A DNA stretch of 64,000 nucleotides from Lysobacter sp. cf310. Lineage in GTDB: Bacteria; Pseudomonadota; Gammaproteobacteria; Xanthomonadales; Xanthomonadaceae. How positions within the stretch are numbered: the stretch's first letter is position 1; each line of letters begins with the position of its first letter. Location: the NCBI RefSeq assembly GCF_900114355.1, contig NZ_FOSS01000001.1:62001-126000 (forward strand), read 5' to 3'. The position numbers and the translations under genes are program-made. Shown piece by piece: positions 1 to 64,000 of the stretch. The notes beneath the pieces were generated by a model, which saw only the letters and a list, made by a program, of their open reading frames with translations, was not told the origin of the DNA and did not search any database.

Positions 1-48
1 CCGTCGCTGCGACCTTTCAGCCTTTCACTACAAATTCGTGACCGAACG

Positions 49-66
49 ATGTCATAGCGCTGTAAC
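49..66 (+). promoter_or_regulatory. Pho box upstream of pstS
   Basis: Two direct 7-base half-sites, ATGTCAT and CTGTAAC, are separated by four bases (AGCG). Each differs from the classical CTGTCAT PhoB half-site at one position. The A/T-rich stretch at 67-82 lies where a -10 element is expected downstream of a PhoB-bound box. The site sits about 65 bases before the lipoprotein start of pstS, so PhoB activation of the pst operon in low phosphate is the natural reading. Confidence 0.75.
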
Positions 67-130
67 AAAAAGATCATCAAATGGCGCAGCCCCGCCGGCC
101 AGTCTCGTCGGCACCCTCATGGAGTTGCGC

Positions 131-1225
131 ATGAAATCGTCGCCGGCCCGTATCGCCGCCCTTTCTCTCGCCCTGACGCTGGCCGTGGCCGCGTGCAAGC
201 CCGGCACCGACGCCCCCAAGGCGGCCGCCGACGGCGCCGCACCGGCCGACGCCGCTGCTGCGGCGGGCGACAAGACCGCCGCCATGATCACCGGCGCCGG
301 CGCGACTTTCATCTATCCGCTGCTGTCGAAGTGGTCGGACGACTACAACAAGGCCACCGGCGCCAAGGTCAATTACCAGTCGATCGGTTCCGGCGGCGGC
401 ATCGCCCAGATCAAGGCCGGCACGGTCGACTTCGGTTCCTCCGACAAGCCGCTGTCTGCCGAGGAACTCGCGGCCGCGGGCCTGGGCCAGTTTCCGTCGG
501 CGATCGGCGGCGTGGTGCCGGTGGTCAACGTCGAAGGCCTCGAGCCCGGCAAGCTGCGCCTGACCGGCCCCGTGCTGGCCGACATCTTCCTCGGCACCGT
601 TACCGTCTGGAACGATCCGGCGATCGTCGCGCTCAACCCGGGCACGACCCTGCCGGCGACCAAGATCAACATCGTCCACCGCTCCGACGGCTCGGGCACC
701 ACCTTCAACTTCGCCAACTATCTGTCCAAGGTCAGCCCGGCCTGGAAGAGCAAGGTCGGCGAAGGCACTTCGGTGCAGTGGCCGGGCGGCGTCGGCGGCA
801 AGGGCAACGAAGGCGTGGCCTCGTACGTGAAGCAGATCAAGGGCTCGATCGGCTACGTCGAGCTGTCCTACGCGCTGCAGAACAAGATGGGTTACGCGCA
901 GTTGCAGAACGCCTCGGGCAACTTCGTGCAGCCCAACGCCGAGTCCTTCCAGGCCGCCGCCGCCAGCGCCGACTGGGCCAACGCCAAGGACTTCAATCTG
1001 GTGATCACCAACGCCAGCGGCACCAACGCCTGGCCGATCACCGCGACCAATTTCATCCTGATGTACAAGCAGCCCAAGGACGCCAAGCGCAGCGCCGACA
1101 CCCGCGCCTTCTTCAAGTGGGCGTTCGAGAACGGCCAGACCCAGGCCAGCGCGCTGGACTACGTGCCGCTGCCGCCGGAGCTGGTGAAGCAGGTCGAGGC
1201 GTATTGGGCGGCGGAGTTCAAATGA
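131..1225 (+). CDS. pstS: Phosphate ABC transporter, substrate-binding lipoprotein PstS
   Basis: High-affinity periplasmic phosphate-binding protein of the Pst transporter, about 364 residues. The ATG at 131 is chosen because it is followed at once by a basic, hydrophobic signal ending in VAAC, with Cys22 as the likely lipidated residue; the frame is open upstream to 38 but that extension would put 31 residues before the signal. The mature part begins with ITGAGATFIYPLLSKW and carries IGSGGGIAQI and HRSDGSGTTFNF, the conserved phosphate-contact segments of PstS. It is the first gene of pstSCAB-phoU and follows a Pho box. The 175-base gap to pstC holds a dispersed palindromic element. Confidence 0.96.
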   Translation: MKSSPARIAALSLALTLAVAACKPGTDAPKAAADGAAPADAAAAAGDKTAAMITGAGATFIYPLLSKWSDDYNKATGAKVNYQSIGSGGGIAQIKAGTVDFGSSDKPLSAEELAAAGLGQFPSAIGGVVPVVNVEGLEPGKLRLTGPVLADIFLGTVTVWNDPAIVALNPGTTLPATKINIVHRSDGSGTTFNFANYLSKVSPAWKSKVGEGTSVQWPGGVGGKGNEGVASYVKQIKGSIGYVELSYALQNKMGYAQLQNASGNFVQPNAESFQAAAASADWANAKDFNLVITNASGTNAWPITATNFILMYKQPKDAKRSADTRAFFKWAFENGQTQASALDYVPLPPELVKQVEAYWAAEFK

Positions 1226-1268
1226 CGTTTCGGCCGCGCCCGCCGTTGCGGGCGCGGCCGTATCGGAA

Positions 1269-1326
1269 CGTCATTCCCGCGCAAGCGGGCTCCGCTTCAG
1301 GTCGGCGGAGCCGAACATCCAGTGAC
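1269..1326. repeat. Dispersed intergenic palindromic repeat, copy 1
   Basis: The element begins CGTCATTCCCGCGCAAGCGG and contains nested inverted repeats (cccgc/gcggg and ggctccgc/gcggagcc). A diverged copy with the same order of blocks lies at 61729-61786 between lpxA and lpxB. It sits in the pstS-pstC gap, where a hairpin could lower downstream expression relative to the abundant binding protein; that effect is inference. Confidence 0.6.
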
Positions 1327-1400
1327 CCAAGCGCGTCGCACCGAGCAGCACACCCCACCCGGCCTCACCACCTCACGCGCCCCACGGACCTCAGATCGCA

Positions 1401-2366
1401 ATGAACGCGACCGCCCTCCCCGCAGCACCGCTAGCGCGCGACCACGCCGACGCGCGCAACGACCGTCTGTTCCGTTATCTGCTCACCGCCACCGTGATCT
1501 TCGTCTTGATCGCGCTCGCGGGCGCGGCGCTGTCGATGCTCTGGGGCGGCCGCACCGTGCTGGCCAAGGAAGGCATCGACTTCTTCATCACCGCCGAGTG
1601 GAATCCGGTCGAGGACCAGTACGGCGCGCTGGTGCCGATCTACGGCACCATCGTCACCGCGCTGATCGCGATGCTGATCGCGGTGCCGGTCAGCTTCGGC
1701 ATCGCCTTCTTCCTGACCGAGGTCGCGCCGCGCTGGGCGCGCGGCCCGATCGGCACCGCGATCGAACTGCTGGCCGGCATCCCCTCGATCATCTACGGCA
1801 TGTGGGGCCTGTTCGTGCTGGTCCCGGTGATGACCGAATACGTGACCCCGTGGCTCAACGATCACCTCGGCACCTGGCCGGTGATCGGCCCGCTGTTCCA
1901 GGGCCCGCCGCTGGGCATCGGCATGCTCACCGCCGGCATCGTGCTGGCGATCATGGTGATCCCCTTCATCTCCTCGGTGATGCGCGAAGTGTTCCTGACC
2001 GTGCCGACCCGGCTCAAGGAGTCGGCCTATGCGCTGGGCTCGACCAAGTGGGAAGTCAGCTGGGACATCGTCCTGCCCTATACCCGCTCGGCGGTGATCG
2101 GCGGCGTCTTCCTCGGCCTCGGCCGCGCCCTGGGCGAGACCATGGCGGTGGCCTACGTGATCGGCAACAGCGTCAACTTCTCGGTGTCGCTGCTGGAACC
2201 GGGCACCACCATCGCCGCGGTCATCGCCAACGACTTCGGCGAGGCCACCGAGACCTACCGCTCGGCGCTGCTGCTGCTGGGCTTCGTGCTGTTCATCGTC
2301 ACCTTCGCGGTGCTGGCCGTGGCCCGGCTGATGCTGATGCAGCTCTCGCGCAAGGAGGGCAACTGA
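1401..2366 (+). CDS. pstC: Phosphate ABC transporter permease PstC
   Basis: Inner-membrane permease subunit of the Pst phosphate transporter, 321 residues, the normal size. It has an N-terminal membrane segment near residues 28-48 and further hydrophobic helices, including LLAGIPSIIYGMWGLF. The binding-protein-dependent permease motif that contacts PstB is visible as LKESAYALGSTKWE followed by GLGRALGETMAVAYVIGN. The stop codon overlaps the pstA start by one base (TGATG), which implies translational coupling. No strong ribosome-binding site is seen before the ATG at 1401. Confidence 0.96.
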   Translation: MNATALPAAPLARDHADARNDRLFRYLLTATVIFVLIALAGAALSMLWGGRTVLAKEGIDFFITAEWNPVEDQYGALVPIYGTIVTALIAMLIAVPVSFGIAFFLTEVAPRWARGPIGTAIELLAGIPSIIYGMWGLFVLVPVMTEYVTPWLNDHLGTWPVIGPLFQGPPLGIGMLTAGIVLAIMVIPFISSVMREVFLTVPTRLKESAYALGSTKWEVSWDIVLPYTRSAVIGGVFLGLGRALGETMAVAYVIGNSVNFSVSLLEPGTTIAAVIANDFGEATETYRSALLLLGFVLFIVTFAVLAVARLMLMQLSRKEGN

Positions 2367-3244
2367 TGGCCGTCGTCACTCCGCAGATGCGCGCCGCTGA
2401 CGCGCTCTACCGCCGCCGCCGCATCGGCAACGCGGTCGCCATCCTGGCCGCCTGCGCCGCCGCCGCGTTCGGCCTGTTCTTCCTGGGCTGGATCCTGTGG
2501 ACCCTGGTCGCCAAGGGCCTGGGCGGCATCAACTGGGCGCTGTTCACCCAGATGACCCCGCCGCCGCAGCAGGAAGGCGGCCTGCTCAACGCCTTCTTCG
2601 GCAGCGCGGTGATGTGCGCGATCGCGATCCTGATCGGCACTCCGCTCGGTGTCGCCGCCGGCACCTGGCTGGCCGAGTACGGCAACGCGCGCAAGTTCGG
2701 CACCGTGGTGCGCTTCGTCAACGACATCCTGCTGTCGGCGCCGTCGATCGTGCTGGGCTTGTTCATCTACTCGCTGGTGGTCGCGCAGATGGGCCAGTTC
2801 TCGGCGATCGCCGGCGCGCTGGCGCTGGCCTTCATCGTGCTGCCGGTGGTGGTGCGCACCACCGACGAAATGCTGCGGCTGGTGCCCAGCCAGATGCGCG
2901 AAGCCGCGCTGTCGCTGGGCGTGCCGCAGTGGAAGGTGATCGTGCAGGTGCTGTATCGCAGCGCTTCGGCCGGCATCGTCACCGGCATCCTGCTCGCGCT
3001 GGCGCGCATCTCGGGCGAAACGGCGCCGTTGCTGTTCACCGCCCTGAGCAACCAGTACTGGAGCATGGACATCTTCCGCGAGATGGCCAGCGTGCCCGTG
3101 ACGATGAACAACTTCGCCAACAACCCGGACGCGAACTGGAACACCATCGCCTGGGCCGGCGCCCTGGTCCTGACCTGCTTCGTCCTCTTCGTCAGCCTGT
3201 TCGCGCGGACCGTGATCCTGCGCAAGCGAATCTCCAATGACTGA
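2366..3244 (+). CDS. pstA: Phosphate ABC transporter permease PstA
   Basis: Second membrane permease of the Pst system, 292 residues. The ATG at 2366 lies inside the TGATG overlap with pstC and follows AAGGAGGG, a good ribosome-binding site. The same frame is open back to 1322, but that part only reads pstC out of frame. The protein has about six hydrophobic segments, the motif [13 protein letters not shown], and the cytoplasmic ATPase-contact loop [15 protein letters not shown] followed by [14 protein letters not shown]. Its 3' end overlaps the first codons of pstB by eight bases. Confidence 0.95.
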
Positions 3245-4094
3245 CCTCACCCTTCGCAACCTAGACCGGACTCCGGCCATGAACGACGCCCGCCTCAATC
3301 TCGCCACGCCCGAGCGGGACAGCACTGCCGCCGCTCCGGCGCCGGTCAAGCTCGCCGCGCGCGGGCTGGACTTCTATTACGACAAGTTCCATGCGCTCAA
3401 GAGCATCAACCTGGAGATCCCCGAGAAGCAGGTCACCGCGCTGATCGGCCCCTCCGGTTGCGGCAAGTCGACCCTGCTGCGCATCTTCAACCGCATCTAC
3501 GCGCTGTACCCGAAGCTGGAAGCGCGCGGCGAAGTGCTGCTGGACGGCGACAACATCCTCGACCCCAAGTACCCGATGAACCGCCTGCGCAGCAAGGTCG
3601 GCATGGTGTTCCAGAAGCCGGTGCCGTTCCCGATGACCATCTTCGAGAACGTGGCTTACGGTATCCGCCACCACGAGAAGCTGTCGAAGTCGGAAATGAA
3701 CGACCGCGTCGAGCACGCGCTGCGCCAGGGCGCGCTGTGGGACGAGGTCAAGGACAAGCTGGGCCAAAGCGCGCTGGGCCTGTCCGGCGGTCAGCAGCAG
3801 CGCCTGTGCATCGCGCGCGCGGTCGCGCTGCGCCCGGACGTGCTGCTGCTGGACGAACCGACCTCGGCGCTGGACCCGATCTCCACCAGCCGCATCGAAC
3901 AGCTGGTCGAGGAGCTCAAGAAGGAATACACGATCGCGATCGTGACCCACAACATGCAGCAGGCCGCGCGCGTATCGGATTTCACCGCCTTCATGTACCT
4001 GGGCGACCTGATCGAGCACGGCCCCACCGAAACCATCTTCTCCAAGCCGAGCAAGCAGCAGACCGAGGACTACATCACGGGACGTTTCGGCTGA
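3237..4094 (+). CDS. pstB: Phosphate ABC transporter ATP-binding protein PstB
   Basis: ATPase that drives phosphate import through PstC/PstA, 285 residues from the ATG at 3237. A second ATG at 3279 would give 271 residues, closer to the usual PstB length, so the start is not settled. Walker A is GPSGCGKST at residues 71-79, the Q-loop is in [15 protein letters not shown], the signature is LSGGQQQR, Walker B is [11 protein letters not shown], and the switch histidine is in [18 protein letters not shown] and the C-terminal EDYITGRFG are typical of PstB. A dispersed repeat separates it from phoU. Confidence 0.96.
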
Positions 4095-4105
4095 TACCGC
4101 TTTGA

Positions 4106-4220
4106 GCCCCTCTCGCGCTCGCGGGAGAGGGGTTGGGGTGAGGGCACGCAGGACGCAGGTCGCATCGTTAACCGGGCCAGGAGGCCCTCATCCGCCCTTC
4201 GGGCACCTTCTCCCGCCCGC
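4106..4220. repeat. Dispersed intergenic repeat between pstB and phoU
   Basis: The left arm reads gcccctctcgcgctcgcggg and continues agaggggttggggtgaggg. The right arm reads ccctcatccgcccttcgggc and continues accttctcccgc. The arms are imperfectly inverted and could fold into a long hairpin in the pstB-phoU transcript. A shortened relative, cctcttcccgcttgcgagag, follows hvfX near 8619. Confidence 0.6.
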
Positions 4221-4251
4221 GGAAGCAGGGAAGCGCACACAGGACACTTAT

Positions 4252-4962
4252 ATGAGCACCCACATGCACGATCACATCGTCAAGAGCTACGACGAAGAGC
4301 AGCGCCGCCTGCTCGACGAAACCCTGCGCATGGGCGAGATGGCCGCGTCCCAGCTCGAAGCCGCGCTGGACGTGGTCGAGCGCCGCGACGACAAGGCCGC
4401 CGAGCGCATCATCGCCAACGACGAGGCGATCGACGCGCTGGAGCAGGAAATCAGCCACGACGTGATGAAGCTGGCGCTGCGCGGGCCGATGGCGCGCGAC
4501 CTGCGCGAGATCCTGGCCGCGATCCGCATCGCCTCCGACATCGAACGCGTCGGCGACTACGCGGCCAACGTCGCCAAGCGCTCCACCGCGCTCAACCTGT
4601 CGCCGCCGCTGCCGCACATCGCCGGTCTGCACGCGCTGGGCACGCTGGCGGTCAAGCAGCTGCGCGACGTGCTGGCCGCCTACCGCGAGAACGACGTCGA
4701 GCTGGCGCAGCGCGTGCGCGCGCGCGACGCCGAGATCGACACCGCCTACACCGGCCTGTTCCGCGAACTGCTGACCTACATGATGGAGGACGCGCGCAGC
4801 ATCACCCCGTGCACGCACCTGCTGTTCATGGCCAAGAACATCGAACGCATCGGCGACCACGCCACCAACATCGCCGAGAACGTGTGGTTCCTGGTCAAGG
4901 GCGAGGAACTGCTGCCGCCGCGCGAGAAGCGCGACGACACCAACACCACCGGCGCGCTCTGA
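4252..4962 (+). CDS. phoU: Phosphate signalling protein PhoU
   Basis: Negative regulator that links the Pst transporter to the PhoR/PhoB two-component system, 236 residues. The ATG at 4252 starts MSTHMHDHIVKSYDEEQRRL, as in PhoU proteins; the frame is open further upstream only across the repeat. The all-helical protein has two PhoU repeats, each with the metal-binding E/DxxxD pattern: IRIASDIERVGDYAANVAKR in the first half and KNIERIGDHATNIAENVWFL in the second. It closes the pst operon. No clear terminator is seen in the 245 bases before the next gene. Confidence 0.95.
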   Translation: MSTHMHDHIVKSYDEEQRRLLDETLRMGEMAASQLEAALDVVERRDDKAAERIIANDEAIDALEQEISHDVMKLALRGPMARDLREILAAIRIASDIERVGDYAANVAKRSTALNLSPPLPHIAGLHALGTLAVKQLRDVLAAYRENDVELAQRVRARDAEIDTAYTGLFRELLTYMMEDARSITPCTHLLFMAKNIERIGDHATNIAENVWFLVKGEELLPPREKRDDTNTTGAL

Positions 4963-5129
4963 GCGCGCCCTGCCCGGCCGCGCGCCGCGCGGACCGGGTC
5001 GCGGCGCCCGCCCGGGGCGCCGCACCGGCACGCTGCGGTGCAGCAAATCTGCAAACGTTTCCAGCGCCCGCTAACTGAACGCAAACCCAACAAAACCGGC
5101 CGGGCTGCCTCCGCCGCGAACCGTTTGCC

Positions 5130-5155
5130 GTAACCCCTAACTCTTGGTACATGTC
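5130..5155 (+). promoter_or_regulatory. Candidate ECF-type promoter before the sigma gene
   Basis: GTAACC at 5130-5135 is followed after exactly 16 bases by TGTC at 5152-5155. ECF sigma factors commonly use an AAC-containing -35 and a GTC-like -10 at this spacing. A similar pair, GGAACC-16-CTTC, precedes hvfA. The match suggests autoregulation of the sigma factor, but this is pattern-based only. Confidence 0.35.
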
Positions 5156-5173
5156 CGTAGCGCCCCGCTACGG
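5155..5173 (+). other. Hairpin in the 5' leader of the sigma gene
   Basis: CCGTAGCG and CGCTACGG form a perfect 8-base stem with a 3-base loop, 34 bases before the start codon. There is no T-run, so it is not a terminator. It may stabilise or regulate the leader RNA, or be a palindromic protein-binding site; nothing in the sequence decides. Confidence 0.4.
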
Positions 5174-5207
5174 TCTTGTAGCAAGGATTCGGAGGGATAC
5201 GAAGGGC

Positions 5208-5723
5208 ATGAGCGTTTCGATGGCCCATGGCGATTTGGCAGCGGCCCGTTCGGGCGACCGCGACGCGCTCGAGCGCGTGCTGGTGCGCTCGCGCCAGGAC
5301 TTGCGCCGCTACGCCGAGTTCCACTGCGTCATCAACGACGTCGAGGACGCGGTCCAGGAAACCCTGATCACGGTCTCGCGCAAGCTGCGCGACCTGCGCT
5401 CGCTGGAGTGCTTCGTCTCCTGGACCTTCCGCATCGTCAAGCGCGAGTGCAACCGCCTCAAGCGCGGCATGCGCCTGCTCACCGGCGACGCGATCACCGA
5501 AAACATCCTTCCTGTGGTGCTGCCCGAGCCCTGCGAATGGCGCCACGACGTCGCCGCCGCGCTCGAATCCCTGCCCGCGCACTACCGCGAGGTCGTGCTG
5601 CTGCGCGATCTGGAGGGCCTGAGCATCGCCGAAATGGCCGACCGTTTGTCGCTCACGCGCGAGGCGGTCAAGGCGCGTCTGCATCGCGCACGCGCGCTGG
5701 CGCGAGAATATCTGGATCCATGA
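5208..5723 (+). CDS. ECF-type RNA polymerase sigma factor next to hvf genes
   Basis: Sigma-70 family extracytoplasmic-function factor, 171 residues from the ATG at 5208, which follows GGAGGG and GAAGGG; the same frame has an earlier ATG at 5151 without a good ribosome-binding site. Region 2 is visible as [19 protein letters not shown] and [19 protein letters not shown]. Region 4 is visible as [19 protein letters not shown] then [20 protein letters not shown]. No anti-sigma gene lies beside it, unlike Caulobacter SigF, which controls related bufferin operons. It lies 106 bases before hvfA on the same strand, so it probably controls the cluster. Confidence 0.88.
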
Positions 5724-5738
5724 ACAGTTTTCACACGC

Positions 5739-5764
5739 GGAACCGGGCACACTGCGCCGGCTTC
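5739..5764 (+). promoter_or_regulatory. Candidate ECF-type promoter before hvfA
   Basis: GGAACC at 5739-5744 and CTTC at 5761-5764 are 16 bases apart, the spacing usual for ECF sigma promoters. It lies between the sigma gene stop and hvfA, about 65 bases before the hvfA start. The partial match to the pair upstream of the sigma gene is the main support. Confidence 0.4.
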
Positions 5765-5829
5765 CGCCCCGTGTTTTTCACCGGCGGGCCTGCCCCGTCA
5801 TCATCGCCAACGTAATGGAGAGCAAGCGC

Positions 5830-6243
5830 ATGTCCAAGCAGATCAAGAAACCCGTCGCCCTCGCGCTCGGTGCCGCCCTGGTCGGCGGTCTCACCCTGTC
5901 CGCGTCCGCCTTCGCCATGAGCGACCTTTCGCAGGGTTACCTGCTCGGCGCCCAGCAGGCGCAGACGGCCGAGAAGGCCGCCGATGCCAAGGCCACCGAC
6001 GCCAAGGCCGCCGAAGGCAAGTGCGGCGCCGACAAGAAGCACGCCGAAGGCAGCTGCGGCGGCGACAAGAAGAAGGCCGCGGAAGGCAAGTGCGGTGAAG
6101 GCAAGTGCGGCGCCGACAAGAAGAAGGCCGGTGAGGGCAAGTGCGGCGAAGGCAAGTGCGGCGCCGACAAGGACAAGAAGGCGGGCGAAAAGAAGGCCGC
6201 CGAAGGCAAGTGCGGCGAAGGCAAGTGCGGTGGCTCGGTCTGA
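5830..6243 (+). CDS. hvfA: HvfA-family precursor peptide with eight EG[K/S]CG modules
   Basis: Precursor of a ribosomally made, post-translationally modified copper-binding peptide, 137 residues. The ATG at 5830 follows GGAGAGCAAGCGC; an in-frame ATG at 5815 lacks a ribosome-binding site. The N-terminus ([20 protein letters not shown]) is an export signal. After a leader with [17 protein letters not shown], the C-terminal half holds seven EGKCG and one EGSCG. All eight cysteines (65, 76, 88, 93, 105, 110, 128, 133) lie in these modules. In Haemophilus HvfA, the HvfB/HvfC enzymes turn such cysteines into oxazolone/thioamide pairs that bind copper. Most linkers are Lys/Ala/Asp rich, and three module pairs abut without a linker. 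Confidence 0.92.
6013..6231 (+). repeat. In-frame EGKCG-encoding repeats of hvfA
   Basis: The sequence gaaggcaagtgcggc recurs with synonymous variation (gagggcaagtgcggc, gaaggcaagtgcggt). Three pairs are directly fused as [10 protein letters not shown], starting near residues 85, 102 and 125 of the peptide. The pattern suggests expansion by tandem duplication, so module number probably varies between strains. Confidence 0.85.
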
Positions 6244-6253
6244 GCCACGCGGC

Positions 6254-7111
6254 ATGGACGGCGCGCGTCCGCTGAACGCGGACGCCGTCGGCCTCGGTTT
6301 GCGGCGGGCCCTGCTGGGCCCGCTGCGATCGGCCGCGCCCACCGATTTCGATTTCCTCGAGCTCGCGCCCGAGAACTGGATCGGAGTCGGCGGCCGCTAC
6401 GGCGACGCCCTGGGCGAACTCGCCGCGCGCCACCCCCTGGTCTGCCACGGCCTGTCGCTGTCGCTGGGCGGCACCGAGCCCTTGGACGAGACCTTCCTGA
6501 TCCGGGTCCGGCGCTTTCTGGACCAGCACCAGGTCCGCCTGTACAGCGAGCACCTGAGCTACTGCAGCGACGACGGCCATCTCTACGACCTGCTGCCGAT
6601 TCCTTTCACCGAGGAAGCGGTGCACCACGTCGCCGCGCGCATCCGCCAGACCCAGGACATCGTCGGCCGCCGCATCGCGGTCGAGAACACCTCGACCTAC
6701 GCCACTCCGCACCAGGAGATGAGCGAGATCGACTTCACCAACGCGGTGCTGGCCGAGGCCGACTGCGACCTGCTGCTGGACGTCAACAACGTCTACGTCA
6801 ATTCGATCAACCACCGTTACGACGCGAGCGCGTTCCTGGCCGCGCTGCCGGGCGAACGCATCGCCTATATCCATGTCGCCGGCCACTACGACGAGGCCGA
6901 CGATCTCAAGATCGACACCCACGGCGCCCCGGTCAAGGACGCGGTGTGGTCGCTGCTGGGCGAGGCCTACCGCCGCTTCGGCGCGCGCCCGACCCTGCTG
7001 GAACGCGACTTCAATTTCCCGCCCTACGCCGAACTCGTGAGCGAACTCGACACCGTGCGCGCGGTCCTGCGCGAACACGCGCCCGCCGCCGCGCGCCAGG
7101 CTCATGGCTGA
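6254..7111 (+). CDS. hvfB: HvfB, multinuclear iron oxidative (DUF692) RiPP maturase
   Basis: Catalytic subunit predicted to oxidise the EGKCG cysteines of HvfA, 285 residues, relative of MbnB of methanobactin synthesis. The TIM-barrel family shows its usual metal-binding segments: [63 protein letters not shown] and IDTHGAPV. The iron ligands of the family (His, Asp, Glu, Asn) are expected in these. The ATG at 6254 is ten bases after the hvfA stop. The 3' end overlaps hvfC by eight bases, as expected for subunits acting as a complex. Confidence 0.93.
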
Positions 7112-7886
7112 GCCGCGCAGCCAGGCGCCCGCGCGGCTGCGCGCGCAGCAGTTCGAACTGACCCGTCACTTGCGCGATCCGCAGGCCAGCCCCGCGCCGG
7201 CCGGCATCGAAGAACGCCGCCTGGAGGTCTACCGCGGGCTGCTGTTCAACAACATCGAAGGCCTGCTGGCCGGCAACTTCCCGGTCGTCCACGAGCTGCT
7301 GGGCGAGCAACGCTGGACCGCGCTGGTGCGCGATTTCTTCCGCGACCACCGCAGCCGCACGCCGCTGTTCCCGGAACTCGCGCGCGAGTTCCTGCGCTAC
7401 CTCGAGGACCGCGAGGAGCTCGACCCCGCGTTCCTGATCGAGCTGGCGCATTACGAATGGGTCGAGCTGGCCCTGCAGCTGTCCGACGCCGGCCTGGATG
7501 CGTCCACGATCGACCCTCGGGCCGATCTGCTCGACGGCGTGCCGGTGCTGTCGCCGCTGGCCTGGCCGCTGGCCTACGCCTGGCCGGTGCACCGCATCGG
7601 CCCCGCGTTCCAGCCCGCGGCGCCGCCGCCGCAACCCACCCTGCTGCTGTTGCGGCGCGAGGCCGACGGCGAAGTGCGTTTCTCCGAACTCAGCCCGCTG
7701 GCCTACCGCCTGGTCGAACGCCTGGGCGAATCGCCCGAGCTCAGCGGCCGCGAGCAGTTGCGCGCGCTCGCCGCCGAAGCCGGCAGCGACGATATCGACG
7801 CCTTCGTCGCCCAGGGCCGCGCCCTGCTTGAGCAAATGCGCGCCAGCGGCGTCGTGCCCGGCGCGCTCGCGAACCGTTTGGCCTGA
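7104..7886 (+). CDS. hvfC: HvfC, RiPP precursor-recognition partner (DUF2063)
   Basis: Partner protein of HvfB, 260 residues; in this family it is thought to bind the precursor leader and present it to the maturase. The N-terminal DUF2063 domain is clear: [66 protein letters not shown]. The C-terminal half is a winged-helix-like portion with a proline-rich joint near residue 170. Translation is probably coupled to hvfB through the 8-base overlap. Confidence 0.9.
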
Positions 7887-7901
7887 TCGCCGCCTCTGTA
7901 G

Positions 7902-7931
7902 GGAAAGCGCTGGCGGTACCAGCGCGTTTCC
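7902..7931 (+). other. Hairpin between hvfC and hvfX
   Basis: GCGCTGG (7907-7913) pairs with CCAGCGC (7919-7925) over a 5-base loop; after a one-base bulge the stem extends with AAA/TTT and GG/CC. No T-run follows, so it is more likely an RNA processing or stability hairpin that separates the precursor/maturase message from hvfX than a terminator. Confidence 0.45.
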
Positions 7932-7945
7932 TGCCGGAGCACGCC

Positions 7946-8602
7946 ATGCCTTTCCTCACCCGCTGCGCCCATGCGCTGCGCGACCGCCTCGAAGGCCTCG
8001 GCGCCTGGACCGCCCCGTTGGGCCTGCGCCTGGTCCTGGCCTGGGAGTTCTACGAATCCGGACGCGAGAAGCTGCACGGCCAGAACTGGTTCGCCGAGGT
8101 CATGGCCGCGTTCCCGTTTCCGTTCGACCGCGTCCCGGCCGACTTGAGCTGGACTCTGGCGACCTGGTTCGAGCTGCTGGGCGGCATCGCCCTGCTGATC
8201 GGACTGGGCACGCGCTTCTTCGCCGCCGCCCTGTTCGTGCTGACCGTGGTCGCGATCGCCGCCGTGCATTGGCCGCAGGACTGGATGGGCCTGAGCCAGC
8301 TCGCCCAGGGCTATGCGATCACCGACCAGGGCGCCGGCAACTACAAGCTGCCGCTGCTGTTCCTGGTGATGCTGTGGCCGTTGATCCTGCGCGGCCCGGG
8401 CCGTCTCAGCGTGGACGCGCTGATCGAACGCGCGCTGGGCGCCGCACCGGCGCAGGCGCGCAACGACGCCCTGGGCTGGGGCGCCGGCCTGCTGCTGTTC
8501 GGCACGGTCGCCGCGATGCTGTTGCCGCTGCCGGGCCTGATCCTGGCCGCGGCCGGCATCGCCCTGCTGACGGCGAGCCGGCTGCGTCCGCGCACCCGCT
8601 AA
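7946..8602 (+). CDS. hvfX: HvfX, DoxX-family membrane protein of the Hvf cluster
   Basis: Integral inner-membrane protein of the DoxX family, 218 residues, with about four hydrophobic segments: [56 protein letters not shown] and [15 protein letters not shown] further C-terminal hydrophobic stretch ends in a short basic tail. DoxX proteins regularly accompany hvfABC or bufferin genes; the exact role is not established, with redox support or handling of the modified peptide at the membrane as options. It is 59 bases downstream of hvfC, separated by a hairpin. Confidence 0.88.
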
Positions 8603-8727
8603 CGCCCCGCCCCGCCGGCCTCTTCCCGCTTGCGAGAGGCGGCGCGGCGCGGGCACCGCGCCTGCGCAAGTACGCGCGGGCGCGTCGCCGCAGCGGCCCC
8701 GCCATCGCCGTCTGCTAGGCTTTCCGC

Positions 8728-9363
8728 ATGATCGATGCCGGCCCCGCCCCCCAAACCGCCCCCGCTCCGCCCCGTTTGAGCAACCGTTTCCGCGGCTTCC
8801 TGCCGGTCGTGGTGGATGTGGAAACCGGCGGTTTCGACTGGAACCGCCACGCCCTGCTCGAGATCGCCGTGGTGCCCCTGGAGCTGGACGAACAAGGCCT
8901 GCTCTACCCCGGCACCACCTCCAGCGCGCACGTGGTGCCGGCGCTGGGGACCGAGATCGACCCCAAGTCGCTGGAAGTCACCGGCATCGACATCGACCAT
9001 CCGTTCCGCGACGCCAAGCCCGAGCGGCTCGCCCTGGAAAGCGTGTTCGCGCCGGTGCGCGAGGCGATCAAGCGCCACGGCTGCCAGCGCGCGATCCTGG
9101 TCGGCCACAACGCCCATTTCGACCTCAACTTCCTCAACGCCGCGGTCGCGCGCAGCGGCCATAAGCGCAACCCGTTCCACCCCTTCAGCGTGTTCGACAC
9201 CGTGACCCTGGGCGGCCTGGCCTACGGTCAGACCGTGCTCGCACGCGCGGTCCAGGCCGCGGGTTTCGAATGGAACGCCGAGGAAGCGCATTCGGCGGTC
9301 TACGACGCCGAACGCACCGCACAGCTGTTCTGCAAGGTGGTCAACGCTTGGCCGCGCAACTGA
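8728..9363 (+). CDS. rnt: Ribonuclease T
   Basis: DEDD-family 3'-to-5' exoribonuclease that trims tRNA 3' ends and other stable RNAs, 211 residues. Motif Exo I is VVVDVETGG (Asp30, Glu32). Exo II is [11 protein letters not shown], and Exo III is [17 protein letters not shown] with the catalytic His and Asp. The block [20 protein letters not shown] closely resembles E. coli Rnt. The ATG at 8728 stands just after a TAGGCT sequence that could be a -10 box, which would give a very short leader. It appears monocistronic. Confidence 0.95.
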
Positions 9364-9421
9364 GTCGCGCAACGGCGCGTTTTAAGCCGCTCGCGTAGCT
9401 CCTTGCCGCAGGTTGGACCGC

Positions 9422-10390
9422 ATGCCTACCGCTGCTCCTTATCTCTGGACGCCCGGACAGGGCCCCGATACGGAAGCGCTGAAGCGCTTGCGCGAACGCG
9501 CGCCGCCGCCGAAAGAGCCGATGGGCGAGGCCTGGTTCATGGGTAGCGAGCGGAAGATGTACACCGGCCTGATGCAATCCGATCCGCAGGACTGGCCCAG
9601 TCACGAATTGCGGGACGCACTAGAGGCGCTGACGACCGGGCCGAAGGCTTTCGGCCACATCGACGAATGGAGCGAGTGGTTCGCGTTCCTGCTGCCGCGC
9701 GTACTCGAGCGCGCCGACGATCGCGATGTCTACGAGGTGCTGGTCAGCGCGGTGTTCGTGCATTGCCTGGACCCGGCCCTGCCCGAGTTCCCGCCTCGCT
9801 TCCGCATGGACCTGCTCGACACCTTGGGTCGCAGGTTGATGGCGCCGTCGTGCTGGAGCGATGGTCGCGCAGGCGGCAGCGACGGGCTGTTGCAGCCGCT
9901 GTCCAACACCTATTACGGGCTCGAAGCCCATGGTGCCTTCTCGGCGGCCTGTTGCTTGGTGCTGCGATACCTGGACGCCAAAGCCGTCGACGGCTGGCTC
10001 GCATCGGTGCTCGCCATCGACGACACGGCTTGGCGTTGCGTCTTCGTGGTCTGGCTCGCGGGCGCCAGCACCTTGGTGCTCGATGCCGGGCAGCCCGAGC
10101 GCCTGGAAAACCCGCAGCATCTGGATATCGACTGGTATTGGTCCTTCTTGCACGACGGCAGCGATCCCTCTCGCAAACTTGAGCCCGATGCGCCGCAGTT
10201 CGCCTTCTTTCCCGAACCGCAGGCCCAAGCCCTGCGGGCGGCGCTCAAACGACACCTGGACCTCGCCACGATGGTGCGCTGGGGCGAGCAACTGACCGCC
10301 CTGCCCCTGGCCGACGTTGATCGCACCACCACCCTGTGGCAATACGACGCCGCCGTACTGCATGTGGTCGAGCGCTACGGTCTGAACTGA
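9422..10390 (+). CDS. Hypothetical cytoplasmic protein, 322 aa
   Basis: I do not recognise this protein. The ATG at 9422 is preferred to a TTG at 9413, though neither has a clear ribosome-binding site. It has no signal peptide and no convincing membrane segment. It is rich in Trp, Leu and Asp, with helices such as HIDEWSEWFAFLLPRVLERA and ALRAALKRHLDLATMVRWGE. Codon use is somewhat less GC-skewed than in its neighbours, which fits accessory DNA. It precedes a fragment of a sigma factor and a secreted Cys-rich gene, so the 9.4-11.5 kb stretch looks like a region of gain and loss. Confidence 0.75.
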   Translation: MPTAAPYLWTPGQGPDTEALKRLRERAPPPKEPMGEAWFMGSERKMYTGLMQSDPQDWPSHELRDALEALTTGPKAFGHIDEWSEWFAFLLPRVLERADDRDVYEVLVSAVFVHCLDPALPEFPPRFRMDLLDTLGRRLMAPSCWSDGRAGGSDGLLQPLSNTYYGLEAHGAFSAACCLVLRYLDAKAVDGWLASVLAIDDTAWRCVFVVWLAGASTLVLDAGQPERLENPQHLDIDWYWSFLHDGSDPSRKLEPDAPQFAFFPEPQAQALRAALKRHLDLATMVRWGEQLTALPLADVDRTTTLWQYDAAVLHVVERYGLN

Positions 10391-10474
10391 GCCTAGCGAC
10401 CACAAGCGCTCGTCGGTCCGCGCGAGGTCGGTGCCAGCGCGGCACCGATCTCGCGAACCGCAGACTAGACCTGA

Positions 10475-10597
10475 GCCCCGGACGGCACGCCGCGTGTCGC
10501 CTTCGCCTTCACGGTGGTCGAGGACCGCATCGTCGCGATCGAGATCATCGCCGACCCGGCGCGGATGGCCGCAGCGAACGTCGCGCTGCTCGATTGA
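10475..10597 (+). pseudogene. C-terminal remnant of an ECF sigma factor (SigJ-like)
   Basis: An open stretch without a start codon, bounded upstream by a stop at 10472, reads APDGTPRVAFAFTVVEDRIV then AIEIIADPARMAAANVALLD and a stop. This is the usual C-terminal tail of ECF sigma factors that carry a SnoaL-like domain (FTV..GRIV.I..IADPER). No N-terminal sigma regions are found upstream, where hypothetical gene 9422-10390 ends. It is best read as a truncated relic. Confidence 0.55.
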
Positions 10598-10655
10598 TGC
10601 TTCGAACATGGACGCGGCGGCGGCTTGTTCGAAGCCGTCGCCGCAGGTGCCGCGG

Positions 10656-11486
10656 TCACTGTATGGGGTCGCAGCGCCGGTTGTTCGGAATGCAGCCCTT
10701 GCCGGGACAGGGTCTGGAACCGGAAGGACACACCGGGTGCACCGGCGGATTCACGCACAAGGTCGGGCCCAGGGTGGCGGCGAAACGCTCGCTGCAACGC
10801 ATCCCGCCTTCGTTCTTGGCGCAGACCGTAAGCATGGCGTTGCCCTCGTTGATGTACTCGCCTTGGATCAGGCCTAGCTCGGGCACCGTGCGCAGCACGC
10901 GCGTGCCCGAATCGCTGCCGATCAGGATCTGATTGGCCATCGGCAGAGGACGATCGCATTCGATGCTCAAGGCCCCGCAGCGCGGCGTGCTGGCCGGCGC
11001 TATGCGGCAACCGGTGGGCGCGTCCGGCGGAGGCGGCAGCGGCGGAGGCGGCGGTGGCGGTGGCGCCGTCTCGAAGGGCTGATGGATGGGGGGCGCCGAC
11101 GTGACCCGACAGCAATAGACCTTGGAGCCGGTGGCGCAGGGCATGCCGCTGCTGCTGTCCGCCGGCGGCTCCGCGACCGACTCGCCGGCGCGGCATCCGC
11201 CGTCGCAGAACGGCGCCGTGCCGTCCCAGCGGCAACTGCGCCCCGGGGTCTTGCAGCACAGCGCCTTGGTGCCGGTCAGACAGTCGTTACCGAACCGGTT
11301 GACCGATTCAATGCGGTCGATGGCCGGCCCGCCGACCCGCGAACGCATCTTCTCGCTCTCGTCGGCACCGCACGTGCCGTCGCAGAGAATCGCCGTGCCG
11401 TCCCAGCGGCACGCCTGCGCCTGCACCTGCGTCGCCGTGGCGCAGGCCAACAGCAGCAGTAAGACCAAACCCGAAGCACGTTCCAT
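10656..11486 (-). CDS. Secreted cysteine-rich hypothetical protein with CRWDGTA repeats
   Basis: Unknown secreted protein, about 276 residues. The ATG at 11486 follows AAGGAGGAG, which decides the start, and begins a signal peptide (MERASGLVLLLLLACATATQ) that could be cut near VQAQA. Two similar Cys-rich units follow: CRWDGTAILCDGTC...CLTGTKALCC and CRWDGTAPFCDGGC...CATGSKVYCC. A proline run of about eight and then five more residues links these to a C-terminal part ending CPSGSRPCPGKGCIPNNRRC. Paired cysteines suggest disulfides in an extracytoplasmic protein. Function cannot be inferred. Confidence 0.78.
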   Translation of the reverse strand: MERASGLVLLLLLACATATQVQAQACRWDGTAILCDGTCGADESEKMRSRVGGPAIDRIESVNRFGNDCLTGTKALCCKTPGRSCRWDGTAPFCDGGCRAGESVAEPPADSSSGMPCATGSKVYCCRVTSAPPIHQPFETAPPPPPPPPLPPPPDAPTGCRIAPASTPRCGALSIECDRPLPMANQILIGSDSGTRVLRTVPELGLIQGEYINEGNAMLTVCAKNEGGMRCSERFAATLGPTLCVNPPVHPVCPSGSRPCPGKGCIPNNRRCDPIQ

Positions 11487-11633
11487 GTCGACTCCTCCTT
11501 GTCCGCGCACGGCCGTCCCGCGGTACCGGGCGGAAGGGCCGCGCGCATGCGTCCGTGGCGGGGCCACAGGGCCCCACTCTTTGTGCAACGTGCGCAGCGC
11601 TCACAGACGGACAAGGCGCCGCCGCTACGAATC

Positions 11634-11951
11634 TCAGGGAGTGGCGAGCTTCAACCCGACCAGGCCGGCCACGATCAGCAGCACGCTGATCACGCGCAGC
11701 GCATTCACAGGCTCGTGGAACAGCACGATGCCGAGGATGACGGTACCGACCGCGCCCACGCCCACCCAGATCGCATAGGCGGTGCCGACCGGCAGCGTCT
11801 TCATGGCGATGCCGAGCAGGCCCAGGCTGATCGCCATCGCGGCGACCGTGCCCACGGTGGGCCAGAGCTTGCTGAAACCGTCGGTGTATTTGAGGCCGAT
11901 GGCCCAGCCGACCTCGAACAGGCCGGCGAGTACGAGAATGATCCAAGGCAT
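11634..11951 (-). CDS. sugE: Guanidinium exporter, small multidrug resistance family (Gdx/SugE)
   Basis: Four-helix inner-membrane antiporter of 105 residues that expels guanidinium in exchange for protons. MPWIILVLAGLFEVGWAIGL matches E. coli SugE/Gdx closely, with the essential Glu13. The Gdx-type motif MKTLPVGTAYAIWVGVGAVG separates it from the polyaromatic-exporting EmrE branch. It works as a dual-topology dimer in that subfamily. The ATG at 11951 has AAGGAG upstream. A guanidine-II riboswitch precedes it, which supports guanidinium as the substrate. It follows rlmB on the same strand. Confidence 0.95.
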   Translation of the reverse strand: MPWIILVLAGLFEVGWAIGLKYTDGFSKLWPTVGTVAAMAISLGLLGIAMKTLPVGTAYAIWVGVGAVGTVILGIVLFHEPVNALRVISVLLIVAGLVGLKLATP

Positions 11952-11970
11952 GGCAGGTCTCCTTCGCGAT

Positions 11971-12012
11971 GGGGCCGTCCCCGGGCGACTGGAGAGGCGG
12001 GGTCGTCCCCGC
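11971..12012 (-). promoter_or_regulatory. Guanidine-II (mini-ykkC) riboswitch controlling sugE
   Basis: Read on the minus strand, the leader has two hairpins: GCGGGGACGACCCCGC (12012-11997) and GGGGACGGCCCC (11982-11971), joined by 14 bases. Each has a GC stem and an ACGR tetraloop (ACGA, ACGG), the defining feature of mini-ykkC/guanidine-II RNAs. The Shine-Dalgarno sequence AAGGAG lies seven bases beyond the second hairpin. Only 18 bases separate the first hairpin from the rlmB stop, so the promoter must lie in rlmB or be shared with it. Confidence 0.9.
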
Positions 12013-12030
12013 TTCCTGCTTGCCCGTGGA

Positions 12031-12798
12031 TTATTTCACGGGCGCCAGGCGCTGGCGCACCGCTTCGAACAGGGTCACGCCCGTGGCTACGGATACGTTC
12101 AGGCTCTCGACCGAGATGCCGTCGGCGCCGCCCGGCATCGGGATCTTGACCAGTTGGTCGCAGTTCTCGCGGGTCAGGCGGCGCAGGCCGTCGGATTCGC
12201 CGCCCAGCACCAGGCCGACGTTGCCGCGCAGATCGATGTCGTAGAACGAGGCCTCGGCCTCGCCGGCCAGGCCGTACAACCACACGCCCAGCTCCTGCAG
12301 CTCGCGCAGCGAGCGCGCCAGGTTGGTGACCGGAATGATCGGCACGCTGTCGGCGGCGCCGGCCGAGGTCTTGCGCACGGTGGCGTTGATCTGCACCGCG
12401 CGGTCCTTGGGGATCACCACCACGGTCACGCCGGCCGCGGCCGCGCTGCGCAGGCAGGCGCCGAGGTTGTGCGGGTCCTGCACGCCGTCCAGCACCAGCA
12501 CCAGGGCGCGGCCCTGCGCGGCTTCGATCAGGCCCTGCAGTTCGTTCTCGCTCCAGGTCTTGGCGGCGGCGTAACGCGCGACCACGCCCTGGTGGCGCAG
12601 GCCGCCGGCGACGCCGTCCACGGCCTGGCTGGCGACCTTGCGCACGTCGATGCCGACGCGGCGCGCATTGCTTTCGATCTCGGCCAGGCGCGGGTTCTTG
12701 GCGCCGGCTTCGATCAGCACCTCGCGCACGTTATCGGCGTCGTGCTCGATCGCCGCCGAGACTGCGTTGATGCCGGCGATCCATTGTTTCTGGCTCAT
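12031..12798 (-). CDS. rlmB: 23S rRNA (guanosine-2251-2'-O)-methyltransferase RlmB
   Basis: SpoU/TrmH-family knotted methyltransferase that methylates G2251 in the peptidyl-transferase P-loop of 23S rRNA, 255 residues. The N-terminal substrate-binding domain (WIAGINAVSAAIEHDADNVR) is followed by the SPOUT domain with its three motifs: LDGVQDPHNLGACLRSAAAAG, GLVLGGESDGLRRLTRENCD and IPMPGGADGISVESLNVSVA. The last segment forms the knot and S-adenosylmethionine site. It lies downstream of rnr, a frequent neighbour in gammaproteobacteria, with a 265-base gap containing a dispersed repeat. Confidence 0.95.
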   Translation of the reverse strand: MSQKQWIAGINAVSAAIEHDADNVREVLIEAGAKNPRLAEIESNARRVGIDVRKVASQAVDGVAGGLRHQGVVARYAAAKTWSENELQGLIEAAQGRALVLVLDGVQDPHNLGACLRSAAAAGVTVVVIPKDRAVQINATVRKTSAGAADSVPIIPVTNLARSLRELQELGVWLYGLAGEAEASFYDIDLRGNVGLVLGGESDGLRRLTRENCDQLVKIPMPGGADGISVESLNVSVATGVTLFEAVRQRLAPVK

Positions 12799-12927
12799 GA
12801 GGGTTCCGTAGACGGGAGCGAGCGCCGGCCGGGCATGGGCCGGGGCGGCGGGAGGACAAGGGGGGAGATTCTAAGCCAGTGGGCGTGTAGAGGCCCGTCC
12901 GCGGCGTTCTCCCCCTCCCTCGGACAG

Positions 12928-13053
12928 TTCCCCCTTTGTAGAGGGGGGCCAGGGGGATTCGCTCTTGCTTCCGAGAAGCAAATCCCCCGCACCCCGATCC
13001 AAGCCGCGTATCGGCTCTAGCGCAGGGCGCAGCCCCCTCTTCAAAGGGGGCGA
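12928..13053. repeat. Dispersed palindromic element between rnr and rlmB
   Basis: The outer arms are ttccccctttgtagaggggg and ccccctcttcaaagggggcg. An inner inverted pair is gggggattcgctcttgct against agaagcaaatccccc. The unit fills most of the gap and could fold as a long double hairpin in the rnr transcript. The sequence type is that of intergenic repeats common in Xanthomonadaceae. Confidence 0.6.
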
Positions 13054-13063
13054 CGGGAGTAGC

Positions 13064-15550
13064 TCAGTACTTCTGCTTGCTGCGCTTGGCCGGCTGCCCG
13101 CGCGGCGGCAGCGGCTTGGCGCCGCGGTCCTCGACCAGCTTGAAGTCGATCTTGCGGTCCTCGACGCTGGCCTTCATCACCACGATCGAGACCCGGTCGC
13201 CGAGCCGGAACTCGCGCGCGGTGCGCTCGCCCTGCAAGGTCTTGCGGATCGGATCGAAGTGGTAATAGTCGTGCGGCAGCTGGGTGACGTGGATCAGGCC
13301 GTTGACCTTGGATTCGTCGAGCTCGACGAACAGGCCGAAGCTGGTCACGCCGCTGATGGTGCCCTCGAACTCGCCGCCGACGTGCTGCTCCATCCAGGCC
13401 GCGCGGTAACGTTCGTCGACCTCGCGCTCGGCTTCGTCGGCGCGACGCTCGCGTTCGGAGCATTGCAGCGCCAGCGCCGCCATCTCGCGCGGCGAGTACA
13501 GGTACTGGTCCGGGCGCGCGCCGGTCAACGCGTACTTGATCGCGCGGTGCACCAGCAGGTCGGGATAGCGGCGGATCGGCGAGGTGAAGTGCGCATACGC
13601 CTCCAGGGCCAGGCCGAAGTGGCCCAGGTTGTCCGGCGCGTACACCGCCAGGCTCTGGCTGCGCAGCAGCACCGATTCGATCAGGGCCGCGTCGGGACGC
13701 TCGCGCACCTTCTTCAGCAGTTCGGTGAAGTCGCGCGGCTGCACCTGCGGCCACGGCGGCATGCGCAGCTTGAACTCCTTGAGGAACTCCTGCAGGTCGG
13801 CGTACTTCTGCTCCGGCGGGCGCTCGTGGTTGCGGTAGGGCGCCGGCACGTGCGCGCCGATCAGGTACTTCGCGGCCTCGACATTGGCCGCGATCATGCA
13901 TTCCTCGATCAGCTTGTGCGCGTCGTTGCGCTGGAGCATGCCGGCCTGCACGACTTCGCCGCGCTGGTCCAGCACGAAACGCACTTCGCTGGATTCGAAC
14001 TCGATCGCGCCGCGGCGCTGGCGCGCCTTGGACAGGACCTGGTAGAGCTGGTGCAGGCGCTGGATGTTCGGCAGCAGCGAACCGATCTGGGCCAGGGCCT
14101 CCTCGCGCGCTTCCGGCTCGACGCCCTCGCCCACCGCGTTCCAGACCTGGGTGTAGGTCAGCCGCGCGTGCGAATTCATCACCGCTTCGTAGAACTTCGA
14201 ATGAGCGACCAGGCCTTCGCGATCGATCTGCATATCGCAGACGAAACACAGGCGATCGACCTTGGGCTTGAGCGAGCAGATGCCGTTGGACAGCGTCTCC
14301 GGCAGCATCGGCACCACGAAACCCGGGAAATAGACCGAGGTCGCGCGGCGGATGGCTTCTTCGTCCAGCGGCGTCCCCGGACTCACGTAATGCGAGACGT
14401 CGGCGATCGCGACCACCAGACGGAAGCCGTCGCGGTTGGGCTCGCAATAGACCGCGTCGTCGAAGTCCTTGGCGTCCTCGCCGTCGATGGTGACCAACGG
14501 CGTTGCGCGCAGATCGACGCGTTGCGCGGCCACCGCCGGCGGCACGGTCAGCGGCACCGCGGCGGCCTCGTCCAGCACCGGCTGCGGGAACTCATGCGGC
14601 AGCTCGTGGCCGTGGATCGCGGCCTGCACCGCCAGCGACGCGGTCAGGCGTTCGCCCAGCACCGTCAGTACGCGGCCGATCGGCGGGCGCTTGGCGTCCG
14701 GCGCCTGCACCAGCTCGCAGACCACCAGCTGGCCGTTCTGCGCCTCCAGGCGCGAGTCCGGCGGAATCTGCACGTTGCGCTGGATGCGGCGATCGTCGGG
14801 CACCACATAGCTGATGCCGGATTCGACCGTGTAGCGGCCGATCAGGCGGTTGAGGCGACGCTCCAGCACTTCCACGATCGCGCCTTCGCGGCGGCCGCGG
14901 CGGTCGACGCCGGTGACACTGGCGAGCACGCGGTCGCCGTGCATGGCCTTGCGCATCTCGAACGGCGGCAGAAACAGGTCGTCGCCGCCGCCCGCTTCCG
15001 GACGCAGGAAACCGAAGCCGTCGGGGTTGGCGATCACCACGCCCGGGATCAGGTCCATGCGCGCAGCGGGCGCGAACTCGCCCTTGCGGTTCTGCAGCAA
15101 CTGGCCTTCGCGCAGCATCGCGGCCAGGCGCTTGCCGAGCGCGTCGAAACGGTCCGGCGCGCTCAGGCCCAGGGTCTCGGCCAGGGCCTCGGCGCGCATC
15201 GGGCCGTCGGCGGTGGCCAACAGTTGCAGGATGGCTTCGCGGCTGGCGATGGGCTGCTCGTAACGGCTGGCCTCGCGCTCGGCGTAGGGATCGTTGTAGG
15301 CCGGCGGCGCGTGGCGCGCGCGCGGGGCGGAGGCCGGGGCCGCGTCGCCCTTGCCGCGCTTGCCGCCCTTGCTCGGCGGACCGTGTTGGAGGGTGTCGGG
15401 CAACCAGGGCGGTCGCGGCGCGGCGCTCTTCTTGCCGCCTGCGGGCCTGGCGGCGGCCTGCTTGCCTTGCGCCGGCTTGGCGCCGGCCTTCGCGCTGGGT
15501 GCGCGGGTGGATTTGCCGGGCTTGCCCCCGGCCGGGGTCTTCTTACTCAT
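13064..15550 (-). CDS. rnr: Ribonuclease R
   Basis: Processive 3'-to-5' exoribonuclease that degrades structured RNA and acts in RNA quality control, 828 residues. After a basic, Ala/Lys-rich extension (residues 1-90) come a winged-helix segment (REAILQLLATADGPMRAEAL), two cold-shock-like domains, the RNB catalytic domain with TIDGEDAKDFDDAVYCEPN (catalytic aspartates), and an S1 domain (VGGEFEGTISGVTSFGLFVE) with a Lys-rich tail. The ATG at 15550 (MSKKTPAGGK) is preferred to one eight codons earlier, though neither has a strong ribosome-binding site. The RNA-binding ends match RNase R rather than RNase II. Confidence 0.95.
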   Translation of the reverse strand: MSKKTPAGGKPGKSTRAPSAKAGAKPAQGKQAAARPAGGKKSAAPRPPWLPDTLQHGPPSKGGKRGKGDAAPASAPRARHAPPAYNDPYAEREASRYEQPIASREAILQLLATADGPMRAEALAETLGLSAPDRFDALGKRLAAMLREGQLLQNRKGEFAPAARMDLIPGVVIANPDGFGFLRPEAGGGDDLFLPPFEMRKAMHGDRVLASVTGVDRRGRREGAIVEVLERRLNRLIGRYTVESGISYVVPDDRRIQRNVQIPPDSRLEAQNGQLVVCELVQAPDAKRPPIGRVLTVLGERLTASLAVQAAIHGHELPHEFPQPVLDEAAAVPLTVPPAVAAQRVDLRATPLVTIDGEDAKDFDDAVYCEPNRDGFRLVVAIADVSHYVSPGTPLDEEAIRRATSVYFPGFVVPMLPETLSNGICSLKPKVDRLCFVCDMQIDREGLVAHSKFYEAVMNSHARLTYTQVWNAVGEGVEPEAREEALAQIGSLLPNIQRLHQLYQVLSKARQRRGAIEFESSEVRFVLDQRGEVVQAGMLQRNDAHKLIEECMIAANVEAAKYLIGAHVPAPYRNHERPPEQKYADLQEFLKEFKLRMPPWPQVQPRDFTELLKKVRERPDAALIESVLLRSQSLAVYAPDNLGHFGLALEAYAHFTSPIRRYPDLLVHRAIKYALTGARPDQYLYSPREMAALALQCSERERRADEAEREVDERYRAAWMEQHVGGEFEGTISGVTSFGLFVELDESKVNGLIHVTQLPHDYYHFDPIRKTLQGERTAREFRLGDRVSIVVMKASVEDRKIDFKLVEDRGAKPLPPRGQPAKRSKQKY

Positions 15551-15638
15551 CGCGGCATGGTCGCACATCGCCATGAACGCGGCGTCGTCGGGTCGCTTCC
15601 GACGACGCGTGCGCGGCCCCGGCGCGGCGGGGTCGGAC

Positions 15639-17435
15639 TCAGCTCATGCGCTGCGCGCCGCGGCTGGGCGCGTCCTGCCCGCCCAGGCCCTGGCTCTGCT
15701 GCTGGCTCTGCTGCGCGCCGATCTGGGCGAGTTGGTCGAAGCTCTGGGCCGCGGGCACGCGTGCGGCCTGGTGGGCTTCGACCTGGGCGTGGAAATGCGG
15801 GCCGCGCTCGCCGGCCGGCGAGTACATCGCGAACACGTGGACCTCGCCGTTCGCGGTCGGCCGCCCGATCGCGACGCGATCGATGGCGTGGCTGAGCGGA
15901 TCGGCCTTGTGCCGGCACAGCAGTTGCGCGGAGATGTTGTCGCACTGCTCGGCGTTCCAGCGTCCGTCGGCCGCGACCACGCCACGGATGCTGCCGAAGG
16001 CGGCGTGGTCGGGATGCTGACGATCGCGCGCGTCGTTCGCGCCCAGGGGCTGACCGGCGGGACGCGGCGCGCCGGGCGCCGGGATCGGCCCGATCTCGTT
16101 GCCGCGGCGGTCCAGCTCGGCCGGCGTCGGCGTGTGCGGCAGCGGCTGCGCAGGGCCGGTCGGGTTCGCGGTCGGCGGCGCCACCACCGGCGCGGGCTGG
16201 GCCGTGACCGGCGCAGGCTCGGCGCGCAGCGCGGGCGCATTGCGATCCACCCGCAGCAGGCGCTCGGAGGCGCCGTTGCGATCGATGTTGAGATCGACGA
16301 CGCGGTTGGCCTGATTCACGCGCGACAGGTCGTCGCGATCGACCTCGCTCCAGGCGCCGCGCACGAAGGCGTGGCCGTTGCCCTTGCGGTCCCAGGTCAC
16401 GAAGTCGTTGCCGGCCGCGTACACGCCGTTGTCGTTGAACCGGCCCGGCTGGGCCTGGCTGGTGCGCGCCTGCTGATAGGCGCCGCCGCGATCCAGGGCA
16501 TGGATGAAGGGCTCGGCCTGCTCGTAGTTCACGAACAAGCGCCGCACCGTCGCGTACTCGCCGGGCAGGTTCGGATGCGCGCGATCCTGATCCAGGCGCG
16601 TCGGGTTGATCACAGGGTTGGCGGTGACGTGTTCCCAGACCGGGCGCAGCGGGCTGTCGGGGTGCGCATTGCGCAGCGCATTGACCACATCGGCGCCATG
16701 CACCGCCTTGTCGCGGCCTGTCTGGAAGTAGTCGTTCGCGCGCGGATTGATGTCGCCGATGGCGTCGCTGACGTCGGCCACGTTGCGATACTGCCCGCGT
16801 TCGAGCGCGCTCAGGATCGGACGCGCCTGCGTTTCGTTCTGGTTGTAGACCTTGGCGATCATGGCGGTCAGCTTGACCTGATCGTCCCCGCTGGCGTCGC
16901 GGTACAGCTGGCTGCGCTGTAGTGGGGCGATCGCGCGATCCATGAGCTTGTCGACTTGCGCGACGTCGCGGTCGTGTACCCAGGTCACGCCGGCATCCGA
17001 GGCGAGAAAGCTATCCAGGCGCGAGCGCACGGTAGCGTCGACGTCGCGGCCCTGGTCGTTGCCGATCCGGCCGCCGTCGCGGCCCAGATCCGAGACCGTC
17101 TGCGCGACCTGCGCATTGTTCAACACCCAGTCCGGGTGATGCGTACGCGCCCAGCCCTGGTAGGCGTTCACGAGGTCCGCCGGCACGTTCTCGCCGTTGC
17201 GTACGCCCGGCTGGTAGTGCTGCCCCAGGTCGGTCTGGATGGTGCCGATGGTATAGCCGCTGCTGTCGGCGGTTTCGATCCGCGCGGTGCGCGGGTTGTC
17301 GCCGGCGACCGCAAGTCGATAGGCGTTTTCGCCGCTCTCGGAAGTGACGCCGACCGCGAAGTAGATCGTCGCGCGCAACTCGGCATCGGTGAGGCCCGGC
17401 CTGGCGGCAGGGCGCTGATTAGGCGTATCGGTCAT
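15639..17435 (-). CDS. XVIPCD-tailed type IV secretion effector (X-Tfe), lysozyme-like N-terminus
   Basis: Predicted antibacterial effector, 598 residues, without a signal peptide. Residues 471-598 fit the Xanthomonadales VirD4-interacting domain: HPDHAAFGSIRGVV, then a GRW..EQCDNISAQLL helix, DRVAIGR, AQSFDQLAQI, and a Gln-rich tail (QQSQQQSQGLGGQ). This tail directs proteins to the killing type IV system of Xanthomonas and Lysobacter. The N-terminal part (Glu33/Glu36, then SGYTIGTIQTDLGQH at 59-73) resembles lysozyme-like peptidoglycan hydrolases; that is inference. The middle is rich in Asn, Asp and Pro. The probable immunity gene ends 17 bases upstream in the same orientation. Confidence 0.8.
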   Translation of the reverse strand: MTDTPNQRPAARPGLTDAELRATIYFAVGVTSESGENAYRLAVAGDNPRTARIETADSSGYTIGTIQTDLGQHYQPGVRNGENVPADLVNAYQGWARTHHPDWVLNNAQVAQTVSDLGRDGGRIGNDQGRDVDATVRSRLDSFLASDAGVTWVHDRDVAQVDKLMDRAIAPLQRSQLYRDASGDDQVKLTAMIAKVYNQNETQARPILSALERGQYRNVADVSDAIGDINPRANDYFQTGRDKAVHGADVVNALRNAHPDSPLRPVWEHVTANPVINPTRLDQDRAHPNLPGEYATVRRLFVNYEQAEPFIHALDRGGAYQQARTSQAQPGRFNDNGVYAAGNDFVTWDRKGNGHAFVRGAWSEVDRDDLSRVNQANRVVDLNIDRNGASERLLRVDRNAPALRAEPAPVTAQPAPVVAPPTANPTGPAQPLPHTPTPAELDRRGNEIGPIPAPGAPRPAGQPLGANDARDRQHPDHAAFGSIRGVVAADGRWNAEQCDNISAQLLCRHKADPLSHAIDRVAIGRPTANGEVHVFAMYSPAGERGPHFHAQVEAHQAARVPAAQSFDQLAQIGAQQSQQQSQGLGGQDAPSRGAQRMS

Positions 17436-17452
17436 GGCTGCCCCTCCTGGGC

Positions 17453-17962
17453 TTACTCTTCGCAGACTTCTTCCGATTCGACGACCGGCACCTGATGGGC
17501 CGCCTGACGATTCAGGCTGAGGTACTCATCGCTGACCTCGCCTTCCCGGCGATACCACAGCAATCGCTCGCCACTGCGAACGAAATAGGCGGCATCGGCG
17601 GTATAGGCCGGACAGCGCGCGTAGCCGCCGCGCTGCTCGGTGGTGGTGCACACGTCCACCTCGAGCTTGTCGTCCCGAAGCCTGCCCCGGAAATTGCCGT
17701 CCGAGCCCCAGATGTCGGTGCCGTCGCTCCAGGTGCCGGTATAGCCAGCGCCATCGCGGGTGAGGGTGATGCCGACGTAGTGGCCCTTGTAACAGCGGGT
17801 ACTGAAACCCCAGTCGCCGGCGAACGGATCGGTACCGACGCCCGTCGCCGCCTTGGTCGCCGTGAGTCGCGGGTTCTGCGCCGAGCAGGCGCCGCCCGAC
17901 AAGGCCAATGCAGCCAGGCACAGCATCGTCCAGGCCTTGCGCCGGACGGATCGATCCAACAT
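17453..17962 (-). CDS. Probable periplasmic immunity protein (X-Tfi) for the adjacent effector
   Basis: Exported protein of 169 residues. The ATG at 17962 follows AAGGAG. A basic N-terminus and hydrophobic stretch (MLCLAALALSGGAC) end at Cys26; the box lacks the usual Leu at -3, so lipidation is uncertain and ordinary cleavage is possible. The mature part is rich in aromatic residues and Gly (DPFAGDWGFSTRC, GAGYTGTWSDGTDIWGSDGN) and reads as a compact beta fold. Position just upstream of an XVIPCD effector and export to the periplasm are both typical of X-Tfi immunity proteins. No sequence family was recognised, so the role rests on context. Confidence 0.65.
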   Translation of the reverse strand: MLDRSVRRKAWTMLCLAALALSGGACSAQNPRLTATKAATGVGTDPFAGDWGFSTRCYKGHYVGITLTRDGAGYTGTWSDGTDIWGSDGNFRGRLRDDKLEVDVCTTTEQRGGYARCPAYTADAAYFVRSGERLLWYRREGEVSDEYLSLNRQAAHQVPVVESEEVCEE

Positions 17963-18101
17963 TCCGCTCTCCTTGTGGGCTTGCCGCTCGCCGCGAAGCC
18001 GCAGGCGGCCCCGTTCCATCGCCCGCAGAATAACGCCGGCCGGCGCGGGCGGGCAGGCGAAAGACGCCGGCATGCGCCGAACCGAAGCGCCGATGCGGGG
18101 A

Positions 18102-18548
18102 TCAGGCGGCCCGCTCGCGCGCGTGATGCGCCTGCAGGCGGCTGTTCCAATCGTTGATCGTGTCCAGCAGGCGCGCACGCAGCAAGCGCGCGTCCTGCTG
18201 CGTATCCGTCAGCGCCAGGGTGCGCGCGTGGCAGACCAGCGCGCCGCCGGCGCTTTCTTCGATCCGCCATCGGTGCAGTCCGGGCCAGGGCCCGTGCAGC
18301 AACGCCCATTCGAGCCGGCGCCCGGGTTCCACCCAGGTCAGGCGCGCGACCGCCAGCGCCTCGTGCTCGCGCCAGCACAGCGCGGTGCCCGGCTGTGCCG
18401 GGCCTATTCGATGGGCGACGCGGATGTGCTCGTGCCAATGCGGCCAGGCGTCGAGGTCGATCAGGCAGTCCCAGATGGCGGCGGGACTGGCGTCGACGCG
18501 CACGCAGGCGCCGACGGCGATGGAGTGGGCATGGGAGGACGGTGTCAG
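18102..18548 (-). CDS. SRPBCC (START-like) superfamily protein, possible CTG start
   Basis: Small lipid/hydrophobe-binding-fold protein, about 148 residues. The core reads SPAAIWDCLIDLDAWPHWHE then HIRVAHRIGP, and WVEPGRRLEWALLHGPWPGLHRW, as in polyketide-cyclase-like SRPBCC proteins. The first ATG/GTG/TTG codon in frame is GTG at 18503, which has no ribosome-binding site and would cut the first beta strand (HSIAVGACVRVDAS). A CTG at 18548 has a perfect AGGAG six bases upstream and restores that strand, so it is chosen here. The ligand is unknown. It lies upstream of the immunity gene on the same strand but 139 bases away. Confidence 0.6.
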   Translation of the reverse strand: MTPSSHAHSIAVGACVRVDASPAAIWDCLIDLDAWPHWHEHIRVAHRIGPAQPGTALCWREHEALAVARLTWVEPGRRLEWALLHGPWPGLHRWRIEESAGGALVCHARTLALTDTQQDARLLRARLLDTINDWNSRLQAHHARERAA

Positions 18549-18763
18549 AGGCGACTCCTGATGGCGCGACGCGCGGTCGCGTTGATGACATGGATACGTC
18601 GAAGGCGACGACGGTTTCAGCGCCGCCGGGGCGGGCCCGAGGCGCGAACGGCGGGGCTTACGGCGCCGTCCGTCGTCCGACGCGAAAACCGCGGCCCGGC
18701 GCTGGCCGACGCGCCGCGCAGGCGGCGTTTCCTGCCTTGGAGCACTCAGGAGGAGTGGCGGCC

Positions 18764-19750
18764 ATGGCGATGATCTGCCGGCAGGTCGAGGAACGTTTCA
18801 AGGAAATCCGCGAATCCATCAGCGAGACCGTCGAAACCATCCGCAAGGAATTCCAGGAAAAGGTCTGCGAGTCCCTGCCCTGGCCGCTGGACTGGTTCTG
18901 CAAGCTGGTGACGCGGGTGATCTTCGAGACCATCCGCATCGTCGTGGTGGTCATACTCGAAGTGGTGCGGGTGGTGTCCCGCGTCGTCTGCGAGTTCGTC
19001 ACCGCCGTGCTGTACGTGGTCGGCGCCGCGTTGTCGACGCTGATCAATGTGCCGTTTCTGGGGCCGATCGTGCGCGGCGCGATCCGACTGATCATGGAAG
19101 CCTGGTCGCAAGGCGTCGGCCTGGTCGACGCGGGCGCGCGCCTGCTCGGCATCCGCATCACCAAATACCTGCGGGTCTGCATCATCGTCTTGCGCGAGGA
19201 CTCCGGCGCCCTGACCGCGCCCGCCGCCAGCCTGGCGACCGCGATCGCGCTGGCCGAATCGACGTTCTATCGCGGCGCGAAAGTGCGCCTGAAGGTGCTG
19301 GGCATCCACGAGCCCAGACAGCCCGCGCCCCGCGACGCACTGGACGTGCATAGCGAGGCCGGCGCGATCTGGGAGGAACTGTGGCTACCGGGCGGCTACT
19401 ACGAGGCCGCCGCCACCGCCAACTGCACCGAAGAATCCTTTCTGCGTCTGATCGGCCTCGGCGGCCCGGTGATCGCGTTCGTGGTGCGCTCGATCGAGGG
19501 CGGCCCGACCGGCTGTTCCTTGGGGCCGTTGACCGACTACATCACCGTGGAACGCGCCTGCTTCGTCGGCGCCGGCGCCGACCCGACCGTGCTGGCCCAC
19601 GAGCTCGCCCACGCCTGCTCGCTGGGGCATGTCTCGGACCCGACCAATCTGATGTTCGGCAGCAGCGGCGTCGGCCAACTGCGCGGCACCGCGCTGTCGC
19701 CGCTGCAGAGCACCCTGCTGCGCAACAACCGCCACGTGACCTACGTATGA
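18764..19750 (+). CDS. Membrane-associated metzincin-like metalloprotease, uncharacterised
   Basis: Unknown protein of 328 residues. The ATG at 18764 follows AGGAGG. Residues 1-35 are a charged amphipathic helix with several Glu/Arg pairs. Residues 48-112 are strongly hydrophobic (RIVVVVILEVVRVVSRVVCE), followed by a soluble domain. Residues 279-289 read HELAHACSLGH, which keeps the three His and the Glu of the HExxHxxGxxH metzincin motif but has Ser in place of the conserved Gly. NLMFGS at 295-300 supplies a Met-turn-like Met297. A zinc protease anchored in a membrane is inferred. A bidirectional terminator follows directly. Confidence 0.7.
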   Translation: MAMICRQVEERFKEIRESISETVETIRKEFQEKVCESLPWPLDWFCKLVTRVIFETIRIVVVVILEVVRVVSRVVCEFVTAVLYVVGAALSTLINVPFLGPIVRGAIRLIMEAWSQGVGLVDAGARLLGIRITKYLRVCIIVLREDSGALTAPAASLATAIALAESTFYRGAKVRLKVLGIHEPRQPAPRDALDVHSEAGAIWEELWLPGGYYEAAATANCTEESFLRLIGLGGPVIAFVVRSIEGGPTGCSLGPLTDYITVERACFVGAGADPTVLAHELAHACSLGHVSDPTNLMFGSSGVGQLRGTALSPLQSTLLRNNRHVTYV

Positions 19751-19777
19751 GCCCGCTCGTTCCGGGGCCCGAAAACG

Positions 19778-19805
19778 AAAAACCCCTGATTTCTCAGGGG
19801 TTTTT
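19778..19805. terminator. Bidirectional intrinsic terminator
   Basis: AAAAACCCCTGA and TCAGGGGTTTTT form a 12-base stem with a four-base loop (TTTC). T-runs occur on both strands, so it can end the metzincin-like gene on the plus strand and the tRNA-Leu transcript on the minus strand. Confidence 0.9.
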
Positions 19806-19813
19806 CTGAATAG

Positions 19814-19898
<85 letters not shown>

Positions 19899-19932
19899 CT
19901 ATCGCAACGCCGTCGACGCTGCGAGGAGGCGT

Positions 19933-19961
19933 ATGTTGCGTTGCGGTGAGGCGGCTGTCAA
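19933..19961 (-). promoter_or_regulatory. Candidate sigma-70 promoter for tRNA-Leu
   Basis: On the minus strand a perfect TTGACA (-35, 19961-19956) is followed after 17 bases by CAACAT (-10, 19938-19933); shifting by one gives AACATA. The tRNA begins 34 bases downstream of the -10 box. Confidence 0.55.
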
Positions 19962-20159
19962 CGGTTTTGTCACAACGCCGGCTCAACGCCGAAATCGGCA
20001 AGGCCGGCCGCCCCCGGGGCCCACCGGGGACTGGCCGGCGTGGCGTGCGGCGCACGCGCGCGGCTCCGCACGCGCAACACCAGGCGAGATCGCGACCACG
20101 GCGCAGTACGCCGACGGGTAGAATCGTGCGGTCACGCCTTAGCGAGTTGATTGCGTTCC

Positions 20160-22403
20160 ATGACTGATTCCGTCCGTCCGGTGTTCCACGGCTTCGAACA
20201 GATCCCGCTGCGCGAGTACGCCGAGCGCGCCTACCTCGATTATTCGATGTACGTGGTGCTCGACCGCGCCCTGCCCTTCCTCGGCGACGGCCTCAAGCCG
20301 GTCCAGCGCCGCATCATCTATTCGATGAGCGAGCTCGGCCTCAACGCCGCCGCCAAGCCCAAGAAGTCCGCGCGCACCGTCGGCGACGTGATCGGTAAGT
20401 ACCACCCGCACGGCGACAGCGCCTGCTACGAAGCCATGGTCCTCATGGCCCAGCCGTTCTCGTACCGCTACCCGCTGGTCGAGGGCCAGGGCAATTTCGG
20501 TTCCAGCGACGATCCCAAGTCGTTCGCGGCGATGCGCTACACCGAGTCCAAGCTGACCCCGATCGCCGAAGTGCTGCTGGGCGAGCTCGGCCATGGCACG
20601 GTCGACTGGGTGCCCAACTTCGACGGCACCCTGGAAGAGCCGACCTGGATGCCGGCGCGCCTGCCGCACCTGCTGCTCAACGGCACCACCGGCATCGCGG
20701 TCGGCATGGCCACCGACGTGCCGCCGCACAACCTCAACGAAGTCGTCAGCGCCTGCGTGCGCCTGCTCGACGACCCGGACGCGACCACCCGCGACCTGTG
20801 CGAGCACGTGCTCGGCCCGGACTATCCGACCACCGCCGAGATCATCACCCCGCGCGCCGACCTGATCGCGATGTACGAAACCGGCCTGGGCAGCGTGCGT
20901 GCGCGCGCCACCTGGGTGAAGGAAGCGCAGAACTTCGTGATCACCGCGCTGCCTTACCAGGCCTCGCCGGGCAAGATCATCGAACAGATCGCCCAGCAGA
21001 TGCGCGCCAAGAAGCTGCCCTGGCTGGAAGACCTGCGCGACGAGTCCGACCACGCCAATCCGACCCGGATCGTGCTGGTGCCGCGCTCCAACCGCGTCGA
21101 TGCCGAACAGCTGATGGGTCATCTGTTCGCGACCACCGATCTGGAAAAGAGCTACCGCGTCAACGTCAACGTGATCGGCCTGGACGGCCGCCCCCAGGTC
21201 AAGGGCCTGAAGGCGCTGCTGAGCGAGTGGCTGGTGTTCCGCACCGACACCGTCACCCGCCGCCTCACCCATCGCCTGGAAAAGGTCGAGCGCCGCCTGC
21301 ACCTGTTGGAAGGCCTGCTGATCGCGTTCCTCAATCTGGACGAAGTGATCCGCATCATCCGCACCGAGGACGAACCGCGTCCGGTGCTGATGGAGCGCTT
21401 CGGGCTCAGCGAGGACCAGACCGACTACATCCTGGAAACCAAGCTGCGCCAGCTCGCGCGGCTGGAAGAGATGAAGATCCGCGGCGAACAGGCCGAGCTG
21501 GCCAAGGAACGCGAGCAGCTGATCGCCACCCTGGGCAGCAAGGCCAAGCTCAAGAAGCTGGTCAAGGACGAGCTGCTGGCCGACGCCAAGAAGTTCGGCG
21601 ATGCGCGCCGCTCGCCGCTGGTCGCCCGCGACGCCGCCCAGGCCCTGTCGGAAACCGAGCTGGTGGCCAGCGAGCCGATGACCGTGGTGCTCAGCGAGAA
21701 GGGCTGGGTGCGCGCGGCCAAGGGCCACGACATCGACGCGGCGACCCTGAGCTATCGCGACGGCGACGGCCTGCTGGGCTCGGTCAAGAGCCGCAGCACG
21801 CAGCAGGTCGCGTTCCTGGATTCGACCGGCCGCGCCTACTCCACCGTGGTCCATGGCCTGCCCTCGGCGCGCGGTAACGGTGAGCCGCTGACCGGGCGCT
21901 TCTCGCCCGCCGCCGGCGCTTCGTTCCAGGCCCTGGCCAGCGGCGACAACGACAGCCGTTTCGTGCTGGCGTCCAGCCACGGCTATGGCTTCGTGACCCG
22001 TTTCGAAAACCTGACCGGCCGCAACAAGGCCGGCAAGGCCATGCTGTCGCTGACCCCGAACGCCAAGGTGCTGCAGCCGGCTGCGGTCGGCACGGTCGAA
22101 GCCGACCGGGTGGTCGCGGTGACCAACGTCGGCCACCTGCTCGCGTTCCCGGTCTCGGAGTTGCCCGAGCTGGACAAGGGCAAAGGCAACAAGATCATCG
22201 ACATCCCCAAGGCCAAGCTCGGCACCGAGCGCGTGGTCGCGGTAGCGGTGGTCGCGCCGGGCACGACGCTGAGCGTGCGTTCGGGCACGCGCACCATGAG
22301 CCTGTCCTGGAAGGACCTGGACGCCTACGTGGGCGCGCGCGCGACCCGCGGCGGCCTGCTGCCGCGCGGCTGGCAGAAGGTCGAAGGCTTGTCGGTCGAG
22401 TGA
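20160..22403 (+). CDS. parC: DNA topoisomerase IV subunit A
   Basis: Breakage-reunion subunit of topoisomerase IV, which decatenates daughter chromosomes with ParE, 747 residues. The ATG at 20160 is chosen over a TTG three codons earlier. [20 protein letters not shown] and [20 protein letters not shown] are typical of ParC; the catalytic tyrosine is Tyr127 in AAMRYTES. The quinolone-resistance positions carry the usual susceptible residues, Ser87 and Glu91. The C-terminal domain is a short pinwheel with repeated strands ([44 protein letters not shown]). The upstream TAGAAT at 20119-20124 could be its -10 box. Confidence 0.96.
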
Positions 22404-22413
22404 GCTGAGCGAC

Positions 22414-23070
22414 GTGGAAGCGGAGTTCTGGCAGCAACGCTGGCGCGAGCGGCAGATCGGCTTCCATCAGGAACGGCCGTCGCCGCTGCTGCTCAAGCAT
22501 TGGCCGTCGCTGGGCCTGGCGTCGGCCAGCCGGGTATTCGTACCGCTGGCCGGCAAGACGCTGGACATGGCCTGGTTCGCCTCGCAGGGCCATCGCGTGC
22601 TCGGCGTGGAGCTGTCGCAAATCGCGGTCGAGGAGTTCTTCGCCGAACACGGCCTGAGCCCCGCGGTCGAGGCGACCCGCTACGGCCGCCACTACCGGGC
22701 CGGCGCGATCGAACTGATCTGCGGCGACGCCTTCGCGCTGAGCGCCGAACTGCTGGCGGATTGCGCGGCCGTGTTCGACCGCGCCGCCCTGATCGCCCTG
22801 CCGCCGCCGCTGCGCGAACGCTATGCGGGCGAACTCTACCCGCGCCTGCCCGCCGGCTGCCGCGGCCTGCTGATCACGCTGGAATATCCGCAGCACGAGA
22901 AGCAGGGCCCGCCGTTCTCGGTGGTCGAGCAGGAAGTCCATCGCCTGTACTCGCCGGACTGGCGGCTGCGCACGCTGGAGCGCCGCGACATCCTCGCCCA
23001 GCAACCGGCCTTCGTCGCCGACGGCGTGACCGCGCTGGACACCGTGGTTTACGCGCTGGAGCGCGACTGA
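22414..23070 (+). CDS. tpm: Thiopurine S-methyltransferase
   Basis: S-adenosylmethionine-dependent methyltransferase, 218 residues, the usual bacterial TPMT length. It begins with GTG at 22414, ten bases after the parC stop, so the two are probably cotranscribed. Family signatures are EFWQQRWRERQIGFHQ, RVFVPLAGKTLDMAWFASQG (SAM-binding loop), VLGVELSQIAVEEFF and FDRAALIALPPPLRERYA. Bacterial members methylate thiopurines and selenium or tellurium compounds; the natural substrate here cannot be told from sequence. Confidence 0.93.
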   Translation: MEAEFWQQRWRERQIGFHQERPSPLLLKHWPSLGLASASRVFVPLAGKTLDMAWFASQGHRVLGVELSQIAVEEFFAEHGLSPAVEATRYGRHYRAGAIELICGDAFALSAELLADCAAVFDRAALIALPPPLRERYAGELYPRLPAGCRGLLITLEYPQHEKQGPPFSVVEQEVHRLYSPDWRLRTLERRDILAQQPAFVADGVTALDTVVYALERD

Positions 23071-23357
23071 GGCTAGACGCCGGTGGGTCATGGCGGCCGG
23101 CGTTCGCGCCGCGCGATGCGAACGCAGCCCAAGCGCAACTCCCGATGGGCACGATGCCTCGCCGCCCGCGCGATGCGACGAAACCACGGAATCGTGGGAT
23201 GAATTGCAGTGACGGCGACATGCGCAGATCCGACAATGGCAACGACGGCCACGCGGCCGTCGTTGCCGCCGGCGGCGGTCCCGCCGCAGCCCCCTCGGGG
23301 GCCGGTCAGGAACGGCCGCTGCCGGCATTACCCACTAGCACGCAAGGATCTGCGTCC

Positions 23358-23825
23358 ATGAAATCTACCCACCCTCGCCTCGCCCTGATCGCTGCGGCCC
23401 TGTTGCTGCCCCTGACCGCCGCGGCGACACCGCCCCCGGACGCCACCGCGCGCATCTCGATCTGCAACGGCGGTTACTTCGCCGTGATGTCGCTGGACTT
23501 CGGCAACACCGGCACCACCGCCACCGTCATCGCCAAGGCCAACGTGATCAGCACGCCGGCCGGTCCCTTCCCACCCGCGCCGCCGTACTACGCGGTCTAT
23601 GCCGCGGCCTCGCACCGTCCGGACGCGGGCTCGGCCTGGTCCACCAACGACCAGAACCTGGAAGGCGTCTCGTCCTACCCGGCCTCGCCGGCCAGCGCGA
23701 CCAAGATGGCGTTCCGCTCCGCGACCTGCGAACTGGCCGGCAACGCCGTGGTCAGCGTGCATTGCCCTAGCGGTCAGTGGGAATACAAGACCCTGGAACG
23801 CACCTGGGTCGGCTGCGGTCTGTAA
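23358..23825 (+). CDS. Small secreted hypothetical protein
   Basis: 155 residues with a clear signal peptide (MKSTHPRLALIAAALLLPLT, likely cut after AAA near residue 23). The mature part has four cysteines (in ISICNGGYF, RSATCELAG, SVHCPSG and WVGCGL), enough for two disulfides, and strands typical of an extracellular beta fold. I do not recognise the family. The 287 bases upstream hold no other gene and no clear promoter. A hairpin terminator follows. Confidence 0.75.
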   Translation: MKSTHPRLALIAAALLLPLTAAATPPPDATARISICNGGYFAVMSLDFGNTGTTATVIAKANVISTPAGPFPPAPPYYAVYAAASHRPDAGSAWSTNDQNLEGVSSYPASPASATKMAFRSATCELAGNAVVSVHCPSGQWEYKTLERTWVGCGL

Positions 23826-23847
23826 GCGCGCTTAAGCCGTCGCCACG

Positions 23848-23876
23848 AACGGGCGCCGCCAAGGCGGCGCCCGTTT
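23848..23876. terminator. Hairpin terminator between convergent genes
   Basis: ACGGGCGCCGCC and GGCGGCGCCCGT form a 12-base GC-rich stem with a two-base AA loop (the inner pairs probably open), followed by TTC on the plus strand and a short run on the other. It lies between the plus-strand secreted gene and the minus-strand aldolase-like gene. The T-run is short, so efficiency is uncertain. Confidence 0.6.
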
Positions 23877-23895
23877 CGCATGCGAGCGCGATGGC

Positions 23896-25053
23896 TCAGG
23901 CCTTCGCGGCTTCGATCAAACCCTGCGCGATCGCCTCGGCGCTGGAGCGCAGCACGCTCGGGTTGACCTGCATCGCGAACTCGCCGGTCTGCGGGTGCGG
24001 CCGCGACAACAGCAAGCCGCGCTGCTTGGCGCGCTCGCGAAAGGCCTGCGTATCGCCGGAGACCGCAAGAAAATAGCGGCTGGTGCCTGCGGGCAGCTTG
24101 CGCGACTTGAAACGACGATCCTTGGCCAGCAGCGCCAGCATGCGCTCGGTGAGCTGCCAGGACTGCGCGTAATCGGCCTCGTAACGGTCCAGGTACTGCG
24201 CGGCCACCGCGACCCCCGGCCAGGCCTGCGGCAGGGAGCCGCCGAACATGCGCCGGGTGTGATACAGGCCGTCGATGAAGGCCGAATCGCCCGCCAGGAT
24301 GGCCCCCGACATGCCGTTGAAGTGCTTCCACAGCGACACGAACACGGTGTCGAACAAGGCCGCGTACTCCTGCAGGCTGCGACCGGAGTGATACGGCAGA
24401 TTGAACAGCCGCGCGCCGTCCAGGTGCAGGCGGATGCCCTCGCCGCGCGCGTACGCGCTCAGGCGCACCAACTCGTCGTAGTCGGCCATCTCGTGGTCGC
24501 GGCGCCGCACCGGCGACTCGATCGAAATCGCGCCGATCTTCATCGGCACGCGCCCGCCTGCGGACCGGCCGACCCAGTCGCGCGCCTCGTCCACCGTGAG
24601 GGTGCTGCGCCCCGGCGCCAGCGGAATCAGGTTGAGCCCGCTGAGGATCTCGCCGCCGTCGCCGCTGTCGTTATAGAAATGGCTTTCGGCCTGCACCAGC
24701 ACGCGGCGGTCGGCGCCGGCCAGCTTGCGCAGCGCGATGTGGTTGGCGAGGGTACCGGTGGGCACGAACATCGCCGCCGGCTTGCCCAGCTTCTGGGCGA
24801 AGCGGGCCTCCAGCTCGGCGACGATGCCGCCGTTGGAATAGTTGTCCGCTTCGATGCCGGCCCCGGCGCTCATGCGCTCCAGCAGCACCGCGTACTCGCG
24901 CGAGCTCAGGCCCAGGCCGTCGTCGTAGAAATTGACGTGCTTGAACAAGTCCGCGTCGGCGTGGCCGGCCGCCGCCGGCGCGGCCGCCGCTTGCGCGAGC
25001 ACGGGCGAGACCGCCGTCAAACCGCTTACTGCGATGAATCGGCGTCTGTCCAT
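23896..25053 (-). CDS. Threonine-aldolase/beta-eliminating-lyase-like protein with Tat signal
   Basis: PLP-dependent fold-type I protein, 385 residues. The core matches low-specificity threonine aldolases: FVPTGTLANHIALRK, AESHFYND, IRLHLDGARLFNLPY (Asp212 contacts PLP) and TVFVSLWKHFNGMSGAIL with Lys243 in the Schiff-base lysine position. Unlike LtaE, it begins MDRRRFIAVSGLTAVSPVLA, a twin-arginine signal with an Ala-rich cleavage region, so it may be folded with PLP in the cytoplasm and exported. The lysine context (LWKHF) also differs from the SKGLGAPVG of LtaE. Substrate is unknown. It follows asnB on the same strand with a 156-base gap. Confidence 0.82.
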   Translation of the reverse strand: MDRRRFIAVSGLTAVSPVLAQAAAAPAAAGHADADLFKHVNFYDDGLGLSSREYAVLLERMSAGAGIEADNYSNGGIVAELEARFAQKLGKPAAMFVPTGTLANHIALRKLAGADRRVLVQAESHFYNDSGDGGEILSGLNLIPLAPGRSTLTVDEARDWVGRSAGGRVPMKIGAISIESPVRRRDHEMADYDELVRLSAYARGEGIRLHLDGARLFNLPYHSGRSLQEYAALFDTVFVSLWKHFNGMSGAILAGDSAFIDGLYHTRRMFGGSLPQAWPGVAVAAQYLDRYEADYAQSWQLTERMLALLAKDRRFKSRKLPAGTSRYFLAVSGDTQAFRERAKQRGLLLSRPHPQTGEFAMQVNPSVLRSSAEAIAQGLIEAAKA

Positions 25054-25209
25054 GCGCGCATCCCGGATTCGTGGTGGCCGGGATCATAACGCAGCGTATT
25101 CGTGGCGATGCGCGCCTCGCCGCATGCGTCGAAACCTTGCGCGTCGTCCGAACGCCGACGGCGCGGCGCGCCGTGTAGCGCACGCCGCACCGGACCGCAT
25201 CGAACCCGC

Positions 25210-26889
25210 TCAGGCCAACGCGGCCTGATGCACGCCCGCGACCGCGCGCCCGGAAGGATCGGCGGCGTTGGCGAAGGCCGCATCCCAGGCGATCGCGGCC
25301 GGCGAGGAACAGGCGATCGACTTGCCGCCCGGTACGGTCTCGGCGCAGGCCGTGCCCGGGAAGTGGCGCTCGAAGATCGAGCGGTAGTAGTAGGCCTCCT
25401 TGGTCTGCGGCGGGTTGATCGGGAAGCGCACCGGCGCGGCGGCCAGATCGCGGTCGCTGACCTGGGCTTCGGCATGCGCCTTGAGCCCGTCGATCCAGCC
25501 GTAGCCGACGCCGTCGCTGAACTGTTCCTTCTGCCGCCACAGGATGGAATCGGGCAGATAGCCTTCGAAGGCCTCGCGCAGCACCGCCTTCTCGATCCGG
25601 CCCTTGCCGGCCATCTTGGCCTGCGCGTCCATGCGCATCGCCACCTCCAGGAACTCGACGTCCAGGAACGGCACGCGCGGCTCCACGCCCCAGGCCATCA
25701 TCGACTTGTTCGCGCGCAGGCAGTCGAAGCTGTGCAGGGCGTCGAGCTTGCGCACCAGCTCTTCGTGGAACTCGCGCGCGTTCGGCGCCTTGTGGAAGTA
25801 CAGGTAGCCGCCGAAGATCTCGTCGCTGCCCTCGCCCGACAGCACCATCTTCACGCCCATGGCCTTGATCCGCCGCGCCAGCAGGAACATCGGCGTGGAG
25901 GCGCGGATGGTGGTGACGTCGTAGGTCTCGATGTGCTGGATCACGTCCGGCAGCACGTCCAGGCCCTCCTCGAAGGTGTAGGTGAAACCGTGGTGCACGG
26001 TGCCCAGTGCCTGCGCGGCGATCTCGGCCGCGGCCAGGTCGGGCGAGCCGTCCAGGCCGATCGCGAAGGAATGCAGGCGCGGCCACCAGGCCTCGGCCTG
26101 ATCGTCCTCCTCGATGCGCCGGCGCGCGAACCGCGCCGCGCAGGCCGCCACCAGCGACGAGTCCAGCCCGCCCGACAGCAGCACGCCGTAGGGCACGTCG
26201 CTCATCATCTGCCTGTGCACGGCGCGCTCGAAGGCGGTGCGCAGTTCCTCCTTGCTCACCTCGACGCCACGCGTGGCTTCGTAATCGCGCCACGGTCGCT
26301 GGTAGTACTTCACCGGCACGCCGACTTCGCTGTCGTAGTAATGACCGGGAGGAAACGCGGCGACGTCGTCGCACAGGCGCGCCAGCACCTTCATCTCCGA
26401 GGCCACCCACAAACGGCCGTCGGCATCGTGGCCCCAGTACAGCGGGCACACGCCGATCGGGTCGCGCGCGATCACATAGCGGCCGCGCGCCGCATCCCAC
26501 AGGGCGAAGGCGAAGATGCCGTTGAGGCGGTTCAGCAGCTCGCCCAGGTCGCCGCCTTCGCGGTAGAGCGCGTTGATGACCTCGCAGTCGGACTTGGTCT
26601 GGAATTCGTAGGGAGAGACCAACTGCTGTTCGAGTTCGCGGTGGTTGTAGATCTCGCCGTTGACCGCCAGCGCGAGCTCGCCGTCGGCCGAACGCAGCGG
26701 CTGCGAACCGCCGGTGGGGTCGACGATGGCGAGGCGTTCGTGCACCAGCAGCGCGCGCGGATCGACGCTGACGCCGGACCAGTCGGGGCCGCGGTGGCGC
26801 TGGCGCGCCGACAGGGACAGGGCCAGCGGCCTGAGCGGTCTCAAGTCGGCGCCGGGGCGGAGGTCGAACAGGCCGAGGATCGAGCACAT
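25210..26889 (-). CDS. asnB: Asparagine synthetase B, glutamine-hydrolysing
   Basis: Makes asparagine from aspartate, glutamine and ATP, 559 residues, close to E. coli AsnB. The ATG at 26889 is fixed by Cys2 (MCSILGLFD), the nucleophile of the N-terminal Ntn glutaminase domain freed by Met removal. HRGPDWSGV, VHERLAIVDPTGGSQP and LAVNGEIYNHRELE follow. The synthetase domain has the PP-loop VLLSGGLDSSLVAACAA and LSGEGSDEIFGGYLYFHKAP. About 100 bases upstream are an intrinsic terminator and a leader peptide rich in Asn codons, which suggests control by asparaginyl-tRNA supply. A 9-base palindrome (cctggccat/atggccagg) at 26933-26952 also lies in the leader. Confidence 0.95.
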   Translation of the reverse strand: MCSILGLFDLRPGADLRPLRPLALSLSARQRHRGPDWSGVSVDPRALLVHERLAIVDPTGGSQPLRSADGELALAVNGEIYNHRELEQQLVSPYEFQTKSDCEVINALYREGGDLGELLNRLNGIFAFALWDAARGRYVIARDPIGVCPLYWGHDADGRLWVASEMKVLARLCDDVAAFPPGHYYDSEVGVPVKYYQRPWRDYEATRGVEVSKEELRTAFERAVHRQMMSDVPYGVLLSGGLDSSLVAACAARFARRRIEEDDQAEAWWPRLHSFAIGLDGSPDLAAAEIAAQALGTVHHGFTYTFEEGLDVLPDVIQHIETYDVTTIRASTPMFLLARRIKAMGVKMVLSGEGSDEIFGGYLYFHKAPNAREFHEELVRKLDALHSFDCLRANKSMMAWGVEPRVPFLDVEFLEVAMRMDAQAKMAGKGRIEKAVLREAFEGYLPDSILWRQKEQFSDGVGYGWIDGLKAHAEAQVSDRDLAAAPVRFPINPPQTKEAYYYRSIFERHFPGTACAETVPGGKSIACSSPAAIAWDAAFANAADPSGRAVAGVHQAALA

Positions 26890-26985
26890 CGGGGGAGTCT
26901 CCAGGTGAGGTTGAACTGCATTTCTTTGCATCCCTGGCCATGGATGGCCAGGCGCTTGTTCAAGGACGGACGATCAGCAAAGACC

Positions 26986-27015
26986 AAAAAAAACCCGCGC
27001 TGGTCGGCGCGGGCT
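26986..27015 (-). terminator. Attenuator terminator ahead of asnB
   Basis: On the minus strand the RNA reads CCCGCGC, a 6-base loop CGACCA, GCGCGGG, then eight U residues. It lies between the leader peptide and asnB, so it would stop transcription before asnB unless an alternative helix forms. The segment GGCCGGCG at the end of the leader gene (27060-27053) can pair with CGCCGACC in the terminator 5' arm and loop (27009-27002) at seven of eight positions, giving a candidate antiterminator. Confidence 0.85.
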
Positions 27016-27047
27016 TCGTTGACGATTAAGAGCGTATGTTGCGCGCG

Positions 27048-27167
27048 CTAATCGCCGGCCCGCGGGAGGCTGGCGTTATTGCGATTGTTATTGTTCGCCA
27101 CGGCCACGGCCGCGCGGCCGCGGAGGGCGGCGCTGCGGATCAGGACGGTGGCGAAGGGACGGCTCAT
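27048..27167 (-). CDS. Asparagine-rich leader peptide of asnB
   Basis: Short reading frame of 39 codons on the minus strand. It begins MSRPFATVLIRSAALRGRAA and contains VAVANNNNRNNAS, that is six Asn codons in seven (27095-27075), before a TAG stop 33 bases upstream of an intrinsic terminator and about 160 bases upstream of asnB. The AAC/AAT run is A/T-rich in a GC-rich region. This is the layout of a ribosome-mediated attenuator: ribosomes starved for Asn-tRNA would stall on the run, leave 27060-27053 free to pair with the terminator arm, and allow read-through. No earlier description of such a leader is known to me. Confidence 0.82.
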   Translation of the reverse strand: MSRPFATVLIRSAALRGRAAVAVANNNNRNNASLPRAGD

Positions 27168-27173
27168 GGCCCG

Positions 27174-27202
27174 ATCCTGCTTGAGGCCGGGGCGTTTTGC
27201 AA
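27174..27202 (-). promoter_or_regulatory. Candidate promoter of the asnB leader transcript
   Basis: On the minus strand TTGCAA (27202-27197) and CAGGAT (27179-27174) are 17 bases apart. The -10 box ends six bases before the leader-peptide ATG, so the start site would fall at or near the A of ATG and the leader would be almost leaderless. The -10 match is modest. Confidence 0.4.
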
Positions 27203-27300
27203 GCGGCCGGGCCAGGACCGGCCGAATCCGCCCCCAGCCAACGCGCCCTCTTCCGGACCGAAGCGGCCAATCGGCTAAGCTGCGCCGCGGAGGGCACCTC

Positions 27301-29658
27301 ATGGCACATTGGATCAAGCGCGGCCTGCTCGCGCTGCTGGTGATGGGTTTGATCGCGGGCGCGGGCGCCTGGTGGTTGCTGCGCGGCAGCCTGCCGCAGT
27401 TGGACGGCGAACTGGCCCTGCAGGGGCTGTCGGCCCCGGTGACCGTGCAGCGCGATGCGCAGGGCGTGGTCACCATCGACGCCGCCAACGAGACCGATGC
27501 GATCCGCGCGCTGGGTTACATCCACGCGCAGGAACGCTACTTCGAAATGGACCTGCTGCGCCGCACCGCGGCCGGCGAGCTGTCGGCGCTGTTCGGCCCG
27601 ATCGCGGTCGACGTGGACCAACGCCGGCGCATGCATCGCCTGCGCGCACGCACCGAACAGCAACTGCAGAGCTTCGCCGGCGAGCAGCGCCCGCTGCTGC
27701 AGGCCTACACCGACGGCGTCAACGACGGCCTCGGCGCGCTGCGCGCACGCCCCTGGCCCTATCTGCTGCTGGGCACGCAACCGCAACCTTGGCAGCTGGC
27801 CGACTCGGCGCTGGTCGGTTACGCCATGTACTTCGACCTGCAGGACGCCGACAACGTGCGCGAACGCGCGCTGTGGAAGCTGCGCCCGGCGCTGTCGCCG
27901 AACCTGTACGCACTGCTCACCCACGGCAGCAGCAGCTGGGACGCGCCCCTGTTCGGCAATCCGCACGGCGACGTGCAGCTGCCCGATGCGGCCACCATCG
28001 ACCTGCGCGCCATGCCGATCCCCGCCGACGAAGCGCCGGTGGAAGTGCCGCGCCGCAACGAGGTCGGCAGCAACAATTTCGCCGTCGCCGGCAGCCGCAC
28101 CGGCGATGGCCGCGCGATCGTCGCCGACGACATGCACCTGGGCCTGCGCGCGCCCAACCTGTGGTTCCGCGCGCGCCTGCGCTATGCCGATGCGCGCGTA
28201 CCCGGCGGCCGCATCGACGCCGGCGGCTTCACCCTGCCCGGCCTGCCCGCGCTGGTGGTCGGCAGCAACGGCCATGTCGCCTGGGGCTTCACCAACAGCT
28301 ACGGCGACTGGCTGGACTGGGCGATCGCGCCCGGCTGCGCCGGCCCCGCCCCCAAAGCCTGCGCCGGGCTGCGCACCTACGAGGAACGCATCGAGGTCAA
28401 GGGCGAGGCCGCGCGCGTGCTGCGCGTGCGCGAGACCGCCTGGGGCCCGTTGATGCACGACAACCCCGACGGCAGCGCGCTGGCCCTGCGCTGGTCCGCG
28501 CACCTGCCCGGCGGGCTCAACCTGGGCCTGGCCAAGCTGGTGCGCGCGCAGTCGCTGGACGAGGCCCTGGACGACGCCCAGGGCGTCGCCATGCCGGTGC
28601 AGAACCTGCTGGTGGCCGACCGCACGGGCCGGATCGCCTGGCGCTTGCTCGGCCCGATCCCGCAGCGCGCGCCGGGCTGCACGCCGGCGCTGCCCATGGC
28701 CGCCGATGCAGCCTGCCCGCCCTGGTCGCTGCGCAGCGATGTCGCGCCGCAATTGATCGATCCGCCCGGCGGGCGCCTGTGGACGGCGAACTCGCGCACG
28801 CTGGAAGGCGCCGAACTGGCGCGCATCGGCGACGGCGGCCTGGTCCTGGGCGCGCGCGCGCAGCAGATCCGCGACGACCTCATAAGCAAGCAGCGCCTGG
28901 ACGAACGCGACCTGCTGCGCATCCAGCTCGACGATCGCGCGGTGTTCCTGTCGCGCTGGTGGACGCTGCTGCGCGACCAGGCGGCTAGCTCCAGGAATTC
29001 GCCGGCCTTGAAGGAACTGGCCGCGGCGTCCGCGCACTGGGAGGGCCGCGCCATACCCGAGTCGGTGAGCTACCGTCTGGTGCGCTCCTGGCGCCTGGCC
29101 GTGCACGATCGCCTGATCGACGGCCTGACCGCGCCGGCGCGCGTGCGCCAGGGCCGCGATTTCGAGATGCCCGAGCTGCCGCAGTTCGAAGGCGTGGCCT
29201 GGCCGCTGGTGACCCAGCGGCCGCCGCATCTGCTGCCGCGCCGTTACCCGTCCTGGGACGCGCTGTTCGAGGATGCCGCACGTCAGGTCCGCGACGATCT
29301 CGCCCAGCAGGGCCCGCTCGCGCAGCGCCGCTGGGGCGAACGCAACACCGCCGCGATCTGCCACCCGCTGTCGCGCGCCCTGCCCGAGTTCGCCAAGCCG
29401 GTGCTGTGCATGCCTGCCGACGAGCTGCCCGGCGACGTCGCCATGCCGCGCGTGCAGCGCAAGGATTTCGGCGCCTCCGAACGCATGGTGGTGGCGCCCG
29501 GCCACGAAGCCGAAGGCATCATCCACATGCCCGGCGGCCAGAGCGGACATCCGCTGTCGCCGTACTGGGGCGCAGGCCACGAGGACTGGGTGGAGGGCCG
29601 CGCCTCGCCGTTCCTGCCGGGGACGACGCGGTATACGCTGACGCTCAAGCCGCGCTGA
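27301..29658 (+). CDS. Penicillin acylase family Ntn-hydrolase
   Basis: Exported amidohydrolase of 785 residues, cleaved autocatalytically into two chains. The ATG at 27301 follows GGAGGG. Residues 8-26 are a membrane/signal segment (LLALLVMGLIAGAGAWWLL). The small-subunit domain has the family blocks TIDAANETDAIRALGYIHAQ and ERYFEMDLLRRTAAGELSAL. The beta-chain nucleophile is Ser257 in NEVGSNNFAVAGS, followed by ADDMHLGLRAPNLWF. The C-terminus (PGGQSGHPLSPYWGAGHEDW) is typical. Relatives cleave beta-lactam side chains or acyl-homoserine lactones; sequence alone does not choose. It is divergent from the asnB leader. Confidence 0.9.
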   Translation: MAHWIKRGLLALLVMGLIAGAGAWWLLRGSLPQLDGELALQGLSAPVTVQRDAQGVVTIDAANETDAIRALGYIHAQERYFEMDLLRRTAAGELSALFGPIAVDVDQRRRMHRLRARTEQQLQSFAGEQRPLLQAYTDGVNDGLGALRARPWPYLLLGTQPQPWQLADSALVGYAMYFDLQDADNVRERALWKLRPALSPNLYALLTHGSSSWDAPLFGNPHGDVQLPDAATIDLRAMPIPADEAPVEVPRRNEVGSNNFAVAGSRTGDGRAIVADDMHLGLRAPNLWFRARLRYADARVPGGRIDAGGFTLPGLPALVVGSNGHVAWGFTNSYGDWLDWAIAPGCAGPAPKACAGLRTYEERIEVKGEAARVLRVRETAWGPLMHDNPDGSALALRWSAHLPGGLNLGLAKLVRAQSLDEALDDAQGVAMPVQNLLVADRTGRIAWRLLGPIPQRAPGCTPALPMAADAACPPWSLRSDVAPQLIDPPGGRLWTANSRTLEGAELARIGDGGLVLGARAQQIRDDLISKQRLDERDLLRIQLDDRAVFLSRWWTLLRDQAASSRNSPALKELAAASAHWEGRAIPESVSYRLVRSWRLAVHDRLIDGLTAPARVRQGRDFEMPELPQFEGVAWPLVTQRPPHLLPRRYPSWDALFEDAARQVRDDLAQQGPLAQRRWGERNTAAICHPLSRALPEFAKPVLCMPADELPGDVAMPRVQRKDFGASERMVVAPGHEAEGIIHMPGGQSGHPLSPYWGAGHEDWVEGRASPFLPGTTRYTLTLKPR

Positions 29659-29670
29659 GGCGCGGCGCGT

Positions 29671-29775
29671 CGGGAGCGGCGCGGTCGTGCGCAGCGGCGC
29701 GATCGCGGCTTACGCCGCTCCCACAGGAAGCAAACGCCGCGGCCCTGTGTGGCGGCGGCGTAAGCCGCGATAGGA
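29671..29775. repeat. Dispersed palindrome between penicillin acylase and dapE
   Basis: A perfect 14-base inverted repeat, GCGGCTTACGCCGC (29706-29719) and GCGGCGTAAGCCGC (29755-29768), lies in the gap between convergent genes. Flanks resemble the gtaggagcggcg type sequence also seen as a fragment at about 38963 before tsf and a degenerate one near 40090. It may serve as a transcription barrier. Confidence 0.6.
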
Positions 29776-29831
29776 CGCCGCGCTTGGCGCGCCACCACCA
29801 GGCGGCGCGCCTCATCGCCAGCGTCGAACGA

Positions 29832-30968
29832 CTACGACGCCTGGACCAGCAGCCGCTCGATCAAGGCCAGGTACAGATCCGGCAACGCCTCCAGATCCGC
29901 CACCGACACGTGCTCGTCGACCTTGTGGATGCTGGCGTTGACCGGCCCGATCTCGATGCACTGCGCGCCCAGCGGCGCGATGAAGCGCGCATCGGACGTG
30001 CCGCCGCCCGTGCTCTCCGCGGGCGCTGCGCCGGAGAACTTCGCCAGCACCTCGCGCGCGGCCGCGCGCAGCGGCCCCTCCGGCGTGTAGAACGGCTCGC
30101 CGCCGCGGAACCAGCGGATTTCGTATTCCAGCCCGTGCGCGCGCAGCACCTGCTCGCATTCGCGCTCCAGGGCTTCGGCGTTCCAGCTCGGGTTGTAGCG
30201 CAAGTTGAACAGCACCTGCAGCTCGCCCGGGATCACATTGTTGGCGCCGGTGCCCGCGTGCACGTTGCTGATCTGGAAGCTGGTCGGCGGGAAGGTTTCG
30301 TAGCCCTCGTCCCAACGCCGCGCGGCCAGTTCCGACAGCGCCGGCATCGCCTGGTGGATCGGATTGCGCGCCTTGTCCGGATAAGCCACATGGCCTTGCA
30401 CGCCGATCACGTTCAAAGTCGCCGACAAGGTCCCGCGCCGGCCCACCCGCAGCAGGTCGCCGAGCTTGGCGGTCGACGAGGGCTCGCCGGTCACGCACCA
30501 GTCCAGGCGCTCGCCGCGCGCGCGGAAGGTGTCGGCGACGCGGCGCACGCCGTCGATGGCGTCGCCCTCTTCGTCCGAGGTCAGCAGCAGCGCGACGCGT
30601 CCGGCGTGGCCCGGATGCGCGGCGACGAAACGCTCCAGCGCGACCACGAACGCGGCCACGCTGCCCTTCATGTCGGCCGCGCCGCGCCCGTACAGCACGC
30701 CGTCGCGGATCTCGGGCACGAAGGGATCGCTGGCCCAGGCCTCGCGCGGGCCCGAGGGCACCACGTCGGTGTGGCCCAGCAGCACCAGGGTCGGCCCATC
30801 CTCGCCGTGCACGGCCCAGAGATTGTCGACCTCGCCGTAACGCAGGTGCTCGCAGCGGAAGCCCGCGCGCTGCAGGCGTTCGGAGATCAGCGCCTGGCAG
30901 CCCAGGTCTTCCGGCGTCACCGACGCGCGCGCGATCAGATCGCGGGTCAGCTGCAGGACATCGCTCAC
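29832..30968 (-). CDS. dapE: Succinyl-diaminopimelate desuccinylase
   Basis: Zinc hydrolase of the succinylase branch of lysine/diaminopimelate synthesis, 378 residues (E. coli 375). It starts with GTG at 30968 and overlaps the yffB stop by four bases (GTGA), indicating coupling. M20 peptidase features are [13 protein letters not shown] (metal His and Asp), [18 protein letters not shown] (bridging Asp), [14 protein letters not shown] (catalytic Glu pair), TGEPSS, and the dimerisation domain [31 protein letters not shown] provides late metal-site residues. It ends the minus-strand run that also holds dapD. Confidence 0.95.
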
Positions 30969-31324
30969 TTGCCCACTCCGAAGCGCAGCTTGAAACCGTT
31001 GTCGCTGAAGCCCTGGGTGACCGTGCCGTCGTCGGTGACCACCACCGGGCGCCGGATCAGCTGCGGATATTCCTTGAGCAGCAGTTTCCATTCCGCATCC
31101 GAGGCCGGCTCCTTGCGGTTCGGCGGCAGCGTGCGCCAAGTGGTCGAGGACTTGTTGATCATCGCGTCCCAACCGCCGAGCTGGTCGCGCCAGCCCAGCA
31201 GCGTCTCCGCCGCCTGCCGGTGGTCGCGATAGTCGACGAAGCTGTGCGCGACGCCGAAGCGGTCCAGCCACTTACGGGCCTTCTTGCAGGTGTCGCAGTT
31301 GTTCAAGCCATAAAGCGTGGTCAT
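30965..31324 (-). CDS. yffB: ArsC/Spx-family thioredoxin-fold protein YffB
   Basis: 119-residue thioredoxin-fold protein of the arsenate reductase/Spx superfamily. It shows [13 protein letters not shown] (CxxC near residues 10-13), VDYRDHRQA and the conserved [16 protein letters not shown]. It is the YffB type, which commonly sits directly upstream of dapE, rather than a true arsenate reductase; its role may be glutathione-linked reduction. It overlaps the genes on both sides by four bases (ATGA-type junctions), so it is firmly in an operon. Confidence 0.9.
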
Positions 31325-31797
31325 TGCTGCCCCGTCGAATTGCGTTTGAGTGCCGCGATGCGGTCTTGCAGTTGCTTGATCTGCGCGGGCGCTGCGTACG
31401 GCATCCCGTCCAGGAAGGTGTCGCGCAGGAGAAAGACGATCTTATCCCCGAACTTTCCCGGAACGGAGAGCGTCAGCGTCAGGCGGACCAGGGTGCGCCA
31501 GCGGGTCGAGCTGACGTTGACCACGTCGCGCAAGTGCACCGTATCCTCGACCCCACCGTTGCGAACCAGCAGGCGATCGCCGTCGTCGTAGACCTCGTCC
31601 AGCACATCGCGCAGGTAGCGATAGGTCACGATTCCGCCGACCACGATGGCGACCGCGAACACCCCCACCGTCTCGATCGGCACCGGGCGCTGCAACAGCG
31701 CGGCCACCAGCGCGGCGGAAAAGGCACCGAACGTCACGATGGGGAAGGTGCGTTTGAAGTGGTAGGACATCGACGATGAGATGCGGCGCATGGTCAT
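31321..31797 (-). CDS. Small membrane protein, paralogue A in the dap operon
   Basis: 158 residues (start possibly at a later ATG, 31770). Two hydrophobic segments (FPIVTFGAFSAALVAALLQ and IETVGVFAVAIVVGGIVTY) precede a soluble domain: DEVYDDGDRLLVRNGGVEDT, VHLRDVVNVSSTRWRTLVRL, SVPGKFGDKIVFL. This layout resembles bacterial PH-like membrane proteins, but I cannot name a family. It is clearly homologous to the protein encoded at 31930-32427 (RVRRRGLEELIPISDIAKVS and SSKFGRRVEFF align with it). It overlaps yffB by four bases. Confidence 0.78.
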   Translation of the reverse strand: MTMRRISSSMSYHFKRTFPIVTFGAFSAALVAALLQRPVPIETVGVFAVAIVVGGIVTYRYLRDVLDEVYDDGDRLLVRNGGVEDTVHLRDVVNVSSTRWRTLVRLTLTLSVPGKFGDKIVFLLRDTFLDGMPYAAPAQIKQLQDRIAALKRNSTGQQ

Positions 31798-31929
31798 GAA
31801 TATTCCGCCCGATTCAAATCGGCACCCCAGCTATCGGCCCGTATTGCACCGACGCGGTCCCCGCAGATGCGGATGTCCTTATGGACGCGACGGTCGCTCG
31901 AAACGCAGATGCGCATCATTCGCTCTGTC

Positions 31930-32427
31930 TCAGCCAGACGGCGATCGAGCGCCTGCCGACGCGATGGCACCTAAGGCGGCGGTCATGGCGACGCGTTCGC
32001 GCAGCGCGCGGCTGACGTCGCTGCCGCCGAGCGATCCGAACGGCGAATTGGGTTTCGGGAAGAATTCGACCCGTCGCCCGAACTTGCTCGAACCGCGTAG
32101 GGACAACACCACTTTCCGGGTCCGCCACTCGATCTGCTCGGACACCTTGGCGATGTCCGAGATCGGTATCAGCTCTTCCAACCCCCGACGCCGCACCCGC
32201 AATGCATCGCCCACCTCTTCTACGCTATCGGCGAAACGCCGCGCATACAGCCACCAAGCCACGCTATTGAGCGTCAGGAGGCCCAGCATCAACAAGAGCT
32301 CTAGCGGGAATCGGTAGAGGCCGAGCACATGACCTATTGCGAGTGAGGCGAGCGCAATCACCAGAGCACCCGCCGTCCACGACGTGATTGTCCTTGCCAC
32401 CATCGTGTTGGCGGACAGACGCGCCAT
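31930..32427 (-). CDS. Small membrane protein, paralogue B in the dap operon
   Basis: 165 residues with two hydrophobic segments (WTAGALVIALASLAIGHVLG and PLELLLMLGLLTLNSVAWWL) and a soluble tail resembling a PH-like domain (EEVGDALRVRRRGLEELIPI, SDIAKVSEQIEWRTRKVVLS). The ATG at 32427 is eight bases after the dapD stop; an ATG at 32403 is an alternative. It is a paralogue of the protein at 31321-31797. The pair looks like an old tandem duplication; 132 bases with no recognisable gene lie between them. Function is unknown. Confidence 0.78.
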   Translation of the reverse strand: MARLSANTMVARTITSWTAGALVIALASLAIGHVLGLYRFPLELLLMLGLLTLNSVAWWLYARRFADSVEEVGDALRVRRRGLEELIPISDIAKVSEQIEWRTRKVVLSLRGSSKFGRRVEFFPKPNSPFGSLGGSDVSRALRERVAMTAALGAIASAGARSPSG

Positions 32428-32435
32428 CGGCTGAC

Positions 32436-33325
<890 letters not shown>

Positions 33326-33329
<4 letters not shown>

Positions 33330-36028
33330 CGGTGGTCTCCTTCCAGGCAGGCGAGCAGCGCGTCGCGCAGCGCCTGCTGTTGCGTTTCGTCGAGCGCGCG
33401 ATCGCGCCCGTCGGTGTCGGGGCGGGTGATCTGGAACATGTCCTCGGCGCGTTCGCCGAAGGTGGCGATGCGCGCGTCGTGCACGCGCAGCGCCTGGTTG
33501 CGCAAGGTCATGGCGACGTCGGCGAGCAGGCCCGGCCGGTCGGTGCAGACCAGGCTGAGCAGGGTGCGCTCGCCGGCGCCGCCGGCGCCGCCGGCGCTGT
33601 CGCTGCCGGCTTTGTCGACCGTGTTGAAGCCGATCTGCGGCACGATGCGGAAATGCTTGAGGTGGCGCGGCTGGGCGCGGCGCGCGGGCCGGACCCGGTC
33701 CAGCGGCGCGGCCAGGGTCGCGGCGAGGCGGCGCTCGACCTCCTCGGCCGAGGGCGGATGGCGCGGGTCGGTGGGCACGACTTCGAAGGTATCGAAGATG
33801 GTGCCCTGCGGGCCGTCGAGCACGCGCGCCTGCTGGATCGCCAGGCCGAGGCGGTCCAGCGTGGCCACGATCGCGGCGAACAGGCCGTCGCGATCGGGCG
33901 AATGCACGAACACTTCCAGCGCGCCGGCCAGGGCGCTGACCGGACGCGCACGCACGCGGGTGTCGCCGACCAGCACGCCGCGCAGCGAGGCGGCCTGCCA
34001 GGCGATCTGATCCGGGCGCCCGCGCTGAAAGCCGATGTCCGGCATGCGCGCGAACAGCGCCGCGATCTCGTCGTCGCCGCTGCCGAATGCCGCCAGCATG
34101 GCGTGCGCGGCGGCGCGGGTCTCGGCCGCGCGTTCGGCACCGGCCACCGGATGCTCCAGGCCGCGTCGCAGCGCCAGGCGGGTGGCGGTGTAGAGGTCGG
34201 CCATCAGCCGGTCCTTCCACGCGTTCCACAGCTTGGGCGAAGTACCGGCGATATCGGCGCAGGTCAGCAGATACAGATGATCCAGACGCTCGCGGTCGGC
34301 GACCTTGGTGGCGAAGCGGTGGATCACTTCCGGATCGGCGATGTCCTGCTTCTGCGCGGTCACCGACATCAGCAGGTGCTGACGCACCAGCCATTCGATC
34401 AGCGCGGTGTCGGCCTCGCTCAGGCCCATCACAGTGCCGAACGCGCGCGCGTCGTCGCCGCCGAGCTCGGAATGGTCGCCGCCGCGGCCCTTGGCGATGT
34501 CGTGGAACAGGCCGGCCAGCAGCAGCAGTTCGGGCTTGCGCAGGCGCGGCCAGACCTCGTGGGCGATGCTGAAACGCTCGTCGGCCACGCCGGAGGCGAA
34601 GCGGGCCAGATTCCGCAGCACCGCCAGGGTGTGCTGATCGACCGTATAGACGTGGAACAGGTCGAACTGCATGCGCCCGGAGACTTTCGAGAACGCCGGA
34701 ATCCAGCGCCCGAGCACGCCCAGGCGCGCCATGCGCTCCAGCGCGTGCACCGGATGCGGGCCGCGCAGGATCGCCAGGAAGCGCTCGCGCAGCGAGGGAT
34801 CGGCGGCCTCGAAACTGGGAATGCGCGACAGCGACTCGGCCAGCGCGCGCGCGGTGCGCGAATGCAGGCCGCGCACGCCGTCGTGTTCGGCCCAGGCCGC
34901 GAACAGGGCGAAGATGTCCTGCGCGTCGCGCGGCCACTGCGGCGAGCGCGCGGCGATGTAGTCGCGACGCAGCTCGAAGGCCTCGAACGCGCCGCGCATC
35001 GGCACCGGCGTGGGCTCGCCTTCGATCTGTTCCTCGTAGCGCTGCAGCAGGCGCTCGCCGATCCGCAGCACCAGCGCGGCGCTGCGGTAGAAGCCCTGCA
35101 TCATCTGTTCGACGGCGAGGTTGTCGGCGTTGTCGACGTGGCCCAGGCGCTCGGCCAGCAGCTTCTGGTAGTCGAAGCGCAGGCGCTCCTCGCGCTTGCG
35201 CGCGACCAGGTGCAGGCCGAAGCGCAGGCGCGACAGGGCGCGGCGTTCGCGCTCCAGCGTGACCAGCTCGTCGGCGCCGAGCTGGCCGATCGCGACCAGG
35301 GACTCCAGGTCGGCGGTGCCGATGATGCGCAGCGCCATCCAGTGCAGGGTCTGGACGTCGCGCAGGCCGCCCGGACCTTCCTTGAGATTGGGTTCGAGAT
35401 TGTCGGCGGTGTCGCCGTAGCGGGCGTGGCGCTGGCGCAGTTCCTCGCGCTTGGCCAGGAAGAACTCGCGCGCCGGCCACACGTACAGCGGCGCGATCGC
35501 GGCCTGCAGAGTGGCGCCGGCGTGATGGTCGGCGGCCAGCGGGCGCGCTTCCAGCATCGCGGTGAGCACGGTGATGTCGGCGGCGGCCTCGGTGCATTGC
35601 GCGGCCGAGCGCACCGCATGCCCGACCGGCAGGCCGCCGTCCCACAACAAGGTGAAGAAGCGGCCCAGGGCCTCGGCATGCTCGGCCTGGGCCTGCGGCT
35701 CGGCCAGCACCAGCAGGTCGATGTCGGATTGCGGGAACAGTTCGCCGCGGCCGTAGCCGCCGACCGCGAACAACGCCAGCGGCGCGTCGGCGGGCACGCT
35801 GTCGCGCCAGGCCGCGCGCACTTCGGCGTCGACGGTGTCGGCGCGCACGCGCAGCAGACGGTCGATGTCGATGCCGTCGGCGGGGGTGTCGGCGCCGGCG
35901 TCGAACCGCTGCGCCAGCGCCGCGTCGACCGCGCTCAGGGCGGTGCGGATCGACGCCGCCCGCTCGGCGCTGTGCGCCTTCGCGCCCGGCTCCGCCGGGC
36001 CAGAGCCGGCGGCGGCGCTACCGGTCAT
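33326..36028 (-). CDS. glnD: Bifunctional uridylyltransferase/uridylyl-removing enzyme GlnD
   Basis: Primary glutamine sensor that uridylylates and de-uridylylates PII proteins, 900 residues. The nucleotidyltransferase domain has [19 protein letters not shown] (Gly90 to Asp102/Asp104). The helical linker has [19 protein letters not shown]. The HD hydrolase has [20 protein letters not shown]. Two C-terminal ACT domains bind glutamine ([20 protein letters not shown] and [20 protein letters not shown]). Starts and stops overlap map and dapD by four bases each, so map-glnD-dapD is a coupled operon. Confidence 0.96.
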
Positions 36029-36801
36029 AGGTCGTTGTCGTCGCCGGGCAGCCGGGTCAGGATCTCGACGCCGTCCTCGGTCACCGCGACCGTGTGCTCC
36101 CATTGCGCCGAGAGCTTGCGGTCCTTGGTTACCACGGTCCAGCCGTCGGGCAGCAGCTTGGTGTGGCGCGCGCCCTCGTTGATCATCGGCTCGATGGTGA
36201 AGGTCATGCCCGGCTTCAGCACCAGGCCTTCGCCGGCGCGGCCGTAATGCAGCACCTGCGGGTCTTCGTGGTAGATGCGACCGATGCCGTGGCCGCAGTA
36301 CTCGCGCACCACGCTGAAGCGTTCGGATTCGGCGTACTGCTGGATCGCCGCGCCGATGTCGCCCAGGGTCGAGCCCGGCTTGACCGTGCGGATGCCGCGG
36401 AACATCGCTTCGCGGGTCACGTCGACCAGGCGCTTGGCCATGACCGAGGGCGCGCCGACGATGTACATGCGGCTGGTATCGCCGTGCCAGCCGTCCTTGA
36501 TGACGGTGACATCGATATTGACGATGTCGCCTTCCTTCAGGATCTTGGACTCGCTGGGGATACCGTGGCAGATGACGTTGTTGACCGAGGTGCAGACCGT
36601 CTTGGGGAAACCCTTGTAGCCGACGTTGGCCGGAATCGCCTGCTGCACGTTCACGATGTGGTCGTGGCAGAGCTTGTCCAGGGCCTCGGTGCTGACGCCG
36701 GGCTTCACGTGCGGGGCGATGATCTGCAGCACTTCGGCGGCCAGGCGGCCGGCGACGCGCATCTTCTCGATCTCGTCCGGAGTTTTGATGGTGATGGGCA
36801 T
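36025..36801 (-). CDS. map: Type I methionine aminopeptidase
   Basis: Removes the initiator methionine from nascent proteins, 258 residues. All five metal ligands fall at the E. coli positions: Asp97 and Asp108 (NIDVTVIKDGWHGDTSRMY), His171 (EYCGHGIGR), Glu204 (TFTIEPMINEG) and Glu235 (SAQWEHTVAV). MPITIKTPDEIEKMRVAGRL is the usual start. It is the first gene of the minus-strand run and is divergent from the metallo-beta-lactamase-fold gene; rpsB lies nearby on the other strand, as in many proteobacteria. Confidence 0.97.
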   Translation of the reverse strand: MPITIKTPDEIEKMRVAGRLAAEVLQIIAPHVKPGVSTEALDKLCHDHIVNVQQAIPANVGYKGFPKTVCTSVNNVICHGIPSESKILKEGDIVNIDVTVIKDGWHGDTSRMYIVGAPSVMAKRLVDVTREAMFRGIRTVKPGSTLGDIGAAIQQYAESERFSVVREYCGHGIGRIYHEDPQVLHYGRAGEGLVLKPGMTFTIEPMINEGARHTKLLPDGWTVVTKDRKLSAQWEHTVAVTEDGVEILTRLPGDDNDL

Positions 36802-36898
36802 GCGGGCATTATCGCCTATTCACGCCTCGCGATCATGGCGGCGCGCGGTCCACAGCGTGCCGCCGCCGTCCTCACCCGTCCCCATTGGAGCCATCCGC

Positions 36899-37780
36899 AT
36901 GCCGCTGCGCCGCGTTTCCGTCGTCTCTCTGGTCCTGGCCCTGGCGCTGAACGGGCCGGCCGCGGCCGCCGAGCCGACCCCGGCCTGGGTCGAACTCGCC
37001 CCCGGCCTGTCGGCCTGGAGCGGCCCGGCCACCACCGTGCTGCTGGCCGAAACCGAGCACGGCGCGCTGCTGGTCGACAGCGAAACCGCCAAGGCCGCGC
37101 CGGCGCTGGGCCAGGCCCTGGCCGGCCGCAAACCGCTGCGCTACGTGGTCAACACCCATTGGCACGGCGACCACGCCGGCGGCAACGAGGCCCTGGCCGC
37201 GACCGGCGCGACCCTGATCGCGCACGAGAACGCGCGCCGGCGCATGGCCGAGCCGACCTTCCTCAAGCACCACAACCGGGTCATCCCGCCCCTGCCCGCC
37301 GCCGCCCTGCCCGGCGTGACCCTGGCCGGCGACGGCCGCATCCGCCTGGACGGGCTGGAGGCGCGGCTGATCCACGTCCCCGCCGCGCACACCGACGGCG
37401 ATCTGCTGGTGCATTTCCCGGCCGCCAACGTGCTGCACATGGGCGACTGCTACTTCAACGGCTTCTACCCGATCATCGACACCGGGGTCGGCGGCACCGT
37501 CGACGGCCTGATCGCGGCCCTGGACCGCGGCCTGGCGCTGTCCGACCCGCGCACCCGGATCGTCGCCGGGCATGGCCCGATCGGCATCCGCGCCGATCTC
37601 AAGGCCGCGCGAGACATGCTCGCCGAGGTGCGCGAGCGCGTCGCCAAGCTCAAGCGCGCCGGCCGGACCCGCGAACAGGTGCTGGCGGCCGCGCCCACCG
37701 CCGATCTGGACCCGGTCTGGGGCCAGAACTGGGTCAAGCCGGCCCAGTTCGTCGGCTCGGTCTACGACAGCCTGCCCTGA
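36899..37780 (+). CDS. Exported metallo-beta-lactamase-fold hydrolase
   Basis: 293 residues with a signal peptide ([20 protein letters not shown], cleavage near AAAAE). The zinc motif HxHxDH is [10 protein letters not shown] at His87, His89, Asp91 and His92; later ligands are in [20 protein letters not shown] and VAGHGPIG. The pattern fits periplasmic hydrolases of the MBL superfamily related to the B3/SoxH-like group. Activity against beta-lactams is not implied: the family also holds lactonases and thioesterases. The start at 36899 follows TTGGAG. It is monocistronic, ahead of the rpsB promoter. Confidence 0.85.
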
Positions 37781-37795
37781 GCCGGCCCCGGCCGG

Positions 37796-37824
37796 TTGCC
37801 GCAAGGCCCTGATCCGGCTACACT
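37796..37824 (+). promoter_or_regulatory. Candidate sigma-70 promoter of rpsB-tsf
   Basis: TTGCCG at 37796-37801 and TACACT at 37819-37824 are separated by exactly 17 bases. The position begins just after the upstream gene ends and leaves a 5' leader of about 230 bases before rpsB. Confidence 0.6.
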
Positions 37825-38060
37825 TCCGCAGCTATGTGGAGCCCCCAGGGCTTCCGCGCCGCCCACGCCGGGCGTCACCGGCGAATACACACCCGCTGCC
37901 ACAGCCCGTGCCGGGGTGCCTCGTACAGCTAGACGTACGCGGTTCGGACACGGAAGCAGCGGGGAGGCCCAACCCCGGAACCACGCACCGCCGGCCCCGC
38001 CTGCGGCGCACCGCCCTCATTCCCGCGGCGGTCGGTTCCACTGCCTATCGGAGTCATGCA
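37825..38060 (+). promoter_or_regulatory. Long structured 5' leader of rpsB, possible S2 autoregulatory RNA
   Basis: No gene is visible in this stretch between the promoter and rpsB. It has many GC-rich blocks able to pair. In E. coli, S2 represses rpsB-tsf through the rpsB leader, so an equivalent here is expected. I could not align the specific fold by eye, so the regulatory call is inference from length and position. Confidence 0.3.
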
Positions 38061-38903
<843 letters not shown>

Positions 38904-38913
38904 GCGCTTTGTC

Positions 38914-38943
38914 ACGCAGCCGCGCGAGACTGCGCGGCTGCGT
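38914..38943 (+). other. Hairpin between rpsB and tsf
   Basis: ACGCAGCCGCGC and GCGCGGCTGCGT form a 12-base stem with the loop GAGACT. It is followed by CTCTC, not a T-run, so it is more likely a partial attenuator or mRNA-processing site that sets the rpsB:tsf ratio than a full terminator. Confidence 0.55.
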
Positions 38944-39034
38944 CTCTCACGCATCCGACCCAGTAGGAGCGGCGCCCGCGGCGATCGCCGTCGCGCCTTC
39001 CTATTCGGCTACACGAATCACCTGAGGTAACCCC

Positions 39035-39916
39035 ATGGCAGAAATCACCGCTTCCCTGGTCAAGGAACTCCGCGAGCGCACCGGCGCCGGCATGATGGAG
39101 TGCAAGAAGGCCCTGACCGAAAACAACGGCGACATCGACGCCGCCGCCGAGTGGCTGCGCAAGTCGGGTCTGGCCAAGGCCGACAAGAAGGCCGGCCGCA
39201 TCGCCGCCGAAGGCCGCATCGCGGTCGCCCAGGACGGCGGCAAGGCCGTGCTGGTCGAGATCAACTCCGAGACCGACTTCGTCGCCAAGGACGCCAACTT
39301 CCTCGGCTTCACCGAGACCGTGGCCCAGGTCGCGCTGAGCTCCGGCGCCGCCGACGCGGAAGCGCTGAAGGCCGCCAAGGTCGCCTCGGGCGAGACCATC
39401 GAGGAAACCCGCGCCGCCGTCATCGCCAAGGTCGGCGAGAACGTGCAGGTGCGTCGCCTGGTCCGCATCGACAGCCCGAACAACGTCGCCGCCTATGTGC
39501 ACGGCGGCCGTATCGGCGTGCTGATCGAGGTCAAGGGCGGCGACATGGACCTGGCGCGCGGTCTGGCCATGCATGTCGCCGCGATGAACCCGCCCCACAT
39601 CAAGGCCAGCGACGTCCCGGCCGAGTTCGTGGCGAAGGAAAAGGAAATCGAACTGGCCAAGATGACCGACAAGGACAAGGCCAAGCCGGCCGACATCCTG
39701 GAGAAGATCATCGGCGGCAAGATCGCCAAGATCGTCAACGAAGTCACCCTGTACGGTCAGCCCTACGTGCTGGACACCAACCAGACCGTCGAGCAGGTCC
39801 TGAAGGCCGCCGGCGCCGAGGTCGTGACCTCGCAGCGTCTGGCCGTGGGCGAAGGCATCGAGAAGCAGACCGACGACTTCGCCGCCGAAGTCATGAAGCA
39901 GGCCGGCCTGGCGTAA
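39035..39916 (+). CDS. tsf: Elongation factor Ts
   Basis: Nucleotide-exchange factor that recharges EF-Tu with GTP, 293 residues. The N-terminal UBA-like module reads [20 protein letters not shown] then [20 protein letters not shown]. The EF-Tu-contacting motif [19 protein letters not shown] contains the conserved TDFV. Two core subdomains and a C-terminal module ([20 protein letters not shown]) complete it. The start at 39035 follows TGAGGTAA. A strong terminator lies 40 bases after the stop, so the rpsB-tsf unit ends here and does not continue into pyrH. Confidence 0.97.
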
Positions 39917-39955
39917 GCCGCCGCTGTTTCGGTCGCGCGCTAAGGCGACAGCAAG

Positions 39956-39982
39956 AAGGCCGCGGATTCCGCGGCCTTTTTG
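39956..39982 (+). terminator. Intrinsic terminator of rpsB-tsf
   Basis: AAGGCCGCGGA and TCCGCGGCCTT form an 11-base stem with a three-base loop, followed by TTTTTG. It lies 40 bases after the tsf stop. Confidence 0.9.
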
Positions 39983-40133
39983 TTTGTCCGCGCCGAGGTG
40001 AAGGCGACGCCGCGGCAGGGACCACGCGCCAGCCGGCGGCGCCTCGATGGCAACGCCCGAGCCGAGGCCGGCGTGCCCGTCGCGATGGCGCGGTCGCGGC
40101 CTGCGCCGCTCCTGCCCCAAGACCGCAACGTTC

Positions 40134-40164
40134 AAAAAAAAGCCGCGATCGCTCGCGGCCTTTT
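40134..40164 (-). terminator. Intrinsic terminator downstream of the AIM24 gene
   Basis: On the minus strand GGCCGCGA and TCGCGGC(T) form a hairpin followed by eight U residues (the plus strand shows an A-run at 40134-40141). It lies about 20 bases after the stop of the AIM24-family gene. Confidence 0.85.
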
Positions 40165-40184
40165 CGTCGGCGAGCGACGCGCGC

Positions 40185-40877
40185 TCAGCCCTGCTGCTGG
40201 AAATACACTTCTTCGTAGGGCTGCACCACCACCCAGCCGTTGCCGGAGAACTTGAGCTGGATGCTCTCGCCCGAACCGCGGCCGAGCAGCGTGCCCAGCG
40301 AGATGTCGGTGACGATGTCGGGGCTGAGATTGCCCGACCAGGCCACGGTCGCATTGGGATCGGTGAACACCGGCTGGTCCGGGGTCACCGCCAGGGTCAG
40401 CGGCTCGTAGTGCGAGGTGATCGCGACCACGCCGCTGCCGGACAGCTTCATGTTGAACAGGCCGCCGGACATCATGCCCGAGACCTTGCGCATCATCTTG
40501 ATCTCCGAGGCGATGCCGTCCTCGTAGGCGAGGATGTCGTTGCCGTTGACGAAGATCGACTCGCCGGCCAGGCGCAGCAGGGTGATCTTCTTGCCGGCGT
40601 CGGCGATATAGACCCGGCCCTGCCCTTCCATCTTCATCATCTGGGTGCCTTCGCCGCTGATCGCCTTCTTCAGCAGGTTGGTCAGGCCCTGTTCGAGCAT
40701 GCCCTGGCGAATGAACTTCACGCCGCCGCGGTAGGCCACCATCGAGCCGGACTTGGCCCAGATGCGGCCGTTGAGTTTGACCTCGAGCAGATGCGAGCTC
40801 TCGAGTTCGAAGGTCTCCGGGCTGAGATCCTTCTGGCTGCTGGTTTCGACGAAATCCTTGAGGTTCTTGATGCTCAT
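40185..40877 (-). CDS. AIM24 family protein
   Basis: 230-residue cytoplasmic protein of the AIM24 (TIGR00266-like) family, made of two tryptophan-RNA-binding-attenuator-like beta domains. Typical segments are LLEVKLNGRIWAKSGSMVAY, GVKFIRQGMLEQGLTNLLKK, GQGRVYIADAGKKITLLRLA and IFVNGNDILAYEDGI. Its biochemical role is not established in bacteria. The ATG at 40877 begins MSIKNLKDF; the frame is open further upstream but across the terminator of the neighbouring gene. It is monocistronic, with terminators on both sides. Confidence 0.88.
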   Translation of the reverse strand: MSIKNLKDFVETSSQKDLSPETFELESSHLLEVKLNGRIWAKSGSMVAYRGGVKFIRQGMLEQGLTNLLKKAISGEGTQMMKMEGQGRVYIADAGKKITLLRLAGESIFVNGNDILAYEDGIASEIKMMRKVSGMMSGGLFNMKLSGSGVVAITSHYEPLTLAVTPDQPVFTDPNATVAWSGNLSPDIVTDISLGTLLGRGSGESIQLKFSGNGWVVVQPYEEVYFQQQG

Positions 40878-40937
40878 ATGCGGTCCTGCGCCAATGGAAG
40901 CGGCAGCATAAGCGACCGCGCGCGCGTCGCGCATGAC

Positions 40938-40963
40938 AAAAAAAGGCCGCCTGTGGGGCGGCC
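40938..40963 (-). terminator. Intrinsic terminator of the autotransporter gene
   Basis: On the minus strand GGCCGCC, a short loop and GGCGGCC are followed by seven U residues (plus-strand A-run 40938-40944). It lies about 115 bases after the autotransporter stop codon. Confidence 0.85.
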
Positions 40964-41077
40964 CGAGGTGTTGGGAGAGATCCCGATCTTGGCCACGCGC
41001 GGCCTCCCTGCCGCCCGGCGGTCCGTCGCCGCGGCGCGGCGGCCGCAGCCGCCGCGCTCGCTGCCGTCGTGCGACGG

Positions 41078-44000
41078 TCAGAACTGCAGGGAATAGCGCG
41101 CGTTCACCGCGTGATCGCGCGCTTCGTCGGCCCACTGGCCGCTGTAGCTGAGCTCGAGCAGGCCGTTGGCGCCCAGGCGCGCGGCCAGGCCGGCTTCGAA
41201 CACCGTCGCGTCCTCGGCCAAGGGCGCGCCGTGGACGTCGAAGGCCGCGCCGTTGCGCCAGGCCACCGTGGCCGACGGGGTTTCGGCGCCGCCGGCATGG
41301 CGCCGACCGATGCCGCCGCGCAGGTTCAACCAGCTGCTGTCCTGTTGCGCGCCCTTGAGGCCGACGTTGAAGCGCAGGCCGAGGGTGGACAGGTCCAGGC
41401 GCTGGTCGGCGCTGGCGCCGCCGAGCGCGGCGACGCCGCCGCTTTCCTGGAAGCCGTCGCTGCCCACGCGCACGTGCGCGTACTGCGCATAGGGTTCCCA
41501 TTCCCAGGCGCCGGTGGCGATGCGGTAGGCACCTTCGACGAAGACCTGACGGGTATCGCCGTCGTAGTCGGCGCGGGTGCGGTCGACCAGGCCCGGGAAG
41601 CTCACGTTGCGTTCGATCTCGATGTCGTGGCGCGCGTAGCTGGCGCCGGCGCGCAGGCCGAAACCGCCCCAGTGCTGGCCCAGGTACAGGCCCAGGTGAC
41701 GCGAGCGCACCTCGGCGCGCGAACTGCGCGCGTCGAGCTTGGCGTCGCTGCGGCCGATGCCGCCGAGCACGCCCAGACGCCAGCCGTTGCCGAAGCGATA
41801 GTCGTAGCCGAGCAGGCTGGCATCGCCGTTGTAGCCCACTTCGCCGGCGTTGCCGTCGGCGTGCAGGGTGCCGCCGTTCTTCAGCAGTTGGATCCAGGCT
41901 GCGGATTCGGACTCGCCCTCGGCCGCCGCATCGAACGCGCCGCTGCCGGCCTGAGCGCGCGCCAGGGCGGCCTCGCGCACGTGCCGGCTGCTATCGACCA
42001 ACACCGAACGCGTGCTCGCATGCAATTCGCCGCTGAGGTCGTCCAAGGCGTCCAAGGCCTGCGCCGGGAACAGCTGGGTCAACGGCTGCGGCAGCCCCTG
42101 GTTCATCGCCAGCGCATCGACCGCGCGCGCGGCCGAACGCTGGTTGTAGCTGTTGGCGGCGCTGGCGATGCTGGCGCCGCGCACCACGTCCACGGTGACC
42201 CGGTCGGCGCCGTAAGCCAGATCGAACTTCAGGAACGGCGAGAACGCGCTGTGGTCGATGGCGGCGAAGCGCCCGTCCACGCCGGAGCTCGCCGACAGGA
42301 TGTTGTAGCGCTGGCCGAGCAGATAGGTGCCCGGGCCCTGAAACACGCGCACGGTGCCGCCCAACAGGGTCGCGCGGCCGTTGATCTGCAGCAGGTCCGA
42401 TGCCGACGGCGCCGCCAGCTCGACCTGATAGGTGGAGCCCGCGGCCTGGGTGTAGTCGCCGTCGATGGTCAGGGTGCCGATCGAATTGCCCGGCGCGATC
42501 GTGCCTTCGACCCGGGTCGTCCCCAGGCGGCCGGTGCCGCCGAGCATGCCGCCCACGCCGATCACGGTGCTGCCGCCCTGCTGGGTGCCGTTGAACGCGA
42601 CCTTGCCGCCGTTGACCTTGAACTCGACGTTGTCGAGCACGCCGCTGCTGGCGACCAAACCCCAACCGCCGTTCACGCTGAAGGCCAGATCGTGCAGCCC
42701 GCCTTCGATGCGGGCGACGCCGGAGGCGACGTTCAAGGCGCTGCGGTGCAGATCGCCGGTGAGCAGCAGATCGCCGCCGGCCACGTCGACCGCGCCGGAC
42801 AGCTTGTTGCCGCCGGCCAGTTCCAGGCGGCCTTGCGCCACGGTCGCGCCGGCGAAGCTGTTGTCGCCGCTCAGGCGCAGCCAGCCGGCGCCGGACTTGG
42901 TCAGGCGGCCAGGGCCGGAGATGTCGTTGCTCCAATCGTCCCAGGCATCGCCTTCCCAGACTTTGGCGCCGCCCGCACGCTGGTTCATGACCACGTCGGT
43001 GTCGACGCGCAGTTGCCCCGGGCCGTCGATCGCCTTGCGCAGATCGATCAGGCCCCAACCGTAGAACTCGTCCACGCCGACGTCGCCCAGATCGGTGGCG
43101 GTGGTCAGCAGCACGTCGCGGATCTGCGGATTGTCCAGATACGGATACCGCTCCATCAGCAGGGCCAGCGCGCCGGTCACGTGCGGCGAGGCCATCGAGG
43201 TGCCGGTCTTGTAGCCGTACCAGTAGTCCGGACGGGTCGCGTCGATTTCCAGGTTGTAGGAACCGTCGGGATTCTGCTCGACGCGGCCGTCGATCTCACC
43301 TTCGATCACCGTCGACAGGATGTCGGTACCGGGCGCGGCCACGCACCAGTCCTTGCTCAGGCCGCAGATGCTGGAGCTGCCGTCGAGACTGAGGTTCTCG
43401 CCGACGTTGACCACGCTGAGCCAGTACTGTTCGATCTCCGGCGCGAAGCGCGGCAAGGTGGCGTAGGCGCCGGCGATGTTGCCGTAGTCGTTGCCGGCGG
43501 CCCAGACGTTGATCATGCCGGTGCGCAGTGCGGCGTCGGCGAACAGGCGGTAGTAATCGTGGTAGGTGTCGTACTCGAGATCCATGTCCTCGGGCGTGGT
43601 CGGCTCGGTGCCGTTGCCCCAGCTGTGATTGATCGCGCGCACGCCCTGCGCGGCCATCTGGTCGAACATGCTGTTGAGCGCGTCCTCGCCCGGGCCCTGG
43701 GTCAGGACCCGGCTCGGGTAGCCGTCGCCGTCGGCGTAGAACTCGTTGATGCGGTTGAAGAACAGCTTGGACGTGGTCAGGTTGGCGCCGGTGGCGACGC
43801 CGTGCGAGCCGTTGCCGTCGCGGTTGGCGACCATGGTGCCGGCGACGTGGGTGCCGTGGCTGTTGTACTCGATGAGCAGGCGCGTGCCTTCGCCGTCGAA
43901 GGACAGGTCCGGCGGCACGGTGTCGTTGATGTAATAGGCCTCGATCTGGGCGATCTCGCCGTCGGACAGGAAGCAGGCGTTGGGGCCGTTGATGGCGCTG

Positions 44001-44359
44001 CTGGCGACGCAACCGGGGTCGCTGATGCGGATGGCGCGATGGTCGCGGCCGCCGAACTCGGAATGCGCGAGCGCCGCGCCGCTGTCGAACACGCCCAGAC
44101 GCACGCCGCGCCCGGTCAGGCCGCGCGCATACGCGTACTCGGCGCCGATCGCGCCCAGGCCCCAGTCGGCCTTGAACTCGTCGCTGCGCCAGCTGTCGGC
44201 ATCGCCGATCACGCCGCCTTCCTGGTACGCGTCCTGCGCGAACGCGGGCGCGGCCGCGCCCAGCAACAGGCCGCACAGGATCGCGGCCGACAACGCCGAA
44301 CGGGCGTGGCTGCGACGATGACGACGGGGTGTGGCTGTTGCGCTTGCACTGCTTTGCAT
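41078..44359 (-). CDS. Subtilisin-family (S8) serine protease autotransporter
   Basis: Type Va-secreted protease of 1093 residues. The ATG at 44359 follows AGGAG and an extended signal peptide cleaved near AFAQ (residue 42). The catalytic triad is Asp92 (LGVFDSGAALAHS), His168 (YNSHGTHVAGTM) and Ser388 (GTSMASPHVTGAL), with the oxyanion region NVWAAGNDYG. A passenger helix with PATR-type repeats (LRLSGDNSFAGATVAQGRLE, GGMLGGTGRLGTTRVEGTIA) leads to a C-terminal beta-barrel ending NARYSLQF, with Phe as last residue. It probably acts as a surface or released protease. The gene is monocistronic, with its own terminator. Confidence 0.94.
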   Translation of the reverse strand: MQSSASATATPRRHRRSHARSALSAAILCGLLLGAAAPAFAQDAYQEGGVIGDADSWRSDEFKADWGLGAIGAEYAYARGLTGRGVRLGVFDSGAALAHSEFGGRDHRAIRISDPGCVASSAINGPNACFLSDGEIAQIEAYYINDTVPPDLSFDGEGTRLLIEYNSHGTHVAGTMVANRDGNGSHGVATGANLTTSKLFFNRINEFYADGDGYPSRVLTQGPGEDALNSMFDQMAAQGVRAINHSWGNGTEPTTPEDMDLEYDTYHDYYRLFADAALRTGMINVWAAGNDYGNIAGAYATLPRFAPEIEQYWLSVVNVGENLSLDGSSSICGLSKDWCVAAPGTDILSTVIEGEIDGRVEQNPDGSYNLEIDATRPDYWYGYKTGTSMASPHVTGALALLMERYPYLDNPQIRDVLLTTATDLGDVGVDEFYGWGLIDLRKAIDGPGQLRVDTDVVMNQRAGGAKVWEGDAWDDWSNDISGPGRLTKSGAGWLRLSGDNSFAGATVAQGRLELAGGNKLSGAVDVAGGDLLLTGDLHRSALNVASGVARIEGGLHDLAFSVNGGWGLVASSGVLDNVEFKVNGGKVAFNGTQQGGSTVIGVGGMLGGTGRLGTTRVEGTIAPGNSIGTLTIDGDYTQAAGSTYQVELAAPSASDLLQINGRATLLGGTVRVFQGPGTYLLGQRYNILSASSGVDGRFAAIDHSAFSPFLKFDLAYGADRVTVDVVRGASIASAANSYNQRSAARAVDALAMNQGLPQPLTQLFPAQALDALDDLSGELHASTRSVLVDSSRHVREAALARAQAGSGAFDAAAEGESESAAWIQLLKNGGTLHADGNAGEVGYNGDASLLGYDYRFGNGWRLGVLGGIGRSDAKLDARSSRAEVRSRHLGLYLGQHWGGFGLRAGASYARHDIEIERNVSFPGLVDRTRADYDGDTRQVFVEGAYRIATGAWEWEPYAQYAHVRVGSDGFQESGGVAALGGASADQRLDLSTLGLRFNVGLKGAQQDSSWLNLRGGIGRRHAGGAETPSATVAWRNGAAFDVHGAPLAEDATVFEAGLAARLGANGLLELSYSGQWADEARDHAVNARYSLQF

Positions 44360-44609
44360 GCTGCCGGTGCTCCTGTGGCGGCGCGATCGAATCGCGTGGG
44401 GATGGGGAGGGGTGCGCTGCGACGCGAGCCGCTCCCCTGATCGCCGGTGGATGCGGACCGTCGCCAACGCGACCCCTGACAGGAAATAACGCAAGCGCGC
44501 GCAGGCCCCCTACCCGCGCGCATCGCCGGCCCCGTGCCGTCTTACTTGTACTCAACGCAAAATGCGCGAAAAAGATGCCAACGCGTGCAGACGTTAGGCC
44601 TGCGAGACC

Positions 44610-47465
44610 TCAGAAGCGGTAGGCCGCGCTCAGCAGGAAGTAGCGGCCGCGCGGATCGTCGTAGGCGATGTCGTAACCGCCCTTGCTGACGTCGTAGTTG
44701 ACCGGCGTGCGATCGCCGAGGTCGTGCACGTTGAGCGAGAAGCGCCAACGTTCGACGTTGTAGTCGAGATTGAGATCGAGCGTGGTCGAGCCCGGATTGC
44801 GGCAATGCTTCGCCAGCACGTTGCGCTTCGGGCAGTCCTGATCCGGCATGCCCACGCGCGACGAGCCGAGCATGCGCGCGTTCACGGTCGTGCTCCAGTT
44901 GCCGTAGGACCATTGCAGGCCCGCCAGCGCCGTGCGGTCCGGCGCGCCGTAGCCGGCGTAGTCCAGCGCCGGAGTCTCGGCATCGATGCGCCGCGACAAT
45001 TGCTCGAGGTAGTTGCCGGCCATGCGCAGCGTGAAGCGTCCCCAACGCTGGGTTTGCAGACGGTACTCGGCGTCGAATTCCCAACCGCGCACGTGGGTCT
45101 CGCCGACATTGTCGTAATAGTCCTGCACGCCGACCAACTCGCCCTCGTCGTCGCGCTTGGCCGCGCGCGTCGACATCAGGTCGCCGGCCAGGCCGTTCAC
45201 GGCCAGGATCTCGTTGCGGCGGCGGATGTCGAAATGGTCCAGGGCCAGGCTGAAGCTGGCATTCGGCGACCACACCAGGCCCAGGGTGTGGCTGCGCGAG
45301 GTTTCCGGCTTGAGGTTGGTGTTCTCGAACGCGCTGCGCGACACCAGGCATTGGGTTTCGCCGTTCGGGCCGACGATGGGATTGTCGCAAGGGCCGAAGC
45401 CCTGGGTCTCCTGCACCACCGCGGTCTGGTCGGCCACGTTCGGACGCCGCAACTCGTACAGCGAGGGCGCGCGATAACCGGTGGCCCAGGTGCCGCGGAA
45501 GGTCAAGGTATCCAGCGCGTTCCACTTCAGGCCCAGCTTGGGCGAGAGCTTATGGCGGTAGCGTTCGCGGTAGTCGGCGCGCAGCGCGAACTCGCCCTGC
45601 AGGCGCGAAGCCAGCGGCGCGCTGAGTTCGGCGTACAGCGCCGCGGTGATCTGGGTATCGTCGACGCGTACCTTGGGCGGGCTGAGCGCGACGTCGTGTT
45701 CGACCATGCGCGGGTCGGGACGGTTCTCCAGCGCGTCGCGGCCCAGCTCCAGCCCGGCGGCCACGCGCGTGCGTCCGGCCGGCAACTCGAACCAGGGGCC
45801 GTTGATGCCCAGCGTGCCCTGGTCCAGCTCGGCCTTGCCGCGCGCGGTCAGGCGCGGCGACAGGGCCGACAGCACGTCGCGGCGGTTGGTACGGTTGAAG
45901 CGGTAGCTCAGGTCGTTGGCCAACTCGTTGAACGCGCTCAGGCTGACCAGCCCGTCGATGCGGTTGACCACCGTGTTCTCGTGGTGCGCGTACGACGCGC
46001 TCCATTCCCAGTCGCCGCGATAGCGCTTGATGCCGGCGCTCAAATCCACGGTCTGGGCGACGCTGCGGGTGCGGATCTGACCGACGTCGTAGAACGCGTA
46101 GCGCAGGAAATTGATGTCGTCGGGAAACAGCGCGTCCGGATGCTCGCCGAACATGGTGACTTCGGCGTAGAAGGGCGCGCCGCGCAATTGCTGCGACACT
46201 TCGCCCAGGCGCAGGTCCGCATAGACCTCGGTATCGGCACCGATGGGCTGCCGCCAGTGGGCGTAGAACGAAGTGCGTTCGGCCTCGGGCTGCAGGCTCA
46301 CATGCTTGGCCGTGTCCAGGTAGCACAGGCGCTGGGCGTCCTGATATTGGCGAGGACACGACGACCAGGTGATGTCGGTGCTGTAGTCGTGGTACCCCAG
46401 ACCTATGCGCCAGTCGCCGAGGCCGTCGCCGCTGCGGTCCATGGTCCGCCACGAGCGCTGCGCGCCGGACAGGCCGTCCTGCTGGAAGTAGTCGGCGCTG
46501 AGGAACAGGTTGCCGCCGCGCTTGAGGTCGACGCCGGAGCTGACCGAGATGCGGCGCTGCTTGGCGTCGTTGCGGTCGGACACGCCCAGGCGCGCGATCA
46601 CTTCCGAGCCCTGCTGGTCCTTCTTCAGGATGATGTTGACCACGCCGGCCATGGCGTCGGCGCCGTAGATCGCCGAGGCGCCGCCGCGGATGATCTCGAT
46701 GCGTTCGACGATGCTCAGCGGGATCCCGTCCAGATCGGTCAGGCCGCCCAGGTCGGCCGAGATCAGGCCGTAGTTGGCGATGCGCTGGCCGTCGACCAGG
46801 AACAGGGTGGCGCGCGGGCCCAGGGCATTGAGGCTGGTGGTGGCGGCGGCCGCGAACGGCTGCTGATAGGGCTGGCCGCCCTCGGCGGCCACCGCGACCG
46901 GATGGTGGCCGACCATGCCGGGCTGGAAGCGCAGCAGCTCGAACAGGGTCTGGTGGCCGCTGGCCTCGATCTCCTCGCGGCCGATCAGGGTCATGGGCGA
47001 GACCGGCACCGATTCCAGGTCGCTGCGCGGAATATGGCTGCCGGTGACGTGGACCGTGCCCAGGTTGGTGGGCTCTTCGATGCGCGGCGGCGGCGGCGGC
47101 ACGGGACGCGGCGGCTTGGGCTTGGCCACGGCCGGCGCCGGCGGCGCGAGCTGGAGCAGGAAGGTGTCGTCGTTGACCCGGACCGCGCGCAGGCCGCTGC
47201 CCTGCAACAGGCGCTCCAGCGCCTGCGCCGGCGCCAGCTCGGCGCGCAGGCCGGCGCTGCGCTTGCGCGCGACCAGGGCCGGGGCGTAGAGGATCTGGAC
47301 CCGGCTCTGAGTGGCCAGGGACTGCAAGGCGTCGTCCAGCGCGCCGGGCCGGATCGCGAAACGAGTGAGCGCCGAAGGCGCGGCCGCAGCGGTCTGCGTG
47401 CCCTGCGCTGCCAGGCACAACAAGAACGCACTCGAGATGGCTAACGTGTGCCTAACTTTGGCCAT
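44610..47465 (-). CDS. TonB-dependent outer-membrane receptor with STN signalling domain
   Basis: 951-residue outer-membrane receptor. After a signal peptide (LAISSAFLLCLAAQG) comes a secretin/TonB N-terminal (STN) domain (FAIRPGALDDALQSLATQSR, LERLLQGSGLRAV) that contacts FecR, then a proline hinge (PKPPRPVPPPPPR), a plug with VTGSHIPRSDLESVPVSPMT and ATLFLVDGQRIANYG, and a 22-strand barrel ending FLLSAAYRF. The STN domain and the fecI-fecR genes upstream make it a trans-envelope signalling transducer like FecA. The ligand is not evident; an iron chelate or a degradation product are both possible. Confidence 0.93.
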   Translation of the reverse strand: MAKVRHTLAISSAFLLCLAAQGTQTAAAAPSALTRFAIRPGALDDALQSLATQSRVQILYAPALVARKRSAGLRAELAPAQALERLLQGSGLRAVRVNDDTFLLQLAPPAPAVAKPKPPRPVPPPPPRIEEPTNLGTVHVTGSHIPRSDLESVPVSPMTLIGREEIEASGHQTLFELLRFQPGMVGHHPVAVAAEGGQPYQQPFAAAATTSLNALGPRATLFLVDGQRIANYGLISADLGGLTDLDGIPLSIVERIEIIRGGASAIYGADAMAGVVNIILKKDQQGSEVIARLGVSDRNDAKQRRISVSSGVDLKRGGNLFLSADYFQQDGLSGAQRSWRTMDRSGDGLGDWRIGLGYHDYSTDITWSSCPRQYQDAQRLCYLDTAKHVSLQPEAERTSFYAHWRQPIGADTEVYADLRLGEVSQQLRGAPFYAEVTMFGEHPDALFPDDINFLRYAFYDVGQIRTRSVAQTVDLSAGIKRYRGDWEWSASYAHHENTVVNRIDGLVSLSAFNELANDLSYRFNRTNRRDVLSALSPRLTARGKAELDQGTLGINGPWFELPAGRTRVAAGLELGRDALENRPDPRMVEHDVALSPPKVRVDDTQITAALYAELSAPLASRLQGEFALRADYRERYRHKLSPKLGLKWNALDTLTFRGTWATGYRAPSLYELRRPNVADQTAVVQETQGFGPCDNPIVGPNGETQCLVSRSAFENTNLKPETSRSHTLGLVWSPNASFSLALDHFDIRRRNEILAVNGLAGDLMSTRAAKRDDEGELVGVQDYYDNVGETHVRGWEFDAEYRLQTQRWGRFTLRMAGNYLEQLSRRIDAETPALDYAGYGAPDRTALAGLQWSYGNWSTTVNARMLGSSRVGMPDQDCPKRNVLAKHCRNPGSTTLDLNLDYNVERWRFSLNVHDLGDRTPVNYDVSKGGYDIAYDDPRGRYFLLSAAYRF

Positions 47466-47564
47466 TCATCCGGTGCGTCTATCCCCCCAACCGACCACCA
47501 TACGGAAGCCCGAGTAGGCCTGCAACGCGACGCCACTATTGGTTGCACAACCTCTGAACCGATC

Positions 47565-48587
47565 TCACTGGCGCGCGGTCTGCAGCAGGATCTCGTGCTC
47601 GCCCACGCGCCGCGCCTGCAACGCCCAGCCGCGTTCCAGCGCCGCCAGCAGCGCGTCCTGGTCGTCGATGTGGAATACGCCGCTGACCTTGAGCGCGCCC
47701 AGCGCCGGCTGCTCCAGCCGCAGTTGGGTCTTGGAATAGCGGTTCATCTCGTCCAGCAGTTGGTCCAGGCGCCGGTTCTTGAACACCAGGTCGCCGCGCG
47801 GCCAGGCCTGGGCCACGGCCAGATCCAGCGGCCGCTTGGGCGCCAGGGTGCCGCCGCCTTCGATGCGGACCTGCTCGCCCGGGGCCAGGGTGCTGGTGAC
47901 GCGGGCGCCACCGGCGCCGCCGACCGCCACTTCGACCTCGCCCTCGATCAGGCCGACGTCGACCGCGCTGCCGTCGCGACTGACCTGGAAGGTGGTGCCG
48001 ATGTCGCGGATGGTGCCGCCGCCGGCCCGGACCAGGAATGGGCGCGGACCGCGGCGCTGGCCGCTGTCGCGACCGACCTCGAACTGGACCCGGCCCTGGG
48101 CGACCTCGACGGTGCGGCTGTCGCGGTCGAAACGGGCGGTCACCGCGCTGTGGGTGTCCAGCAGCAAGGTGGTGCCGTCGCTGAGGGCGATGGTGCGCTG
48201 CTCGCCGATCGCGGTGACGTAGCGCTCGACCTGCGCCGGCGGCGCGCGCTGGATCCAGGCCGCCACGCCGATCGCGACGGCCAGGGTGGCGGCGATCGCC
48301 GCGCCGGGGGCCAGCCAGGGGTGGAAGCGGCGGCGGGTCGCGGCGCTGTCGCGGCGGGCCGCGCGCGCGGCCGCGCGCAGCAGATCGTCGTCGCCGAGCT
48401 GGGCCGAGAGCAGATGGATTTGCTCGACCTCGCGGTAGTCGCGGGCGTTGGCCGGCGACTGCGCCAGCCAGCGCTCGAACGCCTCGCGGTCGTGGGCGTC
48501 GCTGTCGGGCGCATTCAGACGCGCTACCCAGGCCTCGGCCTGGTCCTGATCGTCGTACCGGTTGGAATTCGCGCTAGCCGTATTCAT
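47565..48587 (-). CDS. fecR: FecR-family anti-sigma regulator
   Basis: Inner-membrane regulator, 340 residues. The N-terminal cytoplasmic part has the DUF4880-like pattern (AEAWVARLNAPDSDAHDREA, FERWLAQSPANARDY). A single membrane helix (AAIAATLAVAIGVAAWI) near residue 100 follows. The periplasmic FecR domain (VTAIGEQRTIALSDGTTLLL, VEVAQGRVQFEVGRDSG, VLVRAGG-like and DIGTTFQVSRDGSAVDVGLI) and a C-terminal STN-like part complete it. The start overlaps the sigma-gene stop by four bases. It should relay receptor occupancy to the sigma factor. Confidence 0.92.
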   Translation of the reverse strand: MNTASANSNRYDDQDQAEAWVARLNAPDSDAHDREAFERWLAQSPANARDYREVEQIHLLSAQLGDDDLLRAAARAARRDSAATRRRFHPWLAPGAAIAATLAVAIGVAAWIQRAPPAQVERYVTAIGEQRTIALSDGTTLLLDTHSAVTARFDRDSRTVEVAQGRVQFEVGRDSGQRRGPRPFLVRAGGGTIRDIGTTFQVSRDGSAVDVGLIEGEVEVAVGGAGGARVTSTLAPGEQVRIEGGGTLAPKRPLDLAVAQAWPRGDLVFKNRRLDQLLDEMNRYSKTQLRLEQPALGALKVSGVFHIDDQDALLAALERGWALQARRVGEHEILLQTARQ

Positions 48588-49174
48588 GCGCCACCTGTCG
48601 TGTCTGACAGATTTTCTCGCAAACGCAAGCGCAGCAGGACCAGCGCACGGCCGATATGTTTCTCCACAGCCTTGACGGAGATCCCACAATGGCGCGCGAT
48701 CTCGGTATAGCTCATGCCTTCGATGCGGTTGAGCAGGTAGACCTGCCGGCACTTGGTCGGCAGCCGCAGGATCGCCTCACGCACGCGCGCCAGCTCCTGT
48801 TGGTTGGCCACGCGCTGGTCGTGGGCGAGATCCGCCGACGGCAGGCCGTGGAAATGCTGATCGAAGCTCACGTGCGCGGACGCGTGCTGGCTCTGCTGGC
48901 GACGGCCGCGGTCGTTGAGCTCGTTCATCGCGATCCGGTACATCAGCAGCTTGAGCTGTTCGGCCGGCTGGCCGCGGTAGCGCATCAGCCGGACCAGGCT
49001 TTCCTGGGCGATGTCCTTGGCGTCTTCCTCGCCGGTGCGCTTGCACAGGAAGCGGATCAGGGCGTCGCGGTGCTCGAGCACGAAGCGCTCGAAGCCGTCG
49101 TCGCCGCGCGGATAGGCCTCCGGACGGCCGGGCGCGGGGCGGTCCGGCAGCGGCGGATCCGGGTAGACGTCCAT
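48584..49174 (-). CDS. fecI: FecI-family ECF sigma factor
   Basis: 196 residues from the ATG at 49174 (a TTG at 49201 is a weaker alternative). Region 2: FVLEHRDALIRFLCKRTGEE and DAKDIAQESLVRLMRYRG. Region 4: LPTKCRQVYLLNRIEGMSYT and EIARHCGISVKAVEKHIGRA, the latter a FecI hallmark. With the overlapping fecR and the downstream STN receptor, it forms a complete cell-surface signalling unit. No Fur box could be identified with confidence upstream. Confidence 0.92.
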   Translation of the reverse strand: MDVYPDPPLPDRPAPGRPEAYPRGDDGFERFVLEHRDALIRFLCKRTGEEDAKDIAQESLVRLMRYRGQPAEQLKLLMYRIAMNELNDRGRRQQSQHASAHVSFDQHFHGLPSADLAHDQRVANQQELARVREAILRLPTKCRQVYLLNRIEGMSYTEIARHCGISVKAVEKHIGRALVLLRLRLRENLSDTTGGA

Positions 49175-49519
49175 CTGGGCCTGGTGCACGGGGCGGGCCA
49201 AGGCCTAAACCACCGTAGCCGCGCGTCGGGGGCGCGGCCGACAGCGGCCTGCGGCACCGGTGGCTGCGCTGGAAACCTGATCGTTCATCGGCACCTGGCC
49301 CCTGTTGCGGGTTGCTTGGTAGCGCCGGAGGGGCCGCGCGGGGCGGCGAACCGGCATGCGCTAGCTTTGTAACATGGAATCCGCTATGTCAAAGGCTGGC
49401 GCCAGGCTATGCGCAAGCCGGCGTAGCGCGACGCCGATCGCAATCCGGCAAACCGGCCCGGCTCGTGGAACCCGCCCCACTCGGCTAGAATCGCTGGGTT
49501 TGCTCACCCGGAGGTCCCT
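49175..49519. other. Gap between divergent fecI and pyrH
   Basis: The 345 bases hold no convincing gene. TAGAAT at 49486-49491, 28 bases before pyrH, could be the -10 box for pyrH, but no good -35 stands at the right distance. On the fecI side I see no clear promoter. The CCCGGAGG sequence just before pyrH is its ribosome-binding site. Confidence 0.45.
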
Positions 49520-50242
49520 ATGTCCCAGCTCGCCTGTCGCCGTGTCCTGCTCAAGTTGTCCGGCGAGGCGCTGATGGGGGACGAGGACTACGGCATCGAC
49601 CCCAAGGTGATCGGCCGGCTCGCGCGCGAGGTGGTCGAGGCCCAGCACGCCGGGGCGGAGGTAGCCCTGGTGATCGGCGGCGGCAACATCTTCCGCGGCG
49701 CCGGCCTGGCCGCCGGCGGCATGGACCGGGTCACCGGCGACCAGATGGGCATGCTGGCCACCGTCATCAACGCCCTGGCCATGCAGGACGCGCTGGAGAA
49801 GCTCGGCGCCAAGGCCCGGGTGATGAGCGCGATCAAGATCAACGACGTCTGCGAGGATTACATCCGCCGGCGCGCGATCCGCCATCTGGAAAAGGGCCGC
49901 CTGGTGATCTTCGCCGCCGGCACCGGCAACCCCTTCTTCACCACCGACTCGGGCGCCGCGCTGCGCGCGATCGAGATCGGCGCCGACCTGCTGCTGAAGG
50001 CGACCAAGGTCGACGGCGTGTACGACAAGGACCCCAAGAAGCACAACGACGCGGTCCGCTACGACAAGCTCAGCTACGACCAGGTGATCGCGCGCGATCT
50101 GCAGGTGATGGATACGGCCGCGTTCGCGCTGTGCCGCGACAGCGACCTGCCGCTGCGCATCTTCGACATGAGCCAGCCCGGCGTGCTGCTGCGGATTCTG
50201 CGCGGCGAGAATATCGGTACGTTGGTGCAGGGGCGCGGCTGA
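49520..50242 (+). CDS. pyrH: Uridylate kinase (UMP kinase)
   Basis: Phosphorylates UMP to UDP in pyrimidine nucleotide synthesis, 240 residues, hexameric amino-acid-kinase fold. [60 protein letters not shown] and [20 protein letters not shown] match bacterial Pyr[21 protein letters not shown] is the ATP-site region. The ATG at 49520 follows CCCGGAGG. In many relatives pyrH lies next to tsf and frr; here about 9.5 kb separates it from tsf and two genes separate it from frr. Confidence 0.97.
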
Positions 50243-50373
50243 AGGCTTAGAGCGAATTCCCCTCCCCTTTTCCAGATCGGGGAGGACCGGCCCGGCCGCG
50301 GATCTGACGCGGATGATGCAGGGCGCGGCTAGATCCTTTGCGGGTGACCCGCCTGATCGGCAAGGAGTACCGC

Positions 50374-50715
50374 ATGGGCACGTTGCAAGAAGCGAATCTG
50401 GCGGGCGCACCAGACCATAAGGTGCTCGATGCGCCTTATAGCTACAACATTGTGGAACTCCGCTACATCGCCGCGACGGCGCCGTACGGAACACTGGATC
50501 TGACCCTGGAAAAGGATGGCGTCAGGCTGGTACTGCGCTTCATCGACGTACACGAGCTCCAAACCGACCCCGGCTTTCCGTACGCCGGCATGGGGCTGGA
50601 AATCCTGGACATATCCGGATTCGGCTGGGAGCACGCCAGGATCCGCGTCGGAGGTTTCGACGGTGAACCCGGCATCCGATTCTGGGCCCGCGACGTGCAT
50701 CGGCTAGAGGGCTAA
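50374..50715 (+). CDS. Small hypothetical protein between pyrH and the CDF gene
   Basis: 113-residue protein with no signal or membrane segment. The ATG at 50374 has a perfect AAGGAG seven bases upstream. I do not recognise it. It is rich in beta-prone segments (NIVELRYIAATAPYGTLDLT, GVRLVLRFIDVHELQT) and aromatic residues (GFGWEHARIRVGGFDGEPG, IRFWARDVHRLEG). Small acidic proteins of this kind are sometimes immunity proteins, but nothing here proves it. Base use is lower in GC than in its neighbours, which suggests insertion into an otherwise conserved gene run. Confidence 0.72.
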   Translation: MGTLQEANLAGAPDHKVLDAPYSYNIVELRYIAATAPYGTLDLTLEKDGVRLVLRFIDVHELQTDPGFPYAGMGLEILDISGFGWEHARIRVGGFDGEPGIRFWARDVHRLEG

Positions 50716-50765
50716 AACCCCTGCTGTAATAGTGTCCCCGCCCGCGCCGTGACAGCATTGCGGCC

Positions 50766-51686
50766 ATGCACTCGCACAGCCACGATCACGCCGCGAACGG
50801 CACCCGCGCGTTCGCCTTCATCACCCTGATCAACCTCGCCTACACGGCGATCGAGGCCGGTTACGGCTTCGCCACCAATTCGCTGGCGCTGCTGTCCGAC
50901 GCCCTGCACAACCTCGGCGACGTGCTCGGCCTGGGCCTGGCTTGGGGCGCGGCGGTGCTGGCCAAGCGCGCGCCCACCGACCGCCACACCTACGGCTGGC
51001 GCCGCGCCACCCTGCTGTCGCCGCTGGCCAACGCCTTGCTGCTGGTCGCGTTCTCCGGCGCCCTGGCCTGGGAGGCGATCCGCCGCTTCAACGCGCCGCC
51101 CGAGATTCCGGCCCTACCGGTGATGGTGGTCGCCGCGCTGGGCATCGTGGTCAACCTGGGCGCGGCCTGGTTCGTGCGCGACGGCCACGCCCAGGACCTC
51201 AACCGCCGCGGCGCCTTCCTGCACCTGGTCGCCGACGCGGCGGTGTCGCTGGCCGCGGTGCTGGCCGGCGTGGGCATGTGGTGGCTGGGCTGGGCCTGGC
51301 TGGATCCGGCGATCGCGCTGCTGATCGGCGTGGTGGTCGCGGTCGGCGCGTTCGGCTTGCTGCGCGAAAGCTTCAACGCGGCCATGGACGCGGTGCCGCG
51401 CGGCATCGACCAGGCCCAGGTGGCGGCGTTCCTGGCGCAGCAACCGGGGGTGACCGCGGTGCACCATCTGCATATCTGGTCGCTGGGCGCGGGCGAAATC
51501 GCGATGACCGCGCACCTGGTGCGTCCCGACGACGCCGACCACGACGCCTTCATCGACCGCCTCAACCACGAGCTCGACCACCTCTACGGCATCAACCATC
51601 CGACCCTGCAGGTCGAACACGGGCGCGCCTGCGAGCACGATCGCCACGACCGCGCGCCGCACGGCGAACACTCGCACGAGCATTGA
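50766..51686 (+). CDS. Cation diffusion facilitator family zinc transporter
   Basis: 306-residue CDF exporter of divalent cations, probably zinc, by proton antiport (ZitB/CzcD type). The N-terminus (MHSHSHDHAANG) and C-terminus (HDRHDRAPHGEHSHEH) are His-rich. Metal-site motifs are LLSDALHNLGDVLG in the second helix and FLHLVADAAVSLAAVLAG in the fifth. Six membrane segments precede a C-terminal cytoplasmic domain (VTAVHHLHIWSLGAGEIAMT). It begins about 50 bases after the small hypothetical gene, and with it interrupts pyrH-frr. Confidence 0.92.
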   Translation: MHSHSHDHAANGTRAFAFITLINLAYTAIEAGYGFATNSLALLSDALHNLGDVLGLGLAWGAAVLAKRAPTDRHTYGWRRATLLSPLANALLLVAFSGALAWEAIRRFNAPPEIPALPVMVVAALGIVVNLGAAWFVRDGHAQDLNRRGAFLHLVADAAVSLAAVLAGVGMWWLGWAWLDPAIALLIGVVVAVGAFGLLRESFNAAMDAVPRGIDQAQVAAFLAQQPGVTAVHHLHIWSLGAGEIAMTAHLVRPDDADHDAFIDRLNHELDHLYGINHPTLQVEHGRACEHDRHDRAPHGEHSHEH

Positions 51687-51786
51687 GGCCGGGCCCGCGC
51701 CGGGCCCCCGCGACCGCCACGGGCCGCAAAAGCGGCCCGGGCCTATATAATCCCGCGATTACCGTTCATAAGGACCGGAGCCGGCG

Positions 51787-52344
51787 ATGCTCAACGACAT
51801 CAAGAAAGACGCCCAGACCCGCATGGCCAAAAGCGTCGAAGCGTTTCGCCACGACCTCACCCGGGTCCGCACCGGCCGCGCCTCGACCGCGCTGGTGGAC
51901 CACCTGAAGGTCAATTACTACGGCTCCGACATGCCGCTGTCGCAGGTCGCCAGCGTCGCCATCTCCGACGCGCGCACGCTGATGATCACGCCCTGGGAAA
52001 AGCAGATGGTCGGCCCGGTCGAGAAAGCGATCCTGGCCTCCGACCTGGGCCTGACCCCGAACACCGCCGGCACCGTGATCCGCATCAACCTGCCCGCCCT
52101 CACCGAGGAGCGCCGCAAGGAGCTGAGCAAGCACGTGCACAGCGAGGGCGAGAACGCCAAGGTCGCGATCCGCAACATCCGCCGCGACGCCAACCACCAG
52201 GTCAAGGAACTGCTGAAAGACAAGCAGATCACCGAGGACGAGGCCGGCCGCAGCGAAACCGAGATCCAGAAGATCACCGACAGCGCGATCAAGGACGTGG
52301 ACGAGGTGATCAAGGCCAAGGAACAGGAACTGATGGCGGTCTGA
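51787..52344 (+). CDS. frr: Ribosome recycling factor
   Basis: Splits post-termination ribosomes together with EF-G, 185 residues, the standard length. MLNDIKKDAQTRMAKSVEAF, LTRVRTGRASTALVDHLKV, SDARTLMITPWEKQM and RIKINLP-like RINLPALTEERRKEL followed by AKVAIRNIRRDANHQVKELL are typical. The two-domain tRNA-shaped fold is expected. GGAGCCGGCG precedes the ATG at 51787. It begins the envelope-biogenesis run, with a 204-base gap to uppS. Confidence 0.97.
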   Translation: MLNDIKKDAQTRMAKSVEAFRHDLTRVRTGRASTALVDHLKVNYYGSDMPLSQVASVAISDARTLMITPWEKQMVGPVEKAILASDLGLTPNTAGTVIRINLPALTEERRKELSKHVHSEGENAKVAIRNIRRDANHQVKELLKDKQITEDEAGRSETEIQKITDSAIKDVDEVIKAKEQELMAV

Positions 52345-52548
52345 GCCCGTGCCGGCCGCGCAAGCCCGCCTGCATGCGGCCACGCTCCAGGCGGGCGCGA
52401 TCCGGCCGGCATCGAACTTTCGCCGGCGCCGCCGGTCCGCTACTGACCTGCTCGGGCAGGCCCGGCCCGCCGGGTCCGCGACGGCGCACCGCGCCGCCGC
52501 CCCGAACCCGCTTACTTGAACCCGCACCCAGGTCCCGCCGCCGGCTCC

Positions 52549-53322
52549 ATGCCTTCCGATCCCGCCCACGCCGCGCCGCGCGTCCCGCGCCACCTCGCCG
52601 TCATCATGGACGGCAACGGCCGTTGGGCCGAGCGTCGCCGCCGCCCGCGCATGATCGGCCACCGCGCCGGCGCGCGCGCGGTCGACGTCTGCATCGATTT
52701 CTGCATCGCGCGCGGGATCCGCGCCCTCACCCTGTTCGCCTTCTCCAGCGAGAACTGGGGCCGGCCCGAGGACGAGGTCGGCGCCCTGATGAAGCTGTTC
52801 CTCAACGCCCTGGAACGCGAGGTCGACGAGCTCGACCGGCGCGGCGTGCGGGTGCGCTTCATCGGCGAGCGCGAGCGCTTCGCCGCGCCGATCCGCGAGC
52901 GCATGGCCGCGGCCGAGCGCCAGACCCTCGCCAACGACGTCCTGCACCTGACCGTGGCCGCCAGCTACGGCGGGCGCTGGGACATCGCCCAGGCCGCGCG
53001 TTCGCTGGCCCAGGACGTGGCCGCCGGCCGGCTGGCGCCGGAGGACATCGACGAGGCCGCCCTGGGCGCGCGCATGGCCCTGGCCGAGCTGCCGGCGCCG
53101 GACCTGTTCATCCGCACCGGCGGCGACACCCGGATCAGCAATTTCCTGCTCTGGCAGCTGGCCTACACCGAATTGTGGTTCACCGATGCGTTGTGGCCGG
53201 AACTGGATGCGGCCACACTCCAGCGCGCCCTGGACGACTTCGCCGGCCGGGAACGCCGCTACGGCCTGACCGGCGCGCAGATCGCCGCGCGCACCCACGA
53301 CACCGACGAGACCGCTGAATGA
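52549..53322 (+). CDS. uppS: Undecaprenyl diphosphate synthase (cis-prenyltransferase)
   Basis: Makes the C55 lipid carrier for peptidoglycan and O-antigen by adding isoprenyl units to farnesyl diphosphate, 257 residues. [20 protein letters not shown] contains catalytic Asp21; [20 protein letters not shown] and the C-terminal [20 protein letters not shown] then [13 protein letters not shown] are diagnostic. The ATG at 52549 is preferred to a TTG eleven codons earlier. The stop overlaps the cdsA start (ATGA), so the two are coupled. Confidence 0.96.
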
Positions 53323-54170
53323 CCCGAACCCGCCTGCTCGCCGCGTTGGTGATGGCCCCGATCGCGATCGCGGCGATCCTGCTGTTGCCCACCCCCTGGG
53401 TGATGGCGCTGGCCGCGGTGCTGTTCCTGATCGGGCTGTGGGAGTGGTTCGACCTGGCCGAAATCGAAGACACCCTGTCGCGCACCGTGCTGCTGGCGGC
53501 CAACCTGGCGCTGATGGTGGCGATCGTCTGGGCCTCGCGCTCGGGCGCGCCCGAGATCGCCGGCGTGCCGTCGATGGTGCTGTTCAAGATCGCCTCGCTG
53601 GTCGGCGTGATCTGGTGGCTGCTGGCCCTGCTTTGGCTGCAGCGTTATCAATTCGCGAGCAATCACGAGTCCTATGCGCGCGCGTTCAAGCTCGCCGCCG
53701 GCGCGCTGAGCGTGATCCCGGCCTGGTGCGCGCTGGCCTGGATCCACGCCGGCCAGCCCAACGGCCACCGCTGGCTGCTGACCGCCTTGGCGATCGTGTG
53801 GGCCGCCGACAGCGGCGCCTATTTCGCCGGGCGCAAGTTCGGCCGCTTGAAGCTGGCGCCGCGGGTCAGCCCCAACAAGACCGTCGAAGGCCTGGTCGGC
53901 GGCGTGCTCGCCGGCGTCGCGGTCGGCATCGCCTTCGCCAGCTTCGCCGGCGCCCAACCCGGCCAACTGCCGGCGGTGGCCCTGGTCGCGTTCGTGGCGG
54001 TACTGTTCTCGGTGGTCGGCGACCTGTTCGAGAGCCTGCTCAAGCGCCATGCCGGGGTCAAGGATTCCGGTCATCTCATCCCCGGCCACGGCGGCATCCT
54101 CGATCGCGTCGACGGCGTGCTCGCGGCGCTGCCGGTTTTCGCGCTCGGCAAGGCCGTGCTGGACTTCTGA
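53319..54170 (+). CDS. cdsA: Phosphatidate cytidylyltransferase
   Basis: Inner-membrane enzyme forming CDP-diacylglycerol from phosphatidate and CTP, 283 residues with about eight membrane segments. The C-terminal signature is present: [20 protein letters not shown] followed by [36 protein letters not shown] and [14 protein letters not shown] are the other conserved cytoplasmic segments. It overlaps uppS by four bases and is two bases from dxr. Confidence 0.96.
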
Positions 54171-54172
54171 AC

Positions 54173-55339
54173 ATGCAGCACATCGCCGTCCTCGGCGCGA
54201 CCGGTTCCATCGGCACTTCGGCCCTGGACGTGATCGCGCGCCATCCCGAGCGCCTGCGCGCGAGCGTGCTCGCGGCCGGCGGCCGGGTCGAACAATTGCT
54301 GGCGCTGTGCGAGCGCCACCGCCCCGCGCACGCGGTGATCGCCGATGCGGCCTGCTATCCGGCGCTGCGCGACGGTCTGCGCGCGCGCGGCCTGGACACC
54401 CAGGCGCACTGCGGCGACGAAGCCCTGGTCGCGCTGGTCTCCGGCGACGCCTGCGACACCGTGGTCGCGGCCATCGTCGGCGCGGCCGGCCTGGATTCCA
54501 CGCTCGCCGCGGCGCGCGCCGGCAAGCGCCTGCTGCTGGCCAACAAGGAATCGCTGGTGCTGGCCGGCGAGCTGCTGATGCGCGCCGCGCACGAGGCCGG
54601 CACCACCATCGTGCCGATCGACAGCGAGCACAACGCGATCTTCCAATGCCTGCCCGACGCGCACGCGCACGCCGGGCTCGCGCGCATCCTGCTCACCGCC
54701 TCGGGCGGCCCGTTCCGCGGCCGCGATCGCGCGTCCCTGGCCGAGGTCACGCCGGAACAGGCGGTCGCGCATCCGAAGTGGTCGATGGGCCCGAAGATCT
54801 CGGTCGACTCGGCCACGCTGATGAACAAGGGCCTGGAAGTGATCGAGGCCCACCACCTGTTCGGCGTGTCCGGCGAGCGCATCCAGGTGCTGGTGCATCC
54901 GCAGAGCCTGGTCCATTCGCTGGTCGAATTCGTCGACGGCTCGACCCTGGCCCAGCTCGGCCTGCCCGACATGCGCACCGCGCTGGCGGTGGGCTTCGGC
55001 TGGCCGGAGCGGATCGCCTCGGGCGTGGCCGGACTGGACCTGCTGGCGCAGGGGCGGCTGGATTTCGAAGCGCCGGACCTGGACGCCTTCCCCTGCCTGG
55101 GCCTGGCCTTCGCGGCCCTGAGCGCGGGCGGCACCGCCCCGGCGGTGTTGAACGCCGCCAACGAAGTGGCGGTTTCAGCGTTTCTTCAGCGGCGTATCGG
55201 TTTCCTAGCGATACCGGCGCTGGTCGAGGATACCCTCGCCGCGCTCCCCTCCACCCCGGCGACCTCGCTGGCGGTCCTGCGCGATGCCGATGCGCAGGCG
55301 CGCCGGTACGCCGCGCAAGCCATCGATGACAAGGCGTAG
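54173..55339 (+). CDS. dxr: 1-deoxy-D-xylulose 5-phosphate reductoisomerase
   Basis: NADPH-dependent first committed enzyme of the MEP isoprenoid pathway, 388 residues. The nucleotide-binding loop is [51 protein letters not shown] (metal-binding Asp/Glu) and [10 protein letters not shown], then [28 protein letters not shown], are conserved active-site segments. The ATG at 54173 comes two bases after the cdsA stop. Its product feeds UppS, the gene two positions upstream. Confidence 0.96.
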
Positions 55340-55371
55340 CGCATGGGCCTGACCCCAAGAGTGGAACTCCC

Positions 55372-56733
55372 ATGAGCGAATTCATCGGCTCGGTCTGGTG
55401 GCTGCTGGTCAGCCTGGGCGTGCTCGTGACCTTCCACGAGTTCGGCCATTACTGGGTCGCGCGCCGCAGCGGGGTCAAGGTGCTGCGCTTCTCGGTCGGC
55501 TTCGGCAAGCCGCTGTGGATGCGCCGCAACCGCGACGGCACCGAGTTCGCGATCGCCGCGATTCCGTTGGGCGGCTACGTCAAGATGCTCGACGAGCGCG
55601 AGGGCGACGTCGATCCGGCCGAGGTCGCGCAGGCCTTCAATCGGCAGAGCGTGTTCAAGCGCATCGCGATCGTGGCCGCCGGCCCGATCGCCAACCTGAT
55701 CCTGTGCGTGGCGCTGTTCTGGCTGATGTTCGTGATCGGCCGCCCCGACTTCGCGCCCGCGGTCGGCAAGGTCGAGGGCCTGGCCGCGCAGTCGGGCCTG
55801 AGCCGCGGCGACATCATCGTCGCGGTCGGCGACCGCGCCACCCCCACCACCAGCGAAGCCGCCCTGGCCCTGCTGTCGGCGGCGCTGGACCGCAGCGACG
55901 TGCCGGTGCAGGTGCGCGGCGAGGACGGCCGCGAGGCCACCCGCACCCTGCGCCTGTCCAAGCTGCCGGCCGATATCGACGAACGCCAGTTGCTCAACCA
56001 CACCGGCCTGATCTGGCGCCATCAGCTGACGCCGGCGGTGATCGGCCGCGTGCTGCCCGATCGTCCGGCCTGGGGCGTGCTCGCCGAAGGCGACCGCGTG
56101 ACCGCGATCGACGGCGAACCGGTCGCCTCCTGGGGCGACATCGGCGGCCTGGTCGACGCGCTGGGCAAGCGCGGCGGCGAGGCCATGATCGAAGTGCAGC
56201 GCGGCGGCGACCGCCTGGCGTTCCCGCTGACCCCGCTGCAGACCAAGAATCCCGAAACCGGCAAGCAGCAATGGCTGCTGGGCCTGGAAGTGGCCAAGGG
56301 CGAGCCGCAACCCGATGCGGTGCTGCGCTACGGCCCGATCGACGCCATCCCCGCCGCGTTCCGCGAAATGGGCCGTCAGACCCAGGACATGGTGGCGATG
56401 ATCGGACGTGCGTTCAGCGGCCGTCTATCGGTGCAGAACACCGTCGCCGGCCCGATCACCATCGCCCGAGCCGCCAACGACCATGCCCAGCACGGTCCGG
56501 CGTGGTACCTGCAGATGCTGGCCCTGCTGTCGCTGAGCCTGGGAATCCTGAACCTGCTCCCGATCCCGATCTTGGACGGCGGTCACCTGCTGTATTACCT
56601 TATCGAGCTGGTCAAGGGCAGCCCGGTCAGCGAGCGCGTTATGGCCGCCGGCCAGTATGTCGGCCTGGCGTTGATCGTCAGCCTGATGGGTTTGGCGTTC
56701 TACAACGACATCGTGAACAACCTGGTGCGCTGA
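55372..56733 (+). CDS. rseP: Site-2 intramembrane zinc protease RseP
   Basis: Cleaves the anti-sigma factor RseA (and signal peptides) within the membrane to activate the sigma-E envelope-stress response, 453 residues. The zinc motif HEFGH is at residues 22-26 in the first membrane helix. The second active-site motif is ILNLLPIPILDGGHLLYYLI in the third helix. Two PDZ-like domains lie between (VEGLAAQSGLSRGDIIVAVG and VLAEGDRVTAIDGEPVASWG). The stop overlaps an ATG at 56733 in the bamA frame (TGATG). Confidence 0.96.
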   Translation: MSEFIGSVWWLLVSLGVLVTFHEFGHYWVARRSGVKVLRFSVGFGKPLWMRRNRDGTEFAIAAIPLGGYVKMLDEREGDVDPAEVAQAFNRQSVFKRIAIVAAGPIANLILCVALFWLMFVIGRPDFAPAVGKVEGLAAQSGLSRGDIIVAVGDRATPTTSEAALALLSAALDRSDVPVQVRGEDGREATRTLRLSKLPADIDERQLLNHTGLIWRHQLTPAVIGRVLPDRPAWGVLAEGDRVTAIDGEPVASWGDIGGLVDALGKRGGEAMIEVQRGGDRLAFPLTPLQTKNPETGKQQWLLGLEVAKGEPQPDAVLRYGPIDAIPAAFREMGRQTQDMVAMIGRAFSGRLSVQNTVAGPITIARAANDHAQHGPAWYLQMLALLSLSLGILNLLPIPILDGGHLLYYLIELVKGSPVSERVMAAGQYVGLALIVSLMGLAFYNDIVNNLVR

Positions 56734-56825
56734 TGCCGGCCCTGCCTATCGACCCGATGCCTCGATCGCTCGAAGCCTCGAACCGGCGCCCCGTTACGGG
56801 CGTCAACGAACCCCAACCGGACGTA

Positions 56826-59294
56826 ATGATGACGCGAACCCCTCCTCGCCGCATGCTCGCCCTCGCCCTCGCCTCGGCGCTGACCTCGGCCGCGGCAGCT
56901 CCAGCGTTGGCGCAGTCGGCCGACCCGTTCGCGCTACCCGGCGCGCCGGCCCCGGCGCCGGGTTCGTTCACCGTCAGCGACATCCGCGTCGACGGCCTGC
57001 AGCGCATCTCCGCCGGTACGGTGTTCACCTACCTGCCGATCGAGCGCGGCGACACCATGGACGGCGCCAAGGCCGGCGACGCGATCCGCGCGCTGTACAA
57101 GACCGGCTTCTTCGAGGACGTGCAGATCGGCCGTCAGGGCACCATCGTCGTGGTCACCGTGACCGAGCGTCCGGCGATCAACAAGCTGACCCTGACCGGC
57201 AACAAGGACATCAAGAGCGAAGACCTGCTGCGCGGCCTGAAGGAAGCCGGCCTGGCCGAAGGCGACACCTTCGACCGCCTGGCCCTGGACAAGGTCACCC
57301 AGGAGCTCACCAAGCAGTACAACAACCGCGGCAAGTACAACGTCGAGATCACCCCGACGGTGGCGCGCCTGGACCGCAACCGCGTCGACCTGACCATCAC
57401 GGTCAAGGAAGGCAAGGCCGCCAAGATCCGCCACATCAATCTGGTCGGCAACGAGAAGTTCGCCCAGGAAGACATCGTCGGCGGTTGGGAGTCGCGCGAG
57501 CACAACTGGCTCAGCTGGTACCGCCGCGACGACCAGTACTCGCGCGAGAAGCTCTCGGGCGACCTCGAGAAGCTCAACAACTATTACCTCGATCGCGGCT
57601 ACGTCGACTTCAACATCGAGTCGACCCAGGTCGCGATCAGCCCCGACCGCCAGGACATGTTCATCACCGCCGGCGTCAACGAGGGCGAGCAGTACAAGGT
57701 CACCAAGGTCGAGGTCACCGGCGACACCGTGCTGCCGAAGGACCAGATCGAGCGCCTGGTGATCGTCAAGCCCGACCAGATCTTCTCGCGCCGCCTGCTC
57801 GAGATCAGCTCCGACGCGATCGTGGCCACCCTCGGCAACGTCGGTTACGCGTTCGCGCAGGTCAATCCGATTCCGGACGTGGACCGCGAAGGCAAGACCG
57901 TGGCCATCAACATGCAGGTCGTGCCGGGCCCGCGCGTCAACGTGCGCCGCGTGGTGTTCAAGGGCAACACCCGCACCGCCGACGAAGTGATGCGCCGCGA
58001 AATGCGCCAGTTCGAAGGCAGCTGGTACTCGCAGGCCGCGATCGACCGTTCCAAGATCCGTCTGCAGGGCCTGGGCTACTTCGAGACCGTCGACGTCGAG
58101 ACCCAGCCGGTGCAGGGCAGCAACGATCAGGTCGACGTGGTCTACAACGTCAAGGAAACCACCTCGGGCAGCTTCGTGTTCGGCCTGGGCTTCTCCCAGC
58201 TGACCGGCCTGACCACGCAGATCCAGCTGTCGCAGGCCAACTTCCTGGGCAGCGGCAACCGCGTGTCCGTGCAGGCCAGCCGCAACGACTACCTGCAGCG
58301 TTACGACTTCTCGTACACCAACCCCTACTTCACCGACGACGGCATGTCGCTGGGCTACAACCTGTGGTGGCGCGAGTTCGACAACTCCGACTACAACACC
58401 GCCCAGTACTCCACCACCAGCGGCGCGGCGCAGGTCGTGCTGGGCCTGCCGATCACCGAGACCGACACCGTCTCGGCAATGTTCGGCATCGACAGCAACG
58501 AGATCCTGACCACGCGCGGCGGCACCGCCTTCAGCCTGGTCGACTACATCGATGCGCTGGGCACGCGCACCTTCCACGCCTGGCGCGCGGAGTTCGGCTG
58601 GTCGCGCAACTCGCTGGACAATCTGCTGACCCCGACCCGCGGCCTGCAGCAGCGCGTCTGGCTGGAAATGACCCTGCCCGGCTCGACCGTCGAGTACTAC
58701 AAGCTCAACTACAACATCTCCAAGTTCTGGCCGATCTCGCGCCACTTCGTGCTCAACACCCGCGCCGAACTCGGCTACGGCGACAGCTACGGCGACGCGG
58801 TCACGCGGGTGATCCCGGATCCGGACGGCGCCGGTCCGCTGACCGGCCGCACGGTCACCGCCGACGGCCTGCCGTTCTTCGAGAACTTCTACGCCGGCGG
58901 CGTGCGCTCGGTGCGCGGCTTCACCGACAACACCCTGGGCCCGCGCGAAGGCGCGACGCCGGGCAGCACCTTCACCCAGCCCATCGGCGGCTCGTTCAAG
59001 ACCGTCGGCTCGCTGGAAATGTACTTCCCGACCCTGCTGGACACGCCGCAGGCGCGCGTCTCGGCCTTCATCGACGTCGGCAACGTCTACAAGAACTACG
59101 ACGAATTCGACGCCGGCGACCTGCGCGCGTCCACCGGCATCTCGCTGATGTGGCGTTCGCCGATGGGCCCGATCTCGATCAGCTACGCCTTCCCGCTGCG
59201 CAAGGAGGACGCTGTGTTCAACGCCTCCGGACAGAAGATCAAGGAAGGCGACGAGCTCGAGCGCCTGCAGTTCACCTTCGGCGGCACGTTCTGA
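56826..59294 (+). CDS. bamA: Outer-membrane protein assembly factor BamA
   Basis: Central pore of the Bam complex that inserts outer-membrane beta-barrel proteins, 822 residues. The start at 56826 (or 56829, MM) is chosen because a signal peptide follows directly (LALALASALTSAAAAPALAQ). An in-frame ATG at 56733 overlapping rseP would add 31 residues ahead of the signal. Five POTRA domains occupy residues about 35-430, starting FTVSDIRVDGLQRISAGTVF. The barrel has the conserved VRGF motif (GVRSVRGFTDNTLGPREGA) and ends LQFTFGGTF with the C-terminal Phe. A skp gene, frequent downstream in enterics, is absent. Confidence 0.96.
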   Translation: MMTRTPPRRMLALALASALTSAAAAPALAQSADPFALPGAPAPAPGSFTVSDIRVDGLQRISAGTVFTYLPIERGDTMDGAKAGDAIRALYKTGFFEDVQIGRQGTIVVVTVTERPAINKLTLTGNKDIKSEDLLRGLKEAGLAEGDTFDRLALDKVTQELTKQYNNRGKYNVEITPTVARLDRNRVDLTITVKEGKAAKIRHINLVGNEKFAQEDIVGGWESREHNWLSWYRRDDQYSREKLSGDLEKLNNYYLDRGYVDFNIESTQVAISPDRQDMFITAGVNEGEQYKVTKVEVTGDTVLPKDQIERLVIVKPDQIFSRRLLEISSDAIVATLGNVGYAFAQVNPIPDVDREGKTVAINMQVVPGPRVNVRRVVFKGNTRTADEVMRREMRQFEGSWYSQAAIDRSKIRLQGLGYFETVDVETQPVQGSNDQVDVVYNVKETTSGSFVFGLGFSQLTGLTTQIQLSQANFLGSGNRVSVQASRNDYLQRYDFSYTNPYFTDDGMSLGYNLWWREFDNSDYNTAQYSTTSGAAQVVLGLPITETDTVSAMFGIDSNEILTTRGGTAFSLVDYIDALGTRTFHAWRAEFGWSRNSLDNLLTPTRGLQQRVWLEMTLPGSTVEYYKLNYNISKFWPISRHFVLNTRAELGYGDSYGDAVTRVIPDPDGAGPLTGRTVTADGLPFFENFYAGGVRSVRGFTDNTLGPREGATPGSTFTQPIGGSFKTVGSLEMYFPTLLDTPQARVSAFIDVGNVYKNYDEFDAGDLRASTGISLMWRSPMGPISISYAFPLRKEDAVFNASGQKIKEGDELERLQFTFGGTF

Positions 59295-59319
59295 CGGCGG
59301 CGGTCGCGCCCGGCGCCCC

Positions 59320-60357
59320 GTGTTGACGCCCGATTACACCGCCCGCGAACTGGCCGAGCGTTTCGCGCTCGGCCTGCGCGGCGACGGCGAGGCGCGCGTG
59401 CGCGGCGTCGGCACGCTGGCGCGCGCGCGCGCCGACCAGCTCGCGTTCCTGGCCAATCCCAAGTACCGCGGCCAGCTCGCCGACAGCGACGCCGGCGTGG
59501 TGGTGATGCGCGAGGACGACGCGCAGGGCTACGCCGGCACCGCCCTGATCGCGCGCGATCCCTACGTCGCCTTCGCCCACCTGGCCGCGCTGTTCGAGCC
59601 GCGCCCGCTGCGCGAGGCCGGCATTCACCCTTCCGCCGCGATCGACCCCAGCGCCCAGATCGCCGACGACGCCCACATCGGCGCCTTCGTCAGCATCGGC
59701 GCGCGCAGCCGCATCGAATCCGGCGCCAGCCTCGGTCCCGGTTGCGTGATCGGCGACGACTGCGTGGTCGGCGCCGGCAGCGAACTGGTCGCGCGGGTCA
59801 CCCTGGTCACCCGCGTGCGCCTGGGCCGGCGCGTCCTGGTGCACCCCGGCGCGGTGCTCGGCGCCGACGGCTTCGGCCTGGCCTTCGAGCGCCTGCCCGA
59901 CAGCGAGCCGCACTGGATCAAGGTGCCGCAGCTGGGCGGCGTGTCGGTCGGCGACGATTGCGAAATCGGCGCCAACACCACCATCGATCGCGGCGCGATC
60001 GAGGACACCGTGCTCGAAGACGACGTCCGCCTCGACAACCAGATCCAGATCGGCCACAACGTCCATATCGGCGCCCACAGCGCCATGGCCGGCTGCTCGG
60101 CCGTGGCCGGCAGCGCCCGCATCGGCCGCTACTGCATGATCGGCGGCGCCGCCGGCGTGCTGGGCCACCTGGAGATCTGCGACCGGGTCACGGTCACCGC
60201 CATGAGCCTGGTGACCAGCTCGATTCGCGAGCCCGGCGAGTATTCCTCGGGCACCCCGTTGATGGACAATCGCAGCTGGCGTAAGAACGCCGCCCGCTTC
60301 AAGCAGCTCGACGCGCTCGCACGGCGGGTGGCGGCTGCCGACAAGGAACCGAAATGA
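59320..60357 (+). CDS. lpxD: UDP-3-O-(3-hydroxyacyl)glucosamine N-acyltransferase
   Basis: Third acyl-transfer step of lipid A synthesis, 345 residues. It begins with GTG at 59320, 26 bases after bamA. The N-terminal uridine-binding domain ([40 protein letters not shown]) precedes a left-handed beta helix of hexapeptide repeats ([26 protein letters not shown]-like [19 protein letters not shown]). The active-site His lies in [20 protein letters not shown]. The stop overlaps fabZ (ATGA). Confidence 0.96.
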
Positions 60358-60809
60358 GCCAACCCGTGCAACTCCCGATCGACGTGCCCGCGATCCAGCA
60401 CCTGCTGCCGCACCGCTACCCCTTCCTGCTGGTCGACCGCGTGGTCGAGTTCGAGCCGCACAAGCGCGTGCTGGCCTACAAGAACGTGACCGCGAACGAA
60501 CCCTTCTTCAACGGCCACTTCCCCGGTCACCCGGTGATGCCGGGCGTGCTGGTGGTCGAGGCCCTGGCCCAGGCCGGCGGCATCCTGACCCAGCTGTCGA
60601 CCCAGTCCAGCGCCGACGGGCGCCTGTTCTACCTGGTCAAGATCGACGGCGCCAAGTTCGTCAAGATGGTCGTCCCCGGCGACCGCCTGGAACTGGACGT
60701 GACCGTCAAGCGCGTGATCCGCAACGTCGCCATCTACACCGGCATCGCCCGCGTCGACGGCGAGCAGGTCGCCTGCGCCGAAATCGTCTGCGCCGAGTCC
60801 AAGGCCTGA
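60354..60809 (+). CDS. fabZ: 3-hydroxyacyl-[acyl-carrier-protein] dehydratase FabZ
   Basis: Hot-dog-fold dehydratase of fatty-acid elongation, 151 residues. The catalytic pair is His55 in [14 protein letters not shown] and Glu69 in [32 protein letters not shown] is the conserved N-terminal block. It competes with lipid A synthesis for 3-hydroxyacyl-ACP, which explains its fixed place between lpxD and lpxA. It overlaps lpxD by four bases. Confidence 0.97.
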
Positions 60810-60817
60810 GCGTACGC

Positions 60818-61600
60818 ATGAGCGATCTGATCCACTCCAGCGCGGTGATCGAGCCGGGCGCCAAGCTCGGCGCCGGCGTGCGCGTGGGCGCCTTCAGCTA
60901 CATCGGCGACGAGGTCGAGATCGGCGACGGCACCGAAATTGGGCCGCATTGCGTGATCCGCGGCCCGACCCGGATCGGCCGCGACAACCGCTTCATCGGC
61001 CAGTGCGCGATCGGCGGCGAACCGCAGGACAAGAAGTTCGCCGGCGAGCGCACCGAACTGGTGATCGGCGACCGCAACACCTTCCGCGAGTTCGTCACCG
61101 TCAACCGCGGCACCGGCAACGGCGGCGGCACCACCCGCATCGGCGACGACAACTGGCTGCTGGCCTACGTCCACGTCGCCCACGACTGCGCGGTCGGCAA
61201 CCAGTGCGTGTTCTCCAACAACGCGACCCTGGCCGGCCACGTCGAGGTCGGCGATCACGTGATCCTGAGCGGCTTCGCCGGCATCCATCAGTTCTGCCGC
61301 ATCGGCGCGCATGCCTTCATAGGCATGGGCGCCTTCGTCAACGGCGACGTGCCGCCGTTCGTGATGGTGGCGCAGGACGGCTACGGCCGCCCGCGCGGCA
61401 TCAACAGCGAAGGCCTCAAGCGCCGCGGTTTCGACGCCGAACGCATCGCCGCGATCAAGCGCGCCTACCGCGCCCTGTACATGTCCGGCACCTCGCTGGA
61501 AGAAGCGCGCGGCAAGCTGATCGCCCTGGCCGGCGACAGCGACGACGTGCGCGCGCTGCTGGCCTTCATCGACGCCGGCGAGCGCCCGCTGCTGCGCTGA
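60818..61600 (+). CDS. lpxA: UDP-N-acetylglucosamine O-acyltransferase
   Basis: First step of lipid A synthesis, 260 residues (E. coli 262). A left-handed beta helix with hexapeptide repeats runs from [20 protein letters not shown] to [40 protein letters not shown] and [20 protein letters not shown] are family marks; the catalytic His lies in [14 protein letters not shown]. The helical C-terminus ([20 protein letters not shown]) completes it. It starts eight bases after fabZ. Confidence 0.97.
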
Positions 61601-62117
61601 GGCTGTCGCGGCGCTCGCACGGCGGCCGCGGCCGCTCTGGATGTCACAACGGTCGGCCACGCGCTGGCCTGGATCGCTTGCGACGTCGCACCGATAGCGG
61701 CTCCAAGCTGCCGCCGCTCTACTCGATTCGTCATGCCCGCCAAAGCGGGCTCGGCTCCACGTCGGCGTAGCCGCCCATCCCGTGACGCGGCCCTACCGGC
61801 ACGTCATGCGGCCGAACGAAGGCGCAGGCCATGCAAGCCCAACCTCCGTCCGCGACCGACGCGCCCGCACACGCCCGTCACCCAACGCCCTTTCCGGCCG
61901 CTAGCCACCGCATCGCCCGCGCCCATCGCCCCGTGAGCCGCCACCGCCTCGAACCGGACCGCCATCACGCGCTTTGGCAGGATGTGACCCAAGAGGACGA
62001 CGATGGCCGCGCGGCAGGGCACAATGCCGGCAGCTCAGCCCCCGAGCCGACGCCCGCAGCGCGCGACCCGTTCGACCGCGCGACCTGCGAGCACGAAACT
62101 GGAGCGCCACTCGCCCG
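61601..62117. other. Unusual gap between lpxA and lpxB
   Basis: 517 bases without a convincing gene, although lpxA and lpxB are usually adjacent. It contains a dispersed palindromic repeat (61729-61786). Short frames on either strand, for example 61804-62022 minus, have no recognisable content and no ribosome-binding site. No clear promoter or terminator was identified. The gap is probably repeat-driven expansion of an intergenic space. Confidence 0.5.
61729..61786. repeat. Dispersed intergenic palindromic repeat, copy 2
   Basis: The element begins CGTCATGCCCGCCAAAGCGG and continues through gctcggctccacgtcggcg to cccatcccgtgac. It matches the copy at 1269-1326 in block order and most positions (CGTCAT.CCCGC..AAGCGGGC TC.GCT.CA.GTCGGCG.AGCCG..CATCC..GTGAC). 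Confidence 0.65.
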
Positions 62118-63341
62118 ATGAACGCCACCGCCCCCGCCGCCGTCATCGACGACATCTTCCCGGCCCCGCCGCCGCCCGCGCTGCGCATCGCCCTGGTCGC
62201 GGGCGAGGCTTCGGGCGACCTGCTGGGCGCCGGACTGATCGCCGAACTCAAGCGCCGTCACCCGGGTGCGCTGTTCGTCGGCATCGGCGGCGAGCAGATG
62301 CAGGCCGCCGGCCTGGACGCCTGGTACGACGCCTCCGAATTGGCGGTGATGGGCCTGGTCGAAGTGCTCAAGCATCTGCCGCGGCTGCTGCGCCTGCGCA
62401 GCGAGCTGCGCAAGCGCGTGCTGGACTGGAAACCCGACGTGTTCATCGGCATCGACGCGCCGGATTTCAATCTGGGCGTGGAGCGCTGGCTCAAGCAGCG
62501 CGGGGTGAAGACCGTGCACTACGTGAGTCCCTCGGTCTGGGCCTGGCGCGAGAAACGCGCGGAAAAGATCGGGCAGTCGGCCGATCGCGTGCTGTGCCTG
62601 TTTCCGATGGAGCCGGCGATCTACGAACGCCACGGCGTCGATGCGCGCTTCGTCGGCCACCCGCTGGCCGATGAGATGCCCCTGCACCCCGATCGCGACG
62701 ACGCCCGCATGTGCCTGGGCCTGGACGACGAGGCGCCGGTGCTGGCGCTGCTGCCGGGTTCGCGGGTCGGCGAGGTCGAACGCCTCAGCGGCGACTTCCT
62801 GGCCGCCGCGGCGCGTCTGCGCGCGGCCGAACCACGCTTGAGCATCGTCGCGCCGATGGCCAACGCGCAGGCGCGTGCCGCATTCGAGCGCGTGCTGGCC
62901 GCGCACCCCGACGCGGCGGTCCTGCGCCCCGCGTTGCACGTCACCGACGGCGGCGCGCGCACGGTGATGACGGCCTGCGACGTGGTCCTGCTGGCCTCCG
63001 GCACCGCCACCCTGGAGGCGATGCTGGCCAAGCGCCCGATGGTGGTCGCCTACAAGATCGCGCCGCTGACCTACACCCTGGTCAAGACCTTCGGCCTGCT
63101 CAAGACCGACACCTATTCGCTGCCCAACGTGCTCGCCGGCGAGCGCGTGGTGCCGGAACTGATGCAGGCCGACTGCACGCCCGAGAAACTGGCCGAGGCC
63201 ACGCTCGCGCTGCTGCGCGACCGCGAGCGCGCGAGCGCGCTGCCGGCGCGTTTCGAACAGATCCACCTCAGCCTGCGTCGCGACGCCTCCGCACGCGCCG
63301 CCGACGCGGTCGCCGATCTGCTGCCGACCGGCCATGGCTAA
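62118..63341 (+). CDS. lpxB: Lipid-A-disaccharide synthase
   Basis: GT19 glycosyltransferase that joins UDP-diacylglucosamine and lipid X, 407 residues. After a proline-rich N-terminus, [20 protein letters not shown] contains the signature [64 protein letters not shown] and [16 protein letters not shown] are conserved. [23 protein letters not shown] supplies the donor-site block. The ATG at 62118 is chosen because the frame upstream has no LpxB sequence. The stop overlaps rnhB by eight bases. Confidence 0.96.
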
Positions 63342-63966
63342 GGCCGGCGGCCAACTCGCGCTCGACCTGAGCCTGGCCCGCGGCGCCCAGCGCATCGCCG
63401 GCGTCGACGAGGCCGGGCGCGGCCCGCTCGCCGGCCCGGTGGTGGTGGCCGCGGTGGTGCTGGGCCCGGGACGCACGCCGGTCAACGGCCTGGACGATTC
63501 CAAGCAGCTCAGCGCCGAGCGCCGCGAAGCGCTGTACGCGCGCATCGTCGAACGCGCGCTGGCCTGGAGCGTGGTCTACGTCGAGGTCGAGGAAATCGAC
63601 CGCATCAACATCTTCCAGGCCACCATGGCCGGCATGCGGCGCGCGGTCGAAGCGGTCGCGCACGCAGCGGAACTGGCGCGCATCGACGGCAACGCCCTGC
63701 CGCGCGGCCTGCCCTGCCCGGCCGAGGCCCTGATCGGCGGCGACGCGCGCGATCGCGCGATCATGGCCGCCTCGATCCTGGCCAAGGTCTCGCGCGACCG
63801 CCACATGCGCGAGCTGCATGCGCAGTGGCCGCAATACGGTTTCGACGAACACAAGGGCTACGGCACGCCCGCGCACCTGGCCGCGCTGGCCACGCACGGC
63901 CCCTGCCCGCAGCACCGCCGCAGCTTCGCGCCGGTGCGCGCGGCGCTGGTGACCGACGTGCCCTGA
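63334..63966 (+). CDS. rnhB: Ribonuclease HII
   Basis: Removes ribonucleotides from DNA and RNA of RNA-DNA hybrids, 210 residues. [20 protein letters not shown] holds the first catalytic Asp and Glu; [20 protein letters not shown] and [23 protein letters not shown] carry further motif residues (a later catalytic Asp is in GGDARD), and [18 protein letters not shown] is the C-terminal signature. It is translationally coupled to lpxB. In related genomes dnaE usually follows; the window ends 34 bases after this gene. Confidence 0.96.
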
Positions 63967-64000
63967 GCCCTGCCGAACGCCTGCGCCGGCAGCGACAGCC

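Follow-up and report, generated by a model that had tools for sequence, protein, structure and literature searches.

The window analysed here is a stretch of 64,000 nucleotides from the 4.7 Mb genome of Lysobacter sp. cf310, in which a short asparagine-rich reading frame, its stop codon, a GC hairpin closed by a T run and the gene asnB follow one another on the minus strand (Table 1). The preliminary description of this DNA had proposed a 39-codon Asn-rich minus-strand frame followed by a stop, a terminator and asnB, and each of these features is located where it had been placed. The downstream protein is an asparagine synthase B (NCBIfam NF006949, 852.4 bits at a cut-off of 499), which is 99% identical to AsnB of Lysobacter sp. 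Root916. The same genome encodes its own AsnRS, and the 450 nt searched upstream of its asnS hold no frame with at least three Asn in nine codons. Directly 3' of asnB lies a possibly co-transcribed gene for a PLP-dependent aldolase (window 23896-25053, minus strand) with weak similarity, below cut-offs, to GntG or threonine aldolase. Divergent from the leader, an acylase-like gene (27301-29658, plus strand; weak PvdQ match) separates asnB from dapE (TIGR01246); the end of a dapE-like gene was seen by eye just before the leader in L009, L011, L014 and L041.

Table 1. Features of the asparagine-rich leader and of asnB, numbered from the first letter of the window
Feature	Position	Strand	Basis or remark
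Predicted -35 box, TTGCAA	27202-27197	-	17-nt spacer to the -10 box
Predicted -10 box, CAGGAT, separated from the leader start codon by 6 nt	27179-27174	-	
Predicted transcription start at the ATG adenine of the leader frame	27167	-	inferred from -10 spacing
Leader peptide frame MSRPFATVLIRSAALRGRAAVAVANNNNRNNASLPRAGD, 39 codons and TAG stop	27167-27048	-	ORF translation
Putative control codons NNNNRNN (AAC AAT AAC AAT CGC AAT AAC), six Asn codons in seven	27095-27075	-	translation; relatives Asn-rich
Putative antiterminator strand 2, CGCGGGC	27064-27058	-	conserved, co-varying pairing
TAG stop of the leader frame	27050-27048	-	
Terminator hairpin (3:4) with a stem of 11 pairs and a loop of 6	27017-26990	-	terminator scan and relatives
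Terminator sequence GAAGCCCGCGC-CGACCA-GCGCGGGTTTT	27017-26990	-	
Strand 3, GCCCGCG, common to antiterminator and terminator	27014-27008	-	conserved, co-varying pairing
Eight-T run closing the terminator	26993-26986	-	sequence
asnB, glutamine-hydrolysing asparagine synthase B, putatively controlled gene	26889-25210	-	NCBIfam NF006949

Classical attenuators possess a short leader frame with codons for the product of the pathway and an antiterminator helix 2:3 that competes with a terminator helix 3:4. The general scheme of ribosome-mediated attenuation is given in PMC1183508. By itself, the window element is statistically unremarkable except for its Asn count, six Asn in 39 residues corresponding to a p of 3.6e-5 at the Asn frequency of asnB in that genome. 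A terminator scan of 26600-27700 gave one site as compared to 1.1 in shuffles, the RNA fold has a z of -1.74 with 11 of 200 shuffles as good, and its 2:3 pairing is not above shuffles of its GC-rich sequence (123/200 as good). A chance Asn run before an ordinary terminator in a GC-rich genome would be in line with these values, as terminator and pairing of the window alone stay within shuffles. That the element is nevertheless above chance rests on comparative evidence from relatives and not on the window alone, and since conservation extends over three families of the order and covariation is seen, coincidence can practically be dismissed.

The asnB loci compared are the best 80 among the matches listed, of which L001-L043 are at least 71% identical. 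Among these closest named loci 40 of 43 carry the element; it is absent from L006, L013 and L034, labelled Holophagales, Deltaproteobacteria and Rhodococcus, which have an asnB of the Lysobacterales clade without the leader and are read as transfer or misbinning. The window and the 40 loci with the element form a set of 41 rows (L051 was left out of the alignment), each with promoter boxes, an Asn-rich frame, a stop and a GC hairpin 19-36 nt past the stop, the starts of six leaders having been assigned by hand after the automatic pass. Asn accounts for 263 of 1466 leader residues versus 347 of 23035 residues in the asnB proteins, with only three Asn in three of the 41 leaders, and AAT for 122 of the 263 leader Asn codons (46%) versus 55 of 347 in asnB (16%). 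As AAC and AAT are both present in the Asn runs, it is the amino acid that is kept, not the base. In a tree of 57 AsnB proteins built by a quick method, 41 of 42 leader-bearing rows sit on one branch, together with three rows that have no leader and whose records name other phyla; L055, labelled Lysobacterales, has no element, and its asnB (63% identical) sits in another asnB group. Among the 37 more distant loci (L044-L080 of the best 80), only L051, a Rubrivirga MAG, resembles the element in frame and terminator, and chance N-rich stretches occur in L064, L066, L072 and L078. The N-rich frames at Photobacterium asnB (L060 and L080, four Asn in nine) were rejected, as the sequence is AT-rich and no GC hairpin with T run was visible in 260 nt.

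A covariance model built from the 41 rows and searched in 299 genomes of the order has a match at E<=1e-8 in 137 of them (counted by hand from the table), namely in 71 of 79 listed genomes of the family of the window, 63 of 75 listed in a second family (f12) and three of three listed in a third (f2); 21 genomes without a match are absent from the table, and the denominators of f12 and f2 may be larger. Together with G214 (E 2.5e-7, beside asnB) this amounts to 138 inspected places, all of which possess an Asn-rich frame (138/138) with 3-10 Asn each, 125 distinct peptides and AAT as 434 of 893 Asn codons. It has to be considered that the model itself was built from Asn-rich leaders and that the frame scripts took only frames with at least two or three Asn, though misses would have been reported. 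An asnB-like start follows within 420 nt downstream in 137 of 138 places, with L255 as the exception (none in the stretch taken). Non-conservation of Asn codons or terminator had been named beforehand as a refutation of the attenuator; the closest loci and the genome places present the opposite.

In the window's own family, eight genomes have no strong match; six of them lack asnB at E 1e-30 and two have a 65% identical asnB. In a check of asnB presence in 35 hand-chosen genomes, all nine with the element have an asnB of 76-82% identity, none of the 26 without a strong match has one above 70%, and ten of the 26 have one of 61-70%, in front of which (450 nt upstream) no frame with at least three Asn in nine codons was found (0/10). 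On sequence grounds, the element is tied to one asnB clade. Among 274 genomes of the class, E 1e-6 was reached by three members of the order and by G433. At the latter place (L263, G433:C1:2639500-2641400) a frame lacking the start codons ATG, GTG and TTG contains an Asn-rich NYNNN stretch and has a Thr-rich frame next to it, a second AAC/AAT-rich stretch precedes a GC hairpin, and no asnB was found in the 1.5 kb after the Asn-rich stretch.

In a single-sequence duplex test, 95% of shuffles were beaten by 25 of 42 sequences, not including the window, and covariation was relied on instead. The terminator stem 3:4 is 93.2% paired in the 41 rows (22-54% when slid) and 94.0% in 133 rows, with covariation present. 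The antiterminator of the preliminary description, 27060-27053 with 27009-27002, pairs at seven of eight positions in the window but is not conserved and was discarded, as its pairing across 41 relatives (58.2%) is on a par with that of shuffles (58.4%). The idea of an antiterminator held nevertheless, with the conserved site only a few bases off, between strands 2 and 3 of Table 1, and with this site both helices proved conserved and co-varying, which lends support to the initial reading of a classical asparagine attenuator of asnB. The ten pairs of this antiterminator are 75.2% paired in the 41 rows (34-42% when slid) and 84.4% on 133 distinct rows versus 29-43% slid. Across the 41 rows, 30 cells changed on both sides versus 18.4 in shuffles, a value reached by none of 500, and the number of pair types is not above shuffles. 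These shuffle controls make no correction for relatedness; mapped on the tree, the two pairs that vary most require a minimum of four and five changes, one-sided ones included.

One 2:3 pair is U-A in 44, G-C in 55, C-G in 5, G-U in 6 and unpaired in 23 of the 133 rows. The variable base is outside the terminator stem in 49 rows, 43 of which still pair it with strand 2. Where strand 3 has the variant CCUGC, strand 2 reads GCAGG in three of three rows; the matching change in the leader turns an Arg into a Gln codon, and strand 4 follows in two of the three. The 2:3 helix is only partial in L008 and L010. As to a protector or pause hairpin 1:2, clade-specific candidates were seen by eye only.

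The variability of the leader bears on two readings that assign a role to the peptide. As an arrest peptide or nascent-chain sensor, the Asn-rich peptide itself would stall the ribosome on some signal, with the same RNA switch thereafter. The leader peptide is indeed partly conserved and the RNA switch would look identical, but in an arrest peptide certain residues should stay fixed, whereas the length ranges from 20 to 45, the residues before the Asn run are highly variable, the Asn count is 3-10 and the residues after the run track strand 2 (R to Q in the CCUGC variants), which makes this reading very unlikely. Alternatively, the frame could encode a small functional protein with the hairpin as its own terminator and asnB could have a separate promoter; transcripts ending at the hairpin would then be small mRNAs, and for the peTrpL peptide of Sinorhizobium meliloti an action in trans is described in PMC7298713. 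Such a protein is extremely unlikely in view of N-terminal parts that differ widely between clades, an asnB-like start downstream in 137/138 places and a strand 2 that co-varies with strand 3 instead of preserving protein.

In an attenuator sensed by the translating ribosome, the distances between codons and strands matter. Counted on 137 of the 138 rows (one row unmappable), strand 2 follows the last Asn codon at a distance of 13 or 16 nt, measured from the first base of that codon, in 91 rows and of 7 nt in 37. From the end of strand 2 to the stop codon there are 7 nt in 109 rows; the corresponding distances in the window are 13 and 7 nt. In the fold test, a ribosome was placed with the last clustered Asn codon in its A site, its footprint being an assumption in which the RNA counts as free starting 12 nt past the A site's first base. 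Under the stalled ribosome and before strand 4 is made, the antiterminator reaches 0.5 in 32 of 41 rows and stays below 0.5 in nine; once all strands are present, equilibrium favours the terminator in 36 of 41. The terminator wins in 41 of 41 when the ribosome sits at the stop codon, and in 37 of 41 without a ribosome. The earlier proposal that strand 2 is free under a stalled ribosome and covered by one at the stop codon fits the spacing in relatives and, given the assumed footprint, the fold test (32/41 and 41/41), although the exact stall point is uncertain. As the terminator beats the antiterminator at equilibrium in 36/41 even in the stalled state, the switch must be kinetic. The same calculation gave 0.71 then 0.02 for Escherichia coli trpL and 0.46 then 0.00 for thrL; because both show the same folding pattern, the element behaves, within this model, like textbook attenuators, for which the order of synthesis is decisive.

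As to the predicted promoter, TTGC is found at -35 in 135 of 138 leaders (TTGC 40, TTAC 1 in the 41-row set), and 130 of 138 have a gap of 6 or 7 nt between the -10 box and the start codon (six to eight nt across the 41-row set); since the start codon was picked partly by promoter score, these two counts are not independent. The start codon is ATG in 137 of 138, and C occupies -1, a position outside the score, in 130 of 138, which is what a transcription start at the A of the ATG would lead one to expect. With the promoter 6-7 nt before the start codon in 130/138, the leader mRNA is thus predicted from sequence to be leaderless, its 5' end at or next to the A of the ATG. A four-base ribosome-site match before the leader occurs in 10 of 41 rows, nine of which are the AGGA within the -10 box CAGGAT and one of which overlaps the -10 box GAGAGT; in front of asnB, a four- or five-base match is present in 34 of 41.

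A leaderless leader in a transcription attenuator has a precedent in S. meliloti trpL, the leader RNA of which begins at the ATG of the leader frame according to PMC7298713; as described there it differs by its Trp codons, its 14 codons and its occurrence in Alphaproteobacteria. Closer at hand, seven of eleven inspected secondary matches of the model are branched-chain leaders of the same order (L126-L128, L130, L131, L134, L135), which like L090 from the window's own genome (G000:C12:11850-11989) have LVLVLITS-type Leu/Val/Ile runs, a GC terminator and, in most cases, promoter-like boxes that precede the ATG by a few nt. The remaining four (L129, L132, L133, L139) were set aside, as they look like terminators behind longer frames. 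The branched-chain leaders (...LVLVLITSPTGAGRTGV) share with the Asn element the promoter-like boxes just before the ATG, a frame end resembling strand 2 and a GC terminator (24 nt after the stop in the one measured), but carry Leu, Val and Ile codons in place of Asn; they may be leaderless too.

The element is, with high confidence but in the absence of expression data, interpreted as a ribosome-mediated transcription attenuator of asnB that senses the charging of tRNA-Asn. Transcription would begin with the A of the leader's ATG or immediately beside it, and a ribosome would load on the inferred leaderless 5' end. With ample asparaginyl-tRNA, the ribosome inferred to translate the leader would reach the stop codon 7 nt past strand 2 and mask strand 2, upon which the terminator 3:4 would form and asnB be off. 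When asparagine is short, the inferred stalling on the Asn run would leave strand 2 free to pair with the emerging strand 3, pre-empting the terminator, and the polymerase would, by the same inference, read through into asnB.

Asparagine supply or charging is also controlled by asparagine T-boxes of Firmicutes, in which the tRNA binds the RNA directly, and in the case of E. coli asnA by the protein regulator AsnC; neither uses a leader peptide. No T-box covariance model matched in the Rfam search of window 26700-27500 up to E 1, Leu_leader (RF00512) scores 23.9 bits in the window versus a gathering threshold of 50, which is not met, and no Rfam match at gathering was obtained in the five loci L001, L014, L019, L036 and L126. 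With the classical attenuators (E. coli trpL and thrL; his, leu and ilv leaders) the element shares product codons and the scheme of 2:3 versus 3:4, and differs from them by asparagine and asnB, the predicted leaderless leader mRNA and the link to one asnB clade. The main survey of proteobacterial attenuators, by Vitreschak and others in 2004, reportedly covers branched-chain, His, Thr, Trp and Phe cases only. In agreement with the earlier remark that no described asparagine attenuator of this kind was known, full-text literature searches returned no title on one, supplements being outside their scope. A term search of the main texts, as far as available, did not find 'asparagine' in PMC1183508, PMC1262725 and PMC9413887, nor 'asparag' or asnB in PMC2965389. 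A new amino-acid specificity, asparagine, of a known mechanism is the best reading.

With respect to L051, asnB is found at E 1e-150 in 14 of 80 genomes of the order to which its genome belongs. Eleven full-length Rhodothermota asnB loci were inspected, three partial ones (L276-L278) being excluded. All five close loci (at least 78% identity, that of L051 itself included; L264, L266-L269) have upstream of asnB a frame of 23-25 codons with 3-5 Asn, a GC hairpin and a T run, and none of the six at 64-68% has such a frame, L273 containing a chance stretch of three Asn. As the 2:3 pairing does not exceed shuffles in any of these five, the claim for Rhodothermota is restricted to the Asn run and the terminator, and these leaders are possibly a second origin of asparagine attenuation. 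Whether asparagine attenuation of asnB has been recurrently invented, in a leaderless form in one Lysobacterales asnB clade and in an unrelated-looking form in Rhodothermota, is a proposition evenly poised between true and false.

If the attenuator reading is true, asparagine joins the amino acids read by ribosome-mediated attenuation. As a compact and apparently leaderless attenuator, the element would make initiation, stalling and termination testable by a few codon swaps. It would explain the control of asparagine synthesis across much of the order, including Xanthomonas, Stenotrophomonas, Lysobacter, Dyella and Rhodanobacter.
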